DNA from: Natronosalvus halobius
GTDB taxonomy: Archaea; Halobacteriota; Halobacteria; Halobacteriales; Natrialbaceae
Assembly: GCF_024138145.1 (NCBI RefSeq)
Contig: NZ_CP099997.1
Span: 124,001 to 188,000 of the forward strand
DNA length: 64,000 nt
Reading direction: 5' to 3'
A model generated the notes under the pieces. The model worked only from the letters and a program-made list of their open reading frames with translations. It did not search any database and was not told the origin of the DNA. The position numbers and the translations under genes are program-made. The first letter of the stretch is position 1. Every line of letters begins with the position of its first letter. Positions 1 through 64,000 of this stretch are shown in pieces.

Positions 1-426
1 CCCGACGAAATTCGTTCGCGCCGACGGGAGAACTACCGCGCCTGGACCGCGTTGTTCGCGAACCGTCCCGACGTCGATCCCCTCTTCGAGACGCTCCCGC
101 CGGGGGTCTGCCCCCAGGTCTTTCCGGTCCAAACCGATCGACCCGAACGGCTCCGTCGCCTGCTCGAGTCTCACGGCGTCGGCGGCGTACACACCTGGCC
201 GCGGCTCTCGCGGTCGGTTCTCGAGAATCCTGCCTTCGAAACCGCCCGTCACCTCTCCGAGACGGTCGTCCTCCTGCCGGTCCACCAGCACGTCGACCCG
301 GACGCCATCCGTGCGGTCGAACGGGCTATCGACCGCCGCCTCGAACCACGTGACGAAAGTTCGATTCTTGCCTCACGACGCGCTACGACGGAGGTCCTGG
401 CGACCCGGCTACGCCGGTTACTATAA
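1..426 (+). CDS. DegT/DnrJ/EryC1/StrS-type aminotransferase, C-terminal part only
   Basis: Open from the first base of the window to a TAA at 424-426, so the N-terminus lies outside. The 141 visible residues resemble the small C-terminal domain of PLP-dependent sugar/nucleotide-sugar aminotransferases: an RRENY helix, a CPQVFPV strand where these enzymes contact substrate, and near the end the LLPVHQHVDPDAI segment, which matches the family's usual LPxHxxL-type closing motif. The PLP lysine would be upstream and cannot be checked. The exact substrate cannot be inferred. An alternative is a related fold-type I aminotransferase. Confidence 0.7.
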   Translation, partial: PDEIRSRRRENYRAWTALFANRPDVDPLFETLPPGVCPQVFPVQTDRPERLRRLLESHGVGGVHTWPRLSRSVLENPAFETARHLSETVVLLPVHQHVDPDAIRAVERAIDRRLEPRDESSILASRRATTEVLATRLRRLL

Positions 427-537
427 AATTTGTAGTATGGGCTTCGGGCTCGAGGTGCGACGTCGTCCTGGAGACCACTTCGAGGCGCAAACGATCGTCC
501 GACACAGTCAATACCGTCTCGCCCGTGGCCACTCGTA

Positions 538-1191
538 GTGAGTCGATTCCAGACGCTCGTCGTGGACCCCTTCCTCGTGATGAACGCGATCGGACTGGTC
601 GCGTTCGCCCTGGTCGGATCCGCCAAGGCGATTCGTGCGGAGTTCGACCTGTTCGGCGTCACCGTCGTCGGTCTCGTGACGGCGTTCGCCGGTGGCGCGA
701 CGCGCGACGTACTCGTTGGCCGCGTCCCGCTCGCACTACAGACCGTGGAGGAGATCGCCCTCGGGCTCTTCGGCGTCTGTCTGGCGGTCGTCCTCTACGC
801 GTGGCTCGAGGCGCCCGACGATCGACCGATCACGCTGTACGCTGACGCGGTCGGCCTCGCGGCGTTCGCCACGGCGGGAGCAATCGTCGCCACCGAAATC
901 GGCTTGCCGGCGTTTGGCGTCGTTGCCATCGCCACGATCAACGCCGTGGGCGGCGGCGCGTTCGCCGATCTCCTCCTGGATCGCTCGCCGTTCATCCTCT
1001 TCGAGGACTTCTACGCCAGTTGCGCCGTCCTCGGCGGGAGCGCCTACTGGCTCTTCACGGCGCTCGCCGCCGACGCGACTCTCGCAGCCGCGGCCTGTGC
1101 GTCCGTCACCGTCGGGACCCGGGTACTCGCTCTCTCGCGGGGCTGGACCGTGCCGACGGCGCAGCGACTCGAGACCGTCGCCGGTGAATAG
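538..1191 (+). CDS. TRIC-type (UPF0126/YadS-like) membrane protein, putative cation channel
   Basis: 217 residues, GTG start; an in-frame ATG at 580 is a possible alternative. The protein is two repeats of three hydrophobic helices. Each repeat has the glycine-rich pore motif of the family: AFALVGSAKA (about 22-31) with AFAGGATRDVLVG (about 50-62), and AFATAGA with AVGGGAFADLLL in the second half. Bacterial and archaeal TRIC homologues are trimeric cation channels; the earlier UPF0126 annotation left function open. It converges on the ribosomal operon that ends at 1326, with 134 bp between. Family assignment is good; transport substrate is inferred from the family. Confidence 0.85.
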   Translation: MSRFQTLVVDPFLVMNAIGLVAFALVGSAKAIRAEFDLFGVTVVGLVTAFAGGATRDVLVGRVPLALQTVEEIALGLFGVCLAVVLYAWLEAPDDRPITLYADAVGLAAFATAGAIVATEIGLPAFGVVAIATINAVGGGAFADLLLDRSPFILFEDFYASCAVLGGSAYWLFTALAADATLAAAACASVTVGTRVLALSRGWTVPTAQRLETVAGE

Positions 1192-1300
1192 GGGTCCCGC
1201 TCACCGAGGACCTCGGCGCGCACCTCGGGTCCCAGTACGCCCTCGCTAGCCACTCTAACACGACACCGATAGCGCTGACGCTCACCGGCTCGAACATTCG

Positions 1301-1313
1301 CGAAAAACACGAG
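1301..1313 (-). terminator. Oligo-T tract after rps2
   Basis: On the minus strand a run of five T (1303-1307) follows the rps2 stop codon by about 20 nt. Archaeal termination is often at short U-runs without a hairpin, so this is a plausible end of the long alpha-type operon. Confidence 0.35.
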
Positions 1314-1325
1314 CGAAACGCGACC

Positions 1326-2129
1326 TTACACCAGGCTCTCGAAGTCCTCGAGCGCGTAGCTGGGCTCTGCGCCGCGGCGGTCGAGGGTCTCGTTGGCCAG
1401 CAGCCAGTACACAACCGACAGCGCCTTGCGCCCCTTGTTGTTCGTCGGGACGACGAGGTCGACGTTGCTCGTCTGGTTGTTCGAGTCACACATCGCGATG
1501 ACCGGAATGCCCACCGTGATGGCCTCCTTGACGGCCTGGGCGTCGCCGATAGGGTCGGTGACGACCACGACGTCCGGCTCGATGTAGCCGTCGTACTTGG
1601 GGTTGGTCAGCGTCCCTGGGATGAACCGCCCGGTGCGGGCGCGCGCACCCACGGCCTCGGCGAACTTCTCGGCGGGGAAGCGACCGTACTGGCGACTCGA
1701 GGTCACCAGAATCTGTTCGGGCGCGTAGTTCGCGAGGAAGTCCGCGGCCGTGCGGATGCGGCCGTCGGTCTTCGAGACGTCCAGCACGTAGAGCCCGTCG
1801 GTCCGGACACGGTGGATGAACCGCTCCATGTCCTGGGTCTTTTGCTGGGTCCCGATGTGGACCCCGGCGCCGAGGTAATCCTCGACGGGGATGAGGAGGT
1901 CGGCCTCCTCGTCGCTCATGACGTCGTCGTCGAGCGTGGGTCCAGCTGATTCCTCTTCTTCCTGTTCGTCCGCGGCCGCCGCATCGCCGGCCTCGGCGTC
2001 CTGTTCGTCTACTGGCTCGACGTCCTCGTCGGCGGATTCGGCGGCGGGGCCGGCCCCTTCGGCTGGCTCCTCGTCGATCTCCGCCTCGGCGGCGTCGAGT
2101 CCGTCCTGTTGTGCGTTGTCCTCAGTCAT
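1326..2129 (-). CDS. rps2: 30S ribosomal protein uS2
   Basis: 267 residues; the last gene of the alpha-type operon, its ATG overlapping the end of eno by 4 nt. The first 70 residues or so are a low-complexity Asp/Glu/Ala extension, common in halophilic versions. The conserved uS2 core begins near [20 protein letters not shown] and contains [32 protein letters not shown] and the IGIPVIA-like stretch ([14 protein letters not shown]). It binds the head/platform junction of the small subunit. In many archaea mevalonate kinase follows rps2; here the next gene is unrelated and convergent. Confidence 0.98.
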
Positions 2130-3331
2130 GTCGCATCGTCTGCAATTCGGATGAGTTCGTTGAGTTTGGCGGTTCGCTCGCCGCCGACGGCGCCCGTCTT
2201 GATGAACGGGACGTCCGTCGCCACGGCGAGGTGTGCGATGGTCGTATCCTCGGTCTCGCCCGACCGGTGGGAGACGATCGACTCGTAGCCGTTCGCGCGG
2301 GCGAGTTCGATCGCATCGAAGGCGTCGGTGAGCGTCCCGATCTGGTTAGGCTTGATCAGGATGCTGTTTGCCGCACCCTGTTCGATCCCCTCGGCCAGTC
2401 GCTCGGTGTTGGTGACGAACAGGTCGTCGCCACAGACGAGCGTCCGGTCACCCACCTCCTCGGTGAGTTTCGCGAAGCCCTCGTAGTCGTTCTCGTCGAG
2501 CGGGTCCTCGACGTAGACCAGATCGTGCTCATCGACCAGGTCGGCGACGTAGGCGATCTGTTCGTCGGTGTCTCGAGTCGTGTCACTGTACTCGTAGACG
2601 CCGGCGTCGGCGTCGTACAGTTCGGCAGCGGCCACGTCCAGGCCGAACCGGATCTCGAAGCCGACCTCGTCCTGGATGGTCGAGACCGCCTCGTCGACGA
2701 TGTCGAAGGCCTCGGCGTCGTCGATCGACGGGGCCCACGCGCCCTCGTCGCCCTTGCCGGCGGGGGCGTCGCGCTCGTGGAGCAGTTCCGAGACTTCGGC
2801 GTGGACCGCCGCGTTCGCGAAGACGGCCTCGGCGACGCTCGGGGCGCCGACCGGTGCCGAGAGGAACTCCTGGATGTCGGTCGCGTCGGCGGCGTGTTCG
2901 CCACCGCCGACGACGTTCCCGAGCGGTACCGGGAAGTTGTCGCCGCGGAAGGTACCGCCCAGATGCTGAAACAGCGGCGCACCGAGTACGTCGGCGCCCG
3001 CTTTGGCGGCGGCCATCGAGATGGCGACCGCGCTGTTGGCGCCGATTTCCGAGAAGTCGTCGGTGCCGTCGGCCGCCCGAAGGATGCCGTCGACCTCGCG
3101 CTGATTGCCGGCGAAGGCTTCACCGACGAGGCGCGGGACGGCGGTTTCGCGGGCGGCGGCGATGGCCTCGCCGGCCGGCCGCTCGATCGCTTCGTACTCG
3201 CCCGTGCTGGCTCCCGAAGGGGCCGCGGCCCGGCCGAATCCGCCACTCTCGGTGAGGACGTCGGCCTCGACAGTCGGGTTCCCCCGCGAGTCAAGCACTT
3301 CCCGGAGCCGAACGTCGGTGATGCGCGTCAT
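2126..3331 (-). CDS. eno: Enolase (phosphopyruvate hydratase)
   Basis: 401 residues, slightly shorter than bacterial enolase as is usual in haloarchaea. Interconverts 2-phosphoglycerate and phosphoenolpyruvate with Mg2+. Visible landmarks: [12 protein letters not shown] at the N-terminus, GASTGEYEA, the VVGGGEHA loop, the Mg-binding VEDP ([13 protein letters not shown]) and GDDLFVTN, catalytic lysine region [11 protein letters not shown], and the SHRSGETED signature. Start ATG overlaps the rpoK stop (ATGA); downstream rps2 overlaps as well, so the gene is translationally embedded in a ribosomal/RNA polymerase operon, the usual archaeal arrangement. Confidence 0.98.
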
Positions 3332-3507
3332 TTTCCTCCTCGATGGACGGTGAACGGCAGGACGCCGGCGTCATACTCCTCGGCCGCGATCAGGATCGGT
3401 TCGGACTGATCGGTGTCGATGAGCACCGGCGCCCCGTAGGACACCTGCAGCGCTCGAGCGCCTAGGATGCGTGCTTTCTCGTATCGGTTGTGGCGTTGTT
3501 GCATCAT
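3328..3507 (-). CDS. rpoK: DNA-directed RNA polymerase subunit Rpo6/RpoK
   Basis: 59 residues, Rpb6/omega homologue. The core [17 protein letters not shown] is the Rpb6 signature (T/NRYE.A.ilg.RAlQls). Two consecutive ATG codons (3507 and 3504) overlap the rpoN stop; either works. An upstream extension to 3564 is open but reads basic, non-haloarchaeal sequence and was not used. It stabilises the clamp of RNA polymerase by holding the largest subunit. Stop overlaps the eno ATG by 4 nt. Confidence 0.95.
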
Positions 3508-3698
3508 TGGTAGGGTGAGACGACGTCGACGAGGTCGGTGTGACTGACGAGCATGCGTCGGCAACAGAAGCGATCGACGCCAAGGTCGTCGAGGACCTCC
3601 TGTGGGTCCTCATCGCCCTCGTTTGCCCGCTCGTCGAACGCTTCCCAGTGTTCGCCGACGACGTTACCGCACGTGAAACACCGGACCGGTACCATCAT
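3504..3698 (-). CDS. rpoN: DNA-directed RNA polymerase subunit Rpo10/RpoN
   Basis: 64 residues, Rpb10 homologue. It shows the atypical zinc site: CFTCGN near the N-terminus and the CCRRML pair near residues 46-47, exactly the CX2C...CC pattern of this family. It bridges the Rpo3/Rpo11 platform and the catalytic core. Tandem ATGs at 3698 and 3695 are possible starts; on the minus strand the sequence GGTGATC, part of the haloarchaeal Shine-Dalgarno consensus, precedes the first ATG by about 5 nt and supports this region as the true start. Confidence 0.96.
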
Positions 3699-3710
3699 AT
3701 CTTGATCACC

Positions 3711-4109
3711 TTAGCGGTAGGACTTCTGGTAGCGAGCCCGTGCGCCGGGGCCGCCCCACTTCTTGGGTTCGGACTGTCGAACGTCGTTAACCAGCAGCGA
3801 GCGGTCGAACTCCATGTACGCGTCGCGGAGTTCGGCGTCGTTGGTGTGCTGGACGATGCCGCGAGCGATGGCGGTACGGACGGCGTTGGCCTGTCCGCTG
3901 ACGCCGCCACCCTCGACGTGAACCTCGACGTCGATGCCGTCGCGGAGGTCGTCGCCCGCGATGCGGAACGGCTCGAGCATCTTCAGTCGAGACATCTCGG
4001 GTTCGACCAGTTCGACCGGCTGGGAGTTGATTCGGACGCGACCCTCGCCCTCGCGCACCGTGGCGCGGGCGACGGCCGTCTTCTTCTTTCCACTCGTGTT
4101 CGTTACCAT
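3711..4109 (-). CDS. rps9: 30S ribosomal protein uS9
   Basis: 132 residues, full length. N-terminal [13 protein letters not shown], internal [18 protein letters not shown] and the basic C-terminus [17 protein letters not shown], whose last Arg contacts the P-site tRNA anticodon in known ribosomes. The ATG overlaps the end of rpl13 by 7 nt, typical of this operon. Confidence 0.98.
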
Positions 4110-4552
4110 GTGACGTTAGCACCTAACTGTTCGGAGACTTCGTGCAGGTGGACGAAGCGGATGTTCGAGAGTCGGTCCAGCGACGTGCCCTCCAGGACCT
4201 CGGCCTCGTAGTCGTCGTCGCCCTCGTAGGGGTTGCCGACGTAGACGCGGACGTTCGAGAGCGCCTCGCGACCGCGAGTCTTCTTCGCGGGAAGCATGCC
4301 GCGAACGGCGCGCTTCAGAATGGCGTCCGGACGGCGTGGGTAGTACGGCCCGTTGTCGGAGCCGACCTCCCGGCGCGTCCGATAGGTTTCGAAGACGTCG
4401 TTCTTGCCGCCGGTGATCACGGTGTCTTCGGCGTTGACGATGGCGACGCGTTCGCCGTCCAGGGCGCGCTGGGCGACTTCGCTGGCCACGCGGCCGAGGA
4501 TGCAGTCGCGGGCGTCGACGACGACGTCAGCGTCGTATTCGGCGACGCTCAT
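4103..4552 (-). CDS. rpl13: 50S ribosomal protein uL13
   Basis: 149 residues from the ATG at 4552, which forms a TGATG overlap with rpl18e. Conserved blocks: [49 protein letters not shown] and the [12 protein letters not shown] region. The frame stays open upstream to 4984, but that stretch is very arginine-rich and overlaps rpl18e, so it is not coding. An early 50S assembly protein. Confidence 0.97.
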
Positions 4553-4905
4553 CAGGCGATCACCCGGACGTTCGACCCGTCGGGGTTCTCCTCGAGCAAC
4601 TGCTCGAGCGAGACCGACTGGCCGACCTGTTCGATCTTCGTCTCGGCCGACGACGAGAAGTCGACGGCGGCGACGGTGACGTTCTTTTGTAGTGCGCCGG
4701 ACCCCAGCACTTTGCCGGGGACGACGACGGTCTCTTCCTCGCGTGCGTACCGCTCGATCCGCCCCAGGTTGACTTCCGCGTGGTTGCGGCGGGGCTTCTC
4801 GAGACGGTCCGCGATGTCTCGCCAGACGGCCGCGTCCCGCTGTCGGGACGTCGACTTCAACTCGGCGATGAGATCGGTGAGTCGCGGATTGGTCTTTGTA
4901 CTCAT
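4552..4905 (-). CDS. rpl18e: 50S ribosomal protein eL18 (L18e)
   Basis: 117 residues, the archaeal/eukaryotic homologue in the uL15 superfamily. Recognised by [14 protein letters not shown] at the N-terminus, the [25 protein letters not shown] centre and the [14 protein letters not shown] strand near the C-terminus. First protein gene after tRNA-Leu in this operon; its stop overlaps the rpl13 start (TGATG). Confidence 0.96.
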
Positions 4906-4928
4906 TGATTTCCTCCAGATTCAGTTTG

Positions 4929-5000
4929 CGTCGCGGTTGCAGTTGCAGTTGCAGCCGCAATCGTGGTCGCAGTCGCAGTCGCAATCGTAGTCGGCGAGAC
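4929..5000. repeat. Degenerate hexanucleotide repeat between tRNA-Leu and rpl18e
   Basis: About eleven tandem six-base units alternating GTTGCA, GTCGCA and ATCGTA/ATCGTG. It occupies the leader between the tRNA-Leu gene and rpl18e, where no gene is visible. Reading frames through it give simple Ala-Thr or Cys-Ser repeats, so it is treated as non-coding. Confidence 0.75.
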
Positions 5001-5067
5001 GCCGACGAACGCTCGAAGCCTGGCCGAAGCCATCCCTCGAGCAGTCGACGTCCGATCGGAGAAGTGA

Positions 5068-5152
5068 TGCAGGGAGCAGGATTTGAACCTGCGGACTCCT
5101 ACGAGACAGCGCCCTGAACGCTGCGCCGTTGGCCTGACTTGGCTATCCCTGC
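5068..5152 (-). tRNA. tRNA-Leu (anticodon CAG)
   Basis: 85 nt including the A discriminator. The acceptor arms GCAGGGA and TCCCTGC pair fully. The D arm reads GCCAAGTCAGGCC, the anticodon stem CAGCG/CGCTG encloses the loop TTCAGGG (anticodon CAG), a long class II variable arm follows, and the T arm is GCAGGTTCAAATCCTGC. CCA is not encoded. A TTTTACGG element on the same strand about 30 nt upstream (near 5180) may be its own promoter, although the gene also lies inside the ribosomal operon. Confidence 0.97.
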
Positions 5153-5329
5153 TCGCACTCCTCCGTACCCGTCGCCCCGTAAAACCCCTTTCGATTTGAG
5201 AACCCGAAGCGCCGCCGAACTCGTCGCTCACGGCGTCGGCGGCGGCCGGCAGCGAACCGGTCTGTGTGTGGCTCCGGATGGGGGTGGGACGTCGGATCAT
5301 TGTGTTTTGGTCTCTGTTTCAGTACTTCG

Positions 5330-6079
5330 CTACAGCTGAACGGCTTCCTCGAGTTCGGCAGCGCGGCGGTCGATGGAATCGACCGCGCGCGTGACGAGTT
5401 CCTCGACGTCGAACGAGCCGTCGGTCTCGACGTGGAAGACGAACGCGCCGGGCACGTCCTCGACGCGAATCTGCTTGCCAGGATAGCGCTCGGAGAGGTC
5501 GTGGCCGAACTCGCTCGTGGGAACGAGTTCGCCGTCGTCTTCGATCACGCCACGGACGATCTGGGTCTCCTCGTCTTCGAACTCGGAGAGGTCGTCCTCG
5601 ACAGTTACGCGCTGTAAGTGCCGGTAACCGACAGCCACGCCGCCCTGGTGTTTGGCGTGGTCCTTGCCGCGATCGATCACGGCGTCGGCCTCGGCCTCGA
5701 GGCGCTGTCCGTCCTTGAGATCGATGATCGGGACGTTCTCGTCGGCGGGTCGAACGAGGTCGTCGCTCGTGACCAGGTCGCCCGAGTAGGCGGTCGCCGG
5801 TCCTTCGACGTCGATCGAGAGGGTGACGGTGTCGTCCTCGACGAACTCGCCTTCCGGGGGCGTCGTCAACGGGACGAGTCCCAGTCGAAGCGCGAGTTGC
5901 TCGTCGAACATCACCGACGAGTTCTCGATGAAACGGACCTCGTCGATCGCCATCGTGGGCACGTCCGCGACCATCGCTCGGCGGATGCCGTTGGCGAATG
6001 CGGGCGTCAGGCCACGGACGAGAAAGCGCGCGCTCCGGTCGTCGCGTTCGACGAACTCGACGTCGTACGTTTCAGTCAT
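5330..6079 (-). CDS. rpoD: DNA-directed RNA polymerase subunit Rpo3/RpoD
   Basis: 249 residues, homologue of Rpb3 and of the bacterial alpha N-terminal domain. N-terminal dimerisation segment contains [23 protein letters not shown]; it continues with [10 protein letters not shown]. It nucleates polymerase assembly with Rpo11 and Rpo10. The protein has no cysteine at all, so the ferredoxin-like Fe-S domain carried by Rpo3 of many other archaea cannot bind a cluster here; the domain region (about 150-210) is acidic instead. It lies 3 nt after rps11 and is followed by tRNA-Leu. Confidence 0.97.
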
Positions 6080-6082
6080 GAT

Positions 6083-6469
6083 CTAGTAGCCGCCCTTGCC
6101 TTTGGGTGCGCGCGATCCGTCGTGGGGGATCGGCGTGACGTCTTCGATGCGGCCGATCTCGAGCCCTGCACGGGCGAGCGCGCGAATCGTCGCCTGGGCG
6201 CCCGGTCCGGGGGACTTCTGTAAGTTGCCACCAGGACCGCGAACGCGAACGTGGAGGCCGGTGATGCCGGCCGCCTTGATCTCGTCGGCGATGGACTCGG
6301 CCATCTGCATGGCCGCGTACGGCGATGCCTCGTCGCGGTTCTGTTTGACCGCCGTCCCGCCGGAGGACTTCGCGATCGTCTCCGCACCCGTGAGGTCGGT
6401 CACGGTCATGACGGTGTTGTTGAACGATGCGTGTACGTGGGCAATGCCCCATTTATCGTCGTCTGCCAT
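6083..6469 (-). CDS. rps11: 30S ribosomal protein uS11
   Basis: 128 residues from the ATG at 6469, one base after the rps4 stop. Landmarks: [51 protein letters not shown] and the C-terminal [21 protein letters not shown], the near-universal uS11 ending. The frame is open upstream to 6562 but overlaps rps4 and is unlike uS11, so it was excluded. Confidence 0.98.
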
Positions 6470-6470
6470 G

Positions 6471-6992
6471 TTATTGACCCTCCGCTCGTGCCGGGTGGAG
6501 TTCGTCCGCAATCGGACTGTTCTCGTCGAACTCGACCAGGTCCTCCTCGTCGACGTCGACAACGTACGACGGAATCCGCTGGCGCTGGCCGTCCAGGACG
6601 ATGTGCCCGTGGGTGATGAACTGGCGCGCCTGCTGTGGCGTCTGGGCCAGTCCCTTGCGGTAGGCGACCGTCTGGAGACGGCGCTCGAGGACGTCCTCGA
6701 TTTCGAGACTCAGGACGGAGCCGAGTTCGTCGCCTTCGTTGAGGATGCCGACGCGCTTGAGGCGTCCAAGGAACTCCTCGGTCCGGTTGATGACGGTCGC
6801 TTCGTCCTGTGGTTGGGCGAGCAGGTCACGGGCCTCGCGTCGGTACGAGCGAAGTTCGGACTGGGCTCGCCAGAGTTCTTCTTTGTTCTTCAGGCCGTAG
6901 CGGTCGAGCAGTGCGTGCTCGTTCGAGATGCGCTCGCCCTGGTAGGGGTGATTCGGCGTCTCGTACTGTTTGGTGTTGGATCCCAGCGGCAT
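6471..6992 (-). CDS. rps4: 30S ribosomal protein uS4
   Basis: 173 residues. Opens with the archaeal uS4 signature around [13 protein letters not shown] and contains an S4 RNA-binding fold near residues 103-155, including [29 protein letters not shown] and [11 protein letters not shown] primary 16S rRNA binder. The ATG shares one base with the rps13 stop codon. Confidence 0.98.
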
Positions 6993-7513
6993 TATTCGTC
7001 ATCCTCCGCTTCCGCTGCGGCTTCCTCGGCCTGTTCTTCGCGGATCTCTTCGACGTTGACGCCGATGGTCCCTTCCGTACGACCGGTGGACTTCGTCCGC
7101 TGGCCGCGGACCTTCTGGCCGCGCTTGTGACGGACTCCCCGGTAGGAGTCGATCATCTTCATGCGGTTGATGTCGTGTTGACGGGTCAACTGGAGATCGT
7201 TTCCGATCTCGTGGGTCGATTCGCCGGTGTAGAAGTCCTTCTGGCGGTTGGTGAGCCACTCTGGGACGTCCTCGGCGTAGTTCTCTACGTGCGTGACGAC
7301 TTCGTCGATCGTCTCTTGATCGAGGGCACCGAACGTCGCCGTACGGTCGACGCCGGCTTCCTCCGCGATGATCCGGGCGGCACGTCGGCCGATCCCGTTC
7401 ATCTCGGCGAGCGAGCGTTCGACGGACTTCGTCCCGTCGAGGTCGGTCTGCCCGATCCGGACGAAGTACTGAAGCTCGTCTTCCTCCTGTTCTTGCGGTT
7501 CTTCCTCACTCAT
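6992..7513 (-). CDS. rps13: 30S ribosomal protein uS13
   Basis: 173 residues from the ATG at 7513 ([13 protein letters not shown], an acidic haloarchaeal N-terminus). The frame continues upstream to 7576 but those residues are basic and not conserved-looking. Conserved parts: [19 protein letters not shown], the helix-hairpin-helix [17 protein letters not shown], the [19 protein letters not shown] motif that contacts tRNA and 16S rRNA, and an acidic tail. First protein gene of the operon, 120 nt after tRNA-Ser. Confidence 0.98.
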
Positions 7514-7634
7514 GTGTTGTAGGTCGTCTGTGGTTCGTTGATCGGCTCTCGCCGGCGACGGGTCACGGGGTTCCATGCTGCGGGTTGCGGTTGTGGGTCC
7601 CGTGACTCGTGGCCGGGTGCGAGTGGGTGATCGA

Positions 7635-7717
7635 CGTCGTGGCGGGGATTTGAACCCCGGAGGCTTGACGCCACATGGTTAGCAACCATGCGCCTTGGGC
7701 CGCTTGGCTACCACGAC
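7635..7717 (-). tRNA. tRNA-Ser (anticodon GCT)
   Basis: 83 nt with G discriminator. Acceptor arms GTCGTGG and CCACGAC pair. The D arm starts GCCAAGCGGCCC. The anticodon stem CATGG/CCATG encloses TTGCTAA (anticodon GCT), followed by a long class II variable arm and the T arm CGGGGTTCAAATCCCCG. No CCA is encoded. It precedes rps13 on the same strand, so a primary transcript from this gene probably reads into the ribosomal operon and is cut by RNase P and RNase Z. Confidence 0.97.
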
Positions 7718-7863
7718 ACCGTGGTCATTGTCGCCCTCGCGGACTCGGGGCCGACCCCCTACATTCGTATTGCACCCGTCACTTCCCGTGGCCAGTACTT
7801 AAGGGCAACGAAAGGCCGTGATTCGTCGCTCTCGAGTCGCGTGCTACCACATCGAAATGCTAC

Positions 7864-7873
7864 GACTTATTAG
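7864..7873 (+). promoter_or_regulatory. Archaeal TATA-like box for the DUF4129 operon
   Basis: The element ACTTATTAGG is centred about 30 nt before the GTG at 7901, the spacing expected for a leaderless archaeal transcript. The neighbouring 7718-7863 stretch holds no gene; a CTTAAG element near 7797 on the other strand could serve tRNA-Ser. Confidence 0.45.
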
Positions 7874-7900
7874 GAACTAGGAACAACGAACTGACAATCG

Positions 7901-8869
7901 GTGCCTTCCACAGAAACGCTCTTGCGGCTGGCGGTTGCCCTCCTCGTGATCGTCGCGATCGGTCTCGTTGCCGCGACCATTACCACGCCCATCGATCCCG
8001 GGAGTGACGGAACCGGGTTCGGCGACGGCGACGGCGAAGGGTCAGGCCAGGGGGCAAGCGAGGGGGAGCCATACAGTGACAACAGGGGTGACGAGCCAGG
8101 GACGCCCCCCGAGTTCCTGCAGTATCTCGTGTACGCGTTACTAATCATGCTCGCCCTCGTGGTCGTGTGGTACCTAATTTCTAATCGTCGAGATCTCGTG
8201 AAAATTGGTGCCGCCACGATTCTGATCACGTTGATTCTGTCCACAATCGTCTATCTCCTCCTCAAGTACGGCGAGCAGCCGGAGTTCGTCACACAGAACC
8301 AGACGTATAACACGTCGAACAACAGTTCTGGTGGCGGAGGAACCTCAGGAACCGGCTCACGCGAGACGGACGTTCCGCTCAATTTCGGCCCCCTCCTCGG
8401 TGTGCTGGCCCTCGTCGCGACCATATTCGTCGGCGGACTGGTCTTGAGCAAACGTGGATCGTCCACGGGGGGTACCGCGTCCGTCGAGGAAGGCCAGGAC
8501 GGCACGAACACGGAACGGGCGGCAGTCGCGGCTGCCGCCGGTCGTGCTGCGGACCGGATCGCCGACGAGTCCTCGACGGGCGTCGACAACGAGATCTACC
8601 GCGCCTGGCGTGAGATGACCGACCTCCTCGAGGTCGACCGTCCCGAGTCGATGACGCCCCGCGAGTTCGCTGCCGTCGCGGTGGACGCGGGCCTCGAGCG
8701 CGACCACGTCGAGGAACTCACGGACCTGTTCGAGGCCGTTCGCTACGGTCACGAGGACACGACCGACGAACGCGAGGAACGGGCGGTCTCGATCCTGCGA
8801 GCGATCGAGTCGACGTACGGCGAAACGGGCCCGGACACCGGCCGAGACGAGCAAGGTGACGGCCGATGA
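7901..8869 (+). CDS. DUF4129-domain membrane protein
   Basis: 322 residues, GTG start supported by a TATA-like box about 30 nt upstream. Four hydrophobic segments (about 7-29, 73-94, 99-121, 163-184) are separated by Gly/Asn-rich extracellular-looking loops. The cytoplasmic C-terminus (about 235-310) has the DUF4129 pattern: YRAWREMTDLL, then PESMTPREFAAVAV and ELTDLFEAVRYG. DUF4129 proteins usually travel with DUF58 and transglutaminase-like genes and MoxR ATPases; here the DUF58 gene follows with a 4-nt ATGA overlap. Function unknown; the context suggests an envelope-associated assembly or folding module. Confidence 0.8.
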   Translation: MPSTETLLRLAVALLVIVAIGLVAATITTPIDPGSDGTGFGDGDGEGSGQGASEGEPYSDNRGDEPGTPPEFLQYLVYALLIMLALVVVWYLISNRRDLVKIGAATILITLILSTIVYLLLKYGEQPEFVTQNQTYNTSNNSSGGGGTSGTGSRETDVPLNFGPLLGVLALVATIFVGGLVLSKRGSSTGGTASVEEGQDGTNTERAAVAAAAGRAADRIADESSTGVDNEIYRAWREMTDLLEVDRPESMTPREFAAVAVDAGLERDHVEELTDLFEAVRYGHEDTTDEREERAVSILRAIESTYGETGPDTGRDEQGDGR

Positions 8870-10833
8870 CCCGTCGGCTCCTGCTCGTCGTCGGCGTGTT
8901 CGTCTTCCTCGCCGGCGTGCTCGTTCTTGTCGGCGCGACCAGGTTCGACGTCGGCCAGAGCGTAATCGGTCTGATAGGCGTACTGGCGATCCTGGTCGCG
9001 CTGAGTGGATTCAGCCGTCGCCGCACCGAACGCGACCTGACGACGACGACCGACCCCGAACACCGGACGACCGTTCCCGTTCCCGGGAAAACGCTCTCGA
9101 GCGCCATCGCACAGTTTCGAACCGACTCCTACGGGTTCGTCTCCGGTTCGAGACGCATCGTCGACGGGCTCCGGGAGGCCGCGATGGCGGTCCTCACGCG
9201 GTTCGATGGGCTCTCGACGGAGGATGCACGCGACCGCATCGAGTCGGGTACCTGGACGGCCGACGAACGCGTCGCTGCGTTTCTCTCGCCGGATCTCGAC
9301 CCTCCGAAGGCGTCCCTCCGGAATCGGCTCGTGGCGGGGCTCGATCGGGAGACGACCTTTCGACAGAACGTCCGGCGAACGGCGGCCTCGATCGCGGCGA
9401 TCGGTTACGGCGGCCTCGGCGATCAGGTACTGCCCGACTCGATCCCGCAGTACGACCCGGAAGAACTGGAGGACGTCACCCCACGGACGACCCAGGACTC
9501 GTTCGTCGGCCGGGTCGAACGGTCAGTTCGCGAGACTGGGTACTGGACGGGCGTCGGCGGCCTCGCGCTCTTCGCCGTCGGCGTCGGGGCCGTCGCCCAG
9601 TCGCCGGGTGCCGTTCTCGCCGGCGTCGTCGGGGTCGGCTACGCCGGCTTCGCCCACCTTCGGGACGCCCCGGACCCCGACCTCACCCTCGAGCGCACGC
9701 TCAGCGACGACTACCCCGATCCGGGCGAGGAGGTGACGGTGACGGTGACGATCACCAACGACTCGGGCGGATTCGTCCCGGACCTCCGGTTCGTCGACGG
9801 GATTCCCGCGGGGCTCGCACTCGAGTCGGGTTCGGCACGGCTCGGGACGTCGCTTCGTCCCCACGACTCGGTGAGCCTCGAATACACCGTCACGGCTCGT
9901 CGCGGCAAACACACGTTCGACCCGGCGCTCGCGCTCACTCGCGACCTCTCACGCTCGAGCGAACGCGAATCGTATCTCACGGCCGAGACGGAGACGGCCA
10001 TCGTCGCCGAACCGACGCTCCAGGCGCTCACGACCGCGGTCCCGCTCAGACCCGCCGCCGCGGCGTTTTCCGGTCAACTGACGACCGCCGACTCGGGAGA
10101 TGGGATGCAGTTTCACTCGGTTCGTGAGTACCGGCGCAATGACCCGCTTAACCGGATCGACTGGAATCGTCACGCCCGGTCAGGCGAACTCGCGACCCTC
10201 GAGTTCCACGAGGAACGGGCCGCTCGGGTCCTCGTGTTGATCGACGCGCGGAAAGCCTCCTACCTCGCACACCAGCCCGACGCTGCCCACGCCATCGATC
10301 AGTCCGTCGAAGCGGCCGGTCGGATCGTCGCGTCGTTGCTCGACGACGGCGATACGGTCGGGCTGGCCGCGCTCGGCCCCGTCAACCGGGAAGCCAACCA
10401 GCGGCTCAACTTGCGCGAGACGTGCTGGATCGCTCCTTCGTCGGGACAGCACCATCGAATCCGGCTCAACGAGGCGCTCGCGTCCCACGGTCAGTTCTCG
10501 ACGGAGCCGCCCCGCGAGGAAACCCAGTGGCGACCACAGCTGCGGATGATCCGTCGACGCCTCGCCGCCGAGACCCAGATCGTCTTCCTCAGTCCCCTGT
10601 GCGACGCCGCCGCGGCCCGGATCGTCCGCCGCCTGGACGCCAGGGGGCACGCCCTCACCGTCATCAGTCCGGATCCGACGGCCGAACGGACGACCAGCCA
10701 GCAACTTGCCCGGGTCGCTCGCCGAATCAGGCGGTTCGACCTCCAGCGCGCCGGCGTCCCCGTGATCGACTGGGAGCCATCAGAGACGATTGACGAGGCG
10801 GTCGCTCGAGCGAACGCGGGTGGTCGCCGATGA
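8866..10833 (+). CDS. DUF58 protein with long membrane-anchored N-terminal region
   Basis: 655 residues. Two parts: residues 1-210 begin with two membrane helices (about 4-24 and 28-46) and a soluble helical stretch. Residues about 226-265 are a second membrane pair, followed by a beta-rich CARDB-like segment (PGEEVTVTVTITND) and the DUF58 core, whose hallmark REYRRNDPLNRIDWNRHARS starts near residue 418. A von Willebrand-A-like strand (VLVLIDARKAS) follows. In related gene sets the N-terminal part seems to be a separate small membrane protein upstream of DUF58, so this may be a fusion. Overlaps both neighbours by 4 nt. Confidence 0.85.
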   Translation: MTRRLLLVVGVFVFLAGVLVLVGATRFDVGQSVIGLIGVLAILVALSGFSRRRTERDLTTTTDPEHRTTVPVPGKTLSSAIAQFRTDSYGFVSGSRRIVDGLREAAMAVLTRFDGLSTEDARDRIESGTWTADERVAAFLSPDLDPPKASLRNRLVAGLDRETTFRQNVRRTAASIAAIGYGGLGDQVLPDSIPQYDPEELEDVTPRTTQDSFVGRVERSVRETGYWTGVGGLALFAVGVGAVAQSPGAVLAGVVGVGYAGFAHLRDAPDPDLTLERTLSDDYPDPGEEVTVTVTITNDSGGFVPDLRFVDGIPAGLALESGSARLGTSLRPHDSVSLEYTVTARRGKHTFDPALALTRDLSRSSERESYLTAETETAIVAEPTLQALTTAVPLRPAAAAFSGQLTTADSGDGMQFHSVREYRRNDPLNRIDWNRHARSGELATLEFHEERAARVLVLIDARKASYLAHQPDAAHAIDQSVEAAGRIVASLLDDGDTVGLAALGPVNREANQRLNLRETCWIAPSSGQHHRIRLNEALASHGQFSTEPPREETQWRPQLRMIRRRLAAETQIVFLSPLCDAAAARIVRRLDARGHALTVISPDPTAERTTSQQLARVARRIRRFDLQRAGVPVIDWEPSETIDEAVARANAGGRR

Positions 10834-11324
10834 AGGAGTTGACCAGGCGACCGACTCGGATCGCGAGTCTCGGGGCGGCTCTCGCCGCAGTGATCGTCGT
10901 CGGAGCAACCGCCGTTGGGTCGCCAGCTGGCGCGGTCCTCGCCGTTATCGGAACCGTCTCGCTCGCCGCGGGCCTGGTGTGGGGGATCACCGACGCGACC
11001 GACGCCGGCGCCGGCTTGTTGTTCGTCGCCGTCGTCCTCAGTGGGTTGCAAGGGATGCCCCCCGAAGTGACAGTCGTCGGTGCCATCGCCGCCCTCGTCG
11101 CCCTGGACCTCGGCCGGAGCGCCGTCGAACTCGGCGAGCAACTCGGCCGCGAAACCGACACTCGCCGCCTCGAGGCCGTCCACGTCGTTTCGAGTCTCTC
11201 GGTCGGGCTGGTCGCGGCGACGCTCGGGTACGGCGTGTACGTCTTCGGCGGCGGCGGACAACCCGCCGGAGGCGTCGTGTTGCTATTGCTCGCGGTCGTC
11301 TTCCTCGTGGCTGCGCTCAAGTAG
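10830..11324 (+). CDS. Small multi-helix membrane protein of the DUF58 operon
   Basis: 164 residues, ATG overlapping the DUF58 stop (ATGA). Five or six hydrophobic helices with a charged centre (GRSAVELGEQLGRETDTRRL, about 93-112) predicted to be exposed. It is the third member of the DUF4129-DUF58 operon; similar membrane proteins (I recall the label DUF7519, not checked) close this operon in other haloarchaea. No catalytic motif is visible. Its last codons are duplicated just past the stop. Confidence 0.7.
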   Translation: MKELTRRPTRIASLGAALAAVIVVGATAVGSPAGAVLAVIGTVSLAAGLVWGITDATDAGAGLLFVAVVLSGLQGMPPEVTVVGAIAALVALDLGRSAVELGEQLGRETDTRRLEAVHVVSSLSVGLVAATLGYGVYVFGGGGQPAGGVVLLLLAVVFLVAALK

Positions 11325-11346
11325 CGTTGGTCCTCGTGGCTGCGCT
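11302..11346. repeat. Duplicated 3' end of the preceding gene
   Basis: The 16-base string TCCTCGTGGCTGCGCT occurs at 11302-11317 inside the last codons of the membrane protein and again at 11331-11346 after its stop codon, 29 bp apart. A short tandem duplication across a gene end. Confidence 0.85.
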
Positions 11347-11381
11347 AAGGCACCAAGTTACGTTCTTCCGCGAGTCGCGAA

Positions 11382-12365
11382 TCAGGCCCCGACGTCGATG
11401 TATTCGTCGTTGAGCTCCCACTCCCCGCTCTCGTTCCGGACCATGTACTCGCCGTAGTAGGGCACGCGATTGGCGACGACCTCGCGGAACGCCTCGCGAA
11501 TCTCGGGTTTGGTCATTTCACCCATCGGACGCAGGTCGTCGTTGCGGTTGAGGCAGCCCTTGAGGTAGCCCTCGTGGGTGACGCGGACGCGGTGGCAGTT
11601 CGCACAGAACGTCGGGTTCTCGACGGGGTCAACGATCTCGACCATCCCGCGGCCCTCTCCCTCGTCCTGGCCGATCCAGTAGCGCTTCCGGTCGTGCATC
11701 TCGCGGTGTTCGATTGTCTCGGCCTGGTCGGCCAGCCAGTCGTGGACGCGCTCGATCTCGACGTGCCATTCGGGCTTGCCGGTCAATTCGGGCATGTACT
11801 CGATCAACTGGAGCTGGAGGCCGTCGTTATCGGCCACGTGCTCGACCATCTGCGGGACGTACCCCGCGGTGTGCTCGAACACGACCATGTTGAGTTTGAC
11901 CGGATCGAGTCCAGCCTCGAGCGCCGCTTCGACCCCCTCGATCACCCGATCGTAAGCCCCGCTCTTGGTCACCGCGGCGAACGCCTCCGGATCGAGGGCG
12001 TCCTGGGAGACGTTCACCCGCTCGAGTCCAGCCTCGACGAGCGCGTCCGCGCGGTCGGGCAGGAATGTGCCGTTGGTCGTCAGCGAGACGGCCATCGAGT
12101 CGGGCGTCCGCTCGATAATCTCTTCGAGGTCGTCTCGCAACATTGGCTCGCCGCCGGTGAACTTGACCGCCTGAACGTCGAACTCGGCGGCGACCTCGAG
12201 AAAGCGGACGACGTCGTCGGTCCCCATCTCGTTTTCTCGCGGGTCCATTGGCCCCCGCGTGTCCCCCAGTCCTTCGTTGTGACAGTAGATGCAGTCGAAG
12301 TTACACCGATCGGTGAGCGAGATACGTACCCCGGAAACCTCGCGCCCGAAGTCGTCGGTGAGCAT
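11382..12365 (-). CDS. moaA: GTP 3',8-cyclase (molybdenum cofactor biosynthesis protein A)
   Basis: 327 residues. Radical-SAM enzyme for the first step of molybdopterin synthesis. The N-terminal cluster motif is CNFDCIYC (about 22-29), followed by [15 protein letters not shown] (GGE motif for SAM binding). The C-terminal cluster is [18 protein letters not shown]. Family members commonly end in a Gly-Gly needed for activity; this one ends VGA. No other moa genes are adjacent. The ATG lies 27 nt from a minus-strand TTTAAG box, indicating a leaderless transcript. Confidence 0.95.
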
Positions 12366-12387
12366 GCAACTGACTTACGCACGAAAC

Positions 12388-12396
12388 CGCTTAAAC
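12388..12396 (-). promoter_or_regulatory. TATA box of moaA
   Basis: GTTTAAGCG on the minus strand, centred 27 nt before the moaA ATG at 12365; a leaderless arrangement. Confidence 0.55.
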
Positions 12397-12419
12397 TCGC
12401 GGGTACATTCGGACAAGAG

Positions 12420-12484
12420 GTAACCGTCTGTGGTTACTTTCTTCGGGGGCGTGCGTAGTTTCCCCTCCAGAGACGTGCGTAGTT
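12420..12484. promoter_or_regulatory. Inverted and direct repeats upstream of moaA
   Basis: A perfect dyad GTAACC-6 nt-GGTTAC occupies 12420-12437, about 24 bp beyond the moaA TATA box. Immediately further out, CGTGCGTAGTT occurs at 12450-12460 and again at 12474-12484, 24 bp apart, with a partial third copy near 12493. The layout fits a transcription-factor binding region in the interval shared by moaA and the divergent gene at 12614; the factor is unknown. Confidence 0.4.
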
Positions 12485-12584
12485 CCTCTGGGGCGTGCAG
12501 GCGACCGCCACCGACGAGACGGTCGATTTCTCGGGGACCCGCGCGGTAATATTTACTTCCAACCTGGCTGTCACGGCCGGGCGC

Positions 12585-12591
12585 TTTATTA
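12585..12591 (+). promoter_or_regulatory. TATA box of the DUF835-like gene
   Basis: TTTATTA centred 26 nt before the ATG at 12614, consistent with a leaderless transcript. Confidence 0.5.
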
Positions 12592-12613
12592 CGAAGACCG
12601 ACAAGGGGTTCTC

Positions 12614-13351
12614 ATGGGACGTTCTCCTCCGACAGCGCTCGATCAGTACGACCCGGGCTCGAGCGTACTGGTCGTCAGCCCCTCCATGGACGCGTCCGAA
12701 ATCGTCACCACCGTCGAGGGCATCCGTTCTCCTGATCCAACCGGCGAGACCGACGACGAACGGCCGACGGTCGTCGTCTCGCGCGACCACACGGCCGAGG
12801 CGATCCTGAACGCCTGGCGGTCACGTATCGGCGACTTTCCGAGCCAGTTCAGCATCGTCTCCATCGGCGAGGTCACCCGCTCGGTAGCCGCTAGCTCCAG
12901 TTCCATGGAACTCCCCCAGGCGCACATCCTCACCGTCGGTACCGAGGACGTCACCGGCATCGGCATCGCGATTGGCGACGCGCTCTCGCGGTGGGACGAA
13001 AGCGAGGGGGAAGCCGAAGACGGAGACGAAGTCAAAGCCGGAGGTGAAGGCGGATATTCGAACTCAAAGTCGAACTCAAAGTCGAACTCAAAGTCGAACT
13101 CGAACTCGAGCTCGAACCCGAACTCGAACTCGAACTCAAACCAGCACCCCATCCTCTGGTTCGAATCACTCACACCGCTCCTCGAGCGCAAGGGTCTCGA
13201 GATGACCTTCCGATTCCTGCACGTAACCCTCGAGGAGATTCGCCGGGCCGACGCCGTCGCGTACGTCCACGTCGACTCGTCCGTCCAGGACAGGGAGACG
13301 ATCACGACGCTCTCGCATCTCTTCGACGACGTCGTCGAACTCGAGTCGTGA
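12614..13351 (+). CDS. DUF835/DUF7504-like haloarchaeal protein with Ser-Asn repeat
   Basis: 245 residues. N-terminal half (SSVLVVSPSMDASEIV) and C-terminal half (ILWFESLTPLLERKGLEMTFRFLHV, then AVAYVHVDSS...THLFDDVVEL) match the degenerate RecA/KaiC-like fold found in haloarchaeal proteins associated with signalling. I recall the family as DUF835/DUF7504; the label is not checked. No Walker A motif is visible, so ATP binding is unlikely. Between the halves, residues about 149-176 are a Ser/Asn/Lys low-complexity linker encoded by tandem repeats. A lone response regulator follows on the opposite strand, converging with this gene. Confidence 0.6.
   Translation: MGRSPPTALDQYDPGSSVLVVSPSMDASEIVTTVEGIRSPDPTGETDDERPTVVVSRDHTAEAILNAWRSRIGDFPSQFSIVSIGEVTRSVAASSSSMELPQAHILTVGTEDVTGIGIAIGDALSRWDESEGEAEDGDEVKAGGEGGYSNSKSNSKSNSKSNSNSSSNPNSNSNSNQHPILWFESLTPLLERKGLEMTFRFLHVTLEEIRRADAVAYVHVDSSVQDRETITTLSHLFDDVVELES
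13060..13140 (+). repeat. In-gene repeat of AACTCAAAGTCG / AACTCG units
   Basis: About 80 bp of six- and twelve-base units encoding Ser-Asn-Ser-Lys then Ser-Asn runs inside the gene at 12614. The reading frame is kept. Polar and uncharged, unlike the acidic surroundings. Confidence 0.9.
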
Positions 13352-13513
13352 GTTCGACGCTCTGCGAATAGTACTCGATTCGGCCCTGTGTGCGACGGCG
13401 CAGAAACTGTTACTCCCAAGAACTCTCTTGTGAGGCGAAGCGACGGCAGGTATCGACGATTGGATAGTGACGACAGCGAGTCGGGCGCGACGGTCCGGCG
13501 ACGGCTCTCCGCC

Positions 13514-13966
13514 TCAGAACTCGATCGGCGGATGCTGTACCGACTCGATCCAGAAATCCTCGACCGCTCGCACCATCGAATCGAACTCGTCCGGCGAATC
13601 GGGTTTGGTCAGGTAGGCGTTGGCGGCCCGTTCGTATGATTTGACGATGTCTTCTCTGGCCGTCGAACTCGAGAGGACCAGTACCGGCGGGGACGGGTGG
13701 TCAAAGTCGTCTTTCAGCATCTCGAGAATCGAAAATCCGTCGAGTCGGGGAAGGTTCAGATCGAGCAGGATCAGATCGGGACAGGGCTGGTCGTCGTCCT
13801 GTTCGCACTCGTGTAAGAATCGAACGGCTTCCTCGCCGTCAGTCGCAATCTGAAAGCGTACCTCGTTCAGAGCCGATTTGAATGCCTCCTCGGTGAGCCG
13901 AATGTCACCTGGGTTGTCCTCGATGAGGAGAATATCGACGGGCTCCGTTGGTCTGAACGTCTGCAC
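13514..13966 (-). CDS. Single-domain response regulator (CheY/Rcp1-like receiver)
   Basis: 150 residues, GTG start 27 nt from a CTTTAGG box (about 13991). A complete receiver domain: acidic pair IEDNPGD (about 15-21), phosphorylation site Asp69 in LILLDLNLPRLDG, Ser100 at the Thr/Ser switch position, and Lys121 in YLTKPDSP. No output domain. The DLNLPRLDG and the RLTEEAFK helix are typical of Rcp1-type regulators paired with phytochrome-like or PAS histidine kinases. No kinase is nearby; the partner is probably elsewhere. Confidence 0.93.
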   Translation of the reverse strand: MQTFRPTEPVDILLIEDNPGDIRLTEEAFKSALNEVRFQIATDGEEAVRFLHECEQDDDQPCPDLILLDLNLPRLDGFSILEMLKDDFDHPSPPVLVLSSSTAREDIVKSYERAANAYLTKPDSPDEFDSMVRAVEDFWIESVQHPPIEF

Positions 13967-14082
13967 ACACGTCCTTTCGTCCAGTCCGGCCTAAAGGTGG
14001 TCCCTAAACATGTGGGATGAGCGCCGATGCGCGTCGATTTCGTGTGGAAGAACCGCAAGCGACGACGGACGATCGTGACGGG

Positions 14083-14922
14083 TCAGGCGATCCTGATGCG
14101 AACCGTGACCCCGTCGGGATCGGTGGTCTCGAATCCGCTCTCACGCTCCGTTACGGAGACGCCGGTGACGTCCAGCCGATCACGGATCGTCTCGAGGGCC
14201 GTCGTGCTCGGAACGAGCAGTTCGACCCACGCCAGCCCGCGGCCGTCCGCCGGTCGTGGCTGTGATCGGCCAGCCCACGCGTTTACGCCCAGGTGGTGGT
14301 GGTAGCCGCCCGCTGAGACGAACAGTGCTCCGTGGATTTCGGTCTGAACCTGAAACCCCAGCGTCTCGACGTAGAACTCGCGAGCGGCCTCGAGCGAGGT
14401 CGTTTCGAGGTGGACGTGGCCGACCGTCGTCCCGTCGGGAACGGTCGCCGCTCGGTCCGACTCGGCGGCGACGGCCTCGAGATCCAGCGGAATCGTGCCA
14501 ATCCGAACCGTTCCGTCGTCGCGGCGCGGCCACGCCGATTGCGGTCGGTCGCAGTATATCTCGACGCCGTTACCCTCGGGATCGTCGAGGTACAGTGCCT
14601 CGCTGACGTAGTGGTCGGAGGCGCCGTTCAGCGTCCATCGGTCGCGAATCCGCTCGAGTGTGGCCCCGAGTGCGGCCCTCGAGGTGACCTCGAAGGCGTT
14701 GTGGAACAACCCCGCCTGGTTCCGATTTCGTGGCTGGGCATCAGCGTCTCGGCGAAGCTCGAGCAACGGCTCCGTCTCGGTGCCAAGCGTTGCCGCCGCC
14801 TCACTTTTCGCTCGGACGACGAGCCCAACGACATCTCGATAGAACTCGATCGATTTCTCGAGGTTCGCGACGGTCAGCGCGGTGCGACCGATGCGCGTCG
14901 AACCCGGGAGGTGGTCAGTCAT
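14083..14922 (-). CDS. VOC-family protein with two glyoxalase/dioxygenase modules
   Basis: 279 residues: two VOC modules in tandem. Module 1 (about 5-125) has GRTALTVANLEKSIEFYRDVVGL, FHNAFEV and LYLDDPEGNGVEIYCDRP. Module 2 (about 165-278) has VGHVHLETTSLEAAREFYVETLGF, HHHLGVNAWAG and TTDPDGVTVRI. This resembles CatE-type ring-cleavage or lyase-like proteins. Candidate metal ligands are the histidine in HVHLE, one in HHHLG and a glutamate; activity and substrate are unknown. Stands alone between unrelated genes. Confidence 0.85.
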   Translation of the reverse strand: MTDHLPGSTRIGRTALTVANLEKSIEFYRDVVGLVVRAKSEAAATLGTETEPLLELRRDADAQPRNRNQAGLFHNAFEVTSRAALGATLERIRDRWTLNGASDHYVSEALYLDDPEGNGVEIYCDRPQSAWPRRDDGTVRIGTIPLDLEAVAAESDRAATVPDGTTVGHVHLETTSLEAAREFYVETLGFQVQTEIHGALFVSAGGYHHHLGVNAWAGRSQPRPADGRGLAWVELLVPSTTALETIRDRLDVTGVSVTERESGFETTDPDGVTVRIRIA

Positions 14923-15168
14923 GCGATTCGGAATCCTCGTCGGCGGCGGGCGGTGTTCGTCGGTCGTCGATCCGGCTGGTGGCTGTCACGATGTTCTGTT
15001 AGATATTCGGGGGTGAATCCGATATACTTTCGCGAACACCAGTTTCACCTGGTTACGTCGATGTCACGGCGGTTGCTCGAGGGAGTACGTTCGTCTGGTT
15101 CATCCGGCGCTTCCGGTTCGTTCGGGAGGCGGAAATCGTCCGGAAACGTCTCCAATGGGCCAGACTGG

Positions 15169-16305
15169 TCACGCGAGCCGGTTCGAGGCGAGTTCCGCAC
15201 CCTGGACCAGTGACTCGAGTTTCTTCCACACGAGCGCCGGATAGACGAGGTTCGCGGTCATCACCGTCTCGAAACCGCAATCGCAACCGGCGACTATTCG
15301 CGACGGGTCGCCGACACTCTCGGCGAACCGTTCGAGTCGGTCCGCGACGACCTCGGGGTGCTCGACGATGTTCGTCTTCACGTCGATCACGCCGGGAACG
15401 AGCGTCCAGTCGTCGGGGAGCGGGTGCTCCGCAATCGTTCGGTACTCGTGGTTGTGTCGAGGGTTCGCGCCTTCAACGACCAGACCCGAAACGTCGGCCT
15501 CGTAGAATTTGTCGATGACGTCGCCAAGCGCCACGTCGTGGTGGTGAGGACCCGGGTAGTTCCCCCAGCAGGCGTGGAGTCGAACGCGGTCGGACGGGAC
15601 GTCGCCGAGTGCGACGTTGATCGCCTCCACGTAGGTTTCGACCTGGTCGCAGAACTCGTCGGTCGAGGCGTCCTTGTAGGTGATCGTGAACCCGGCGAGC
15701 AGTTCCGGCGCGTCGATCTGTAACTGGGCGCCGCTGTCGACGATGATCTCGTACTCGGTCCGGAGCGACTCCGCGAGGTCGAAGATGTACGCCTCGTTCG
15801 AGTCGTGATACGTCGAGTCGGTGAACCTGAGGACGGCTCCCGGCGACGGCGCGGTGTGGAATCGATCGCTGAAGGAAACGCCCGTCTCCTCGAGTGCCTC
15901 GTCGAAGCGAGCCAGGTCCCGCTCGAGGGCCTCCTCCCCGACGTACTCGATGGGGCCCGTCGCGATCGGTCCGCCGATGTTGTCGATGTCACCCAGCGCG
16001 TGCTCGGCGAACTCGGGATACTCCTCCAGGTCGGCCGGCAGGTCGCGCTCGGCGAATCGGTCCGAGTACCCGGAGAGGCGGTTCGTCACGTCGACCGAGT
16101 ACGCGAGGCGACTCTGTTCGCCGTCGTTCGCGACGTCGATTCCCGCTTCGGCCTGTTTGCGAACCACGTCGCGGACCGCCTCGCTGACGGCGGCTTCGAA
16201 CGCCTCTGAACGTGAATCGTCGTCGCGTCGCAACAATTCGCGGAGTGCGTCCGACCGGGGAAGGCTTCCGACGTGCGTCGTCTGGATGGACAGGTCACTG
16301 GACAT
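15169..16305 (-). CDS. MetE-like cobalamin-independent methionine synthase (C-terminal-domain type)
   Basis: 378 residues, corresponding to the catalytic C-terminal barrel of MetE, as in archaeal core methionine synthases. Zinc ligands are visible: His244 and Cys246 in LHACWGNY, Glu279 in VVEGAN, and Cys341 in AGCDCGFET. The N-terminus (QTTHVGSLPRSDALREL) and IDVANDGEQSR are family landmarks. It should transfer a methyl group to homocysteine; the methyl donor in archaea may be a corrinoid protein rather than methyl-folate. A dyad overlaps the predicted transcription start. Confidence 0.85.
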   Translation of the reverse strand: MSSDLSIQTTHVGSLPRSDALRELLRRDDDSRSEAFEAAVSEAVRDVVRKQAEAGIDVANDGEQSRLAYSVDVTNRLSGYSDRFAERDLPADLEEYPEFAEHALGDIDNIGGPIATGPIEYVGEEALERDLARFDEALEETGVSFSDRFHTAPSPGAVLRFTDSTYHDSNEAYIFDLAESLRTEYEIIVDSGAQLQIDAPELLAGFTITYKDASTDEFCDQVETYVEAINVALGDVPSDRVRLHACWGNYPGPHHHDVALGDVIDKFYEADVSGLVVEGANPRHNHEYRTIAEHPLPDDWTLVPGVIDVKTNIVEHPEVVADRLERFAESVGDPSRIVAGCDCGFETVMTANLVYPALVWKKLESLVQGAELASNRLA

Positions 16306-16308
16306 CTA

Positions 16309-16331
16309 CGTTCACTCGTGTCACGTGAACG
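16309..16331. promoter_or_regulatory. Dyad operator candidate at the metE-like promoter
   Basis: Perfect 7-bp inverted repeat CGTTCAC-9 nt-GTGAACG, placed between a minus-strand TATA-like element (CATAAACG, 16342-16349) and the ATG at 16305. The expected transcription start (about 16320) falls in the centre, so a bound protein would block initiation. Confidence 0.5.
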
Positions 16332-16350
16332 TGCGCGAGCCACGTTTATG

Positions 16351-16716
16351 TTCCCTTCTCCAACGTCCCGCAGGGCGTACGGAGGGCCGTCGACTATCTT
16401 GCCAGCCGGTCTCCTGGAGAGGGGAACTCCGCCGCAGTCGTCGAGAGTGAAACTCGACCGTCCGATTACGACGCCGACCCGTCGGCGTCACCAGTCCAAT
16501 CGCTGCGTTCGAAGGAAACGCCGAGTTACGCGCGTTCCGAAGGCGAGAAGTGATCCAGTACGACCCTCGGGAGGGGTGATCCGGCGACCGGTCGCGAAGG
16601 GACGGGCTTGACGCCGACGGCGTCCGGTAACTCAGCGTTACGGACGCGTCCACTGGTCCCCCTCCTACAGCCCAGTAACAACAGCCGATTGAGCGAGAAA
16701 ATTACGGTAACGATTG
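16351..16716. other. Non-coding interval, metE-like gene to sugar dehydrogenase
   Basis: About 370 bp without a convincing gene. Open frames here encode basic, proline- and serine-rich sequence unlike haloarchaeal proteins. A small dyad GTAAC-5 nt-GTTAC lies near 16627. Nothing else recognised. Confidence 0.6.
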
Positions 16717-16722
16717 GTGGCG

Positions 16723-16729
16723 TTTATCC
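16723..16729 (+). promoter_or_regulatory. TATA box of the cupredoxin-sugar dehydrogenase gene
   Basis: TTTATCC centred about 30 nt before the ATG at 16756; this placement argues for 16756 rather than the upstream in-frame ATG-like start at 16714. Confidence 0.5.
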
Positions 16730-16755
16730 ATTCGTCCATCGCCGTGTCGAGCGTT

Positions 16756-18990
16756 ATGAGCGAACAACCAGGCGACGACGAGCGATCGACTCGTCCGTAC
16801 GAATCCGCAGCGACCGGGAACTCCCGCTGGTGGCCGACCACGCGGCGACGACTGCTCCAGGCGACCGCCGCTGCGGGCGGTCTCGCCGCGGTCGGTAATA
16901 CGATCCTCGCCCAGGAGACCGGAACGATCGAACTCGGGGGCGAGACGAGTGGGTGGCAAGGAATCGCTCCGGACGAAATCGAAGGTGAATCCAACCCGAC
17001 GCTGGAACTCGAGGAAGGGGCGACGTACGAACTCACGTGGGAGAACCTCGACGGCCAGGCACACAACGTCGTCATCGTCGACAGCGACGGCGAGGAACTC
17101 GAGCGCACCGAACTCCTGGCCGGGGAAGGGGAGACCCAGACGCTCGAGTTCGAGGCGACGAGCGAGATGGCGGAGTACTATTGTGAACCGCACGCGGGGA
17201 CGATGCGCGGGGAGGTCTCGGTCGGCGGTGACACCGACGACGAAACCGGCGACGAGTCGGGAGACGGCGAGGCGCCAGCGTTCTTCGATCCGGGGGCCGA
17301 AATCGGACTCCAGTCGATCGCGGAGGGGATGACGGCTCCGACCGACTTTGCTGTGATCGAGGGGGGTCAGGACCAGGACCAGGACCAGGACCAGGACCAG
17401 GACCAGGACCAAGACCAGTACCTCGTCGCCGACCAGACGGGCGAACTCTGGCTCGTCGACGGCGACGGACGGCGGGAGGAACCGTTCCTCGACGTGAGCG
17501 ATCGGCTGGTCGAACTCGGCACGTTCGAAGGATCGTACGCCGATCCGAACCAGGACTACGACGAACGGGGTCTCCTCGGCGTGGAAGTCCACCCGAACTT
17601 CGACGATAACTGTCGCTTCTTCGTTCACTACAGCGCGCCGCCGAACGACGAGACGCCCGATGGGTGGAGTCACGTCGAAGTAATCTCGGAGTTCCACGCG
17701 TCGAGCGACCGGAGTGAAGGCGACCCGGACTCGGAGACCGTCCTCCTTGAGTTCCAGAAACCACAGTACAACCACGACGCGGGGCCGATGGCCTTCGGAC
17801 CCGACGGCTACCTGTACGTCCCGATGGGTGACGGCGGTGGCGCGAACGACGACATGGAGGGCCACGTCGAGGACTGGTACGACGAGAACGCGGGTGGAAA
17901 CGGACAGAACGTCACCGATACCCTCCTCGGCGGCATCCATCGGATCGATGTCGACGCGGAGGGCGACGACAGGCCCTACGCCATCCCGGACGACAACCCC
18001 TTGGTCGACGTGGACGATGCCATCGACGAGTACTACGCGTGGGGATTCCGGAACCCGTTCGGTATCTCGTTCGACAGCGACGGGCGACTGTTCGTCTCCG
18101 ACGCCGGGCAGGACCTCTACGAGGAGGCGAACCTCGTCGAGGCCGGCGGCAACTACGGCTGGAACGTCAAGGAGGGGACTCACTGCTTCAGTACGGATAG
18201 CCCGAGCGATCCGCCCGCAGACTGTCCGGACGCCGCTCCCGACGAACCGCCGTACAACGGCCAGGAACTACAGGATCCGATCGTCGAGTACCCCCACGTC
18301 TACGAGGGGGAGACGGTCGGAATCACGATCATCGGCGGCCACGTGTACGAGGCTGACCAGCTCGAGGAATTGAACGGCAAGTACGTCTTCGGCGACTGGA
18401 CGGCTGATCCGGCGCGCCAGGCGCCGGCGGGTCGACTCCTCGCGGCGTCCGAGCCCACCGACGGGGATTCGGACGAAAACGGAGGTTCGGAGGACGACGG
18501 AAGTTCGGAGGACGACGGAAGTTCGGATGACGACGGAAGTTCGGATGACGACGAGACGACGGATACCAACTCGAGCGACGATGGTGATGGCGAAGAAGGA
18601 GACGTCGAAGCCGTCCCCCGCGACGAACTCTGGGAGATGGAAGAACTCCAGGTCTCGGGGACCGACGACGGTTCCTTCCCCTACTTCGTTCGGCAGTTCG
18701 GCCAGGACGGCGACGGTAACGTGTACGTCCTCGCGAACCGGGAGGGTGTTCCGTCGGGCGACACGGGAGTCGTCATGAAGATCGTGTCACCGGACGAGGG
18801 AGACGACATCTCGGTACCCGATGACGGGGCTGACGAACAGGAGGCGGACGAGGAGGCGACCGAGGACACCCAGGACGAGCCAATCGACGAGGACGACGAG
18901 GGCGAGGGTGACGAAGCTAGCGATAACGAAACCGACGACGGAACCGACAGCAACGAAACCAACGGCAACGAAACCGACGACGAGACGTAA
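16756..18990 (+). CDS. Secreted cupredoxin-PQQ sugar dehydrogenase fusion
   Basis: 744 residues from the promoter-supported ATG. Order: TAT signal (TTRRRLLQATAAAGG, about 28-42); a cupredoxin domain (about 55-155) with a likely type 1 copper site formed by the His of GQAHNVV and by CEPHAGTM (Cys, His, Met); an Asp-Gln linker; then a beta-propeller of the soluble PQQ glucose/sorbosone dehydrogenase family with DERGLLGVEVHPNF, GPMAFGPDGYLYVPMGDGG, WGFRNPFGISFD and GNYGWNVKEG. An acidic GSSEDD-repeat insert interrupts the late propeller and an acidic tail of about 70 residues ends it. The copper domain could accept electrons from sugar oxidation outside the cell (inference). Confidence 0.88.
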   Translation: MSEQPGDDERSTRPYESAATGNSRWWPTTRRRLLQATAAAGGLAAVGNTILAQETGTIELGGETSGWQGIAPDEIEGESNPTLELEEGATYELTWENLDGQAHNVVIVDSDGEELERTELLAGEGETQTLEFEATSEMAEYYCEPHAGTMRGEVSVGGDTDDETGDESGDGEAPAFFDPGAEIGLQSIAEGMTAPTDFAVIEGGQDQDQDQDQDQDQDQDQYLVADQTGELWLVDGDGRREEPFLDVSDRLVELGTFEGSYADPNQDYDERGLLGVEVHPNFDDNCRFFVHYSAPPNDETPDGWSHVEVISEFHASSDRSEGDPDSETVLLEFQKPQYNHDAGPMAFGPDGYLYVPMGDGGGANDDMEGHVEDWYDENAGGNGQNVTDTLLGGIHRIDVDAEGDDRPYAIPDDNPLVDVDDAIDEYYAWGFRNPFGISFDSDGRLFVSDAGQDLYEEANLVEAGGNYGWNVKEGTHCFSTDSPSDPPADCPDAAPDEPPYNGQELQDPIVEYPHVYEGETVGITIIGGHVYEADQLEELNGKYVFGDWTADPARQAPAGRLLAASEPTDGDSDENGGSEDDGSSEDDGSSDDDGSSDDDETTDTNSSDDGDGEEGDVEAVPRDELWEMEELQVSGTDDGSFPYFVRQFGQDGDGNVYVLANREGVPSGDTGVVMKIVSPDEGDDISVPDDGADEQEADEEATEDTQDEPIDEDDEGEGDEASDNETDDGTDSNETNGNETDDET
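17368..17418 (+). repeat. GACCAG tandem repeat encoding Asp-Gln run
   Basis: Eight to nine copies of the six-base unit GACCAG, one with a silent change, coding for alternating Asp-Gln between the cupredoxin and propeller domains. Length variation between strains would be expected. Confidence 0.95.
18481..18552 (+). repeat. 18-bp tandem repeat encoding GSSEDD/GSSDDD
   Basis: Four copies of an 18-bp unit (GGAAGTTCGGAGGACGAC and variants) inside the sugar dehydrogenase gene; in frame, giving a flexible acidic loop. Confidence 0.92.
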
Positions 18991-19064
18991 CCGGCAACGA
19001 ACCGACTCGCACCAATACGGCTCAGAAGGGAGTCTCCACGCTCCCACTCGAGCCGATGGAAGAT

Positions 19065-19244
19065 CTACGACTGCTGATTTTCCGGCCAGCCAGCGTCGAT
19101 GCCCGCACCGAGGACGATTCCGAGAGCGATACCGATAGCCAACTCGTCCATCGCGACGCCAATAGCGACGCCGAGTACGAGTCCGACCGACATCCCCATC
19201 CCGGGAGTTCGTCCGGACCCGTTCTCTTCGTCTCTCGAAGTCAT
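19065..19244 (-). CDS. Small glycine-rich membrane protein
   Basis: 59 residues from the ATG at 19244, which is 28 nt from a minus-strand TATTAT box (about 19270-19276); an upstream extension is therefore not used. After a polar N-terminus there are two short hydrophobic stretches rich in small residues (MSVGLVLGVAIGVAMDELAIG and IALGIVLGAGIDAG) with glycine spacing like a glycine zipper. Many haloarchaea carry similar short proteins of unknown role. Its coding strand runs away from the decayed TAT gene upstream. Confidence 0.6.
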   Translation of the reverse strand: MTSRDEENGSGRTPGMGMSVGLVLGVAIGVAMDELAIGIALGIVLGAGIDAGWPENQQS

Positions 19245-19275
19245 AGGGACGTACTCGCTGTATCCGGAGATAATA

Positions 19276-19490
19276 CTATCGCTGAACGTACCGGAAGCGG
19301 TCGTGCGAGTTGGGTCTCTCGAACTGACCGATCCTTCGGAGAGGAGTACGTGTATCGAACGCACCGACGAGCCCGCCGTCTACAGCGGTAGCCGAGAGGT
19401 CTCGGGTGGCCGCAGCGACGCCCGACGCGCCGACGAGTTTCAGGAACCGGCGGCGCGTCGAAGCACGCGTGAGTGGCCCGTCCCCGTCAC
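19276..19490 (-). pseudogene. Remnant of a TAT-exported protein (signal peptide without a start codon)
   Basis: Between the carboxypeptidase stop (19493) and the small membrane protein, the minus strand reads a textbook haloarchaeal twin-arginine signal: STRRRFLKLVGASGVAAA (about 19461 down to 19408), followed by about 40 non-descript residues and a TAG at 19276. No ATG, GTG or TTG occurs in this frame before the signal. A GTG at 19490-19488 lies in the frame one base off and hits a stop after 16 codons. This looks like the decayed 5' end of a lost secreted protein, or a gene broken by a one-base indel. Confidence 0.5.
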
Positions 19491-19492
19491 GA

Positions 19493-22400
19493 TCAGCCCT
19501 CTTCCGCGACGACGGTCACGTCGCGATCGGTGCCACCGAGCAGAATCCACTCGCGGTCGGTGAGCGTCCCGTCGTCACCGGTGTCACGCGAGACGGCGAT
19601 CGGTCCAAACGTGTACTCACCGGTGTCGAGCAGGTCGTCGGGAGCCTCCGCGAAGTGCGTGAGGTTCTCGGAGACCGATTGGGCGTCCTGGAGGCCGAAG
19701 TAGACGTGCGTACCACCGTTCAACGCCGGCGTCGTCGCCTCGACGTCACCGTACTCCTCGTGGGCTGTCCAGTCTTCCGGCACCGTGTCGCGGACCAGAA
19801 CCGGTTCGGTGGCCTCGACGTTCAGTTCGATGCGATTCGTTTGCCCACCGGTGAACAACGAGCCCGAATCCTCGCGCTCGCCGTCGGCCGCAAACGGCGG
19901 ACCCTGCTTGCGGTCGCCGACTGTCCGGACGACCTCGCCGTTCACGAACCGCCGCTGCTCCATGCCGAGCGCGTTGACCAGGACGGTGAACCCGAAGTAC
20001 GCGAGGACGTAGTTCTTCAACCCGAAGGGATGCAATTCCTGCTGACTAGCCGGGGGAAAGAGTCCGCCTATCGCGTGGATACCACGCCACTCCTCGTTGT
20101 CGGTGAAGATCGAACCGCAGCTCACCAGGTCGTCGGTCGTCCCGGCGACGGTTCCGCCGGACGTCTCGAAGGCGTCCGCGTCGAGCAGCGTCATCGGCGC
20201 GTCGTTCGCGTACGGGTAGCCGAGTGGTGCCACCTTCCACGTCATCCGCTGGATCGGGCGGGTGTCGGTGAGCAGCGGGTGTTCCTCGTCTTTCTCCTCG
20301 AGGTGACTGACGCCGAACGTCTCGTCGATAACGTCGCCCTCGCCGATGCCGGGTGCGGTCTCCAGGTCTGCGAGCAGGTGGAGACCAGTGTCGGTCACCA
20401 CGAGGTTGCCGCCCGACTCGACGAAGTCGTCGATCGCTGCTGCGTAGCCCTCGGGGTCGTCGCCGCGGTCGTCGTGGACGACGACGAGGTGGTCGGCGTC
20501 GACCCCCGCTTCGGCCACCTCTTCGGGTGTGAGCGCGACCGTGGTGAGCAGTTCGTTCTCCGCCTCGAAGTCGTCGAAGAACGCCAGCGGCGTCACCTCG
20601 TACGCCTCCTGCTCGAAGCCGAGCGCGTCTCGAGGATCCGGGTTGTCGGCCTCCGACTGCAACGTCCCGACGTGAGCGTGGAGTTCCGTCGCCTCCTCGG
20701 TCATCAGGCTCTCGACGTCGAGCGTCCACTCGCCGCCCGCCGGCTCTTTCACGACCATCGGCGGGATGTGGTGATGTCGATCGCCGTTGAACGTCGAGGG
20801 CCGGTACGAGCGGACCTTGTTCCCGTTCGGATCGCGAAGCACGACGTCGACGAGGCCATACGGCGCGTGGGCGTGTACCGACAGCGTGTGCAGGTCGTCG
20901 GCGACGTCGAACGTCAGCGTCTCGGTGGATTCGGCGTCGACGATGAGCTCGTGCTCGGTGCTGGCGAGTTCGCTTCCGCCGCTATCGGTATCGTCATCCT
21001 GCAGGAACGAGAGGTCGTCCGACGAGCGCGTGAGTTCGTCGGTCGTCACGTAGGCGATCTCCGTGGGTTCGCCGTCGCGGGTGACGACCTCGGAGTCGAC
21101 GTCGCGGAGCGCGTAGTCGGTCATCGTCTTCATCGCCGCAATGTAGCCCGTCACCCACTTGTCGGCCAACTCGGGATTGTACACGTTCCCCCCGATCATG
21201 TGGCTGTAGGCCATCTCGAACGCCATCGTCGTCACGTCGAGGCCGCCCAGGTCCTCGCTGGCGCCCATGAAGCCGATGAGCCCGCCGGTGATCGTGTAGC
21301 CGATCGTGTCCCAGATGGTCGAGTAATCGTAGGCCGTCTCGGGCAGCGTGGGCATGAGGACTTCGGGGTTGAACTTGCCGGTGGCCTCCTCCTGGACCTC
21401 GGCGAGCGTCTCCCAGTCGTCCATCGCCTCCTCGAGGTTCGTCTCCAGGGTCCGGTTCATCTCGTAGAGGTCGTGGAACTCGTTCTGGGTGTACTCGATC
21501 TGGTTGATGAGTCCCAGGATGAAATCCGAGTTCCAGAACATCGCGTGGAGGTCGGCGCCGTGGGTGAGGTTTTCGTACCCACGGAAGTGCTCGACGACGC
21601 CCATCGCGTCGGGCACCTTATCGATGATGTCGTGTGGATTGTCCTTCGCCCAGCGGTGCTCGTTCGGCTCGCCGGGGTGGTGGGATGGATCGATCCACCC
21701 GACGGTGGGGTACTGCCGGTTCGTGTCGTACACCTCGGCGTTCCCTCGCTCGTGGAGTGGTGCTGCGGGAAGCCGTGGATGCGTCGCACCAGGCCCCCCG
21801 GTCTGCCAGCCGCTATCGTACTGCGGGCTGCGAGCCACCCAGCCGTCGGGATTACACGAGAGGATGATTAGCACGCACTCATCCAACAGTCGCTCGAACT
21901 CCTGTTCACGTCCCGTGAGTACCCGTTCGATGAAGCGATAACACGCCTCGGGACCGGCGCGCTCGAGGCCGTGCATCGAGGCCTCGAACATTACCTTCTG
22001 CCGGTTCTCGAACTCCTCAGTCCCGCGGATTTCGTCGATGTCGTTCGTGATCTCGGCGACGTGGAGGTCTTTCGGATCGTACCGGTCGGTCAGTCGGTTG
22101 TGGTGGCCGGGACTCGTCCCGAACTCGACATCGTGCGGGTTCTCCGCGTCCGCGAGGGCGTAGAAGTTGAGCCGCTCTGCGTGCTCGGACTCGAGGTACT
22201 CCATCCCGCTGATCATCTGCTCGTAGTCGATGAAGTCGACTGCGCGGTGCGGTGCCGGGAAGACGCCGAGGGGATAGTAACCCAGTCGCCAGAAGGGGTT
22301 CGACCCGGGCGTGTAACTCAACTCCTCGGCGGTTGGAATCTCGAGTACCTCCTCGACCTCCGCCGTCGTGAGTTGCGCGTAGGCTGCGGGTGGCTCCTCG

Positions 22401-22702
22401 AGAATCCAGTCGTCGTCGATCTCGACCTCGAGGTCGAGTCCGAGCAGGTCGTCGATCCCCGACTCCTCCTCGAACTGGATCAGCGTCGCGACGGCGTATT
22501 CGTCGGGTGTGTGATTGACGACGTACTCGTACTCGTCGGTCATCGCCGAGTCTTCGAGGTCAGCGATAGCGTTGCCAGGTAAGGCCAGGACGCCACCTAG
22601 TGCAGCAGAGAGTCGTACGAAGTCGCGTCGGTTGATCGGTACGGTATCGAAGGTCGCCTCGGCTTCGTGCGTGTCAGTTGCATCGTGTTCGTGTTCCATC
22701 AT
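19493..22702 (-). CDS. Secreted M14-family zinc carboxypeptidase, large multidomain
   Basis: 1069 residues from the ATG at 22702 (22699 also possible). TAT signal NRRDFVRLSAALGG near residues 25-38. The M14 catalytic domain follows: zinc ligands in ASMHGLERAGPE (HxxE) and the later DLHAMFWN histidine, with substrate-binding SCNPDGW and NRQYPTVG between them. The C-terminal half has a beta-sandwich (THEL...LTFDVADDLHTLSVHAHAP, similar to P/CUB-like domains), a Rossmann-like segment (DHLVVVHDDRGDDPE...GGNLVVTDTG) and a final beta domain. Likely digests peptides outside the cell. Much longer than typical M14 enzymes. Confidence 0.9.
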   Translation of the reverse strand: MMEHEHDATDTHEAEATFDTVPINRRDFVRLSAALGGVLALPGNAIADLEDSAMTDEYEYVVNHTPDEYAVATLIQFEEESGIDDLLGLDLEVEIDDDWILEEPPAAYAQLTTAEVEEVLEIPTAEELSYTPGSNPFWRLGYYPLGVFPAPHRAVDFIDYEQMISGMEYLESEHAERLNFYALADAENPHDVEFGTSPGHHNRLTDRYDPKDLHVAEITNDIDEIRGTEEFENRQKVMFEASMHGLERAGPEACYRFIERVLTGREQEFERLLDECVLIILSCNPDGWVARSPQYDSGWQTGGPGATHPRLPAAPLHERGNAEVYDTNRQYPTVGWIDPSHHPGEPNEHRWAKDNPHDIIDKVPDAMGVVEHFRGYENLTHGADLHAMFWNSDFILGLINQIEYTQNEFHDLYEMNRTLETNLEEAMDDWETLAEVQEEATGKFNPEVLMPTLPETAYDYSTIWDTIGYTITGGLIGFMGASEDLGGLDVTTMAFEMAYSHMIGGNVYNPELADKWVTGYIAAMKTMTDYALRDVDSEVVTRDGEPTEIAYVTTDELTRSSDDLSFLQDDDTDSGGSELASTEHELIVDAESTETLTFDVADDLHTLSVHAHAPYGLVDVVLRDPNGNKVRSYRPSTFNGDRHHHIPPMVVKEPAGGEWTLDVESLMTEEATELHAHVGTLQSEADNPDPRDALGFEQEAYEVTPLAFFDDFEAENELLTTVALTPEEVAEAGVDADHLVVVHDDRGDDPEGYAAAIDDFVESGGNLVVTDTGLHLLADLETAPGIGEGDVIDETFGVSHLEEKDEEHPLLTDTRPIQRMTWKVAPLGYPYANDAPMTLLDADAFETSGGTVAGTTDDLVSCGSIFTDNEEWRGIHAIGGLFPPASQQELHPFGLKNYVLAYFGFTVLVNALGMEQRRFVNGEVVRTVGDRKQGPPFAADGEREDSGSLFTGGQTNRIELNVEATEPVLVRDTVPEDWTAHEEYGDVEATTPALNGGTHVYFGLQDAQSVSENLTHFAEAPDDLLDTGEYTFGPIAVSRDTGDDGTLTDREWILLGGTDRDVTVVAEEG

Positions 22703-22856
22703 AGTTCGTGTGCAGCGTGGTGCAGCGTGGTCCAGCGGACCTATCGCGGTCAACAATAATCATGATAAAAATGGTATTGACAAACTCATCCAGGGGTCCT
22801 CTCGGAGTTCGGATAGCGATGAATCAGTCGTCAAAACAGCTACGCTTCGCAGACGG

Positions 22857-23417
22857 TTACGCGACTTCAGCCTCGAGTCGCGACTCGGACTCGTCCGATT
22901 CGTGATTCGACCAGTCCTCGAATATTGCGGACTCGACGGTGGGAGCGAGTTCGTTGACGACTGTCCGGCCGTCACGCTCGCGAACGACGAAGCCGGCGTC
23001 TTCGAGCATCGAGAGGTGGTGTGAAACCGTACTCGAGTCGCACTCGAGTGCGGTAGCGAGGCGAGCATTGTGCGTCGGACCCAGCGTCGCTAGTGCCTCG
23101 AGCACCCGTCGCTTTGCCGGTTCGAAGAGGACGCTTCGCAACTCGACGTCGTCCTGACTGAACGGAAAATACCGTCGTTTCCCGCAGGCTGTGACCGATT
23201 GAATCACGTTCTCGTCTTCGAGAACGCGGACGTGATAGCGAACGGTCGAGAGTGCGACGCCGCTTTCCTCGCTCACGGTGGAGAGACAGAGACCGGGCTC
23301 GGCCTCGACGGTCTCGTAAATCGTCCGCCGTCGATCGTTTTCGAGCAGACACGAATCGCCAGATGGCTCATATTTGGAAACCGCCATTGTCACACTCGTC
23401 GTTGAAAGAACCGACAT
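22857..23417 (-). CDS. Tandem winged-helix transcriptional regulator
   Basis: 186 residues from the ATG at 23417; a second ATG at 23387 gives 176 residues and is equally plausible. Two winged-helix DNA-binding domains in one chain: the first around ETVEAEPGLCLSTVSEESGVALSTVRYHVRVLE, the second (ArsR/MarR-like) around AKRRVLEALATLGPTHNARLATALECDSSTVSHHLSMLEDAGFVV. No ligand-binding domain. Two-wHTH proteins of this kind are common in haloarchaea. The neighbouring M14 peptidase is a possible target, based only on adjacency. Confidence 0.85.
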   Translation of the reverse strand: MSVLSTTSVTMAVSKYEPSGDSCLLENDRRRTIYETVEAEPGLCLSTVSEESGVALSTVRYHVRVLEDENVIQSVTACGKRRYFPFSQDDVELRSVLFEPAKRRVLEALATLGPTHNARLATALECDSSTVSHHLSMLEDAGFVVRERDGRTVVNELAPTVESAIFEDWSNHESDESESRLEAEVA

Positions 23418-23847
23418 CTTGACGGACAGTCCACTACCAATCTCCTCCTCTCATCGACGGCGTCGGCTGCGCTCGAGCGAACCCGTCACGATCGGGTATC
23501 GGCTTCGTTCTACGAGCCGGTTCCCACCACCGCCGTTGTCCCAGTTCAGATGTGTCATCCACTCCGTGATATCGAGCTGCTCCGGTTTCGCGTGCCATTC
23601 GATCCCATGAGTATCACGACCAAGTATAAACTAATGTTGCCGATATATTTTGGATTGGGTGTATATATCGGATATAAATGAAAAATCTATGTGGAATACT
23701 TCCAATATGTGTGGGAATCTGCCAGGAAAACGCCGGCTCGAGAGTTCTGTGGGCTCCAATGCCTGGTTCGATGGCCTCACACCAATCCCGTGCTCGTGTC
23801 GACGCGAAACGCAACTCGCTTCGCTCGTCGGTTTGATTCAGTTAAAA
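23418..23847. other. Non-coding AT-rich interval with a 9-bp dyad
   Basis: 430 bp without a convincing gene. The section 23610-23720 is unusually AT-rich for this genome. It contains a perfect inverted repeat, CCGATATAT (23640-23648) and ATATATCGG (23663-23671), around a 14-nt spacer. It is adjacent to the 3' side of tRNA-Gly, a class of site used by integrating elements, but no integrase gene and no second copy of the tRNA end was seen. Confidence 0.55.
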
Positions 23848-23918
23848 TGCGCTGGCTGGGATTTGAACCCAGGTTGTGACCATGGCAAGGTCACGTGATA
23901 CCACTACACTACCAGCGC
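23848..23918 (-). tRNA. tRNA-Gly (anticodon GCC)
   Basis: 71 nt with A discriminator. Acceptor arms GCGCTGG and CCAGCGC pair; D arm GTGTAGTGGTATCAC; anticodon stem TGACC/GGTCA encloses TTGCCAT (anticodon GCC); T arm CTGGGTTCAAATCCCAG. No CCA encoded. A CTTATAC box on the same strand (23951-23957) lies 37 nt upstream. Confidence 0.97.
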
Positions 23919-23950
23919 CCTGTTGCACTCTCACCTACACCGGCAAGGGT

Positions 23951-23957
23951 GTATAAG
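23951..23957 (-). promoter_or_regulatory. TATA box of tRNA-Gly
   Basis: CTTATAC on the minus strand, about 37 nt before the mature 5' end, leaving a leader of about 10 nt for RNase P removal. Confidence 0.5.
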
Positions 23958-24069
23958 GGTTGCGAATTGGGAGGGGTGTGGGCTACGACTACACGACTCA
24001 CACCACGGGCTCGGACGGCGATTTACCGATTCGATAAACACCCTCGAGGCCCGCGGCGACGACGTCGGT

Positions 24070-25986
24070 TCACTCGATCTCGAGCGACCAGTCGTCGTCG
24101 GCCTCGACATCGATCCAGCAGACGTTGGCGGCGGCGTACGACCGGGAACCTTGGAACTCCCCGCTCCGGTTGACCAGCTGTTCCCAGCTACCGTCGGCTC
24201 CCCAGCCGTCCACGATGAACGTCCCGTCCCCGCTGTGAGTGACCTCGAGGCTGAGGTCGTCTTCGGTCCACAGCGGGCCAACGAACGACGGTCCCGTTCC
24301 GGAGGCCGAAGTCGGGATGTCCGTCAGGTCGTCGGCGTGAACCTCGGGCTGGTCTAGGTCGATTGACCACTCACCGTCGGCCTCGATGTCGAGTTCGTAG
24401 GAGCCCTCGCCGACGACCATCATCGACTCGCCGTCCGCACCACCGGCGGTCTGTACCAGCAGGTCGTCGGCCAGGCTTCCGTCGCTCGGCTGGAGCCTGG
24501 CGACGAAATCGCCGTCCACCGAGACGTCTCCAACGAGGATTCCCTCCGAGAGGTCGAACGAGTCCGACGTCGTGGAGCCGTCGCCATCGAAGGAGAGTGA
24601 GCGGCCGCTCTCGAAAATCGTTCCCTCCGGCCGTTCGGCGGGTTCGTCTTCTTCGCCGTCGCCGCCATCGCCATCGCCACCGCCACCAAGGTTGCCGTCG
24701 ACCACGTCCGACAGCGTCACGACGTCGACACCGCGCTGTTCGATGTGGTCGAGCAGGTGCTCGAGGTCGTCAACTGACATACTGCTCGACGTCGACTCGC
24801 CCTCGACGATGCGCGGAATGCGAAGGATGGAGAGCTGGTTCCACTGGTCGACGTTGTTGATGTGACGGCGGACGCCCTCGTGAAGGGCCGGCCCCCAGAT
24901 CTGAGGGAGGGTGTGAATGGAGGTCGGATTGCCGCTGGTCGGTCCGCCGCCGAACAGCAGCCCCGACTCGTAGTGCTCGCGGAGTGCCTCGTGGGTCTCC
25001 TGGGTCATCCGATCGTCCGGGACGACGAAGTGTCGGGCGCCGTTTTCGAAGCCGTGCTGTTCGAGCGCGGCCCGTGTGTGTTCGAGGACGCGCTCCTGGC
25101 GCTCGATGGGCATCTCCGGAAGCGCGCCCTGGCTCTCGGGGTACGCACAGACGTCCCAGCCCTGGTCCTGCAGTTCCTCGAGTTGCTCGAGGGTCATCTG
25201 GTTGCGCCCGCCGATCCGTTCGGGATCGACGGCGACCGCTGCGGACAAGCCGCGCTCCTCGAGCATCGGCGCGGCGCGCTCGTACTGGGAACTGTGGCCG
25301 CCGTAGAACGCGAGGATTGCCTTGCCGTTGTCGACACCCTGCGTCTTCCGGAGGTCGTCGACCACGAGTTTCGTAGGCCCGTCCTCGGGGCCGTACCCGA
25401 TGATGTTTAGCCTGGTGACGTTCGGGAGATCGAGTTCGCCGTACTTCTGGCCGTATCCGAAGTCGATACGGAGCCAGCCTTCGTACCCCCCAGGGATCAC
25501 GCGGATGCTCTTCAGTCGGTTGTCGCGATTGCCGGTTTCGACTTCAAGGGCGACCCGGGTGGCCGATTCCACCTTGACCGCCAGCGAGACGTCGTAACCG
25601 CCGAGGTCGAGCCGATCCGGGAAGGCCGTCGTGGCGACGACCTGATTCGTGTCGCTCTCGAGGACCGCCGCCTGTGACCCGGTTCTGGCCTCGTCGGGTG
25701 CGGCGTCGATCGTCCCTTCCGTCGTCCGCCAGTGCTCGAGGTTCTCGAAGGTGTCGATGGGTTCGCCAGTGTCGGTCGCGGGCCACGCGATACTGCCCTC
25801 GTCCTCGCCGTTTCCGGTTCGGTCACTGTCGCCGTTTCCGTTCCCGTTGCCCGACGTCCCGTTTCCGTTTCCGTTCCCGTTCCCGTCCCTCGGGTCGCCG
25901 CCGGGAATCATGTCCAGACAACCAGCGAGCGATGCCGAGCCTGCGCCCAGTGCAGCCAACAGTTTGCGTCGAGATGACGGTTGCAT
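24070..25986 (-). CDS. NodB-fold (polysaccharide deacetylase-like) TAT lipoprotein, probably non-catalytic
   Basis: 638 residues. N-terminus SSRRKLLAALGAGSASLAGC is a twin-arginine signal with a lipobox cysteine (Cys23), followed by a Gly-Asn repeat (about 35-52). A jelly-roll carbohydrate-binding-like domain covers about 75-215. The NodB-like region starts near 220, but where active relatives have a TFDDG motif this protein has AFYGG (226-230). Where they have the zinc-binding His motif it has CAYPESQG (280-287). Both metal-ligand sets are thus missing. The C-terminus (about 460-638) holds two repeated beta modules, each ending in a WS[IL] motif. Likely a surface carbohydrate-binding protein (inference). 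Confidence 0.75.
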   Translation of the reverse strand: MQPSSRRKLLAALGAGSASLAGCLDMIPGGDPRDGNGNGNGNGTSGNGNGNGDSDRTGNGEDEGSIAWPATDTGEPIDTFENLEHWRTTEGTIDAAPDEARTGSQAAVLESDTNQVVATTAFPDRLDLGGYDVSLAVKVESATRVALEVETGNRDNRLKSIRVIPGGYEGWLRIDFGYGQKYGELDLPNVTRLNIIGYGPEDGPTKLVVDDLRKTQGVDNGKAILAFYGGHSSQYERAAPMLEERGLSAAVAVDPERIGGRNQMTLEQLEELQDQGWDVCAYPESQGALPEMPIERQERVLEHTRAALEQHGFENGARHFVVPDDRMTQETHEALREHYESGLLFGGGPTSGNPTSIHTLPQIWGPALHEGVRRHINNVDQWNQLSILRIPRIVEGESTSSSMSVDDLEHLLDHIEQRGVDVVTLSDVVDGNLGGGGDGDGGDGEEDEPAERPEGTIFESGRSLSFDGDGSTTSDSFDLSEGILVGDVSVDGDFVARLQPSDGSLADDLLVQTAGGADGESMMVVGEGSYELDIEADGEWSIDLDQPEVHADDLTDIPTSASGTGPSFVGPLWTEDDLSLEVTHSGDGTFIVDGWGADGSWEQLVNRSGEFQGSRSYAAANVCWIDVEADDDWSLEIE

Positions 25987-26195
25987 TGGGTCACCGTCTG
26001 GGACCGGGGACCTTCTTAATGGAGGATATAATGAAAAAAACCCAACCGTTTCACGGATAAGGACCGACCTTTCCCTCTCGCTAAGCGCGCCGAACCCGGT
26101 AGCGATTGCCGCGTTCTCGGGGCCATTTTGTGTGCCCGAGTGTCACGAATTTGGCCCTGCGAACCCCTCACAGCCGGGAATCGAATCCGCTACCC

Positions 26196-26202
26196 TTTTA
26201 AG
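26196..26202 (+). promoter_or_regulatory. TATA-like box before the SPOUT/S10 operon
   Basis: TTTTAAG centred about 58 nt before the ATG at 26257, which predicts a leader of about 30 nt. It is the best promoter candidate for the whole 26257-40787 operon. Confidence 0.45.
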
Positions 26203-26256
26203 ACACTGTCCGTAACACATCGCTACAGTCTAGTGACGAGGCGCCGAAGTCGCGGT

Positions 26257-27138
26257 ATGACCGTCAGCGTGCTCGTGCCGTCGTCACTCAGCCGGGAAGC
26301 CGAGGACAAACGCGAGGCCACTCGCAAACTCGGATACGTCGCCCGTGCGGCGACCATCTTCCGGGCCGATCGCCTGATCGTCTACCCCGATCCAGGGGGC
26401 GACGACGGGCGATTTGGCGACGGGTTCGTCGAAACCGTCTTGCGGTACGCCGCGACGCCCCCGTACCTCCGAAAGGAGGCCTGGGGCAAGCGGGACGAAC
26501 TGGAGGCCGTGGGCGTCTTACCGCCGCTCCGTGCCCCGTCACAGACCGGCTCCGAATCGAACGGTTCGGGGTCGACAAGACAAGGAATCGTGACCGAGGT
26601 CGGACCTGAAGGGCGCGTCCGGGTCAATTGCGGACTGCAACACCCGATCTCCCTCAACACACCTCCCGGAATGGAGGTCGGCGAGGGAGAGCGCGTGACC
26701 GTCAGGATCTCTTCGCGACGACCGGTCCGGGCGAAACTCGTCGACGAATCCCCACCGGGGTTCGCCGTCGAGCGGACGGACCTTCCGGCAGCACTCGGCC
26801 GTGAGGACGCCGGCGTTCGCATCGCGGCCTCCCGATACGGTGAACCGCTCACCGTGGGGCGCCTCGAGACGCTGGCCGGACGCGTTGAACGGGACGGGAT
26901 GACCGTCGCCTTCGGCGCACCCGAGAGAGGGCTGCCGCCCATCCTGGGTATCGACCAGGTGGCCATCGAGGCCGCCTACGGCGATACCGAGGGCGACGCA
27001 AACGTCGAACCCAGCGATCTGCGCACGGAAACGGGGTTCGACCTCTGGCTCAATACGGTTCCGAACCAGGGGAGCACGGTCGTGCGAACGGAGGAGGCTC
27101 TGTTCGCCACCCTCGCCCCCCTCTCACTGAGAGCGTGA
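26257..27138 (+). CDS. SPOUT-class RNA methyltransferase (COG2106/SPOUT1-like)
   Basis: 293 residues from the ATG at 26257; the upstream-open frame reads unlike this family. Fold: a SPOUT/alpha-beta knot methyltransferase interrupted by an OB-fold insert. N-terminal part has VLVPSSLSREAEDKREATRK, then AATIFRADRLIVYPD and YAATPPYLRK; the OB insert is near RQGIVTEVGPEGRVRVNCGLQ; the SAM-binding knot is in LTVAFGAPERGL-like (VAFGAPERGLPPIL) and LWLNTVPNQGSTVVRTEEAL. The human relative SPOUT1/C9orf114 and archaeal homologues modify uridine in large-subunit rRNA or tRNA; the exact target here is unknown. It leads the S10 operon with 4 bp before rpl3. Confidence 0.85.
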   Translation: MTVSVLVPSSLSREAEDKREATRKLGYVARAATIFRADRLIVYPDPGGDDGRFGDGFVETVLRYAATPPYLRKEAWGKRDELEAVGVLPPLRAPSQTGSESNGSGSTRQGIVTEVGPEGRVRVNCGLQHPISLNTPPGMEVGEGERVTVRISSRRPVRAKLVDESPPGFAVERTDLPAALGREDAGVRIAASRYGEPLTVGRLETLAGRVERDGMTVAFGAPERGLPPILGIDQVAIEAAYGDTEGDANVEPSDLRTETGFDLWLNTVPNQGSTVVRTEEALFATLAPLSLRA

Positions 27139-27142
27139 TAGA

Positions 27143-28162
27143 ATGCCACAACCAAACGCACCACGCAAAGGCTCACTCGGGTTCGGCCCACGAAAGCGGG
27201 CGACCAGCGAGGTCCCACGCTTTTCCTCGTGGCCGGACGACGACGGACAGCCAACGCTCCAGGGCTTCGCGGGCTACAAGGCCGGCATGACCCACGTGGT
27301 TATGGTCGACGACACCGCTAACTCGCCGACCGAGGGAATGGAACAGACCGTTCCCGTGACCATCGTGGAGACGCCGCCGATGCGCGCCGTCGCCCTGCGT
27401 GCGTACGAGAACACACCGTATGGACAGCAACCGATTACCGAGGTCTGGACCACCGAGTTCGTCGACGAACTCGAGCGCGTCCTGGACGTCCCCGGCGACG
27501 AGTACGACGCCGAGGCCGCCGAAGACGAGTTCCGCGAGGAACTCGAGGCCGGTCGGGTCGACGACGTTCGCGTCATCACCCACACCGTCCCCGGTTCGAT
27601 CCCCTCGGTTCCCAAGAAGAAACCCGACGTCATGGAGACGCGCGTCGGCGGCGGCTCCGTCGAGGAGCGCGTCGACTTCGCGCTCGAGACGATCGCCGAC
27701 GGCGGCGAGCACGTCATGAACGACGTGTTCCGCGCCGGCGAGTACGTCGACGCCAGCGGCGTCACCAAAGGGAAAGGTACCCAGGGTCCCGTCAAGCGAT
27801 GGGGCGTCCAGAAGCGCAAGGGCAAGCACGCCCGGCAGGGATGGCGCCGCCGCATCGGGAACCTCGGTCCCTGGAACCCCTCCAGGGTCCGGTCGACGGT
27901 CCCCCAGCAGGGCCAGACCGGGTACCACCAGCGGACTGAGCTCAACAAACGCCTCGTCGACATCGGCGACGGCGACGACGCGACGGTCGACGGCGGTTTC
28001 GTCAATTACGGCGAGGTCGACGGCCCGCACGCGTTGATCAAGGGCTCGCTCCCCGGGCCGAACAAGCGCCTCGTGCGCTTCCGCCCGGCGATCCGACCCG
28101 GAGACCAGCCGCGTCTCGATCCCGAGGTGCGCTACGTCTCCACCGCATCCAACCAGGGGTGA
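27143..28162 (+). CDS. rpl3: 50S ribosomal protein uL3
   Basis: 339 residues, the archaeal-length uL3. Landmarks: RKGSLGFGPRKRA, FAGYKAGMTHV, the loop reaching the peptidyl-transferase centre around VKRWGVQKRKGKHARQGWRR with PSRVRSTVPQQGQTGYHQRTELN. Starts 4 bp after the SPOUT methyltransferase, suggesting coupled expression. First ribosomal gene of the S10/spc array. Confidence 0.98.
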   Translation: MPQPNAPRKGSLGFGPRKRATSEVPRFSSWPDDDGQPTLQGFAGYKAGMTHVVMVDDTANSPTEGMEQTVPVTIVETPPMRAVALRAYENTPYGQQPITEVWTTEFVDELERVLDVPGDEYDAEAAEDEFREELEAGRVDDVRVITHTVPGSIPSVPKKKPDVMETRVGGGSVEERVDFALETIADGGEHVMNDVFRAGEYVDASGVTKGKGTQGPVKRWGVQKRKGKHARQGWRRRIGNLGPWNPSRVRSTVPQQGQTGYHQRTELNKRLVDIGDGDDATVDGGFVNYGEVDGPHALIKGSLPGPNKRLVRFRPAIRPGDQPRLDPEVRYVSTASNQG

Positions 28163-28173
28163 ACTAGCAAACC

Positions 28174-28926
28174 ATGAACGCAACAGTACGAGACCTGGAC
28201 GGCGCAGACGCGGGGGAGGTCGAGCTCCCGGCGGTCTTCGAGACGGAGTACCGCCCGGACCTGATCGCCCGCGCGGTCCGCGTCGCACAGGCAAACCGAA
28301 AACAGGCCTACGGCGCCGACGAGTTCGCCGGGATGCGAACGCCCGCCGAATCGTTCGGTAGCGGTCGCGGGATGGCCCACGTACCCCGGCAGAACGGACG
28401 CGCTCGACGCGTCCCGCAGGCCGTCAAGGGACGACGGGCTCACCCGCCGAAGGCCGAGAAGGACCAGGGCGAATCGATCAACAAGAAAGAACGCAAGCTG
28501 GCGACCCGAAGCGCGATCGCCGCGACGGCCGACGCCGACATCGTCGCCGAGCGCGGTCACGCCTTCGACGACGACGCCGAGCTTCCGCTCGTCGTCAGCG
28601 ACGACTTCGAGGACCTCGTGAAGACGAAGGAGGTCGTCTCCTTCCTCGAGGCCGCCGGCGTCGACGCGGACATCGAGCGCGCCGACGACGGACGCGGCGT
28701 CCGCTCGGGGCAGGGGAAGCTCCGCGGTCGCAAACACCAGCAGCCCAAGTCGATCCTCTTCGTGACCTCGAGCGAGGCCGGTCCCTCGCGTGGCGCCCGC
28801 AACCTCGCGGGCGCGGACGTGGCGACCGCCGCCGAGGTCAACGCCGAGGACCTCGCACCGGGCACCCAGGCCGGTCGACTGACCGTCTGGACCGAGAGCG
28901 CACTCGAGGAGGTGGCCGACCGATGA
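28174..28926 (+). CDS. rpl4: 50S ribosomal protein uL4 (L4e)
   Basis: 250 residues. Archaeal uL4 blocks: FETEYRPDLIARAVRVAQANRKQ, the tunnel-lining loop SGRGMAHVPRQNGRARRVPQAVKGRRAHPPK, LATRSAIAATAD and the C-terminal VWTESALEE. Lines the exit tunnel. Stop overlaps the rpl23 ATG by 4 nt. Confidence 0.98.
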   Translation: MNATVRDLDGADAGEVELPAVFETEYRPDLIARAVRVAQANRKQAYGADEFAGMRTPAESFGSGRGMAHVPRQNGRARRVPQAVKGRRAHPPKAEKDQGESINKKERKLATRSAIAATADADIVAERGHAFDDDAELPLVVSDDFEDLVKTKEVVSFLEAAGVDADIERADDGRGVRSGQGKLRGRKHQQPKSILFVTSSEAGPSRGARNLAGADVATAAEVNAEDLAPGTQAGRLTVWTESALEEVADR

Positions 28927-29177
28927 GCGGAATCATCGAACACCCCCTCGTGACCGAGAAGGCCATGAACGACATGGACTTCGAGAACAAGCTCCAGTTC
29001 CTCGTGCACGTCGACGCCTCGAAACCCGAGATCCGTGACGCCATCCAGGAGCGCTTCGACGTCGAGGTCGCGAACGTGAATACACAGATCACCATGAACG
29101 GTACGAAGAAGGCAACGGTGACGCTGGGCGAGGACGACGACGCCCAGGAAGTCGCCTCCCGAATTGGGGTGTTCTGA
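28923..29177 (+). CDS. rpl23: 50S ribosomal protein uL23
   Basis: 84 residues, the usual archaeal length. Begins IIEHPLVTEKAMNDMDFENKLQF and has DAIQERFDVEVANVNTQ and MNGTKKATVTL. Sits at the tunnel exit and is a docking site for SRP. Overlaps rpl4 (ATGA); rpl2 starts 2 bp later. Confidence 0.97.
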   Translation: MSGIIEHPLVTEKAMNDMDFENKLQFLVHVDASKPEIRDAIQERFDVEVANVNTQITMNGTKKATVTLGEDDDAQEVASRIGVF

Positions 29178-29179
29178 GC

Positions 29180-29902
29180 ATGGGACGACGAATCTTCGGT
29201 CAGCGACGAGGGCGCGGGTCGCCGACGTTCCGCGCACCGTCGCACCGATACAAGGCGAATCTCGAGCACAAGAAACTCGAGGACACCGACGTGGTCTCGG
29301 GCGAGGTCGTCAGCATCGAACACGACCCGGCCCGCTCGGCGCCGATCGCGGCTGTCGAGTTCGACGACGGCGAACAGCGCCTGATCCTCGTTCCCGAGGG
29401 CGTCGCCGTTGGCGAGGAGATCCAGGTCGGCGTCAGCGCCGAGATCAAGCCCGGGAACACGCTCCCGCTCGCGGAGATCCCCGAGGGGGTCCCGGTCTGT
29501 AACGTCGAGGCCAAGCCGGGCGACGGCGGCAAGTTCGCCCGCGCCTCCGGCGTCAACGCGGACCTCATCACCCACGACCGCAAGGCTGCGGTCGTCCAGC
29601 TGCCAAGTGGCGAAGTCAAGCGGCTCGATCCCCAGTGCCGTGCCACCATCGGCGTTGTCGCCGGTGGCGGCCGCACGGAGAAGCCGTTCGTCAAGGCAGG
29701 GAATAAGTACCACAAGATGCGCGCCCGTGGGATCAAGTGGCCGCGCGTCCGCGGGGTCGCCATGAACGCCGTCGACCACCCCTTCGGTGGCGGCGGCCGC
29801 CAGCACCCCGGTCGCCCAAAATCCGTCTCGAAGAACGCACCGCCGGGACGGAAAGTCGGTGACATCGCCTCCCGGCGAACCGGTCGAGGTGGAAACAAAT
29901 GA
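29180..29902 (+). CDS. rpl2: 50S ribosomal protein uL2
   Basis: 240 residues. Starts [22 protein letters not shown] and carries the functionally important C-terminal segment [23 protein letters not shown], whose histidine is needed near the peptidyl-transferase centre. OB-fold and SH3-like barrel organisation as in the family. Stop overlaps the rps19 ATG (ATGA). Confidence 0.98.
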
Positions 29903-30324
29903 GTTCGGAATACCGTACCGGCCGCGAGGGTGAGGAGTTCACCTACCGCGGTCACACGCTCGAGGAGCTCCAGGAGATGGAGCTCGAGGAGGTCGCTGAC
30001 GTGCTTCCGGCACGACAGCGACGGAGTATCGTACGTGGGCTCTCGGTCGAGCAGGAGAAACTGCTCGAGAAGGCCCGCGAGAAAGACGAACAGGAGACGG
30101 CCAACTCGCCGATCCGGACGCACCTGCGCAACATGCCGGTGCTGCCGGAGTTCGTCGGGCTGACCTTCGCCGTCTACACCGGACAGAGCTTCGAGCGCGT
30201 TCGGATCGAGCCCGAAATGATCGGCCACTACCTCGGTGAGTTCCAGCTCACCCGATCGTCCGTCACGCACGGACAGGCCGGTATCGGCGCGACCCGATCG
30301 TCGAAGTTCGTCCCACTGAAGTGA
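29899..30324 (+). CDS. rps19: 30S ribosomal protein uS19
   Basis: 141 residues, with the archaeal N-terminal extension ([19 protein letters not shown]). Core motifs: [35 protein letters not shown] and the closing [12 protein letters not shown]. Located in the 30S head. Confidence 0.97.
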
Positions 30325-30331
30325 TCATCGC

Positions 30332-30805
30332 ATGGGAATCAACTACTCAGTCGACGCCGACCCGGACACCACCGCGAAAGCGATGCTTCGGGAGCGTCAC
30401 ATGAGCCACAAGCACAGCAAGGAGATCGCCCGCGAGATCAAGGGTCGAACGGTCGACGACGCCGTCGAATACCTCGAGGCGGTCGTCGAGGGCGAGCGCT
30501 CGGTTCCGTTCCGGTCGCACAACTCCGGCGTCGGCCACCGCTCGGACATCGACGGCTGGGACGCCGGTCGCTACCCCGAGAAGGCCAGCAAGGCGTTCCT
30601 CGAACTGCTCGAGAACGTGGCGGCCAACGCCGACCACCAGGGCTTCGACGGTGGGTCGATGGAGATCGCCCACTGTGCCGCCCACAAGGTCGGCGAGTCT
30701 GTCGGGCGCAAACCGCGTGCGATGGGCAGGGCCTCCGCCTGGAACACCCCGCAGGTCGACGTCGAAATCGTCGTCGCGGACACGGACGTAGAAGGTGACG
30801 ACTAA
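30332..30805 (+). CDS. rpl22: 50S ribosomal protein uL22
   Basis: 157 residues. Archaeal uL22 with MLRERHMSHKHSKEIAREIKGR at the N-terminus, the PFRSHNSGVGHRS segment, CAAHKVGESVGRKPRAMGRAS (beta-hairpin that reaches the tunnel) and VDVEIVVAD. The stop shares one base with the rps3 ATG. Confidence 0.97.
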   Translation: MGINYSVDADPDTTAKAMLRERHMSHKHSKEIAREIKGRTVDDAVEYLEAVVEGERSVPFRSHNSGVGHRSDIDGWDAGRYPEKASKAFLELLENVAANADHQGFDGGSMEIAHCAAHKVGESVGRKPRAMGRASAWNTPQVDVEIVVADTDVEGDD

Positions 30806-31803
30806 TGGCAGACGAACACGAATTCATCGAAAACGGCCTGCAGCGGTCCCAGATCGACGAGTTCTTCGAAGAGGAACTCGGCCGCGCGGGCTACGGTGGC
30901 ATGGACGTCGCCAAGACGCCGATGGGCACACAGATCGTCCTCAAGGCCGAGAAGCCGGGGATGGTCATCGGCAAAGGCGGCGAGAACATCCGGAAGGTCA
31001 CGACGGCTCTCGAGGAGAAGTTCAACCTCGAGGACCCTCAGATCGACGTCCAGGAGGTTGACGAACCCGACCTCAATGCACGGATCGTCGCGGACCGACT
31101 GGCTAACGCCTTAGAGCGTGGCTGGTATTTCCGGAAGGCTGGTCACACGACGATCGACCGAATCATGGATGCTGGCGCCCTCGGCGCCGAGATCGTCCTC
31201 GCTGGAAAGGTCACGGGCGCGCGATCGCGCGTCGAGAAGTTCAACCGTGGCTACATCAAGCACAACGGCGAACCCGCCGAGGAGATCGTCGACACCGGCC
31301 AGGGAGTCGCGGTCATGAAGCTCGGCACGATCGGCGTGACGGTCAAGATCATCCCGCCGGGAGCCGAACTTCCCGACGACTTCCGCATTCACGACGACCT
31401 CGATCCCGAAGAAGTCGTCCCCGATGCCGTCGAGGCCAACGAGGCCGAGGGTGTCGAGGAGTTGCTCGAGGGTGAGCCCGAGGACGAGGACCTCGCGGCC
31501 GAACCCGAGGACGTCGGAGCAGACGTTTCGGAGACCGAAATCGACGAAGACGTCGTCGAAGAGGTCATCGAGGAAGAAGTCGCTGACGAGGAAGAGACCG
31601 ATGCCGGCGAATCCGAGGCGGCGGTCGACGCCGAGGACGCCGAGGAGGAACTCGACGAACTCGACGAGGAGATCGAGGCCGAAGCGGAGGATCTCGTCGC
31701 GGAGATGGAAGCTGAGGACGAAGCCGAAGAAGCCGAAGCTGAAGCCGAAGACGACAAACCCGAAGCCGAAGAAGCCGAAGCAGACGAAGGAGGTGACGCC
31801 TGA
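30805..31803 (+). CDS. rps3: 30S ribosomal protein uS3 with long acidic C-terminal tail
   Basis: 332 residues. Residues 1-205 are a normal archaeal uS3: [20 protein letters not shown], the KH motif [12 protein letters not shown] (about 51-62), [20 protein letters not shown] and [18 protein letters not shown]. Residues about 210-332 are almost wholly Glu, Asp and Ala, built from GAAGCCGAAG-type repeats near the 3' end. Acidic tails are known in halophilic uS3, but lengths vary. One-base junctions with both neighbours. Confidence 0.97.
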
Positions 31804-32024
31804 TGGCGATCCTCCACACCGAGGAGATCCGCGACATGACGCCCGCCGAACGGCAGGCCGAACTCGAGGACCTCGAAACGGAACTGCTGAACGCCAACGC
31901 GGTTCTCGCCGCCGGTGGCGCCCCGGAGAATCCGGGCGAAATCGGCGAACTCAAGCGGACCGTCGCGCGGGTCAAGACGATCCAGAAGGAAGAAGGCGAC
32001 CTGGACGACACCGACGAGGAATAA
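31803..32024 (+). CDS. rpl29: 50S ribosomal protein uL29
   Basis: 73 residues forming the expected helical pair: [31 protein letters not shown], then [21 protein letters not shown]. Located near the tunnel exit with uL23. Short acidic end. Confidence 0.97.
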
Positions 32025-32027
32025 GCA

Positions 32028-32426
32028 ATGGCACTGACACCCGAAACGCTCCCGCGACACGAACTCAACGGCCTGCCGGTCCGGGTCGTCGATAGCGACG
32101 ACGCCGGCCGCGTGGGAATCGAGGGACGAGTCGTCCTCGAGACGACGAAGACTATCTCCATAGAGATTCGCGAGAACGGGACGCCCCGGGTGCTCACCGT
32201 GCCGAAATCGGGCTCGGTATTCGAATTCGCGATCACAGATGAAGCCGCCGGAGACGAGAAGTCCCCGGGGACTGCGTCCAAACTGGCCGACACACAACCT
32301 GGGGGCGACGACTCGCTCACAGACTGTGCTGGCGAGGGCGTAGCCTACGTTACGGTCGATGGATCGCGATTGCTCTCACGACCCGCCCGACGCACCGAAA
32401 CGAAAGGTGACTCACCATGGCAATAG
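32028..32426 (+). CDS. rnp1: Ribonuclease P protein component 1 (Rpp29)
   Basis: 132 residues. Sm-like barrel of the Rpp29/Pop4 family: [47 protein letters not shown] and, after an acidic insert (about 72-102), [18 protein letters not shown]. Binds the RNase P RNA specificity domain and works with Rpp21 in pre-tRNA 5' processing. Position between rpl29 and rps17 is the classic archaeal one. Its 3' end overlaps rps17 by 10 nt. Confidence 0.95.
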
Positions 32427-32872
32427 GATTAGACGTAACCACCCCTCCGGAACCCGAAAACCCGGAGGAGTACGACTACGAGAAGTGTCCGTTCTACGGC
32501 GACTTGCCGGTCCGAGGTCAGATCCTCGTCGGCACCGTCGTCTCGACGGACATGGACAAGACCGTAGTCGTCGAGCGAGAGTACGACGTGACGGTTCCGA
32601 AGTACGACCGTCAAATGAAACGTCGCTCGCGCATTCCGGCACACGTGCCGGGCGTGCTCGAGCCGCTCTCGGTCGGCGATACGGTCAAGATCGCAGAGAC
32701 CCGACCACTGTCGAAGACGAAATCGCACGTGGTCGTCGAAATAACCCAGGAAGCGACCGCCGTCGACGTCGCCGAGTTGACACTGGAAGAGGAACACGAC
32801 CCTCAGCTGTCGGCCGAAGACTTGGCCGGCGGTTCCGGCGACGAGGACGAAGCCAACGAGGGTGATGCCTGA
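32417..32872 (+). CDS. rps17: 30S ribosomal protein uS17 with C-terminal extension
   Basis: 151 residues. The first 113 or so are a standard archaeal uS17 OB fold: [59 protein letters not shown] and [15 protein letters not shown]. The remaining 38 residues (starting [14 protein letters not shown]) are an acidic tail not expected from the roughly 110-residue proteins I know in other haloarchaea. The stop overlaps the rpl14 start (TGATG). Confidence 0.97.
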
Positions 32873-33270
32873 TGGAGGCAATGAAAGCCGACGTCACGCA
32901 GGGCCTGAAGAAGGGGTCGCTCGTGACCTGCGCCGACAACTCCGGCGCACGCGAGCTGAAAATCATCAGCGTCGCGGGCTACCACGGCACCAAGAACCGC
33001 CAGCCGAAGGCGGGTCTCGGTGACAAAGTCACGGTCTCCGTGACGAAGGGTACCCCCGAGATGCGACGCCAGGTTCTCGAGGCCGTCGTCGTCCGCCAGC
33101 GGAAATCGATCCGCCGGCCGGACGGGACGCGCCTGAAGTTCGAGGACAACGCCGCCGTCATCGTCGACGAGAACGAAGAACCGCGAGGCACCGAGATCAA
33201 GGGCCCCATCGCCCGCGAGGTCGCGGAGCGCTTCGGCGCAATCGCCAGCACGGCGACGATGATCGTATAG
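32872..33270 (+). CDS. rpl14: 50S ribosomal protein uL14
   Basis: 132 residues; the ATG at 32872 overlaps the rps17 stop, and a second ATG at 32881 gives the more usual N-terminus [13 protein letters not shown]. Core: [49 protein letters not shown], and [16 protein letters not shown] near the end. Part of the inter-subunit bridge and factor-binding region. Confidence 0.98.
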
Positions 33271-33278
33271 GATAGACT

Positions 33279-33635
33279 ATGAGCAAACAACCACGCAAAC
33301 AACGAACCCAGACTGAGCAGGCGCCGCTTCACCAGAAGCACAAGCAGGTTCACGCCACGCTCTCGGCGGACCTCCGCGAGGAGTACGACGTGCGTCGCAC
33401 CCGCGTCAACGCGGGCGACCGCGTCGAGATCATGCGCGGTGACTTCGCCGGCGACGAAGGCGAGGTTCTGCGCGTCGACCTCGACGAGGCCGTGATCCAC
33501 GTCGAGGACGTGACGGTCGAGACGGCAGACGGCGAGGAAGTCGCCCGACCGCTCGACGCGTCGAACGTCCGAATCGTGGACCTCGACCTCTCGGACGAGC
33601 GTCGCGAGGCGCGCCTGGAAGGTGATAGCGAATGA
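33279..33635 (+). CDS. rpl24: 50S ribosomal protein uL24
   Basis: 118 residues with archaeal N-terminus ([22 protein letters not shown]) and the KOW motif [24 protein letters not shown] near residues 46-69, then [16 protein letters not shown]-like sequence. An assembly initiator of the large subunit. Overlaps rps4e by 4 nt. Confidence 0.97.
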
Positions 33636-34360
33636 GCAACCATCAGAAACGACTCTCGGTACCGAAATCGTGGCCGGTCGAGCGCAAGACCGACGTCTTT
33701 ACCGTCAAAGCGCGCGCTGGCCCCCACGGCGAAGCCGGCGTCCCGCTGGTCATCGTCCTTCGGGACGTCCTCGGCTACGTCGACTCGAAGAAGGAAGCCC
33801 GCTACGCCCTCTCCCAGGACGCAATCTTGGTCAACGGCGAGCCGATCAACGACGAGAAACGTCCCATCGGGATGTTCGACATCGTCGGCTTCCCCGAACG
33901 CGAGGAGTACTACCGCGTCTTCCCCGACGAAGGCGGCCGCCTCTCGCTGACCGAAATCGACGCCGATGCCGCAGACAGCCGTCTCGGCAAGGTCGTCGGC
34001 AAACAGCAGGTCAAAGGCGGCGAGACGCAACTCTCGCTCCACGACGGCACGAACGTCGTCGTCGCGGACGAGTACAGCACGAACGACTCGGTCGTCGTCG
34101 ACAACGAGGACAAGTCGGTCGTCGCGCACTTCCCCTACGAGGAGGGTGCGCTGGTCACCGCCGTCAGCGGCAATCACGGCGGGAAGATCGGCGAACTCGT
34201 CGACATCGACGTGACTCTCGGCAGCGGCTCGAACATCGTCACGGTCGAAACCGACGACGGCGAGTTCGAAACCGTCGAGGAATACGTGTTCGTCATCGAC
34301 GAGAACTTCGTCGGCGACGACGACTCGTCGGAGACGGCGAGCGGAGGTGACGACGAATGA
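33632..34360 (+). CDS. rps4e: 30S ribosomal protein eS4 (S4e)
   Basis: 242 residues. Found only in archaea and eukaryotes. N-terminus [16 protein letters not shown], then an S4-type RNA-binding fold with [21 protein letters not shown], and a C-terminal KOW-like segment around [18 protein letters not shown]. Acidic C-terminus. Overlaps rpl5 by 4 nt. Confidence 0.97.
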
Positions 34361-34902
34361 GTGAAAGTGAAGCCGGCGAGGCCGACTTCCACGAGATGCG
34401 CGAGCCCCGTGTCGAGAAAGTCGTCGTCCACATGGGCGTCGGCCGCGGCGGCCGCGACCTCGGACGCGCCGAGGACATCATCGAGGAGGTTACCGGCCAG
34501 CAGAGCGTCCGCACCCAGGCGAAGGCGACCGAACCCGAGTTCGGCATCCGCCAGGGCGACCCGATCGGCGCGAAGGTCACTCTCCGTGGTGACGACGCCG
34601 AGGACTTCCTGGAGACGGCGCTGGCGCTCGCGGACCTTTCGGCGTCGCAGTTCGATCAAACCGGGAACTTCAGCTTCGGCGTCGCCGAGCACACCGAGTT
34701 CCCGAGCCAGGAGTACGACCCGAACGTCGGGATCTACGGCCTGGACGTGACGGTCAACCTGGTCCGGCCGGGATACCGCGTCACGAAGCGAGCCAAGGCG
34801 ACCCAGGCGATCCCGTCACGACACCGACTGACCCCCGAGGACGCCATCGCGTACCTCGAGTCGAGTTACGACGTGGACGTGGAGGTGCCAGACGATGAGT
34901 GA
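34357..34902 (+). CDS. rpl5: 50S ribosomal protein uL5
   Basis: 181 residues. Archaeal uL5: [77 protein letters not shown] and [15 protein letters not shown]. Binds 5S rRNA. The 3' end overlaps rps14 by 8 nt. Confidence 0.98.
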
Positions 34903-35083
34903 AAGCGAAACTGAGACCGAGAACGAACAGACGGGCGAGCACGCCGCCAAGCGCACGGGGCAGGAAGCGGCCTGCCAGCGCTGTGGTCGCAAGCAGGGGC
35001 TGGTCGGCAAGTACGACATCAACCTGTGCCGGCAGTGTTTCCGCGAGATCGCCCGCGACATGGGATTCAAGAAGTACAAATGA
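34895..35083 (+). CDS. rps14: 30S ribosomal protein uS14, zinc-binding form
   Basis: 62 residues. Acidic first 20 residues, then [27 protein letters not shown] with the CX2C-CX2C zinc site and the closing MGFKKYK. This is the zinc-bearing archaeal version. The stop overlaps the rps8 ATG by 4 nt. Confidence 0.97.
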
Positions 35084-35472
35084 CCGGGAACGATCCACTC
35101 AGCAACGCGCTGTCGGGCATCGACAATGCCGAGAGCGTCGGACACCTGAGCCACGAGGTAGAACCCGCCTCCAACGTCATCGGCAGCGTCCTCGAGGTCT
35201 TCTACGACCGCGGGTACATCGACGGCTTCGAGTTCGTCGACGACGGCAAAGCCGGTACGTTCGAGGTCGAACTGAAAGGAGCGATCAACAAGTGCGGCCC
35301 CGTCAAGCCCCGATATTCCGTCAAGGCCGACGAATTCGAGAAGTGGGAGAAGCGATTCCTCCCGGCTCGAGACTTCGGCGCGCTCGTCGTGACGACGAGT
35401 GAAGGAATCATGAGCCACTACGAGGCTCGAGAGCAGGGCGTCGGCGGCCAGGTGATCGCGTACGTCTACTAA
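35080..35472 (+). CDS. rps8: 30S ribosomal protein uS8
   Basis: 130 residues from the ATG at 35080, which overlaps the rps14 stop (ATGA); the frame is open 54 nt further up but inside rps14. Core: [49 protein letters not shown] and the C-terminal [26 protein letters not shown]. Central 16S rRNA binder and known translational regulator of spc operons in bacteria. Confidence 0.98.
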
Positions 35473-35474
35473 CA

Positions 35475-36008
35475 ATGCGAACCGAACTGGACATCCCAGA
35501 CGACGTAACCGCCGAGGTCGATCACCTCGACGTGACGATCGAGGGCCCGGAAGGCAGCGTTACCCGCCGCCTCTGGTACCCGGACGTCACCGTCGACGTC
35601 GACGACGACCGCGTGGTCATCGAGAGCGCGACGGAGAACGCGAAAACGAACGCGACCGTCGGCACCTTCGAGAGCCACGTCCGAAACGCCTTCCACGGTG
35701 TGACCGAGGGATGGGAGTACGAGATGGAAGTCTTCTACTCTCACTTCCCGATGCAGGTCCGCGTCGAAGGCGACGAGGTCGTCATCGAGAACTTCCTCGG
35801 CGAAAAGGCACCGCGACGAACGACTATCCACGGCGACACCGAGGTGAACGTCGACGGCGAAGCGCTGACGCTCTCCGGCCCGAACAAGGAGCACGTCGGC
35901 CAGACCGCCGCCGACATCGAACAGCTGACCAAGGTGAAAGGCAAGGACACCCGCGTCTTCCAGGACGGGGTCTACATCACCCAGAAGCCACAGAAAGGAG
36001 GTGCCTGA
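35475..36008 (+). CDS. rpl6: 50S ribosomal protein uL6
   Basis: 177 residues with the duplicated uL6 fold: first repeat VDHLDVTIEGPEGSVTRRLWYPD, second around PRRTTIHGDTEVNVDGEALTLSGPNKEHVGQTAADIEQ, ending VFQDGVYITQKPQKGG. Near the sarcin-ricin loop and factor-binding site. Confidence 0.98.
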   Translation: MRTELDIPDDVTAEVDHLDVTIEGPEGSVTRRLWYPDVTVDVDDDRVVIESATENAKTNATVGTFESHVRNAFHGVTEGWEYEMEVFYSHFPMQVRVEGDEVVIENFLGEKAPRRTTIHGDTEVNVDGEALTLSGPNKEHVGQTAADIEQLTKVKGKDTRVFQDGVYITQKPQKGGA

Positions 36009-36011
36009 TAG

Positions 36012-36719
36012 ATGGCTGACGACGACCAACCACAGGAACTCGAAGACATCAGCGGCGTCGGTGAGAGCAAGGCCAAGGCACTCCGCGAGGCCGGGTTCGA
36101 GTCCATCGAGGACGTCAAAGAGGCCGACCAGGACGACCTGGCCGAGGCCGAAGGCATCGGTAACGCGCTCGCTGCGCGTATCAAAGCCGACGTCGGCGAC
36201 CTCGAGGTCACAGAAGAGACCGAGGCCGAGATCGAAGACGAGGCCGCTGAGGAAGAAGAAGAGATCGAAGACGTCGAGACCGAACTGCAGCCCCGTGGCC
36301 TGACCGAGAAGACGCCCGACCTCGACGACGAGGAAGCGCGCCTGCTCGGCCGGCGCCACGCCGAGGGCAAACCGCAGTTCAACCGACAGGACTACCACAA
36401 GAAAAAGCGCACGCCGGAATCCTGGCGGCGCCCGCGTGGTGGCCTCTCCAAGCAGCGTCGCGGTATCAAAGGCAAGGGCCCGAAGGTCCAGGCCGGCTAC
36501 CGCACGCCTGAAGCTATTCGCGGCAAACACCCGAGCGGCTTCGAGGAAGTCTACGTCGAGAACACGGACGACCTCGAGGGTGTCGACGGCGACACCCAGG
36601 CCGTTCGCATCGCCAGCTCCGTCGGCGCTCGCAAGCGCGAGCGAATCGAGGAGCAGGCCGAGGACGCGGAAATCCGCGTTCTGAACCCGACCTACGTCGA
36701 AGTCGAGGTGGACGAATGA
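36012..36719 (+). CDS. rpl32e: 50S ribosomal protein eL32 with N-terminal helix-hairpin-helix extension
   Basis: 235 residues. Residues about 8-60 contain helix-hairpin-helix sequence ([38 protein letters not shown]), then an acidic linker; the eL32 core runs from about 115: [59 protein letters not shown]. This HhH extension is known in haloarchaeal eL32 (for example Haloarcula); its function is not established. Overlaps rpl19e by 4 nt. Confidence 0.96.
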
Positions 36720-37165
36720 CTGACCTGAGTTCACAGAAGCGACTCGCAGCGGACGTCCTCGACGTCGGGCAGAACCGCGTCTGGTTCGACCCCGAGGCTC
36801 AGGGCGACATCGCGTCGGCGATCACGCGCGAGGAGATCCGCGAACTGATCGACGACGGAACGATCCGGGCGAAAGACGCCCGTGGGAACTCCCGCGGTCG
36901 CGCCCGCAAACGCAACGAGAAGCGCTCCTACGGCCACAAGAAGGGGCCTGGCAAGCGCCGCGGTAAGAAGGGCGCCCGCCAGAACCAGAAAGAGGAGTGG
37001 ACGAACAAGATTCGCGCACAGCGCCGGAAGCTCCGCGAACTCCGCGACCAGGGCGAGATTACGCCTACGCAGTACCGCCAGCTCTACCGCAAGGCAGCCG
37101 GCGGGGAGTTCCGCAGCGTCCGGTACCTGTTGAACTACATCGACAACGAATACGGTGACCAATAA
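36716..37165 (+). CDS. rpl19e: 50S ribosomal protein eL19 (L19e)
   Basis: 149 residues. [24 protein letters not shown] at the N-terminus, then the highly basic [29 protein letters not shown] and a long C-terminal helix ([22 protein letters not shown]). Shared with eukaryotes; forms an inter-subunit bridge. Confidence 0.97.
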
Positions 37166-37713
37166 TGGCGACAGGACCACGATACAAGGTACCGATGCGG
37201 CGTCGCCGTGAGGTCCGGACGGACTACCATCAGAGGTTGCGCCTGCTGAAATCGGGGAAACCCCGCCTCGTTGCTCGCCTGAGCAACAAGCACGCCACGG
37301 CGCAGCTGATCACCCCCGGCCCTGACGGTGACGACACGCTCGCCAGTGCTCACTCGAGCGACCTCGAGGAGTACGGCTGGGACGCGCCGACGAGTAACCT
37401 CTCGGCTGCGTACCTGACCGGCCTGCTGGCCGGGAAGCGAGCGGTAGACGCCGGCGTCGACGAGGCCGTCCTCGATATCGGCCTCAACAAGGCGACGCCC
37501 GGAAACAAAGTGTTCGCGATCCAGGAGGGCGCGATCGACGCGGGGCTCGAGATTCCCCACAACGACAGCGTCCTCGCCGACTGGTCGCGTACTCGCGGCG
37601 AGCACATCGCCGAGTACGCCGAACAGCTCGACGAGCCGCTGTACAGCGGCGACTTCGACGCGACGGATCTTCCCGAACACTTCGACGACGTACGAGAGGC
37701 GATCTTAGAATGA
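37165..37713 (+). CDS. rpl18: 50S ribosomal protein uL18
   Basis: 182 residues. Begins [33 protein letters not shown] and continues [13 protein letters not shown]-like, [27 protein letters not shown] and [20 protein letters not shown]. Binds 5S rRNA together with uL5. Overlaps rps5 by 4 nt. Confidence 0.97.
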
Positions 37714-38342
37714 GTGCAAACGACTACGACGACGGGTGGCAGCCCGTAACCCGACTCGGGAAGCTCGTCCAGGAGGGCGAAATCGATACGATGGAGGACG
37801 CCCTCAACTCTGGACTTCCCCTCAAAGAGCCCGAACTCGTCGACCAACTCCTCCCCGGACTGGACGACGAGGTCCTGGACATCAACATGGTCCAGCGGAT
37901 GACCGACTCCGGCCGCCGGGTGAAGTTTCGGTGTGTCGTCGCCGTCGGCAACCGTGACGGCTTCGTCGGCTACGCCGAGGGTCGCGAGGACCAGGTCGGC
38001 GCCGCCATCCAGAAGGCGATCGGTATCGCGAAGCTAAACATCATTCAGGTGCCCCGCGGCTCCGGGTCGTGGGAGGATCGTTCGGACCGGCCCCACTCGC
38101 TGACCCGCCGGACGACCGGCAAGGCCGGCTCCGTCGAGGTCGAACTCATCCCGGCCCCCGAGGGGCTGGGCCTGGCCGCGAGTGACACCGTGCGTGCGGT
38201 GCTCGAACTCGCCGGTATCGAGAACGCCTGGACGAAGAGTCACGGCAACACCCGAACGACGGTGAACCTGGCGAAAGCGACCTACAACGCACTCGAGAAC
38301 GCCTCGCAGTCGCGCATCCCACGAGAGGTGGCTGAGCGATGA
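37710..38342 (+). CDS. rps5: 30S ribosomal protein uS5
   Basis: 210 residues. Double-stranded-RNA-binding-like domain with [31 protein letters not shown], then [42 protein letters not shown] and [25 protein letters not shown]. Involved in decoding accuracy. Overlaps rpl30 by 4 nt. Confidence 0.98.
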
Positions 38343-38812
38343 CGGCAAAAGCTATCGTTCAGATTCGCGGTGAGGTCAACCGACAGCAGGGCGTCGACGA
38401 CACGCTGTCGATGCTGAACCTGCACAAGGTCAACCACCTCACCATCGTCCCCGACACGGACACCTACCGCGGGATGATCACCAAGGTGCACGACTTCGTG
38501 GCCTACGGTGAACCCGACGCCGAGGTCCTCGAGACCCTGCTCGCGAAGCGAGCGGAGCCGCTTGAGGGTCGCCAGTCCGACGTCGACGCAGACTGGATCG
38601 CCGAGCACACCGAGTACGACGACTTCGCCACTCTCGCCGAGGCGCTCCTCGCAGAGGAGACGACGCTTCGCGAGCAGGGGCTGTCGCCGACGCTGCGACT
38701 GCACCCGCCACGCGGTGGTCACGAGGGCGTCAAGCACCCAACCGGAAACGGCGGGCAACTCGGAAAGCATACAACCGAGGAGATTAACGCCCTGCTAACG
38801 GCGATGCGATAA
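38339..38812 (+). CDS. rpl30: 50S ribosomal protein uL30
   Basis: 157 residues, the longer archaeal form (bacterial uL30 is about 60). [42 protein letters not shown] followed by the archaeal extension with [24 protein letters not shown]. Sits 2 bp before rpl15. Confidence 0.97.
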
Positions 38813-38814
38813 CC

Positions 38815-39315
38815 ATGACGAGCAAGAAACGACGTCAGCGCGGCTCGCGAACCCACGGCGGCGGTACGCACAAGAACCGCCGCGGGGCCGGCCACCGAGG
38901 TGGCCGCGGAAAAGCCGGGCGTGACAAACACGAGTTCCACAACTACGAATCGAGAGAGAAACACGGCTTCAAGCGACCCCAGGGCGCCCAGCCCACCGTC
39001 GCCGAGATCGACGTCCAGAAACTCGACGAGGACGCGATCCTCTACGTCGCCGACGGTGACGCCGAAGAGGCCGGCGACGGCTACGTAATCGACGCTCGCG
39101 ACGTCGTCGAGGACGGCTACGAGGCCGACGTCGTCAAGGTCCTCGGCAGCGGCCAGGTCCGAAACACGCTCGAGATCACCGCGGACGCCTTCACCGAAAC
39201 GGCCCGCGAAAAGCTCGAGGATGCCGGTGGCGAAGCGGTCGTCTCCGAACGTGGCCAGGAAGCCGCGGACGACGACAGCGAAGACGAAGGCGACGACGAG
39301 GCTACTGAGAACTAA
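38815..39315 (+). CDS. rpl15: 50S ribosomal protein uL15
   Basis: 166 residues. Glycine- and arginine-rich N-terminus (KKRRQRGSRTHGGGTHKNRRGAGHRGGRGKAGRDKHEF) and the globular part with DVVKVLGSGQVRNTLEI and AREKLEDAGG; acidic tail. Late assembly protein; last ribosomal gene before secY. Confidence 0.97.
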   Translation: MTSKKRRQRGSRTHGGGTHKNRRGAGHRGGRGKAGRDKHEFHNYESREKHGFKRPQGAQPTVAEIDVQKLDEDAILYVADGDAEEAGDGYVIDARDVVEDGYEADVVKVLGSGQVRNTLEITADAFTETAREKLEDAGGEAVVSERGQEAADDDSEDEGDDEATEN

Positions 39316-39317
39316 CC

Positions 39318-40787
39318 ATGGGATGGAAGGAAGCCGCTGAACCGGTCTTGACGCGGATGCCCACCGTCCGCCGCCCCGAGGGGCACGTCCCCTTCAAGCG
39401 AAAGCTGGCGTGGACGGCGGGGATCCTCATGCTGTACTTCTTCCTGACGAACATCGCGGTCCTGGGCGTCGCTCAGGGGGGTGAGGACCTGTTCGGCCAG
39501 TTCCGAGCGATCCTGGCCGGGGAACATGGTTCGCTCCTGCAGGTCGGTATCGGTCCGATCGTCACCGCCAGCATCGTATTGCAGTTGCTCGGTGGGGCGA
39601 ATCTGCTCGGGCTCGACACCGACGACCCGCGCGATCAGGTCCTCTACCAGGGCCTGCAGAAGCTGCTCGTCGTCGTGATGACGGCGCTGACGGCCCTGCC
39701 GATGGTGTTCGCCGGCAGCTTCCTTCCGTCAGTCAACGCCCTCCAACTCGGCGGCCTCACCCTCACGGGGGCCGAGGTTCAGACGCTGATGTTCGTACAG
39801 ATCTTCATCGGCGGGATCCTCATCCTCTACATGGACGAGGTCGTCAGCAAGTGGGGCGTCGGCAGCGGCGTCGGCCTGTTCATCATCGCCGGGGTCAGCC
39901 AGCGACTCGTCTCGGGATTCCTCTCGCTATCCGACGAGGGATTCTTCTACAGCTGGTACCAGATCCTGTTCACCGACGAGATCGCGGTCAACTCCTGGCT
40001 CAGTAGCGAGGGCTTCAACACGCTGTTCATCGCCGACAACGGTGGCCAGTTGCTGGCGCTCGCGACCACGCTGTTGATCTTCGGGATCGTCGTCTACGCG
40101 GAATCCGTCCGCGTCGAGATCCCGCTGAGCCACGCCCGGGTGAAGGGTGCTCGCGGTCGCTTCCCCGTGAAGCTCATCTACGCGAGCGTCCTGCCGATGA
40201 TCCTCGTCCGCGCCGTCCAGGCGAACATCCAGTTCCTGGGGCAGATCATCCACAGTCAGTGGACGATGCCAGGGTGGCTCGGCGCCTACTCTAACGGACA
40301 GCCGGTCGGCGGGTTCTTCTACTACTTCGCGCCGATCTACTCGCCGGGCGACTGGATGTGGTGGACTGGACAGACCCCCGCGGGGATCGACCCCTGGCAG
40401 ATTATGGTGCGGATCGGCATCGACCTGACGTTCATGGTCATCGGCGGTGCTATCTTCGCCATCTTCTGGGTCGAGACGACGGACATGGGGCCGAAAGCGA
40501 CGGCTCGACAGATCCAGAACTCGGGGATGCAGATCCCCGGCTTCCGCCAGAACGCGGGCGTCGTCGAGAAGGTCATGGAGCGGTACATTCCGCAGGTGAC
40601 TGTCATCGGCGGCGCGCTCGTCGGGTTGCTCGCCGTCTGGGCGAACATGCTCGGCACCATCGGTGCCGTCTCCGGAACCGGCCTGCTGCTCGCGGTTTCG
40701 ATCACGTACAAACTGTACGAGGAGATCGCCGAGGAGCAGTTGATGGAGATGCATCCGATGATGCGCCAGATGTTCGGCGGCGAGTAG
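39318..40787 (+). CDS. secY: Protein translocase subunit SecY
   Basis: 489 residues with ten membrane helices, including the plug helix region after TM1. Landmarks: VPFKRKLAWTAGILMLYFFLTNIAVLG (TM1), PIVTASIVLQLLGGANLL (TM2), WGVGSGVGLFIIAGVSQRLV, and the cytoplasmic loops KGARGRFPVKLIYASVLPMILVRA and QNAGVVEKVMERYIPQVT. Forms the protein-conducting channel with SecE and Sec-beta. It ends the spc operon here; adk and cmk, which follow secY in several other archaea, are not present downstream. Confidence 0.98.
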   Translation: MGWKEAAEPVLTRMPTVRRPEGHVPFKRKLAWTAGILMLYFFLTNIAVLGVAQGGEDLFGQFRAILAGEHGSLLQVGIGPIVTASIVLQLLGGANLLGLDTDDPRDQVLYQGLQKLLVVVMTALTALPMVFAGSFLPSVNALQLGGLTLTGAEVQTLMFVQIFIGGILILYMDEVVSKWGVGSGVGLFIIAGVSQRLVSGFLSLSDEGFFYSWYQILFTDEIAVNSWLSSEGFNTLFIADNGGQLLALATTLLIFGIVVYAESVRVEIPLSHARVKGARGRFPVKLIYASVLPMILVRAVQANIQFLGQIIHSQWTMPGWLGAYSNGQPVGGFFYYFAPIYSPGDWMWWTGQTPAGIDPWQIMVRIGIDLTFMVIGGAIFAIFWVETTDMGPKATARQIQNSGMQIPGFRQNAGVVEKVMERYIPQVTVIGGALVGLLAVWANMLGTIGAVSGTGLLLAVSITYKLYEEIAEEQLMEMHPMMRQMFGGE

Positions 40788-40817
40788 CCGCGCCGGTTTC
40801 ACTTTTCCTGCTGCTCT

Positions 40818-40870
40818 CGTCGCTCTCGAGCGACGCATCTGCCGGGCTCGAAGCACCTGATGCGTTTTTT
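40818..40870 (+). terminator. Candidate terminator of the S10/spc operon
   Basis: A 7-bp hairpin CGTCGCT-CTCG-AGCGACG (40818-40835) starts 31 nt after the secY stop, and a run of six T follows at 40865-40870. Either the U-run alone or both could end transcription. Confidence 0.5.
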
Positions 40871-40910
40871 CGCCCCTCGATCGACTACCGGCCGAGGCAC
40901 AACTGCAGGA

Positions 40911-40918
40911 TATATATG
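40911..40918 (+). promoter_or_regulatory. TATA box of the membrane protein at 40954
   Basis: TATATATG centred about 40 nt before the ATG; predicts a leader of about 13 nt. Confidence 0.5.
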
Positions 40919-40953
40919 GGCGAAGGGACAAGCCTCTGCTAAGAGCTGGTTCG

Positions 40954-41415
40954 ATGTCAGAGATATACCTGGTAAGCACACTCCTGATGGGATTAATCGT
41001 TCTCGGCGCCGCGGCGGTACTCACCCGAATGGGGCAGCGGGCGACGCCGAGTGGGCACGCAGGAACACGCAGCGGGTACGCCGAGTGGTCGCCGCGAACG
41101 GCCACCGAAGACAGTCGCGTCGTCGCTCTCGCGAAGACACCTGCGGTCTGGGCGCTCGGCTTCGTTGCCACAGCCGTCGCCCTCCTGGGCGGTGCCGTCC
41201 TGGTCGTCAGCGAAGGGGAGTACGTCGACTCTGGGCTGGTCGAACCGATCGTCTTCGCCGTTGGCGGCGCTGCCCTGATCGGCTACGTCTTCTTCGGTGC
41301 GTACTTCGCCGCTCGAGATCGGTTCGGAAACACGGCCATGGGCGTCGCTTTCGCGACGCTCACCCTGGGCGTCCTGGGGCTGATCGCGGTTGCCGTCCTC
41401 CTCCTGATGGGCTAG
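40954..41415 (+). CDS. Four-helix haloarchaeal membrane protein, unknown function
   Basis: 153 residues, ATG start with a strong TATATATG box upstream, so it has its own promoter after secY. Hydrophobic helices near 3-22, 64-86, 94-117 and 128-152; a polar loop rich in Gly, Arg and Thr (about 26-58) lies between the first two. No metal or haem ligands stand out. Its neighbour is a cytochrome-oxidase-subunit-IV-like gene, and similar short membrane proteins occur near haloarchaeal terminal oxidase genes, so a respiratory link is possible but unproven. Confidence 0.65.
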   Translation: MSEIYLVSTLLMGLIVLGAAAVLTRMGQRATPSGHAGTRSGYAEWSPRTATEDSRVVALAKTPAVWALGFVATAVALLGGAVLVVSEGEYVDSGLVEPIVFAVGGAALIGYVFFGAYFAARDRFGNTAMGVAFATLTLGVLGLIAVAVLLLMG

Positions 41416-41826
41416 GTCTGACTTCTTTTTCGTCATTCTCCGATTAGTCGTATCGACCGCTCGAGTGAGCGAACGCTCTTCCATCGTTCTGCCACCGCAC
41501 CGTGTTCCCTCGAGTGGCACTGAGTCGGTCGTCCATCGTTCCGGATGCCTCGAGTGCCAGCAGGACGAACGCCGGCCGGCATCGGATACGCGAACGTGTG
41601 CGTGTGTACGTTGAGTATTGAGTCGTGGATTCGCCCGAGACGACTGTGCACGTCGACCGATGTGGCCTCGACGTGACGCCATCCTGGTTGCCGACTCGAG
41701 TGGAGTGACGTGACGGTTCACGAGGACGAGAGCGGGAGGAAGGACGCGGTTGAGAGAGGAAACAGCCGAATCGGACGAGGACGAGAAACCGGGAGAGACT
41801 ATGCGAACCGCTGCGGCCGTCGACTG
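41416..41826. other. Non-coding interval between convergent genes
   Basis: About 410 bp. No reading frame has haloarchaeal amino-acid composition, and no RNA gene or strong repeat was recognised. Confidence 0.55.
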
Positions 41827-42090
41827 CTACTGGATCGAGAAGCCGGCGGCGACCGCCAGCAGGAAGACCATGAAGACGGCGCTGAGCATCACGTAGGTAA
41901 TCGAGCGCGGCTCGTCTACGAGGTGCTGATACCAGCCCATGATGAGCAGGGACTTGATGACGGCGAGGAAGAGCGTCGCCCCCACGGCGAACTCGTAGGT
42001 AAACCAGGGAAGTTCGAAGAACACGAACTTTGCCGTCCCTAACGACAGCAACAGGACGTAGATGAGGGTGTAGGTTCGTACACTCGACAT
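41827..42090 (-). CDS. Cytochrome c oxidase subunit IV family protein
   Basis: 87 residues from the ATG at 42090, which lies 28 nt from a GTATAAG box (leaderless). Three hydrophobic helices: YTLIYVLLLSLGTAKFVFFEL, EFAVGATLFLAVIKSLLIMGWYQHL and ITYVMLSAVFMVFLLAVAAGF. The middle helix with the AxxKxxLixxxYMHL-like pattern (AVIKSLLIMGWYQHLVDEPR) is diagnostic for the prokaryotic subunit IV (COX4_pro) family. It stabilises haem-copper oxidases; the catalytic subunits are not in this window. Confidence 0.85.
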   Translation of the reverse strand: MSSVRTYTLIYVLLLSLGTAKFVFFELPWFTYEFAVGATLFLAVIKSLLIMGWYQHLVDEPRSITYVMLSAVFMVFLLAVAAGFSIQ

Positions 42091-42114
42091 TGGTGAGACT
42101 TCGGAGAGACGCAC

Positions 42115-42122
42115 ACTTATAC
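42115..42122 (-). promoter_or_regulatory. TATA box of the oxidase subunit IV gene
   Basis: GTATAAGT on the minus strand, centred 28 nt before the ATG at 42090. Confidence 0.55.
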
Positions 42123-42190
42123 CTTCCTCATGCGGTCTCCGTAGGTGACTGTTTGCGTGTGGAACCGGTCACGCTCCGCGTTCACAACTA

Positions 42191-42234
42191 GCCGTGTTGC
42201 ACGTTTGGAAATGGCCGTGTTGCACGTTCGAAAC
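42191..42234. repeat. Two 21-bp direct repeats between divergent genes
   Basis: GCCGTGTTGCACGTTTGGAAA (42191-42211) and GCCGTGTTGCACGTTCGAAAC (42214-42234) are 23 bp apart. They lie between the oxidase subunit IV promoter and the divergent membrane gene at 42392; spacing near two helical turns suits a dimeric or paired regulator. Confidence 0.65.
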
Positions 42235-42391
42235 TGACCGGACTGTACGGTCGGCGCAGATCCCTCTGCATGGTCGGCACGGGCTGGTCGAGCCAGCGAC
42301 GGTGACATCGGCGACCAGCGTCCAGGTTGCCGGGCCCGAACCCGACCCAACAACGACACCATCATGCCCATCGGGGTCCTCGAGTCGACCA

Positions 42392-43798
42392 ATGACTGGG
42401 CGATCGGTCGCCGCTCGCCGAACGGGTATCGTCGTGGGGCTGACCCTGCTCGCCGTCGCGGTCGCAACGGGCATCGTCTCCGCGAGCAACATCGCCTCCG
42501 GGTTGACCCAGAGCCGCGGCGACGTGAGCGTGCCGACGTGGCTCTACCTCGCGACCGGCGCGGGCGTCGTCGGCGTCTCGGCGTTGTTGACGATGCTGGT
42601 CACCGACCGGGAGTTCCTCGCACACGCCCACGATCAGCACGTGGGCCTCTCGAATCGGACGCTCGCTCGCGCCGCCTCGATCATCGGCGGGACGATCGGC
42701 GTCGGAGTCCTTCTCGGAATGGTCGTCGTAGGTCTCATCGGTCCGCAGGGGATCGGCCTGACCAGCGCCACGGTGCTCCTCTCGTTCGTCGTCGTTCGCG
42801 CCATCCTGACGACGGTCGCCTACACGGTCGGCGATCCGTGGCCCACCCTCAACCCCTGGCGACGGATCGCGAGCGTCTTCCCGACGCTCGACCGCGCGTA
42901 TCCGCCCGCGCTCGGTTCCTGGCCGGCCGTCGGCACCCTCCTGGTGTTCGTCTGGCTCGAGGTCGTCGCCCCCGTCATCTCGAGCCCGCGGCTGTTGACG
43001 GCGATCATCCTCGTCTACTCGGTGCTGACGGTGGCCGGCGCGGTCGCCTTCGGGTCGTCGACGTGGTTCGTGCGGGGCGATCCGCTGTCGGTCTGGTTTC
43101 GCCTCTACGGATCGGTCGCCCCGATCCAGCGTACCGACGACGGCCTCTCGCTTCGCTGGCCGGGCGCGAGATTGAGCGACGACGACGTGGTGACGGACCT
43201 CTCGGTGGTCGGGTTCGTGCTCGTGTTGGTCTGGGAACTCACGTTCAGCGGCTTCATCGTGACGCCACCAGGCGTCGCAGTGATCGAAGCGCTGGTCGGG
43301 ATCGGCCTGCCACCGCAACTGGTCTACCTCCTGTTGCTGGTCGGGGGCTACGCCCTCTGTTGGTGGGTCTACTGGGTCGCGGCTGGACTGACTCGCTCGA
43401 GAGCGGAGACGTACCTCTCCCGGCGGTACCTCGCGATCAGGTACGCGCCGCCGCTGCTGGCGATCGCCGCCGGCTACCACTTCGCTCACTACATCGGCTT
43501 CTCCATCTCGCTGTGGCCGGCCCTGCTCGAGGCGCTGAGCGCGCCGCTGAATCCGAGCGCGAACCCGACCCAGCTGGCGCTCACGTCCTGGTTCGGCTAC
43601 GTCGAGATCGCCGGCATTCTGGTCGGCCACGTACTCGCCGTGTGGATCGCTCACGCGGTTTCGATCGAGTTGTTCCCCGGAAAGCTCCAGGCGATCCGAA
43701 GCCAGTACCCGTTCATCGTCGTCATGATCGTTTTCACGATGATCAGTCTGTACCTGGTCTCGTTGCCGACGACGAGTGCGCCGTTCGTTCCCGCCTAG
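42392..43798 (+). CDS. Polytopic membrane protein, fenitrothion-hydrolase-like
   Basis: 468 residues from the ATG at 42392 (MTGRSVAARR). The frame is open upstream to 42194 but that part contains cysteines and basic residues and overlaps the direct repeats, so a shorter protein is preferred. About eleven hydrophobic helices. The FVRGDPLSVWFRLYGSVAPIQR loop and DPWPTLNPWRRI resemble haloarchaeal proteins annotated after the fenitrothion hydrolase FedB; that name reflects homology only. Three histidines near HFAHYIGF and one in LVGHVLAVWIAH could bind metal. Function unknown; sits in a cluster of respiratory-type membrane proteins. Confidence 0.7.
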   Translation: MTGRSVAARRTGIVVGLTLLAVAVATGIVSASNIASGLTQSRGDVSVPTWLYLATGAGVVGVSALLTMLVTDREFLAHAHDQHVGLSNRTLARAASIIGGTIGVGVLLGMVVVGLIGPQGIGLTSATVLLSFVVVRAILTTVAYTVGDPWPTLNPWRRIASVFPTLDRAYPPALGSWPAVGTLLVFVWLEVVAPVISSPRLLTAIILVYSVLTVAGAVAFGSSTWFVRGDPLSVWFRLYGSVAPIQRTDDGLSLRWPGARLSDDDVVTDLSVVGFVLVLVWELTFSGFIVTPPGVAVIEALVGIGLPPQLVYLLLLVGGYALCWWVYWVAAGLTRSRAETYLSRRYLAIRYAPPLLAIAAGYHFAHYIGFSISLWPALLEALSAPLNPSANPTQLALTSWFGYVEIAGILVGHVLAVWIAHAVSIELFPGKLQAIRSQYPFIVVMIVFTMISLYLVSLPTTSAPFVPA

Positions 43799-43840
43799 AG
43801 TGGGACTCGGAGATTCGGAGCTGTCGTTCGTCTCCGTTTC

Positions 43841-43990
43841 CGCCCTCGCCCCCGTCCTTCCTCCGTCCTCTCCGCCCTCGCCCTCGCCCTCGCCCCCGTC
43901 CTTCCTCCGTCCTCTCCGCCCTCGCCCTCGCCCCCGTCCTTCCTCCGTCCTCTCCGCCCTCGCTCTCGCCTTCCCTCCGGCCTCGCCTTC
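43841..43990. repeat. Pyrimidine-rich tandem repeat (about 38-44 bp units)
   Basis: Three imperfect copies containing CCCCCGTCCTTCCTCCGTCC begin at 43849, 43893 and 43931, with a shorter CTCTCGCCTTCCCTCC continuation to about 43990. The plus strand is almost free of A. Located between the stop at 43798 and the gene at 44068; no coding sense in any frame. Confidence 0.9.
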
Positions 43991-44067
43991 CCTCCGCTCT
44001 CGTTCGAACAGTCCGACCCTCGGGGAACCGGCAGACACTTTTTCGACCGCACCCTACGCGAGAGTAG

Positions 44068-44352
44068 ATGCACGCGGAGCCCGTCACCGAACCCGAGTAC
44101 GACGTGCCCGAGGAGGGACCGGCACTGACCTGTCCCTACTGCGCTCGCCCGCTCCAGACCGAGGAGCTCCTCACGTATCACGTGGGTCTGGCCCACGACG
44201 ACGTCTGCAGCGACGCTGAGCGCGAGACGTTCGAGGAGGCCCGCGAGGACGAGGAGTTCGACCTGTTCACCTTCCACGCGAAGGCGGCCGTCTCGGTGTT
44301 TCTGGTCTACTTCATGTTCGTGTTCCTCTACGGCCTCGTCTGGTCGGGCTGA
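44068..44352 (+). CDS. C2H2 zinc-finger protein with C-terminal membrane anchor
   Basis: 94 residues. A classical C2H2 pattern, Cys22-X2-Cys25-X12-His38-X4-His43 (CPYCARPLQTEELLTYHVGLAH), is followed by an acidic linker and one membrane helix (about 72-92, AVSVFLVYFMFVFLYGLVW). Conserved in haloarchaea next to the subunit-IV-type gene, as far as I recall. A single finger on a membrane anchor is more likely a protein-protein or metal-sensing module than a DNA binder. Confidence 0.75.
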   Translation: MHAEPVTEPEYDVPEEGPALTCPYCARPLQTEELLTYHVGLAHDDVCSDAERETFEEAREDEEFDLFTFHAKAAVSVFLVYFMFVFLYGLVWSG

Positions 44353-44468
44353 GGCCGGAATCGCTCGTCCTCGAGTTCGTCCCGTCGAGTCCAACCGCTC
44401 GAGCCCGCCCGTCGAAACCGGCACGCGCCGACCGGACCTATTTTGGGCTCAGCGTCGTGCAGCCGTCC

Positions 44469-45266
44469 ATGGCGGACCACCACGGATCGACCTTGTCCGA
44501 TCGGACAGTAGCCATTACCGGCGCCTCCGGACGGGTCGGCCGGGAGGCGACCGAGGCCCTGTCGGCGTACGACTGTCAACTCTTCAGCCACAGCGAACAC
44601 GAGGACATCGACAGCGAGACGCTCGAAATCGAAAATTTCGACGCCTTCTCGAACGCGCTCGAGGGTGCGGACGTGCTGATCCACCTCGCCGCGAACCCCT
44701 CACCCACGGCCGAGTGGGACGACCTGGAGGGGCCGAACATCGACGGTGTGTACAACGCGTTCGAGGCCGCCCTCGAGAACGACCTCGAGCGGGTGATCTT
44801 CGCGAGTTCGAACCACGCCGTCAACGGCGACAACGTCGTGAACCCGACGAGAGTCGAGACCACCGGAGGCGACCCGCGTGTCGTCCGCCCCGACGACCCG
44901 CCCAGCCCCGACAGCTACTACGGCGTGACGAAGGTCTTCGGGGAGGCGATGGGCGAGTACTACGCGAGGCGGCACGGCGTCGAAGTCGTGAACCTGCGAA
45001 TCGGCTGGCTCCTGGACGAGGACGAGTTGCGCGAAATCTGCGACGAACGCGACGGCTCTGGCGAGCGCTACGCCCGCGCGATGTGGCTCAGCTCTGCCGA
45101 CTGCCGACGCCTCCTCCAGGCGACGGCCTCGGCCTCGCTCTCGACCCACGCGATCACCGCTCACGGCGTCTCGAACAACGCCGACCGGTTCCTGTCGCTG
45201 ACCGAGACGATGCACGAACTCGAGTATCGGCCTCGCGACGACTCGAGCCTCGTCCTGGACGGGTAA
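44469..45266 (+). CDS. Extended SDR dehydrogenase, Azf/uronate-dehydrogenase-like
   Basis: 265 residues from the ATG at 44469. NAD-binding Rossmann motif ITGASGRVGREA near the N-terminus, substrate segment HLAANPSPTAEW, and the catalytic YYGVTK (Tyr-X3-Lys) with preceding ASSNHAV serine. Closest in style to uronate dehydrogenases and to the haloarchaeal NAD-dependent glucose-6-phosphate dehydrogenase Azf (described in Haloferax volcanii), which belongs to the same SDR branch. Azf would place it in the oxidative pentose phosphate pathway; substrate cannot be decided from sequence alone. Confidence 0.75.
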   Translation: MADHHGSTLSDRTVAITGASGRVGREATEALSAYDCQLFSHSEHEDIDSETLEIENFDAFSNALEGADVLIHLAANPSPTAEWDDLEGPNIDGVYNAFEAALENDLERVIFASSNHAVNGDNVVNPTRVETTGGDPRVVRPDDPPSPDSYYGVTKVFGEAMGEYYARRHGVEVVNLRIGWLLDEDELREICDERDGSGERYARAMWLSSADCRRLLQATASASLSTHAITAHGVSNNADRFLSLTETMHELEYRPRDDSSLVLDG

Positions 45267-45356
45267 TTCACGCTGGAGCGTCGAGACCGAGAACCGGTTG
45301 GACCGCTGGAGTGAGACGGACCGAACCGTTCGACGGTTCGATCGTCGCGGGCAACG

Positions 45357-45773
45357 TTACGCTCGCGTCTCGTACGACTCGAGTACCGTCAGCAGTTCCT
45401 GACCCAGGTCACTTGTGGCGTTCCGAATCCGATTCGTTTCGGGGTCGCGGACGACCAGCCCGCACGCTTCCAGTTTCGGGAGGTGGACGTGATGGAGCGC
45501 CGTTCGGACGCGTCGTCCGTGCTCACTGTCTGGTCGGCCCTCACTCCGGAGTGCTTCGGCAACCTGTTTCGCTAGCGCGTCCATCTCCATCGATTCTTCG
45601 TCGGCGAGATTCAACGTTCGCAGAATAACTCGACGTTGCTCGCTGGCAATCGCGAGGAGAACGTCGTCGGGAGGATTTGCTTCTCTGCCCTCGTGTGGAC
45701 TGGGTCTCGTCGCCTCTCCCCCGATACCCAACCGTTCCGCACTCGACTTGCTCGACTGGCGATCCATATCCAC
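45357..45773 (-). CDS. Winged-helix transcriptional regulator, DUF7344/ArsR-like
   Basis: 138 residues; ATG at 45773 or 45767. After a polar N-terminus, a winged helix spans about 35-125: DDVLLAIASEQRRVILRTL, then LAKQVAEAL and RTALHHVHLPKLEACGLVVRDPETNRI. The HHVHLPKLEACGLV recognition region is typical of the haloarchaeal family I recall as DUF7344. Ends 91 nt downstream of the SDR gene, convergently. Confidence 0.8.
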   Translation of the reverse strand: MDMDRQSSKSSAERLGIGGEATRPSPHEGREANPPDDVLLAIASEQRRVILRTLNLADEESMEMDALAKQVAEALRSEGRPDSEHGRRVRTALHHVHLPKLEACGLVVRDPETNRIRNATSDLGQELLTVLESYETRA

Positions 45774-45828
45774 TCATTACCGGGTGAGAAGTGTGAGGAT
45801 TCGCCATGATGCACGAGGGAATCCGATC

Positions 45829-46485
45829 TCACGTGTCTCCCTCGGAAGGGATGAGCGTGTACGTGACGAGCGCCCCGATCGCTCGGCGAAGTCGTTCCGT
45901 GACAGCCTGGTCGGAAATCTCGAATTCGTTGGCGAGTTCCTTGGTCGTACAGCCTCTCGGGATGTCGTAGTACCCCATCTCCACGGCCAGCGTGATCGCT
46001 TCCCGCTGGGGACCGGTCAGGCCGTGCCACGGACCGGCGTCCGGTTCCGTCGGGTTGTACACGCGAGCCACCTCCAGCGAGATCTGTGCGTCCTCACAGC
46101 GGGTCGTGAACTCGCTGAGGGCCGTGTGATCGGGAAATCGCAGTTCGAAGGCCCACGAATCGGGTGTCCCGGTGGCACTCAAAAGCTGCCCCTCGGTTTC
46201 TTTGATTCCCCGAAAGAGGTGGTCCTGGTTCGCGTCCCAATCGAGCGTGAAGAGCGTTCGGTCCTCGAAGACGTCGACCTCCGATGCGTCGTTGACGGTC
46301 GGATGGCGTTTGACCGCGTCGACGAACGAGCTTCGCGTCGAGTTGTGGATCCAGAAGAGGGGAACGGTGGCCTCACCGATTGGCACGAGATTCTCGAGTT
46401 GGATAGACGTGATCCCCTCGATGTGCAGAATTCGTCCGAGTTCGAATTCGGCGGACGGGATTCGGAATTCTGCGATTACGCTCAT
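45829..46485 (-). CDS. Bacterio-opsin-activator-type HTH regulator (left of divergent pair)
   Basis: 218 residues. N-terminal sensor-like half (beta-rich, FRIPSAEFELGRIL to RVYNP) and C-terminal HTH_10 domain: LTGPQREAITLAVEMGYYDIPRGCTTKELANEFEISDQAVTERLRRAI, the hallmark of Bat-like regulators. Transcribed divergently from a paralogue at 46774 that shares the same architecture (FxxPxxEFxLG... opening). Such pairs are usually local transcription regulators. Confidence 0.9.
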   Translation of the reverse strand: MSVIAEFRIPSAEFELGRILHIEGITSIQLENLVPIGEATVPLFWIHNSTRSSFVDAVKRHPTVNDASEVDVFEDRTLFTLDWDANQDHLFRGIKETEGQLLSATGTPDSWAFELRFPDHTALSEFTTRCEDAQISLEVARVYNPTEPDAGPWHGLTGPQREAITLAVEMGYYDIPRGCTTKELANEFEISDQAVTERLRRAIGALVTYTLIPSEGDT

Positions 46486-46510
46486 GACTCGCTCTCGTCA
46501 CCATGGTTGG

Positions 46511-46539
46511 CCATGCTAGTACAAAACTAGGTGGCATGG
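46511..46539. promoter_or_regulatory. Nested dyad in the divergent Bat-regulator promoter
   Basis: CCATG-CTAGT-ACAAA-ACTAG-GTG-GCATGG: an inner perfect 5-bp dyad CTAGT/ACTAG and outer arms CCATGC/GCATGG. Further ATGG/CCAT pairs occur on either side (46501-46550). It covers the probable promoter of the left-hand regulator gene, whose ATG is at 46485. Confidence 0.5.
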
Positions 46540-46620
46540 TACACCATGCTCTGCCGAGATTGGAATCGGGGGAAACCGTTTCCCCGCCTCGAAATGTTAC
46601 TGTCGAATTATCGTGGTATG

Positions 46621-46722
46621 CTCATACTGCCATTACCTTGGTCGTCGTGTCGTACTCATACTGCCATTACTCGAGTCGTCGCGTTGTTCTCGAACTGCCA
46701 TTGTCGGGCTGCTGCGTTGTAA
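46621..46722. repeat. Three 34-bp tandem repeats upstream of the right-hand Bat regulator
   Basis: The core CTCATACTGCCATTA occurs at 46621, 46655 and, with changes, 46689, exactly 34 bp apart; the spacer GTCGTCGTGT-like sequence is also shared. They end about 23 bp before the TTATTC promoter element at 46745, suggesting an array of binding sites. Confidence 0.8.
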
Positions 46723-46744
46723 CTTGATACACCACCCGTGCCGG

Positions 46745-46750
46745 TTATTC
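46745..46750 (+). promoter_or_regulatory. TATA-like box of the right-hand Bat regulator
   Basis: TTATTC centred 27 nt before the ATG at 46774, a leaderless spacing that supports that start over the in-frame upstream GTG at 46738. Confidence 0.45.
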
Positions 46751-46773
46751 GCCGCCCCGACGAATTGGGAGGT

Positions 46774-47415
46774 ATGGCTACCGTGTTAGAATTTACGAGT
46801 CCGGCAGAGGAGTTTCCGCTGGGAACTATTTTCGAAAACTTGCCGGGAGTCACGATCGAACTCGAGCGACTCATCCCGCACGAAATCCTGATTATCCCCT
46901 ATTTCTGGGTCCGGGGTGCGGAAGCCGATGATATCGAGGCCGCATTCGAAGCTCATGCTGGCGTGGTCAGTGTCGATCTCATCGACAGCGTCGATAGCGA
47001 GTTTCTCATGCGGGCGGAGTGGGAGGAGTCGTACTTCGGTATCCTGAGCGCGCTCGCCAAGACCAACGTCGCCGTCCTCTCCGGGATCGGGACGAGAGAC
47101 GGGTGGCGCTTCGAGGTTCGAGGCGAGAGTCGCGACACAATCAGCGAGTTCCGGACCAGTTGCCAGGAACACGACATCCCCATCGAAATCACCGCCGTAC
47201 ACGCGTTGCTCCCGGTACAGGGCGACGGCTACGAGTTGACCGACACCCAGCGAGAGGCGCTGGTGCTGGCGTACGAGCATGGGTACTTCAACTCACCGCG
47301 TGAGACGTCGCTCCAGGACGTTGCTGACGAACTCGGTATCACCCAGCAGTCGCTTTCGTCTCGACTCAGGCGCGGCCATCGCCGACTCATCGCCGGAACG
47401 CTCGCTAATCCGTAG
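46774..47415 (+). CDS. Bacterio-opsin-activator-type HTH regulator (right of divergent pair)
   Basis: 213 residues. Opens VLEFTSPAEEFPLGTIF, the same pattern as the divergent paralogue, and ends with the HTH_10 domain: LTDTQREALVLAYEHGYFNSPRETSLQDVADELGITQQSLSSRLRRGHRRLIAGTL. The sensor half differs strongly between the two, so they probably respond to different signals. The promoter carries the 34-bp repeats. Confidence 0.9.
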   Translation: MATVLEFTSPAEEFPLGTIFENLPGVTIELERLIPHEILIIPYFWVRGAEADDIEAAFEAHAGVVSVDLIDSVDSEFLMRAEWEESYFGILSALAKTNVAVLSGIGTRDGWRFEVRGESRDTISEFRTSCQEHDIPIEITAVHALLPVQGDGYELTDTQREALVLAYEHGYFNSPRETSLQDVADELGITQQSLSSRLRRGHRRLIAGTLANP

Positions 47416-47507
47416 ACCCGGTCGGAATGATCGGTAGACCGGTATTAGTACCTTCTGTATAATCAGTGGCGCTCTTCACCCGACTCAGGCCGCTAGGAAG
47501 ACGTAGT

Positions 47508-47861
47508 ATGATTGCTACACAGGCCGGTGTCGAGTTGGCGTCGATGGCGTTTTATCCGAAGTCGGAAACGTACAGGGCCGAGTACGACCAGGAGACAGTC
47601 TCTGCGAGCATGGCCGTCGTGGCGGTACTCTCGGAGGTGATGGATGTCGATCCAGTCGAACTGAAACCGCTTCACGCATCCGTTAACACCGGTGCGCTCG
47701 ATGATCTCGCCCGCGTTCGAGACAGGACGGGTGAGGAGGTTTCGATCACGTTTCAGGTAGCGACGTACGCGATAACCGTCTCCAACGACGGCACGGTCGC
47801 GCTCACTTTGCGAGAGCGGACGGGAACGGACGGCGTGACCGAGGGAGTGTCCCCCGTATGA
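47508..47861 (+). CDS. HalOD1 output-domain protein
   Basis: 117 residues from the ATG at 47508 (alternatives: 47544 and an upstream GTG at 47466). The HalOD1 domain covers most of the protein: SASMAVVAVLSEVMDVDPVELKPLHASVNTGALDDLA and ITFQVATYAITVSNDGTVAL. HalOD1 is a haloarchaeal domain predicted to act as a signalling output, also found fused to receiver domains; its molecular role is unknown. Overlaps the following small gene by 4 nt (ATGA). Confidence 0.8.
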   Translation: MIATQAGVELASMAFYPKSETYRAEYDQETVSASMAVVAVLSEVMDVDPVELKPLHASVNTGALDDLARVRDRTGEEVSITFQVATYAITVSNDGTVALTLRERTGTDGVTEGVSPV

Positions 47862-48043
47862 CCTCCGACGAGGCGTCGCTCGCGACTCGAGCGAAACTCA
47901 ATGCCGAATTGCAGTCGCTCCTTCGTCGGGCGCACGGTAACGGTGTCGATGTAGAAGGCGGGTGGGAGTGTCGGAACGGTCCCGAGCACCCAGATTGGGA
48001 CGTGATCGTCACCGAAGTGCGAAAGAACGACGAGTCGGAGTGA
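47858..48043 (+). CDS. 61-residue haloarchaeal protein coupled to HalOD1
   Basis: Begins inside the HalOD1 stop codon (ATGA). A helical N-terminus (ATRAKLNAELQSLLRRAHGNGVDV) is followed by GGWECRNGPEHPDWDVIVTEV, which contains one Cys, one His and conserved-looking Trp residues. No known domain recognised. Composition is acidic and the reading frame matches haloarchaeal codon use, so the gene is probably real. The tight overlap suggests a role with the HalOD1 protein. Confidence 0.65.
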   Translation: MTSDEASLATRAKLNAELQSLLRRAHGNGVDVEGGWECRNGPEHPDWDVIVTEVRKNDESE

Positions 48044-48151
48044 ACGAGTGCGTCGGCGAACGTGATACTGGCTGGTCCTGTTGGTGTTTTCGTTAAACGA
48101 TGGTCGGTCCAGGTAGCAACGAAGACAGGACAGCCACCGACCTCGACTCGA

Positions 48152-48586
48152 TTACGTTTTGCTCCGAGTTCGATGGACGAATTCCTCGAGTTCGTCTTCG
48201 ATGAGCGTCGAAACACGCTCGCTGTATCGCCAGAGTGCTGTGTTGAGTCGCTCTTCAGTCTCGTCGTCGATATCGTCTCCATCTCGAAGGACGGAGTCTT
48301 CGGTAATCTGTGGGTGATAGACACAGACGACCCCGAGCGGGACGTCAGCCCCCATCTCACCGGCGGTGTGAATACCGTACTGATCGGTTCCCCAGACACC
48401 GTCCCCACCCTGTCGCTCGAGTGCCGAGTCGAGCGCATCGAGAAGCTGTAGGTCCTCGGCCGTGAGAATAGGGTCGTCACCTTCGAACAGTTCGCTGTAC
48501 GCCTCCGTTCGGGCACGGTTCGTCCACTGTTCCAGGTGAGACCGTGCGCGTACGATCAGTTGACGTTCGTCCGGACGCTCGATCAT
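48152..48586 (-). CDS. Haloarchaeal conserved hypothetical protein
   Basis: 144 residues, mostly helical: RQLIVRARSHLEQWTNRARTEAYSELFEGDDPILTAEDLQLLDALDSAL, then a glycine-rich turn and YHPQITEDSVL, ending EEFVHRTRSKT. No catalytic motif visible. It resembles a short haloarchaeal family I recall as DUF7539 (not checked). Converges with the small gene at 48043 and diverges from 48730. Confidence 0.6.
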   Translation of the reverse strand: MIERPDERQLIVRARSHLEQWTNRARTEAYSELFEGDDPILTAEDLQLLDALDSALERQGGDGVWGTDQYGIHTAGEMGADVPLGVVCVYHPQITEDSVLRDGDDIDDETEERLNTALWRYSERVSTLIEDELEEFVHRTRSKT

Positions 48587-48729
48587 GGCCTAGTCACGAC
48601 TGCCAGGTCAATCAACGTTTGCGTCGACGGCCTGTGAGCCCGCTGGCGACGGCGCTCATCACCTCTTCCCGGTGCGTCCATTCACGTGCCGTCCACAGCG
48701 TTATCCCGTTCAGGACTGTATGTCACCGT

Positions 48730-49128
48730 ATGGCAGACACGAAACGAAGTCGAGAAAAGCAGGCTCGCAACGAGGAGAACCGACAGCGAGAACGGGAAGT
48801 CTCGGAGGCGCGCGACCGTGGCGACGAGGCCGAACCGCCGGACGACGAGTGGGATGAAACCGACGAAGAAGGCCAGGCGGGTGACGATCACGACTCGCCT
48901 CGAGAGTGCCACCGTCGCGACTGTACCGAATCGGCGACGTTCGTCGTCGTCGAACGCTACCAGGAAGAGACCGGTCAGGGTGCTGTCGAGGCGAAGGCGT
49001 TCCTGTGTCGCGCCCACACCGACGAGGAGAGTCCTGCGAATCTCGACGGTGCCTACGACGACTACCTGTTTCGCGTCGAGATGCTTCCGGGGGCGAGAAC
49101 AGAGACAGATACCGCGGAGACGGCGTAA
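48730..49128 (+). CDS. Small haloarchaeal protein with CX4C...CX2H putative zinc site
   Basis: 132 residues from the ATG at 48730; the frame is open upstream but reads basic sequence. The first 55 residues are a charged low-complexity helix (Lys/Arg/Glu then Asp/Glu). The rest contains Cys60-X4-Cys65 (CHRRDCTESATFVVVERY) and Cys93-X2-His96 (FLCRAHTDEESP), a plausible treble-clef-like metal site. LDGAYDDYLFRVEMLPG closes it. Unknown function. Confidence 0.65.
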   Translation: MADTKRSREKQARNEENRQREREVSEARDRGDEAEPPDDEWDETDEEGQAGDDHDSPRECHRRDCTESATFVVVERYQEETGQGAVEAKAFLCRAHTDEESPANLDGAYDDYLFRVEMLPGARTETDTAETA

Positions 49129-49240
49129 TCGGCGCCTCGATTTATATTTCGCCATCGAACGCCCGAGGCCGCTTTCCGGCTGCTCGAAGTCGCCCCCGGC
49201 CGCTCGAGTCCGTCCCTCGGTTACTCAGAGATGTCCCCGA

Positions 49241-49312
49241 CCGCCCGGCGCCGTTTCCGACTGCCCGGCGCCGTTTTCCGACCGCTCGGCGCCGTTTTCC
49301 GACCGCTCGGCG
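49241..49312. repeat. 21-bp tandem repeats between convergent gene ends
   Basis: Three and a half copies of a 20-21 bp unit (CCGCTCGGCGCCGTTTTCCGA and variants). Each contains the palindrome CGGCGCCG followed by TTT, so each transcript copy could form a hairpin plus U-run; it may act as a bidirectional terminator for the genes ending at 49128 and 49325. Confidence 0.85.
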
Positions 49313-49324
49313 CGTCCGATGGGC

Positions 49325-50371
49325 CTACCGATACGATAACTCGAGTTCGAGCGCCCGCTCGAGCACTCCCTCGTCGTACAACTCGTCCGTCTGTTCGGGA
49401 CGGGTACGGTGGATCGCCCGAACCGTCTCGACGGTGTTCCGGAAGTTCTTGAACGTCGCCTCGTCGACCATCTGGCCGTCGATCGTTACCGCGCCCGTTC
49501 CCTCGACTTTCGCGGCGTTGAACCGCTCGATCTTGTCCACGTCGCGCTCGAGTTCCGCCGGCGTGGGCGTGTGGATCCGGTTGGCCTGGATCGTCTGTTT
49601 GGGGTACAGCGACCACGAGCCATCGAGGCCGATCCGCGCCTCGCGCTCGACCTGGTCGGCGTAGCCGTTGGCGTTGTAGACGGTCACGCCCGCACGTTCT
49701 TCGAAGAGGTCGTCGAACGGGCCGCCAATGGCGAGCAACTCCTCGGCGCTCGCCTCGTTGGAGAGCGCCTCGAGCAGGCCGTCCCAGCGCGGACGGCCGT
49801 CGCCGAGGTCGCGCCCGCCGAGTTCGGCGGTGTAGTCGACGGGGCCGAAGACGAGGGCAGTGAGCCGCTCGCCACCGGCGTCGGCCCGTAGTCGGGCGAT
49901 CTCGCGCAGGTCCGACCGGGCGCGTGCCGTCTCGACGATGATCGAGAGGCCGATCGATCCCTCGGGGTGGCCGTGGTCGGCTTCCACACCGGCCACCGCC
50001 TCGAGGACGCGCTCGACGTCCTCGCGGCGGCCGACTTTGGGGACCACGACGCCATCGATCTCGTCGCCCACGTCCTGGACGAGCGTGTCGATCTCCTCGC
50101 GACCCCGGGCGCGAACGGTCTCGTCGTCGTAGCTCCACTGGACGCGCGGCCAGATCTCCCCGGGGAACTCGAGTGCTGGGAGTAACTCACAGACGTTCTC
50201 GAGCCCCTCGGCTTTCATGTCCGGGGCAGTGCCGTCCTCGAGGTCGGGGACGAGCCAGTCGGGAGCCTGGAAGCCCTCGGCGGTGAGGCCGGATCTGAGG
50301 TACTTCGCCGTGTCGTCTTTCGGGACGGCGGCCGGTGCGGTCTGGAAGGTGCGGCAGGTTCGGTTGATCAT
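49325..50371 (-). CDS. citE: CitE-family L-malyl-CoA/beta-methylmalyl-CoA lyase
   Basis: 348 residues, HpcH/HpaI-CitE fold. Landmarks: RTCRTFQTAPAAVPKDDTAKYLRSG (haloarchaeal opening), WLVPDLEDGTAPDMK, VVVPKVGRREDVERV, IGLSIIVETARARSDLREIARL (acidic Mg ligand and Arg substrate contacts) and LVFGPVDYTAELGG. In the methylaspartate cycle this enzyme cleaves beta-methylmalyl-CoA to propionyl-CoA and glyoxylate, and glyoxylate later condenses with acetyl-CoA. Last gene of the minus-strand operon, 33 nt after the hydratase. Confidence 0.9.
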   Translation of the reverse strand: MINRTCRTFQTAPAAVPKDDTAKYLRSGLTAEGFQAPDWLVPDLEDGTAPDMKAEGLENVCELLPALEFPGEIWPRVQWSYDDETVRARGREEIDTLVQDVGDEIDGVVVPKVGRREDVERVLEAVAGVEADHGHPEGSIGLSIIVETARARSDLREIARLRADAGGERLTALVFGPVDYTAELGGRDLGDGRPRWDGLLEALSNEASAEELLAIGGPFDDLFEERAGVTVYNANGYADQVEREARIGLDGSWSLYPKQTIQANRIHTPTPAELERDVDKIERFNAAKVEGTGAVTIDGQMVDEATFKNFRNTVETVRAIHRTRPEQTDELYDEGVLERALELELSYR

Positions 50372-50404
50372 TGGGAGTGTGGTCGTTGTATCGTTGGTCT
50401 CGCT

Positions 50405-51553
50405 TCAGTCGTCTCGAGTCAGTATCTCGGCGGTTCGAATCCCGGAATACACCGGCTCGTCGCTCTGGTTGAACGCGACGTGCTGGAAGCGGACGGTCCC
50501 CGCCCGCTCGTTCGCGGTCGTCGTCTCGCGGCTCGTCTCCAGGACGCGCGTGAAGCAGTAGACGGTGTCGCCGGGGGTGACGAATGCGTGGAACCGCTCG
50601 TCCTCGAAGCCAACTTCGCGGTGGGTTCGCTCGTCCGACCGAGCGTGGCCTAGCGCCGTCGAGCGCGTCACGTCGCCGTAGGCGACGATCCCTCCCGACG
50701 GCGCGTCGGCCATTGCGTTGGCATTGTGGTGCTGTTTTGCGGTATTGAGGGTCGACAGCGGCAGGGTCGCGACGGTCACGTCGTCCATGGTGCGCCCGCG
50801 TTCGTGCCGGTAGGCAACGACGGTGTCCCGGTCTTCGGCCGTCTCGAGGGCGGCCTCGAAGTCCTCGAACGCGGTGCCCTCAGGGGTCACGAACGTCTCG
50901 GGGAGCGCGCTCACGGAGTGGTTGGCATCCGGCGAACGTCCGTCGCCGTCGGTATCGACGCCGCCCCCGTCCGTCTCGAGTCGTTCACGCCGCGGAATCA
51001 TGTTCGTTCGCTCGTAGGTGCAGCACGTGTTGCCCGTCCTGGCGTCGTATCCACGGGTCGCCCAGGTGACGATGCCGTAGTCTGGTCTCGAGTTCGACCC
51101 CTTCGTAGTCAGGACTTCGCTCTCGACACGCAGGTCGGTTCCCGGAGCGACAACGTCGGCCGGAAAGCGGACGTTCGTCCGGCCAAGGAAGTAGCCGCCT
51201 TTCTCGCTCAGGTCCTCGACGGTGCACCCGAGGGTGGCCGCCAGCAAGTAGTCCGGGTGGATCGGCGGTTCGTCGAAGCCGCGGTCGCGGGCGACGTCCG
51301 CGCGCCAGTACGCAGGGTCGTGGTTCAGCGTCTGGCTCGTCCACAGTTCGTTTCCCCAGCGAGTCAGCCGGAGTCCGGGTTCGTGTTCGATCACGTCTCC
51401 CTCCGCGAAGTCCTCGAAGGAATGCCCTTTCTCACGGGTGTCCGCTCGCTCGAGCGCGCTGGCGAACGTGTCGGGGTCGGTCCACTCGAGGTCCTCCCTT
51501 GCACTCGAGTCGTTCTCATGGTCTCGCGAACCGTCCGCGTCGGTGTCAGTCAT
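50405..51553 (-). CDS. mch: Mesaconyl-CoA hydratase
   Basis: 382 residues, a double hot-dog (MaoC-like) dehydratase. N-terminal hot dog: HSFEDFAEGDVIEHEPGLRLT, NHDPAYW, PPIHPDYLLAATLG; C-terminal hot dog: STLNTAKQHHNANAMADAPSGGIVAYGDVTRSTALGHAR. Hydrates mesaconyl-CoA to beta-methylmalyl-CoA. Acidic N-terminal extension of about 35 residues. Overlaps the methylaspartate ammonia-lyase gene by 8 nt. Confidence 0.92.
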   Translation of the reverse strand: MTDTDADGSRDHENDSSAREDLEWTDPDTFASALERADTREKGHSFEDFAEGDVIEHEPGLRLTRWGNELWTSQTLNHDPAYWRADVARDRGFDEPPIHPDYLLAATLGCTVEDLSEKGGYFLGRTNVRFPADVVAPGTDLRVESEVLTTKGSNSRPDYGIVTWATRGYDARTGNTCCTYERTNMIPRRERLETDGGGVDTDGDGRSPDANHSVSALPETFVTPEGTAFEDFEAALETAEDRDTVVAYRHERGRTMDDVTVATLPLSTLNTAKQHHNANAMADAPSGGIVAYGDVTRSTALGHARSDERTHREVGFEDERFHAFVTPGDTVYCFTRVLETSRETTTANERAGTVRFQHVAFNQSDEPVYSGIRTAEILTRDD

Positions 51554-52835
51554 CGGCAGTCACCTCCTCCGGTTCGCTCGAGGCGGTCGGCGCGTGCCCA
51601 CGGCGGGCGAGCGTCCGACGCATCTCGTTCTCGACAATCATGTAGCCCTCGTCGAACCCCATGCCGGGCTTTGCCAGCACCTGAGCGGCGTCGGTCGCGA
51701 GTGCGACGTGTGCACAGGCTCGAGCGGAGACGTCCGTCTCGTTGCAGGTGCCCCCGAGGTACGCGCGGGTGTCGGTTCCCTCGCAGTAGCGGACGGCCTC
51801 GCCGCTCCGGTGAACCCCGCCGAGGTCCGGCGACTTCACCTGCACGAGGTCGGCCGCCCCGGCGTCGACGAACGCCTGGACGTCCGCGAGCGTGTTGCAC
51901 CACTCGTCGGCCACGATGTCGACCTCCACGCCTGCCGACAAGAGCCCGTCGCGCAGTTCGGCCATCGCGTGAATCTGATCCTCGCGCGTGCCGACGTCCA
52001 TCGGTCCCTCGATCTGGAGCGGAATCGGGTCAGCGGCGGCCTCGAGGTCGGCGACGTACTCGAGAATCGCGTCGCTGTCGAACGGCGCGCCGAACAGCTC
52101 GCCGATCGTGCCGTAGACGTCGATGTGGAAGCGTGGTTCGTAGCCCTCGGGACCCAGTTCGCTGCTCCGCTCGCGAAGCCACTCGAGGTAGGCGATCAGG
52201 TTCTCGCCCTCGGGGCCGAGCTTCGAGGGGCTGTTGAACAGCCCGTGGGGGAGGACGGGAACGCCCTTGAGCAGCATCTTCTCGGCGTTTCGTCGACGGT
52301 CGTCGCCGGACTGGCCGAAGACGGGGACCGGCTCGGTCGCCGGTTCCGTCCCGAGCACGTTTGCGAGCACGTCGGTCATAGTTGTCCCACGCGTGCGCGC
52401 GGCTGCGGCGAGGAGGGCCTGGGAGACACCGTAGCGGACGGCGGTGTGCAGTCGGGAGCCGTCCTGGCGAAGTCCCTCGAGCACGGCCGCGTTCTCACCG
52501 AAGTCGTTCGGGTCGCGGCCGACGAGCGCGTCGGCGACCGCCCCCTCGATCAGTGGGGCGTACTCGGCGGCGCGAAAGAGCGGGTCGCGCCCGCCCGCCC
52601 CGGAGTACTGGACGGCTGCGCAGTCGCCGCGAACGACCGTCCCGTCGCTCAACTCGAGGTCGACGAGCAGGGATTCGCCCGCCTGGCGGACCGACTCGAA
52701 GCCGTCGGTGAGCGGCTCACCTGCGTAGGCGAACCCGTCCTCGCGGGCGCCGCGCTTGATGGCCAACTGGTCGTCGGTGTAGAAACCGGAGACCCCGGGA
52801 GTTGCGCGGACTGATTCAATCTGCACGGGTGTCAC
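51546..52835 (-). CDS. mal: Methylaspartate ammonia-lyase
   Basis: 429 residues, GTG start; enolase-superfamily fold. By alignment to the known enzyme, His197 in LPHGLFNSP and Lys334 in VQVKSPDLGG would be the two catalytic residues; Asp239 (FHIDVYG), Glu276 (QIEGPMD) and Asp310 (VADEWCN) the Mg2+ ligands. Converts threo-3-methylaspartate to mesaconate and ammonia. The start overlaps glmE by 20 nt, and the end overlaps mch by 8 nt, so translation is coupled. Confidence 0.95.
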   Translation of the reverse strand: MTPVQIESVRATPGVSGFYTDDQLAIKRGAREDGFAYAGEPLTDGFESVRQAGESLLVDLELSDGTVVRGDCAAVQYSGAGGRDPLFRAAEYAPLIEGAVADALVGRDPNDFGENAAVLEGLRQDGSRLHTAVRYGVSQALLAAAARTRGTTMTDVLANVLGTEPATEPVPVFGQSGDDRRRNAEKMLLKGVPVLPHGLFNSPSKLGPEGENLIAYLEWLRERSSELGPEGYEPRFHIDVYGTIGELFGAPFDSDAILEYVADLEAAADPIPLQIEGPMDVGTREDQIHAMAELRDGLLSAGVEVDIVADEWCNTLADVQAFVDAGAADLVQVKSPDLGGVHRSGEAVRYCEGTDTRAYLGGTCNETDVSARACAHVALATDAAQVLAKPGMGFDEGYMIVENEMRRTLARRGHAPTASSEPEEVTADD

Positions 52836-54261
52836 CCCCGTTCGGCCGACCGATGAGGCGGCCGTCGCTGATCGCGTCGACGTCGTCGGCGACCATGCGG
52901 AACGACTGCTCGCGCCCCTCGGTTTCGGCCCGCTGGGTGAGGCGTGCGGCGTGGATTTCCTTGACCTCGTCGCTCATCGCGAGGGCGGCGAACTCGAGGA
53001 TGCGGACGCGGCCGTCGTCGTCGCGGGCCGGGAGAACCGCCCCGCGAGCGCTATCGCTCGGCGCGAAGGGAACGTCGAGCGCGCCCGAGTCGAACGCCCG
53101 AATGGTGCCGCGGGCAACGTCACCGTCGCCGTGCTCGAGGACCGCCTCGAGGAGACAGCGGGTCTCGCGTTCGATCAGATCCTGTTCCTCGTCGATGCCG
53201 TCGATGTCGATGTCCTGTTCGAGTGCCATGTCGATGATCTGTCTCGTGGTTCGGAGGCCGGCCGCGTTCGCCTCTTTCGTTGGAACGCCCTGGAACTCCT
53301 GGGGCGATTTCGTGATGACCTTGTCGGGGCGGGCGATGGCCGCGGTCATGCCGCCGAGGCCGATGACGCCGTTCGCCCGCGCCTCGTCGGGCGGGAACCC
53401 GCCCATCCACTCGTGGAAGACGGTAGTGACGCACACCTCGTTGGGGAGGTACTCCTCGCCGAGGGATCGAAGCGCGCGGAGCGCGGCCACGTCCTGGACG
53501 ACGTTCCCGACCTGACCGTAGCCTAGCGTGAGCGAACGCACGCCCTGCGTGGCGGCGAGCAGCCCCTCGAGCACCATCACCGCGATGGCGATGCTCGGCG
53601 GGACGAGTGTTCCCGTGAGCGGGCCGAACGGCTCGCGGTTGATTCGGACGCCGCGTTCGGTGTACGCCCCCGCCAGGCGGTCGACGAACTGCCAGTGTTC
53701 GATGGTCGTCGCCAGGTCGTGCCGTTTGGTGTAGGGAATGTTGTAGGAAATCGGCCCGCCCTCGAAGCTCTGGAAGCCGCCCGCGAAGGTAATCGCGGCC
53801 AGCAGACGGGCGTCGGGGGTCCCGTGGCGGACCTCGATCGGCGCGTCGACGGCCTCGATCAACTCGCGACAGCCGTCGACGCCGTGGTTGACCGCCGGGA
53901 AGCCGTTGAGGGTGTCCTCGCCAGACTCGCGGGCGGCCTCGAGTCCCTCCTGGGCCTTCCCGTACTCGTTGTCGCGCGTGTAGGAGTCGATGGTCGTCGG
54001 CAGGAGGTCCGCCTCGCCCTCCGAGTGGAGGTACTCAAGCAGGGCGATCTGGTCCTCGAGGCGCGGGACACCCGCCCTCGGTTGCAAGAGCGGGCGGGTG
54101 GCCGACTCAAGCACGTCCGCGAAGCGCTTCACGGACGGCAGCGACTCGTGGAACTCGACGGCTTCGTCGAAGTCGACGGCCTCACCAGTGGGCCAGTTCT
54201 CGCGGAGGGCCGCGTCGATGCGTCGCAACTCCTCGGCCGGAATGCGCTCGTCGCGTATCAT
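52816..54261 (-). CDS. glmE: Methylaspartate mutase (glutamate mutase) epsilon subunit
   Basis: 481 residues, the barrel subunit of the B12-dependent mutase. Typical family sequence: LLQPRAGVPRLEDQIALLEYL, STIDSYTRDNEYGKA-like TTIDSYTRDNEYGKAQEGLEAA, LNGFPAVNHGV, IEVRHGTPDARLLAAITFAGGFQSFEGG and YGQVGNVVQDVAALRAL. Together with GlmS it rearranges L-glutamate to threo-3-methylaspartate. It starts directly at the glmS stop, with no gap, and overlaps mal. Confidence 0.95.
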   Translation of the reverse strand: MIRDERIPAEELRRIDAALRENWPTGEAVDFDEAVEFHESLPSVKRFADVLESATRPLLQPRAGVPRLEDQIALLEYLHSEGEADLLPTTIDSYTRDNEYGKAQEGLEAARESGEDTLNGFPAVNHGVDGCRELIEAVDAPIEVRHGTPDARLLAAITFAGGFQSFEGGPISYNIPYTKRHDLATTIEHWQFVDRLAGAYTERGVRINREPFGPLTGTLVPPSIAIAVMVLEGLLAATQGVRSLTLGYGQVGNVVQDVAALRALRSLGEEYLPNEVCVTTVFHEWMGGFPPDEARANGVIGLGGMTAAIARPDKVITKSPQEFQGVPTKEANAAGLRTTRQIIDMALEQDIDIDGIDEEQDLIERETRCLLEAVLEHGDGDVARGTIRAFDSGALDVPFAPSDSARGAVLPARDDDGRVRILEFAALAMSDEVKEIHAARLTQRAETEGREQSFRMVADDVDAISDGRLIGRPNGGDTRAD

Positions 54262-54708
54262 CTACGAGGTGACGGTGGCCCGGTCTCGTTCTTGCTCCGT
54301 GGCCGTGAGCTGGAGGTCGCGCTTCAGGGTCGCGATTGCCTCCTCTGGCCGGGTTTCGGCGTCGAAGACGCGATCGAATCCCAGCGCCTGGAAGGTCTCG
54401 CGAGTTTGCTCGAAGTCGTCCTGGCCGACGGCGAGGTTGCCGCCGATGTAAGTCACTGCGTCGACATCGTGGGCCTCGAGCGTCTCCTGGAACCCCTGGC
54501 AGTCCTGCTCGGCGTGGCCGTACAGCGAGGAGACCAGTACGGCCTCGGCGTCGTGCTCGCTGGCGGCGTCGGCGAATTCCGCCTGGGAGGTCTGGACGCC
54601 GAGGTTGACGACTTCGAAGCCTGCTGCAGCGAACGCCTGCTCGAGGATCGTGATGCCGACGACGTGGGCGTCGGACCCGATGACCCCGAGAACGACCGTG
54701 CGGGACAT
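54262..54708 (-). CDS. glmS: Methylaspartate mutase (glutamate mutase) sigma subunit
   Basis: 148 residues from the ATG at 54708; an in-frame start at 54723 would sit only about 12 nt from the TATA box, so the inner start fits a leaderless transcript. Base-off/His-on cobalamin-binding motif Asp13-X-His15-X2-Gly18 (GSDAHVVGITILEQ), followed by LVSSLYGHAEQDCQGFQE and TYIGGNLAVG, where the B12 nucleotide tail is bound. First gene of the operon glmS-glmE-mal-mch-citE. Confidence 0.95.
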   Translation of the reverse strand: MSRTVVLGVIGSDAHVVGITILEQAFAAAGFEVVNLGVQTSQAEFADAASEHDAEAVLVSSLYGHAEQDCQGFQETLEAHDVDAVTYIGGNLAVGQDDFEQTRETFQALGFDRVFDAETRPEEAIATLKRDLQLTATEQERDRATVTS

Positions 54709-54735
54709 TGTGTGCACAACCATGATGGATCCTTG

Positions 54736-54742
54736 TTTAAAG
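54736..54742 (-). promoter_or_regulatory. TATA box of the glmS operon
   Basis: CTTTAAA on the minus strand, centred about 31 nt from the ATG at 54708. Confidence 0.5.
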
Positions 54743-54752
54743 TTAATGGTCG

Positions 54753-54817
54753 ATCATGATAATACTCCTAATACACCTTAACGCCCCTCCTGTGGGAATC
54801 TATGACACCATCATGAT
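54753..54817. promoter_or_regulatory. Paired ATCATGAT palindromes between glmS and mct
   Basis: Two perfect 8-bp palindromes ATCATGAT at 54753-54760 and 54810-54817. The first is about 10 bp behind the glmS TATA box; the second touches the mct TATA box. A related CATGATGG lies at 54721-54728. The placement could let one protein control both arms of the methylaspartate cycle; the regulator is not identified. Confidence 0.45.
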
Positions 54818-54854
54818 TTATAGTAAAGGTTTTTACTCACATTACGTGAGGTGA
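54817..54854 (+). promoter_or_regulatory. TATA box and Shine-Dalgarno sequence of mct
   Basis: TTTATAG at 54817-54823 predicts a start near 54846. GAGGTGA (54848-54854), a good match to the GGAGGTGATC ribosome-binding consensus, lies 4 nt before the ATG at 54859, so this gene has a very short leader with SD, unlike its leaderless divergent partner. Confidence 0.5.
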
Positions 54855-54858
54855 GGGC

Positions 54859-56031
54859 ATGGGAGCGCTCTCCTCGCTTCGCGTGTTGGACCTGACGCAG
54901 GTGCTCGCCGGACCGTACTGTACGATGTTGCTCGCGGATATGGGCGCGGACGTCGTCAAAATCGAACGGCCGGGTGGGGATCTGATCCGACCGAACCCGC
55001 CGTTCGTCGAAAGCGCTCAGGACGAGGCCTACGGCGGCTACTTCCAGAGCGTCAACCGCGGGAAGCGCAGCCTCGAACTCGATCTCGGGGCCGAGCGTGA
55101 CCGCGAGGCGTTCCTCTCGCTCGTCGAGGAGGCCGACGTGGTCGTCGAGAACTACCGCGCGGGCACGATGGAGCGGTTCGACCTGGGTTACGAGACGCTC
55201 GCTGAGCACAACTCGGCTCTGATCTACTCTTCGATTCGGGGCTTCGGGGACCCACGGACGGGCGAGACGCACCGACAGGGCCAGCCCTCCTTCGACCTCG
55301 TCGCGCAGGCGCTGGGCGGCGTCATGGAGATCACCGGCCAGGAGGACGGCCCGCCGACGAAAGTCGGCCCCGGCATCGGCGACCTGTTCACGGCGACGCT
55401 GAACTGCGTCGGCATTCTCGCGGCGCTGCACCACCGCGAGCGAACCGGCGAGGGCCAGTACGTCGACACCGCGATGTACGACGCGATGATCAGCATGACC
55501 GAACGGGCGATCTACCAGCACTCCTACACCGGCGAGGCGCCGACGCGTCAGGGCAACTCCCACCCGACGCTCTTTCCGTACGACGCCTTCGAGGCCGCCG
55601 ATGGCCACGTCGTGATCGCCGCGTTCAGCTCGAACCACTGGACCGCCCTCTGTGAGACGATGGACCGTCCTGACCTCGCCGCCGAGTACCCGGACGCGCC
55701 GAGTCGGCTCAGTAATCGAGAACTCCTTCGTGCGGCCATCCTCGAGTGGACGCGCGAGCGCACGTGTGAAGAACTCTGTGACGCGCTCGAGGGCCGGGTA
55801 CCCGTGGCGCCCGTCCAGGACACGGCGGACATCTTCGACGACCCGCACGTCTACGCGCGCGAGATGCTCGTTCCGGTGGCTCAGCCCGGGGCCGACCGTG
55901 AGGTCGAAATTTCCGGTAGCCCGATCAAGATGAGTGAGACGCCGCCGCGACCTCGCGGGCGCGCGCCGTTGCTCGACGAACACCGCGAGGAGGTACTCGA
56001 GGACGCGGTTCGAGCGGCAGAATCAGACTGA
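54859..56031 (+). CDS. mct: Succinyl-CoA:mesaconate CoA transferase (class III)
   Basis: 390 residues, CaiB/BaiF family. VLDLTQVLAGPYCTMLLADMGADVVKIERPGGD is the usual N-terminal block; the probable nucleophile is Asp146 in QPSFDLVAQALGG; further ARTGEGQYVDTAMYDAMIS-like (TGEGQYVDTAMYDAM). Context, next to glmS-glmE-mal-mch, points to activating mesaconate with CoA from succinyl-CoA. Homologues with other CoA donors or acceptors exist, so the specificity rests on the neighbourhood. Confidence 0.9.
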   Translation: MGALSSLRVLDLTQVLAGPYCTMLLADMGADVVKIERPGGDLIRPNPPFVESAQDEAYGGYFQSVNRGKRSLELDLGAERDREAFLSLVEEADVVVENYRAGTMERFDLGYETLAEHNSALIYSSIRGFGDPRTGETHRQGQPSFDLVAQALGGVMEITGQEDGPPTKVGPGIGDLFTATLNCVGILAALHHRERTGEGQYVDTAMYDAMISMTERAIYQHSYTGEAPTRQGNSHPTLFPYDAFEAADGHVVIAAFSSNHWTALCETMDRPDLAAEYPDAPSRLSNRELLRAAILEWTRERTCEELCDALEGRVPVAPVQDTADIFDDPHVYAREMLVPVAQPGADREVEISGSPIKMSETPPRPRGRAPLLDEHREEVLEDAVRAAESD

Positions 56032-56106
56032 GCAGCTGCCGTCGCATCCGCTGTGCGTCGCTCGCGGAGAGTAATCCTTTTGCGCCCCCCGGGCACACGC
56101 TCTGGT

Positions 56107-56427
56107 ATGGACTGGCCACACGACCCCGACGGGGAGGAGGGCAGCGAAGGGATGCGCAAGTTCGACATGGCGATCATCGCCAAGAAAGTCGACGAGGACG
56201 AGGACTTCCCGCTCGAGCGCGACGCGTTCGTCGAGGCCCACGGCGAGGAACCAATCCGGATCAACCACCAGTCGGTCGTCGCGCTCGCGAACATCTTCGA
56301 GTACGTCGACGAGCCGGAGTTCGAGACGATCACGGACATGCACAAGGCGGTCGGCGCGGCCATGCGCGAGGGGAACTTCTGGGACTACCACCCGGTCGGG
56401 GCGAACCCCGAGACGAAGTCCGCGTAA
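56107..56427 (+). CDS. DUF5785-family haloarchaeal protein
   Basis: 106 residues from the ATG at 56107. Acidic start MDWPHDPDGEEGSEGMRKFDM, then AIIAKKVDEDEDFPLERDAFVEAHGEEPIRINHQSVVALANIFEYVD, and FETITDMHKAVGAAMREGNFWDYHP. I recall this as DUF5785, a short family confined to haloarchaea. No function is known and no motif suggests one. It follows mct on the same strand after 75 bp. Confidence 0.75.
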   Translation: MDWPHDPDGEEGSEGMRKFDMAIIAKKVDEDEDFPLERDAFVEAHGEEPIRINHQSVVALANIFEYVDEPEFETITDMHKAVGAAMREGNFWDYHPVGANPETKSA

Positions 56428-56492
56428 GGCTCTCGTCGAGTCCACGCTGAGGGTTCTGATAGGTTCTTTCCGGTTGACACGCATCGAAGCAC

Positions 56493-56684
56493 ATGGAGAT
56501 CGCCGGCACCTCCCTCGAGGAACGACTCGAGCAGGCGTTCGTCGTCTTTCTCGTATTTCTCGTCTTCGCCGCATTCCGAGATTCGTACGACTGGCTCTCG
56601 ATCGTCGCGATTCCCGTCCTGTTTTTCGCGTTCAAAGTCGGACTCGATCTCGTCCTGCACCGCCTGTTCGAAGGCCGCGGCTGA
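56493..56684 (+). CDS. Two-helix small membrane protein
   Basis: 63 residues. A short amphipathic start (GTSLEERLEQAF) and two hydrophobic helices (VVFLVFLVFAAF and WLSIVAIPVLFFAFKVGLDLV). Coding appears real from length, composition and position between two same-strand genes, but no family is recognised. Its upstream region shows no clear promoter, so it may be co-transcribed with the DUF5785 gene. Confidence 0.55.
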   Translation: MEIAGTSLEERLEQAFVVFLVFLVFAAFRDSYDWLSIVAIPVLFFAFKVGLDLVLHRLFEGRG

Positions 56685-56791
56685 GTCGCCGTCGCGTTAC
56701 CCCGTCAGTCGTCCGCCCGGCTCACCGTCTCCCTGACCCCATCCTCGACGTCCATCCGACTCTCCCATCACGAATCTGGATTACGTATCGC

Positions 56792-56798
56792 TTATACG
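56792..56798 (+). promoter_or_regulatory. TATA box of gch3
   Basis: TTATACG centred about 29 nt before the GTG at 56824; leaderless arrangement. Confidence 0.55.
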
Positions 56799-56823
56799 AT
56801 ATCGTTCGAAACGGACGAGTACC

Positions 56824-57579
56824 GTGACGAACACGCAGGTGACGCTCTTTCAGATCGACAACTACGGACCGTGGACCGTGACGCCGGAACCGCGACGGGA
56901 GGCCGACCTCCAGACGCTCCAGTCGCGACTGTACGCCGATCTTTCGCAGTTCATCGGCGCCCGCGACGGCTACGTCTTCTTCACGCGATTCGACAACATG
57001 ATCGCCGTCACGAACGGCCTCGACCGCGAGGACCACGCGCTGATCCAGGAGTCCGTCGGCAACCGCTACCCGGTCACCCTGAGCCTCGGCGTCGCGACGG
57101 GAACGACCCCGGTGCAGGCGCTCTCGGACGCGACGAGCCTGATCCAGGACGCCGGCAGTGCCCAGGACGAACATCGCCGCGAGATCCTCGAGGGCCGAAC
57201 CATCGACGGCTCCCATCGAACCGACGGGGACGTCCAGATCGCCCACTTCGACGTGATCGACGCGACGGGGCAGTACACCGACGAACTCAACGCATTCGAC
57301 AGTTTCATCGAGATCGAACAGGGCTACGCCGCGCTCATGCGCCACATGCGCCACGCCCACGGCAGCCTCTCGTTTTTCGTCGGCGGCGACAACGTCATCG
57401 TCGTCTGCCCCGACCTCGAGCGATCGGACTACCTCGAGGCCATCGAACACGTCGAGTCGGCGGTCGACGTGACCATGCAGGTCGGCGTCGGTACGGGAGC
57501 CAGTGCTCACGATGCGGGATACGCGGCGAAACACGCCCTCGAGCACTGTCGGGCGAACGGAACGCGCGTGGAGTTCTGA
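56824..57579 (+). CDS. gch3: GTP cyclohydrolase III (ArfA-type)
   Basis: 251 residues, GTG start at leaderless spacing. Two repeated GGDEF-like halves: first with QVTLFQIDNYGPWTVTPEPRREADLQTLQSRLYADLSQFIGARDGYVFFTRFDNMIAVTNG, second with FIEIEQGYAALMRHMRHAHGSLSFFVGGDNVIVVCPD. In archaea this enzyme turns GTP into a formylamino-pyrimidine for riboflavin and F420 (deazaflavin) synthesis. No other rib or cof gene is adjacent. Confidence 0.93.
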   Translation: MTNTQVTLFQIDNYGPWTVTPEPRREADLQTLQSRLYADLSQFIGARDGYVFFTRFDNMIAVTNGLDREDHALIQESVGNRYPVTLSLGVATGTTPVQALSDATSLIQDAGSAQDEHRREILEGRTIDGSHRTDGDVQIAHFDVIDATGQYTDELNAFDSFIEIEQGYAALMRHMRHAHGSLSFFVGGDNVIVVCPDLERSDYLEAIEHVESAVDVTMQVGVGTGASAHDAGYAAKHALEHCRANGTRVEF

Positions 57580-57724
57580 ATCCTGAATCGAGGGCGAACC
57601 GTTCGGGTTCGACAGCTGAATCGCCACCGGACCGTTTGGGTACTACAGAAATCGGAACTTCAGTGTGTGACCGTATATACGTGTCGGAGGTACCTTTTAG
57701 GTCGTTTGGGCTGTGTATTCGGCT

Positions 57725-58303
57725 ATGGAATCGGATCTGTCGGTCAGGGATACCCTGACAACTGAATACGTCGGCGTGAGCGAATCCGACACCGTACTCG
57801 GTGCGGTGCAGTTGATGCGCGAAGAGCGTGCCGGTTGCGTACTCGTCGTTCGTGGATCCGAGGCCGTCGGGATCATGACCGAGTGGGACGTCCTGGGCGT
57901 CGTCGAGGACGAGGACGACCCGGGCGAGACAACCGTCGGCGAGGTCATGTCGTCGCCGGTGCTCACGATCGAGAACAACCGCTCGCTGACCGATGCCGCG
58001 GACACGATGGCGAGTCAGAACATTCGCAACCTCGCGGTGGAGGAAAACGGCGAACTCGTCGGGGTTCTGACCCAGCGCGACGTCATCGCCGTCGCGGGGT
58101 CGTTCCAGGGCGCGACGAGTCAACCGGCCGCCGAGGAGGTCGGCGTCACGAACGAGGGCACCACGACCCTCTCGGACGAGTACGTGACCAACGGCGGCGA
58201 GGAGTTCAGCACGCAGGGCGTCTGTGAGGCGTGTGGAACGCTCACCGACTCGCTCCAGGAGGCCAACGGTCAGCTGGTCTGTGTGGACTGTCGGCAGGTG
58301 TGA
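57725..58303 (+). CDS. Tandem CBS-domain protein with C-terminal zinc ribbon
   Basis: 192 residues from the ATG at 57725, 28 nt from a CTTTTAG box (57694-57700); an in-frame GTG at 57713 is less likely. Two CBS motifs: about 8-60 (VRDTLTTEYVGVSESDTVLGAVQLM...GIMTEWDVL) and about 72-125 (VGEVMSSPVLTIENNRSLTDAADTM...GVLTQRDVI). A C-terminal ribbon Cys167-X2-Cys170 and Cys186-X2-Cys189 (CEACGTLTD...CVDC) follows. CBS pairs bind adenine nucleotides; the ribbon suggests a nucleic-acid or protein partner. Common in haloarchaea as a stand-alone regulator. Confidence 0.9.
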   Translation: MESDLSVRDTLTTEYVGVSESDTVLGAVQLMREERAGCVLVVRGSEAVGIMTEWDVLGVVEDEDDPGETTVGEVMSSPVLTIENNRSLTDAADTMASQNIRNLAVEENGELVGVLTQRDVIAVAGSFQGATSQPAAEEVGVTNEGTTTLSDEYVTNGGEEFSTQGVCEACGTLTDSLQEANGQLVCVDCRQV

Positions 58304-58381
58304 CGTGGCCGCCGTGTGGCCGGTCGGTGTGGCCCGTGGCTCGTTCGCCCAGTCACCTCGAGCGATGCTTCCCTGTGAATA

Positions 58382-58894
58382 ATGGTCGGTGACGATATCG
58401 ACCTCGTGATCGAACCGGCGACGAGCGACGACATCGAGGCCGTCACGGAGTGTTGGGTCCGCCTCGCAACCGACCAGCGTCGACACGGATCCGTCGTTCG
58501 CCCGGAGACCAACCGGGAGACGATGCGGGCGACCCTCGGCGCCTACCAGGTCGACGACGGATTGCTGGTCGCCAGGGACGGGCATCGACTCGTCGGATTC
58601 GCGTCCTTCTCGGTCGAACACGGCGCGCTCGAGCTGGCGTGTACGCGTGGCTTGCTCTCGAACCTCTACGTCGACTCCGACTACCGTGGCCGGGGAATCG
58701 GGTCGGCGTTACTCGAACGCGTCGAGGCCACCCTCGCCGACCGCGGCGTCGATCGACTGATTCTCGAGGCGATGGCCGACAACGAGGCGGCCAGGCGCTT
58801 CTACCGCGAGGCGGGGTACGAGCCGTTCAGGGTCAGCCTGGAGCGCGAACTGGACCGGTCGGCCGAAAACGATACACACTCAAAGGACGAGTGA
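58382..58894 (+). CDS. GNAT-family N-acetyltransferase
   Basis: 170 residues. Acetyl-CoA-binding motif A is clear: LYVDSDYRGRGIGSALLERVEA (R-x2-G-x-G). LILEAMADNEAARRFYREAGYEPF is motif B with the usual Asn-Ala-Ala-Arg and Phe-Tyr near the end. Substrate unknown. The gene ends 15 bp before tRNA-Thr on the same strand. Confidence 0.92.
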   Translation: MVGDDIDLVIEPATSDDIEAVTECWVRLATDQRRHGSVVRPETNRETMRATLGAYQVDDGLLVARDGHRLVGFASFSVEHGALELACTRGLLSNLYVDSDYRGRGIGSALLERVEATLADRGVDRLILEAMADNEAARRFYREAGYEPFRVSLERELDRSAENDTHSKDE

Positions 58895-58909
58895 TAACTC
58901 ACAGACCGC

Positions 58910-58983
58910 GCCAGGGGAGCATGGGTGGTACATGCACTCGACTTGTAATCGAGAGTTCACGGGTTCAAATCCCGTCCCTGGCT
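58910..58983 (+). tRNA. tRNA-Thr (anticodon TGT)
   Basis: 74 nt with T discriminator. Acceptor arms GCCAGGG and CCCTGGC pair; D arm GCATGGGTGGTACATGC; anticodon stem CTCGA/TCGAG around CTTGTAA (anticodon TGT); T arm ACGGGTTCAAATCCCGT. No CCA encoded. It may be transcribed with the upstream GNAT gene. Confidence 0.97.
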
Positions 58984-59414
58984 CTTCCCCGCGATTGTCT
59001 AACGACGTCGAGCGATGTGAGCGACCACCCGATTGAGCGTGGCCCTGTACACGCCAACCTGGAGTGGTTCGCACGCAGTCCAGGAGCGGCCTGTCTTCAT
59101 CTGCTGTCGAACTGTATTGTGAGTGTTTCTCTCTCACGTGGCTAGTGACGAGAAACCGGTAAAAATTGCAACCAATTGGTGGCGTTCAGTCGATCGGCCG
59201 ACTGTTTCATACAACCCAGACGTTCAATGCGTGATTACACTCTCGAGTTCGCCACTGAACTCGTTCAGAATACGCTGATAGTACTAATTTTATGATCTTG
59301 TTAGAGGCCAAATAGATAAATGATGATCAAACTCGATCATTGAGGTATAGAATTGTGCAGCAAGAGGGGCTTGAGGCCACAGGTTTTATATCCAACCGTG
59401 TAAAGCATCCGCCA
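58984..59414. other. Non-coding interval with promoter elements and a dyad
   Basis: 430 bp with no convincing gene, becoming AT-rich after 59270. A dyad ATGATC-6 nt-GATCAT lies at 59323-59340. TTTTATA at 59383-59389 is 27 nt before the HalOD1 start at 59415 and is the probable TATA box of that gene. Confidence 0.55.
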
Positions 59415-59690
59415 ATGCTACTGTCAGCCGACCGATCGAGCATGAACGAAGGAGTTCCTCTTAGTTTCCGTATCGTCGAGGCCGTGGCCAGAGAAGAGGG
59501 TGTCGACCCAGTTGAAATCGAACCTCCCGAGTACGACGCGCTCTACGACGTTCTCAATCCAGAAGCGCTCGACTCCCTGTTCGCGCCGCGCGAGGATGGC
59601 ACTCCGCGGAGTCCCGGCGAGGTAACGTTCACGTTCTGTGGCTACGAGATGGTCGTCGAAAGCGACGGCGCAGTCACTATTCTCGATTGA
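59415..59690 (+). CDS. Stand-alone HalOD1 domain protein
   Basis: 91 residues from the ATG at 59415, placed by the TTTTATA box 27 nt upstream; ATG at 59442 is the alternative. It is one HalOD1 domain: PLSFRIVEAVAREEGVDPVEIEPPEYDALYDVLNPEALDSLF, then GEVTFTFCGYEMVVESDGAVTI. It is a second, separate copy of the domain type seen at 47508, without the small partner gene. Confidence 0.8.
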   Translation: MLLSADRSSMNEGVPLSFRIVEAVAREEGVDPVEIEPPEYDALYDVLNPEALDSLFAPREDGTPRSPGEVTFTFCGYEMVVESDGAVTILD

Positions 59691-59771
59691 CGCGTTCGCG
59701 TTCACGTTCGTCTCTGCTACCTACCTCACAGCAGCATCCTTAGCGAGGCAGCGTTGTCCGCATCGAACGTG

Positions 59772-59849
59772 GACGGCTACTCAGCCTGCGTCCGCGAACG
59801 GCTATTCGAACCTGTGTCCGCAAACGGCTACTCGAGCCCGCGCCCGCAG
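59772..59849. repeat. 26-bp tandem repeat across the end of the RNase-H-like gene
   Basis: Three copies of a 26-bp unit starting ACGGCTA (59772, 59798 and 59824). The last runs into the final codons and stop of the minus-strand gene ending at 59828, so part of that gene's C-terminal coding sequence is repeated in its 3' region. Confidence 0.8.
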
Positions 59850-60637
59850 ACGGGTTCGAAGACCGACTCGTGGAGGCGTTCGGCCACCGTCTCCATCAGC
59901 GGCTCGAGGTTCGCGGTGTCGGCCCGGTTGTACCGAACGAGCGTCTCGAGGGCGTCCTGGTCGCCGCGCTCGTACTGGTGCCAGAGGCGAACCGCGTCGC
60001 GACCGCTGATGTCGGGTTGATCGCGGTCGATGCCCAGGTCCCGTTCGATCCGTTTGAGCCCGCCCGTCAGGTCGAGTTTTCGACAGGGGTACATGAGGTC
60101 GATGTGGGGTACCGAGGCGTCGACGTCGAACGCCGTCTCGAGGAACGGGACGTCGAAGCGCTGCCCGTTGAACGTCACGAGCGCCGAAGCATCGTTGAAC
60201 TCGGTCTGGAGCCGGTCCCGCGTGAGGTCCTGGCCGTTGACGTACGTCCGGGTTTCACCTCGTCGGTGGACGCTCACCGTCGTGACGTCGTGACGGCTGG
60301 CGTCGAGACCCGTCGTCTCGATGTCGAGGTAACACACGTCGTCGCGAACGTTTTCGAAGAAACGCCAGCGACTCGCCGCCGGGAGCGCCTCGGCGAACGG
60401 CGAGACGTCGCCGGCCTCGAGGTGGCGTCGACCGTCGTCGATGAAGGTCTCGATGCGGTCGGCGACGGTCGGGCCGACGACGCTGCCGTCGAACTCGTCC
60501 CAGTGGGTGATGCCGTGTTCCCAGAGGCGGCGCTCGGTGGTCTCGCCCACGCCGTGAACGGGGAGAAAGCTATTCTCGATTTGCACGTCCGATGAGGGGC
60601 GTCCAGGTCGCAAAAACGTGTGGGTTCGACGGTACAC
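59828..60637 (-). CDS. RNase-H-fold exonuclease-like protein (YprB-type)
   Basis: 269 residues; a GTG at 60586 is a shorter alternative start. After a helix-hairpin-helix-like segment (LPVHGVGETTERRLWEHGI, about 25-43), a DEDD nuclease fold follows: Asp105 and Glu107 in YLDIETTGL, Asp162 in FNGQRFDVPF, and Tyr236/Asp240 in RYNRAD, giving the DEDDy set. Homologous to bacterial YprB-type domains. It probably acts on DNA or RNA ends; substrate unknown. A minus-strand CTATAAAAC box (60684-60692) lies about 50 nt upstream. Confidence 0.85.
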   Translation of the reverse strand: MYRRTHTFLRPGRPSSDVQIENSFLPVHGVGETTERRLWEHGITHWDEFDGSVVGPTVADRIETFIDDGRRHLEAGDVSPFAEALPAASRWRFFENVRDDVCYLDIETTGLDASRHDVTTVSVHRRGETRTYVNGQDLTRDRLQTEFNDASALVTFNGQRFDVPFLETAFDVDASVPHIDLMYPCRKLDLTGGLKRIERDLGIDRDQPDISGRDAVRLWHQYERGDQDALETLVRYNRADTANLEPLMETVAERLHESVFEPVCGRGLE

Positions 60638-60788
60638 GAGGGATGGGCCCGATGAAGGGTGGGGGAGGGCCCGGTCGAAGAACTGGTTTTATAGTCCTGG
60701 TGGCGAACTTCGCTGGCCAATCGAGCTTCGAACAGTGTCGAAACGTCTTGGAACAACCGTGTCGAGGGCTGGAAGTGAACCGCTGGAT

Positions 60789-60986
60789 CTAGTAATAGTA
60801 CAGTTCGACGGTGTGACCGCAGTTGTGACACGTCGTCTCCGTGCCGCTGAGACGGTGTTCCTCGTCGTTCCCCTGGAGGTCGTGTCCGGGTTTTCTGATC
60901 CCCGGTCCGCCGGGGACGGCCGCTCGAACGGACTCGCTACACGCGGGACAGCCAACCGTTACTCGCGGGCGTTCAGATTGTGACAT
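60789..60986 (-). CDS. Small zinc-ribbon protein
   Basis: 65 residues from the ATG at 60986 (a GTG at 60995 is in frame). Cys13-X2-Cys16 (CPACSESV) and Cys53-X2-Cys56 (CHNCGHTVEL) form a zinc ribbon; the tail is Tyr-rich (LYYY). A GTATAA box near 61018-61023 gives a leader of only a few nt. No further hint of function. Confidence 0.7.
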   Translation of the reverse strand: MSQSERPRVTVGCPACSESVRAAVPGGPGIRKPGHDLQGNDEEHRLSGTETTCHNCGHTVELYYY

Positions 60987-61090
60987 ACCTGCCACGTACC
61001 GTATCGGTCGTTTTTGTTATACGAGTCTTAAGCCCGGTCAGCGGCCGCCTAGCCGAAATCGAACTCGCTGAAACCGTTCGGAAGAGTGCC

Positions 61091-62239
61091 TTACCGCTCG
61101 AACGAAACGGGCTCGAAGTCGAAGAACGCGGTCTCGTATCCGTCGTGACGAGCGACCTGAGGCGCGGTGTCGACGGAGACGGTCACGCGCTCGGTCGTGT
61201 CCAGGTCGTCGGTCGCCAGCCCGTAGTGGTGACCGAACTCGTGATCGAGGGTTTCGACCAGCGGTTCCTCGAGCAGCGTCTCCCCGTCGGCCTCGAGGAT
61301 TGCCGACAGCGACGTGAAGGGGAGCGACACGTCGTTGTACGGCGTGCGCGGGAAGACGGCGAGGTACCTGTCTGCGTCCGCGTCCGCGTCGTCGGACAGT
61401 CGCTCGATGTCGGTCTCGATGGCGGTGATGGCTGCGTCGCCGCTCCGTTCGGTGCCGAGGCGGGTTCCGGGGAGATCCGAGACGGCGGGCCCGGTGAACG
61501 CGGGTGCGGCGCCGTTTCCGTGTTCGTCGTCGCCCGATCCAGGTTCGTCGTGCTCGCCCTCGTGCCCGTCTCCGCTCTCGTGGCTCATCACCTCGAGCGC
61601 CCCGCGCGTCCCCTGTTCGTCCTCGGGAACCGAGATTAATTCGAGGTCGCGCACGTCCGCGCGGGCGTACTCGAACGGAATCTCGACCGTTTCGACCGAC
61701 TCGAGTCGACCCTCGAGGTCGCCGGTACGTCGCGTCGTGACCGGGCCGACCTGGATGCGGGCTGTGTACGACCCCTCCTCGGGGAGCGTGACGTTGTCGC
61801 CGTAGTGAAATCCCATTCGCTGGGCGAGCATCGACCAGGGGGCGTCGCCGTGGACGAGGTCGCCGTCGGCGTCGACGATCTCGAGGCCCAGATCGGCGGG
61901 GAGGACGACGCCGGTCGCGTCGTCCCAGACGGTCATCATCAGGTGGTGGGTGTCCTCGGTCTGGACGTCGACGCGCTGGCGCTCGCCGGAGACGAGCCAG
62001 AACCGGTGGGGGAACGTGTAGGTGAGCGAGACGGCATAGTCGCCTGCTGTCGCCTGACCGTACGTGGCCATCTCTTCCTCGGCGGGGGGCACGTAGACGG
62101 CGTCGGGACGATCCTCGAGCAGCGGCGGGGTGTTCCAGGCCGACTGCTCCTCGAAGCCGAGGCGCTCGAGGCAGCCGGCGAGTCCGAGGGAACCGACGAT
62201 GGCGGCGCAACGGAGCGCGTCTCGTCGAGAGGCGGTCAT
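61091..62239 (-). CDS. TAT lipoprotein with P19/Tp34-like metal-binding domain
   Basis: 382 residues. TASRRDALRCAAIVGSLGLAGC is a twin-arginine signal with lipobox cysteine. The first domain (about 45-185) resembles Fe2+/Cu2+ uptake proteins P19 and Tp34: THHLMMTVWDDATGVVLPADLGLEIVD, then MGFHYGDNVTLPEEGSYTARIQVGP. A His/Glu-rich insert (HESGDGHEGEHDEPG) separates a second beta domain with EFGHHYGLATDD. It lies divergently beside SCO, TlpA and CcdA genes, which suggests metal handling linked to copper or cytochrome assembly (inference). Confidence 0.7.
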   Translation of the reverse strand: MTASRRDALRCAAIVGSLGLAGCLERLGFEEQSAWNTPPLLEDRPDAVYVPPAEEEMATYGQATAGDYAVSLTYTFPHRFWLVSGERQRVDVQTEDTHHLMMTVWDDATGVVLPADLGLEIVDADGDLVHGDAPWSMLAQRMGFHYGDNVTLPEEGSYTARIQVGPVTTRRTGDLEGRLESVETVEIPFEYARADVRDLELISVPEDEQGTRGALEVMSHESGDGHEGEHDEPGSGDDEHGNGAAPAFTGPAVSDLPGTRLGTERSGDAAITAIETDIERLSDDADADADRYLAVFPRTPYNDVSLPFTSLSAILEADGETLLEEPLVETLDHEFGHHYGLATDDLDTTERVTVSVDTAPQVARHDGYETAFFDFEPVSFER

Positions 62240-62331
62240 ACTCGAATCGAGGGCCGAGGTGCCAAAACCGCTGTCGGTTTTCAGACCGCCGAACCAACGA
62301 GCCTTTGATCAGCCGGTCCCAGGATTCGAGT

Positions 62332-63138
62332 ATGGACAGACGGACGTATCTCGGCGGTCTCTCGACGGCCGGTCTCGCCGGGGTTGCGGGGTGTCTCGGC
62401 TCGGTCGAGAGCGTGCTCGGCGAGGACGAGCCCGAACCCGGCCGCGGAAACTGGGGCGACGGCCAGACCGCTCTCGAGACGCCGACCGAGGACAGGGGCG
62501 ATCCAGTCCACCCGATCTACGGGCAGGAGATGCCGTCGTTTTCCTTCCCGGACCCCCTAACTGGAGAAACCGTCTCCTCGAGTGACCTCGAGGGCGAAAA
62601 ATCCTATCTACTGACGTTCTTCTTCACGTCCTGTCCCGATGGGGTCTGCCCGGCCCTGCTACTGCGGCTGCGGCGCGCACAGGCTGACGCGGTCGAGAAC
62701 GGCTACGTCGACGATCTGGACCTGCTGGCGCTCACGTTCGATCCCGAGCGTGACACGCCGGAGGTACTCGAGGAGTACGCGGGTCAGCAGGGCGTCGACC
62801 TCGAGGTCGGCAACTGGCACTTTCTTCGCCCCGAAGACAACGAGACGGCACAGGCGACGATCGACGAGAAGTTCGGAATGAAGATCGAGCGAACCGACGA
62901 CGGGACGGAGGGAGACGGAACCGACGGCAACGACGGTGGAGATCACGAAAACGACAGCGACGACCAGAGCGGGGGGAACGGCCACGACGATCACGACCAC
63001 GGCGCGTACACGTTCACCCATATCGCCCTGATCTTCCTCGTCAACGAACACGGCGTCGTCGAACGCTCGTATCCGCGCGGGACCACGGTCGACACCTCGA
63101 AGGTCCTCCAGGACGTACGCACGGTCGTTGGACAGTAA
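62332..63138 (+). CDS. SCO1/SenC-family copper/thiol protein
   Basis: 268 residues from the ATG at 62332. TAT-like signal and lipobox at Cys21 (RRTYLGGLSTAGLAGVAGC). Thioredoxin fold of the SCO family: PSFSFPDPLTGETVSSSDLEG, then TSCPDGVCPALLLRLRRAQ with Cys101 and Cys106, ALTFDPERDTPEVLEEYA, and His230 in FTHIALIFLVNEHG. The usual SCO copper motif is CX3C; here it is CX4C. A Gly/Asp/His-rich loop (HENDSDDQSGGNGHDDHDHG) is inserted before the conserved His. SCO proteins deliver copper to the CuA site of oxidases. Followed by a TlpA-like gene after 1 bp. Confidence 0.85.
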   Translation: MDRRTYLGGLSTAGLAGVAGCLGSVESVLGEDEPEPGRGNWGDGQTALETPTEDRGDPVHPIYGQEMPSFSFPDPLTGETVSSSDLEGEKSYLLTFFFTSCPDGVCPALLLRLRRAQADAVENGYVDDLDLLALTFDPERDTPEVLEEYAGQQGVDLEVGNWHFLRPEDNETAQATIDEKFGMKIERTDDGTEGDGTDGNDGGDHENDSDDQSGGNGHDDHDHGAYTFTHIALIFLVNEHGVVERSYPRGTTVDTSKVLQDVRTVVGQ

Positions 63139-63139
63139 C

Positions 63140-63697
63140 ATGCGCAGGCGCGACCTCCTCGCAGGACTCGGCAGTCTCGGCGTCCTCGCCACCGGCGGCG
63201 TCGTCGCCTCGAGCGACGTCTCGAGTCTGCAGTCTCGCATCCGCCGTCGCTTCGGCGACGAGGCCGAACAACTCGAGGTCGAGACGGTCGACGCTCAGGG
63301 GAGCGAGGCCGGGACAATCGTCCTCCCGTCGCTCGAACAGCCGACGTTCATCGACTTCTTCGGGACGTGGTGTGGCCCGTGCATCAAGCAGATGCCCGCA
63401 CTCGTCGAGGCCCACGAGCGTCTGGGCGAGGAGGTGCTGTTCGTCTCGGTGACCAACGAGAACGTCGGGTCGTCGACCGGGGCCTCGATCACCGAGGCCG
63501 AACTCGCCGACTGGTGGGCCGAACACGACGGCAACTGGACGGTCGGCGTCGACCGCACGGTCGAACTCGCCGAGCGCTACGGGCTCCAGGGCTATCCGTA
63601 CGCGGTCGCCGTCGACGAGTACGGCTTCGTCCAGTGGTCCGAGGGCGGCATCAAATCGGCCGACGAACTGGTCGCTGGCATCGAGCACGCGATCTGA
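63140..63697 (+). CDS. TlpA/ResA-like thiol-disulfide oxidoreductase
   Basis: 185 residues from the ATG at 63140. N-terminus MRRRDLLAGLGSLGVLATGG is a TAT signal or membrane anchor. Thioredoxin fold with Cys78-X2-Cys81 (FGTWCGPCIKQMP) and the cis-Pro turn GLQGYPYAVAVDEYG. Outer-surface thioredoxins of this type reduce cysteines in apocytochromes or SCO/CuA proteins, using electrons from CcdA, the next gene 3 bp downstream. Confidence 0.92.
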   Translation: MRRRDLLAGLGSLGVLATGGVVASSDVSSLQSRIRRRFGDEAEQLEVETVDAQGSEAGTIVLPSLEQPTFIDFFGTWCGPCIKQMPALVEAHERLGEEVLFVSVTNENVGSSTGASITEAELADWWAEHDGNWTVGVDRTVELAERYGLQGYPYAVAVDEYGFVQWSEGGIKSADELVAGIEHAI

Positions 63698-63700
63698 CCG

Positions 63701-64000
63701 ATGATCGATCTCGCCTTCGTGTCGACGCTGGCGTTCGCAGTTGGGGCGGGGATCGCGACGTTCTTCTCCCCGTGTGCGTACCCGTTGCTTCCCGGCTACG
63801 TCGGCTACTACGCGAGCCGAACCGAGGACGCAGAGCCAACGCTCGGCGGCTCGCTCGCTCGCGGGCTCGTCGCCGGCGCCGGCGTCATCGCCACGTTTCT
63901 CGTCCTGCTCGGGGCGACGTTCGTCGTCGGCCACGAGACACTCTCGAACGTTACGCTCTTCGAACCGATCGTCGGCGCGTTGCTGATCGTGTTCGGGCTC
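63701..64000 (+). CDS. ccdA: Cytochrome c biogenesis protein CcdA (5' part, cut by window end)
   Basis: The first 100 codons are present; the gene runs off the window. FFSPCAYPLLPGYVGYYASR contains the first membrane cysteine (Cys25) in the family motif, followed by a glycine-rich second helix (RGLVAGAGVIATFLVLLGATFVV). CcdA passes electrons from cytoplasmic thioredoxin to outside thioredoxins such as the TlpA-like protein encoded just upstream. The second conserved cysteine would be beyond the window. Confidence 0.93.
   Translation, partial: MIDLAFVSTLAFAVGAGIATFFSPCAYPLLPGYVGYYASRTEDAEPTLGGSLARGLVAGAGVIATFLVLLGATFVVGHETLSNVTLFEPIVGALLIVFGL

Follow-up and report, generated by a model that had tools for sequence, protein, structure and literature searches.

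The gap between two divergently transcribed regulator genes of Natronosalvus halobius contains three tandem 34-bp repeats that are most probably, at a likelihood of around 0.6, a clade-specific expansion within the spacer, with control of the locus vested in a different element, the near-palindrome TGRYRYACCA, through which the regulators would govern their own expression. Coordinates given without a locus handle refer to the window, the complete 64,000-nucleotide stretch of DNA that was analysed. In the mechanism envisaged, a 34-bp segment would have been tandemly expanded in a single clade, within the stretch that separates two back-to-back operator-promoters; the working control element would be the near-palindrome, which immediately precedes the TATA-like box at both regulator genes and recurs in a degenerate version close to a neighbouring DUF7344 gene; and it would be recognised by one or both of the HTH_10/BAT proteins encoded on either side, which would thereby control their own locus. 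Judged by its placement and by published precedents available in part, the operator would be positioned so that contact with the basal factors is open to an activator and a repressor alike. The array would mainly lengthen the spacer and itself contribute only modestly, if at all, to regulation, its evolution being, we infer, near-neutral. The operator-like element and the gene cluster that surrounds it constitute a more useful finding than the modest, clade-specific array.

The gap occupies positions 46486–46773 (288 bp), and is flanked on the minus strand by the left regulator gene (45829–46485, 218 aa) and on the plus strand by its right counterpart (46774–47415, 213 aa). Pfam searches detected in each protein a C-terminal HTH_10 domain (PF04967; E = 1.7e-17 left, 8.8e-18 right) and a BAT domain (GAF and HTH_10 associated, PF15915; E = 2.8e-10 left, 1.2e-12 right), all above the relevant cut-offs, thereby confirming the description in the earlier note of a divergent pair of Bat-type regulators. 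The PAS and GAF sensory domains of Bat proper were found in neither protein by Pfam at E ≤ 0.001, and the two regulators are ~33% identical to each other. Beyond them lie three conserved neighbours: a DUF7344 gene on the minus strand (45357–45773, 138 aa) and a HalOD1 gene on the plus strand (47508–47861, 117 aa), both recognised by Pfam and locus comparison, and a plus-strand 61-aa open reading frame (47858–48043) recognised by locus comparison. A search of 43 loci, comprising 36 of 40 named loci and seven genus loci, some of them short or containing only remoter paralogs, recovered relatives of the HalOD1 protein in 31 and of the 61-aa reading frame in 30 (E ≤ 1e-4), together with relatives of the DUF7344 protein in 22 (E ≤ 1e-15); the gene cluster around the regulator pair is conserved. 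One locus (L054 of genome G111) contained tandem right-type genes with one operator-like site for each, and similar clusters were encountered across several families, as well as on plasmid-titled records (L113, L121), a distribution which suggests horizontal transfer.

Tandem Repeats Finder (TRF) reported an array at 46621–46702 with a period of 34, 2.4 copies and a score of 106, and a repeat search resolved three in-register copies with successive spacings of 34 and 34 bp, copies 2 and 3 exhibiting 76% and 62% identity to copy 1. Units 1 (46621–46654) and 2 (46655–46688), both on the plus strand and detected by both procedures, share the core CTCATACTGCCATTA, with exact copies starting at 46621 and 46655; the diverged unit 3 (46689–46722, plus strand), detected by the repeat search, carries at 46689 the core CTCGAACTGCCATTG with three mismatches. 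Self-matching of the gap peaked at a lag of 34 with 39/48 positions, a value reached by none of 500 dinucleotide shuffles (shuffle maximum 28). The three 34-bp repeats previously described in this gap are thus real, and the translated frames that run through them, read by eye rather than against a database, contained no recognised protein, in keeping with their prior designation as non-coding. The repeats were also described as standing just before the TATA box of the right-hand gene; a separate, conserved operator-like element (46723–46737) intervenes between the array and the TATA-like box. The suggestion that spacing by about three helical turns would present the units on one face of the DNA did not hold: at 10.5 bp per turn the unit-to-unit spacing of 34 bp corresponds to 3.24 turns, so that neighbouring units are rotated by ~86 degrees, and in the decayed array of a second carrier species (G114) units 1 and 2 are spaced by 31 bp.

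When the gap was used as a DNA query against 125 family genomes, matches were obtained in 22, three of them spanning nearly its full length, and protein searches of eight genus genomes yielded some relative at E ≤ 1e-20 in all eight. With the further input of the 40 named loci, taken from genome contigs, and after identical sequences had been collapsed to one and loci failing the criteria dropped, 44 distinct gaps were retained, each of them divergent, shorter than 1500 bp, with both genes in the flank, and bordered by a right protein of at least 45% and a left protein of at least 40% identity. The array was present in only three of these 44 orthologous gaps, namely those of the window genome, G112 and G114; TRF called it in the first two, and in G114 it was visible though decayed. 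Three units were recognisable in each of the three carrier species, and the remaining 41 gaps showed no such array. The right-hand proteins of the carriers formed one group with support values of 100/99 in a tree of 43, and G117, a member of the same genus, possesses the gene pair but not the array.

The carrier gaps measured 288, 286 and 282 bp, compared with 189–198 bp in 33 of the other 41, and two further gaps (L029, 273 bp; L109, 274 bp) were array-free yet comparably long. Overall lengths ranged from 148 to 390 bp, besides one gap of 982 bp (L054_1501) that spans a second right-type gene. Two of the longer gaps contained extra material of other kinds. That of G109 (L029 1293–1565, 273 bp) carries ~83 extra bases between two copies of TGATAC, and these resemble a small insertion with target duplication; that of G059 (L035 1160–1549) is longer by ~200 bases, which end in inverted-repeat-like sequence, include two copies of 90 bp flanking an N, and split the right operator; this insert is perhaps a small mobile element, perhaps in part an assembly duplicate.

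The candidate operators were located by their sequence and position, their function being putative in each case. The left operator-like near-palindrome, GCATGGTACACCATGC (46534–46549), is symmetric except for its two central bases and lies upstream of TTTTGTAC (46519–46526, minus strand), the TATA-like box of the left gene. Its plus-strand counterpart, CTTGATACACCACCC (46723–46737), adjoins the end of the array and is followed by the TATA-like box GGTTATTC (46743–46750, plus strand), 31 bp before the right start codon. In either orientation, TGRYRYACCA starts 46–54 bases from the left start codon in 43 of the 44 gaps, a figure that does not amount to 43 independent observations since the orthologs are related, and it ends 36–41 bases ahead of the right start codon in 38; over 200 rounds, mononucleotide-shuffled gaps gave means of 0.005 (left) and 0 (right) of 44. 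Both sites occur together in 37/44 gaps, and this sharing of the same near-palindrome by the two promoters, with its placement conserved, bears out the expectation that the gap would show signs of self-regulation. Given that gap lengths vary and operator-to-start distances are nearly fixed, the array is best regarded as an expansion within a variable spacer. A dyad, GGGGAAACCGTTTCCCC, was also observed at 46569–46585, in the interval that separates the array from the left operator; G114 retains it almost intact, and its form in G112 is imperfect.

The exact right site was missing from six gaps, including L035, where the insert divides it, and those of G112 and G114, where it reads TGATACATCA; two of the three array carriers accordingly possess a right operator with a mismatch, for which the array could in principle compensate. 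In the window genome the 12-base form CWTGRYRYACCA gave four exact matches against 13 for the reversed control, and of these two are the left site, matched once on each strand, a third is the right site, and the fourth lies within an open reading frame identified, from reading its sequence, as that of an ABC-transporter ATPase. Among the matches listed for the 125 family genomes, in a table read by eye, the 12-base pattern for the most part did not outnumber its reversed control, and its weight consequently derives from placement and not from number. The interval from the left gene to the DUF7344 gene contained a site with at most one mismatch in 19/22 loci, as against 0/30 for that from the right gene to HalOD1, the chance of such a site in a 200-bp gap being ~2% as a rough, uncomputed estimate. 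Its representative in the window, CATGATGCACGA (45805–45816, one mismatch), differs in strand and placement from most other loci, and for that reason is the weakest of the three candidate sites. Taken together, the operator sites and the DUF7344-side site suggest, from their sequence and arrangement, a compact and self-regulating locus.

The promoter element shared by the two genes and by their orthologs across many haloarchaeal genera (43 and 38 of 44 gaps) differs from the repeats, contrary to the view that the latter are the regulators' own sites: comparisons of the repeat units with the operators revealed no likeness (p > 0.4 in 12/12). Nor did the 15-bp core define a regulon of regulator sites recurring at other targets. 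In the window genome it was not enriched, giving 20 matches at ≤3 mismatches, three of which are the array itself, against 70 for the reversed control; across the 125 family genomes a 16-base form occurred in 54 places at ≤2 mismatches, five of them in the three arrays, and the proposed regulon was rejected. This lack of enrichment may be compatible with regulation at a single site. The unit is equally not a widespread minisatellite of the genome, the entire gap and a 20-base piece of the array each giving one match.

Constraint on the array was assessed from invariant alignment columns among the three carriers, which numbered 99/113 in the operator-promoter segments (46486–46570 and 46723–46750), 35/45 in the cores, 36/57 in the linkers and 32/51 in the spacer. 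The operator-promoter segments were more conserved than spacer plus linkers (p = 1.6e-5); the corresponding values for the cores were p = 0.083 against linkers, p = 0.084 against spacer and p = 0.054 against both combined. Differences in the cores for the three species pairs amounted to 0.11, 0.13 and 0.20, compared with 0.22, 0.24 and 0.18 at fourfold sites of the right gene and 0.14, 0.15 and 0.13 at those of the left gene; because these two sets of fourfold sites differ, whether the cores evolve more slowly than neutral sequence depends on the yardstick chosen.

Other tandem arrays provided a second yardstick. TRF was applied with a score of 60 to positions 42500–50500 of the window and to the matching stretches of G112 and G114. 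A C-rich repeat at 43841–44002, also delimited as 43841–43970 (units of 38–44 bp, score 211), both strands of which contain long frames that overlap, was not reported at the score of 60 in either matching stretch; a 21-bp repeat at 49237–49313 (3.7 copies, score 126) was present as 2.2 copies in G112 and was not reported in the matching G114 stretch. A 24-bp array of 2.9 copies lies elsewhere in the window genome, between another BAT/HTH_10 gene and the gene preceding it (L208 796–866; about G000:C1:2872195–2872265), and went unreported for the corresponding genes of G112 and G114, at which a 12-bp repeat was present. An upstream scan of genus regulator loci, of which 57/58 were usable and gave 47 distinct stretches (TRF score 40, period at least 12, strand assigned by tblastn), detected, beyond the 34-bp array, which was listed from both genes in the window genome and likewise in G112, repeats of 13 bp (2.2 copies), 12 bp (3.2 copies) and 24 bp (2.9 copies), the last two both preceding one gene of the window genome. 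The 34-bp array thus resembles the intergenic minisatellites of its own genome in consisting of two to four copies of units of tens of bases located in gaps, but differs in keeping its three units where those arrays vary among the three species. That arrays in gaps, promoter-side ones included, are ordinary in these genomes favours a tolerated expansion; that the 34-bp array alone among those compared persists in three species favours some constraint, or simply a greater age.

Of the competing interpretations, the most credible, albeit appreciably less probable than expansion of a tolerated spacer, is that the three cores are accessory sites gained in this clade, for one of the regulators or for another factor, and that they tune the right promoter from a position immediately before it. 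The persistence of three units in three species, when two neighbouring arrays were lost or shortened, is in its favour, as are the imperfect right operator in two carriers, the higher conservation of cores than of linkers (35/45 as against 36/57) and the core rates falling below those of right-gene fourfold sites in two of three species pairs. However, the difference in conservation was non-significant and left-gene fourfold sites differ about as little as the cores; the cores are unlike the operator; the 15-mer is not enriched and its 16-base form lies mostly outside these arrays (five of 54 places); and the spacing is off one face of the helix and is broken in G114. Retention of the array in three species, with cores slightly more conserved (p = 0.08), may nevertheless indicate a modest accessory role. 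A more elaborate and decidedly unlikely version would make the array a second, clade-specific layer of control, its cores being occupied by a separate factor, or else by one of the two regulators, so as to tune an otherwise ancient two-regulator switch, perhaps offsetting the weakened right operator; if true, this would be an enhancer-like addition of recent date next to an archaeal operator that is itself conserved.

Derivation of the repeats as decayed duplicates of the right operator region is very improbable. The right operator at 46723 does lie exactly one further 34-bp step downstream, and the stretch corresponding to unit 3 (46679–46712) aligned upstream of the operator in 21/41 outgroup gaps at p ≤ 0.05, but those of units 1 and 2 did so in 0/41, seven relatives picked as close gave no such alignment, a control segment of spacer aligned in 15/41, and the direct comparisons with the operator gave p > 0.4 in all 12 tests. 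Copying of the units from the operator or its flank was on this evidence unsupported, and no convincing source of the units was found in the 41 outgroup gaps. There is least to commend reading the segment as the source of a small RNA or peptide, or as a mobile or structured element, the odds of which are slight in the extreme: stretches of tens of codons free of stops are present in some of the frames that cross the array, against which no Rfam match was obtained up to E = 1, the predicted fold was no better than those of shuffled sequences (z +2.0, 198/200 shuffles at least as good), no inverted repeat of at least 12 bases was present in 46400–46850, and the gap and the 20-base piece each had a single match in the window genome. 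The Rfam, folding and inverted-repeat results led to the rejection of RNA, hairpin and mobile element alike.

To our knowledge, few Bat-like regulators have known binding sites. A short near-palindrome that keeps a fixed place and, in the window genome, is almost confined to its own locus represents a directly testable site for a regulator pair that occurs in many haloarchaeal genera. The array matters little unless it proves to change expression.

Among the titles and abstract openings covered, drawn mostly from outside the subscription literature, none was found that names this array or operator. According to the available parts of the relevant sources, the denitrification promoters of H. 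mediterranei contain a semi-palindrome, CGAAYATDKTYG, which is unlike TGRYRYACCA, and their regulator is not named there as NarO (PMC10062603). CsmR of Haloferax volcanii is associated with the motif TATCA(N4)TGATA in 50/65 peaks, a motif compared there with those of Lrp/AsnC (PMC13286277, in part); as at the present locus, its site is a semi-palindrome adjoining the TATA box, but, unlike the near-palindrome described here, it serves many targets. NarO and DmsR, as presented in the accessible text of PMC11218638, are Bat-like regulators that lack PAS and GAF domains, as do the two proteins of this locus, and unlike them are tied to anaerobic respiration. A further parallel, drawn on overall design and not on site sequence, is offered by Bat and its UAS in the bop cluster of Halobacterium, for which the available section of PMC1447603 places the UAS near bop, brp and crtB1: both systems combine a regulator bearing a C-terminal HTH with an upstream site. 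Bat, however, has PAS and GAF domains, and its targets are other genes, whereas here two short BAT plus HTH_10 proteins accompany a site that is nearly confined to the locus encoding them.
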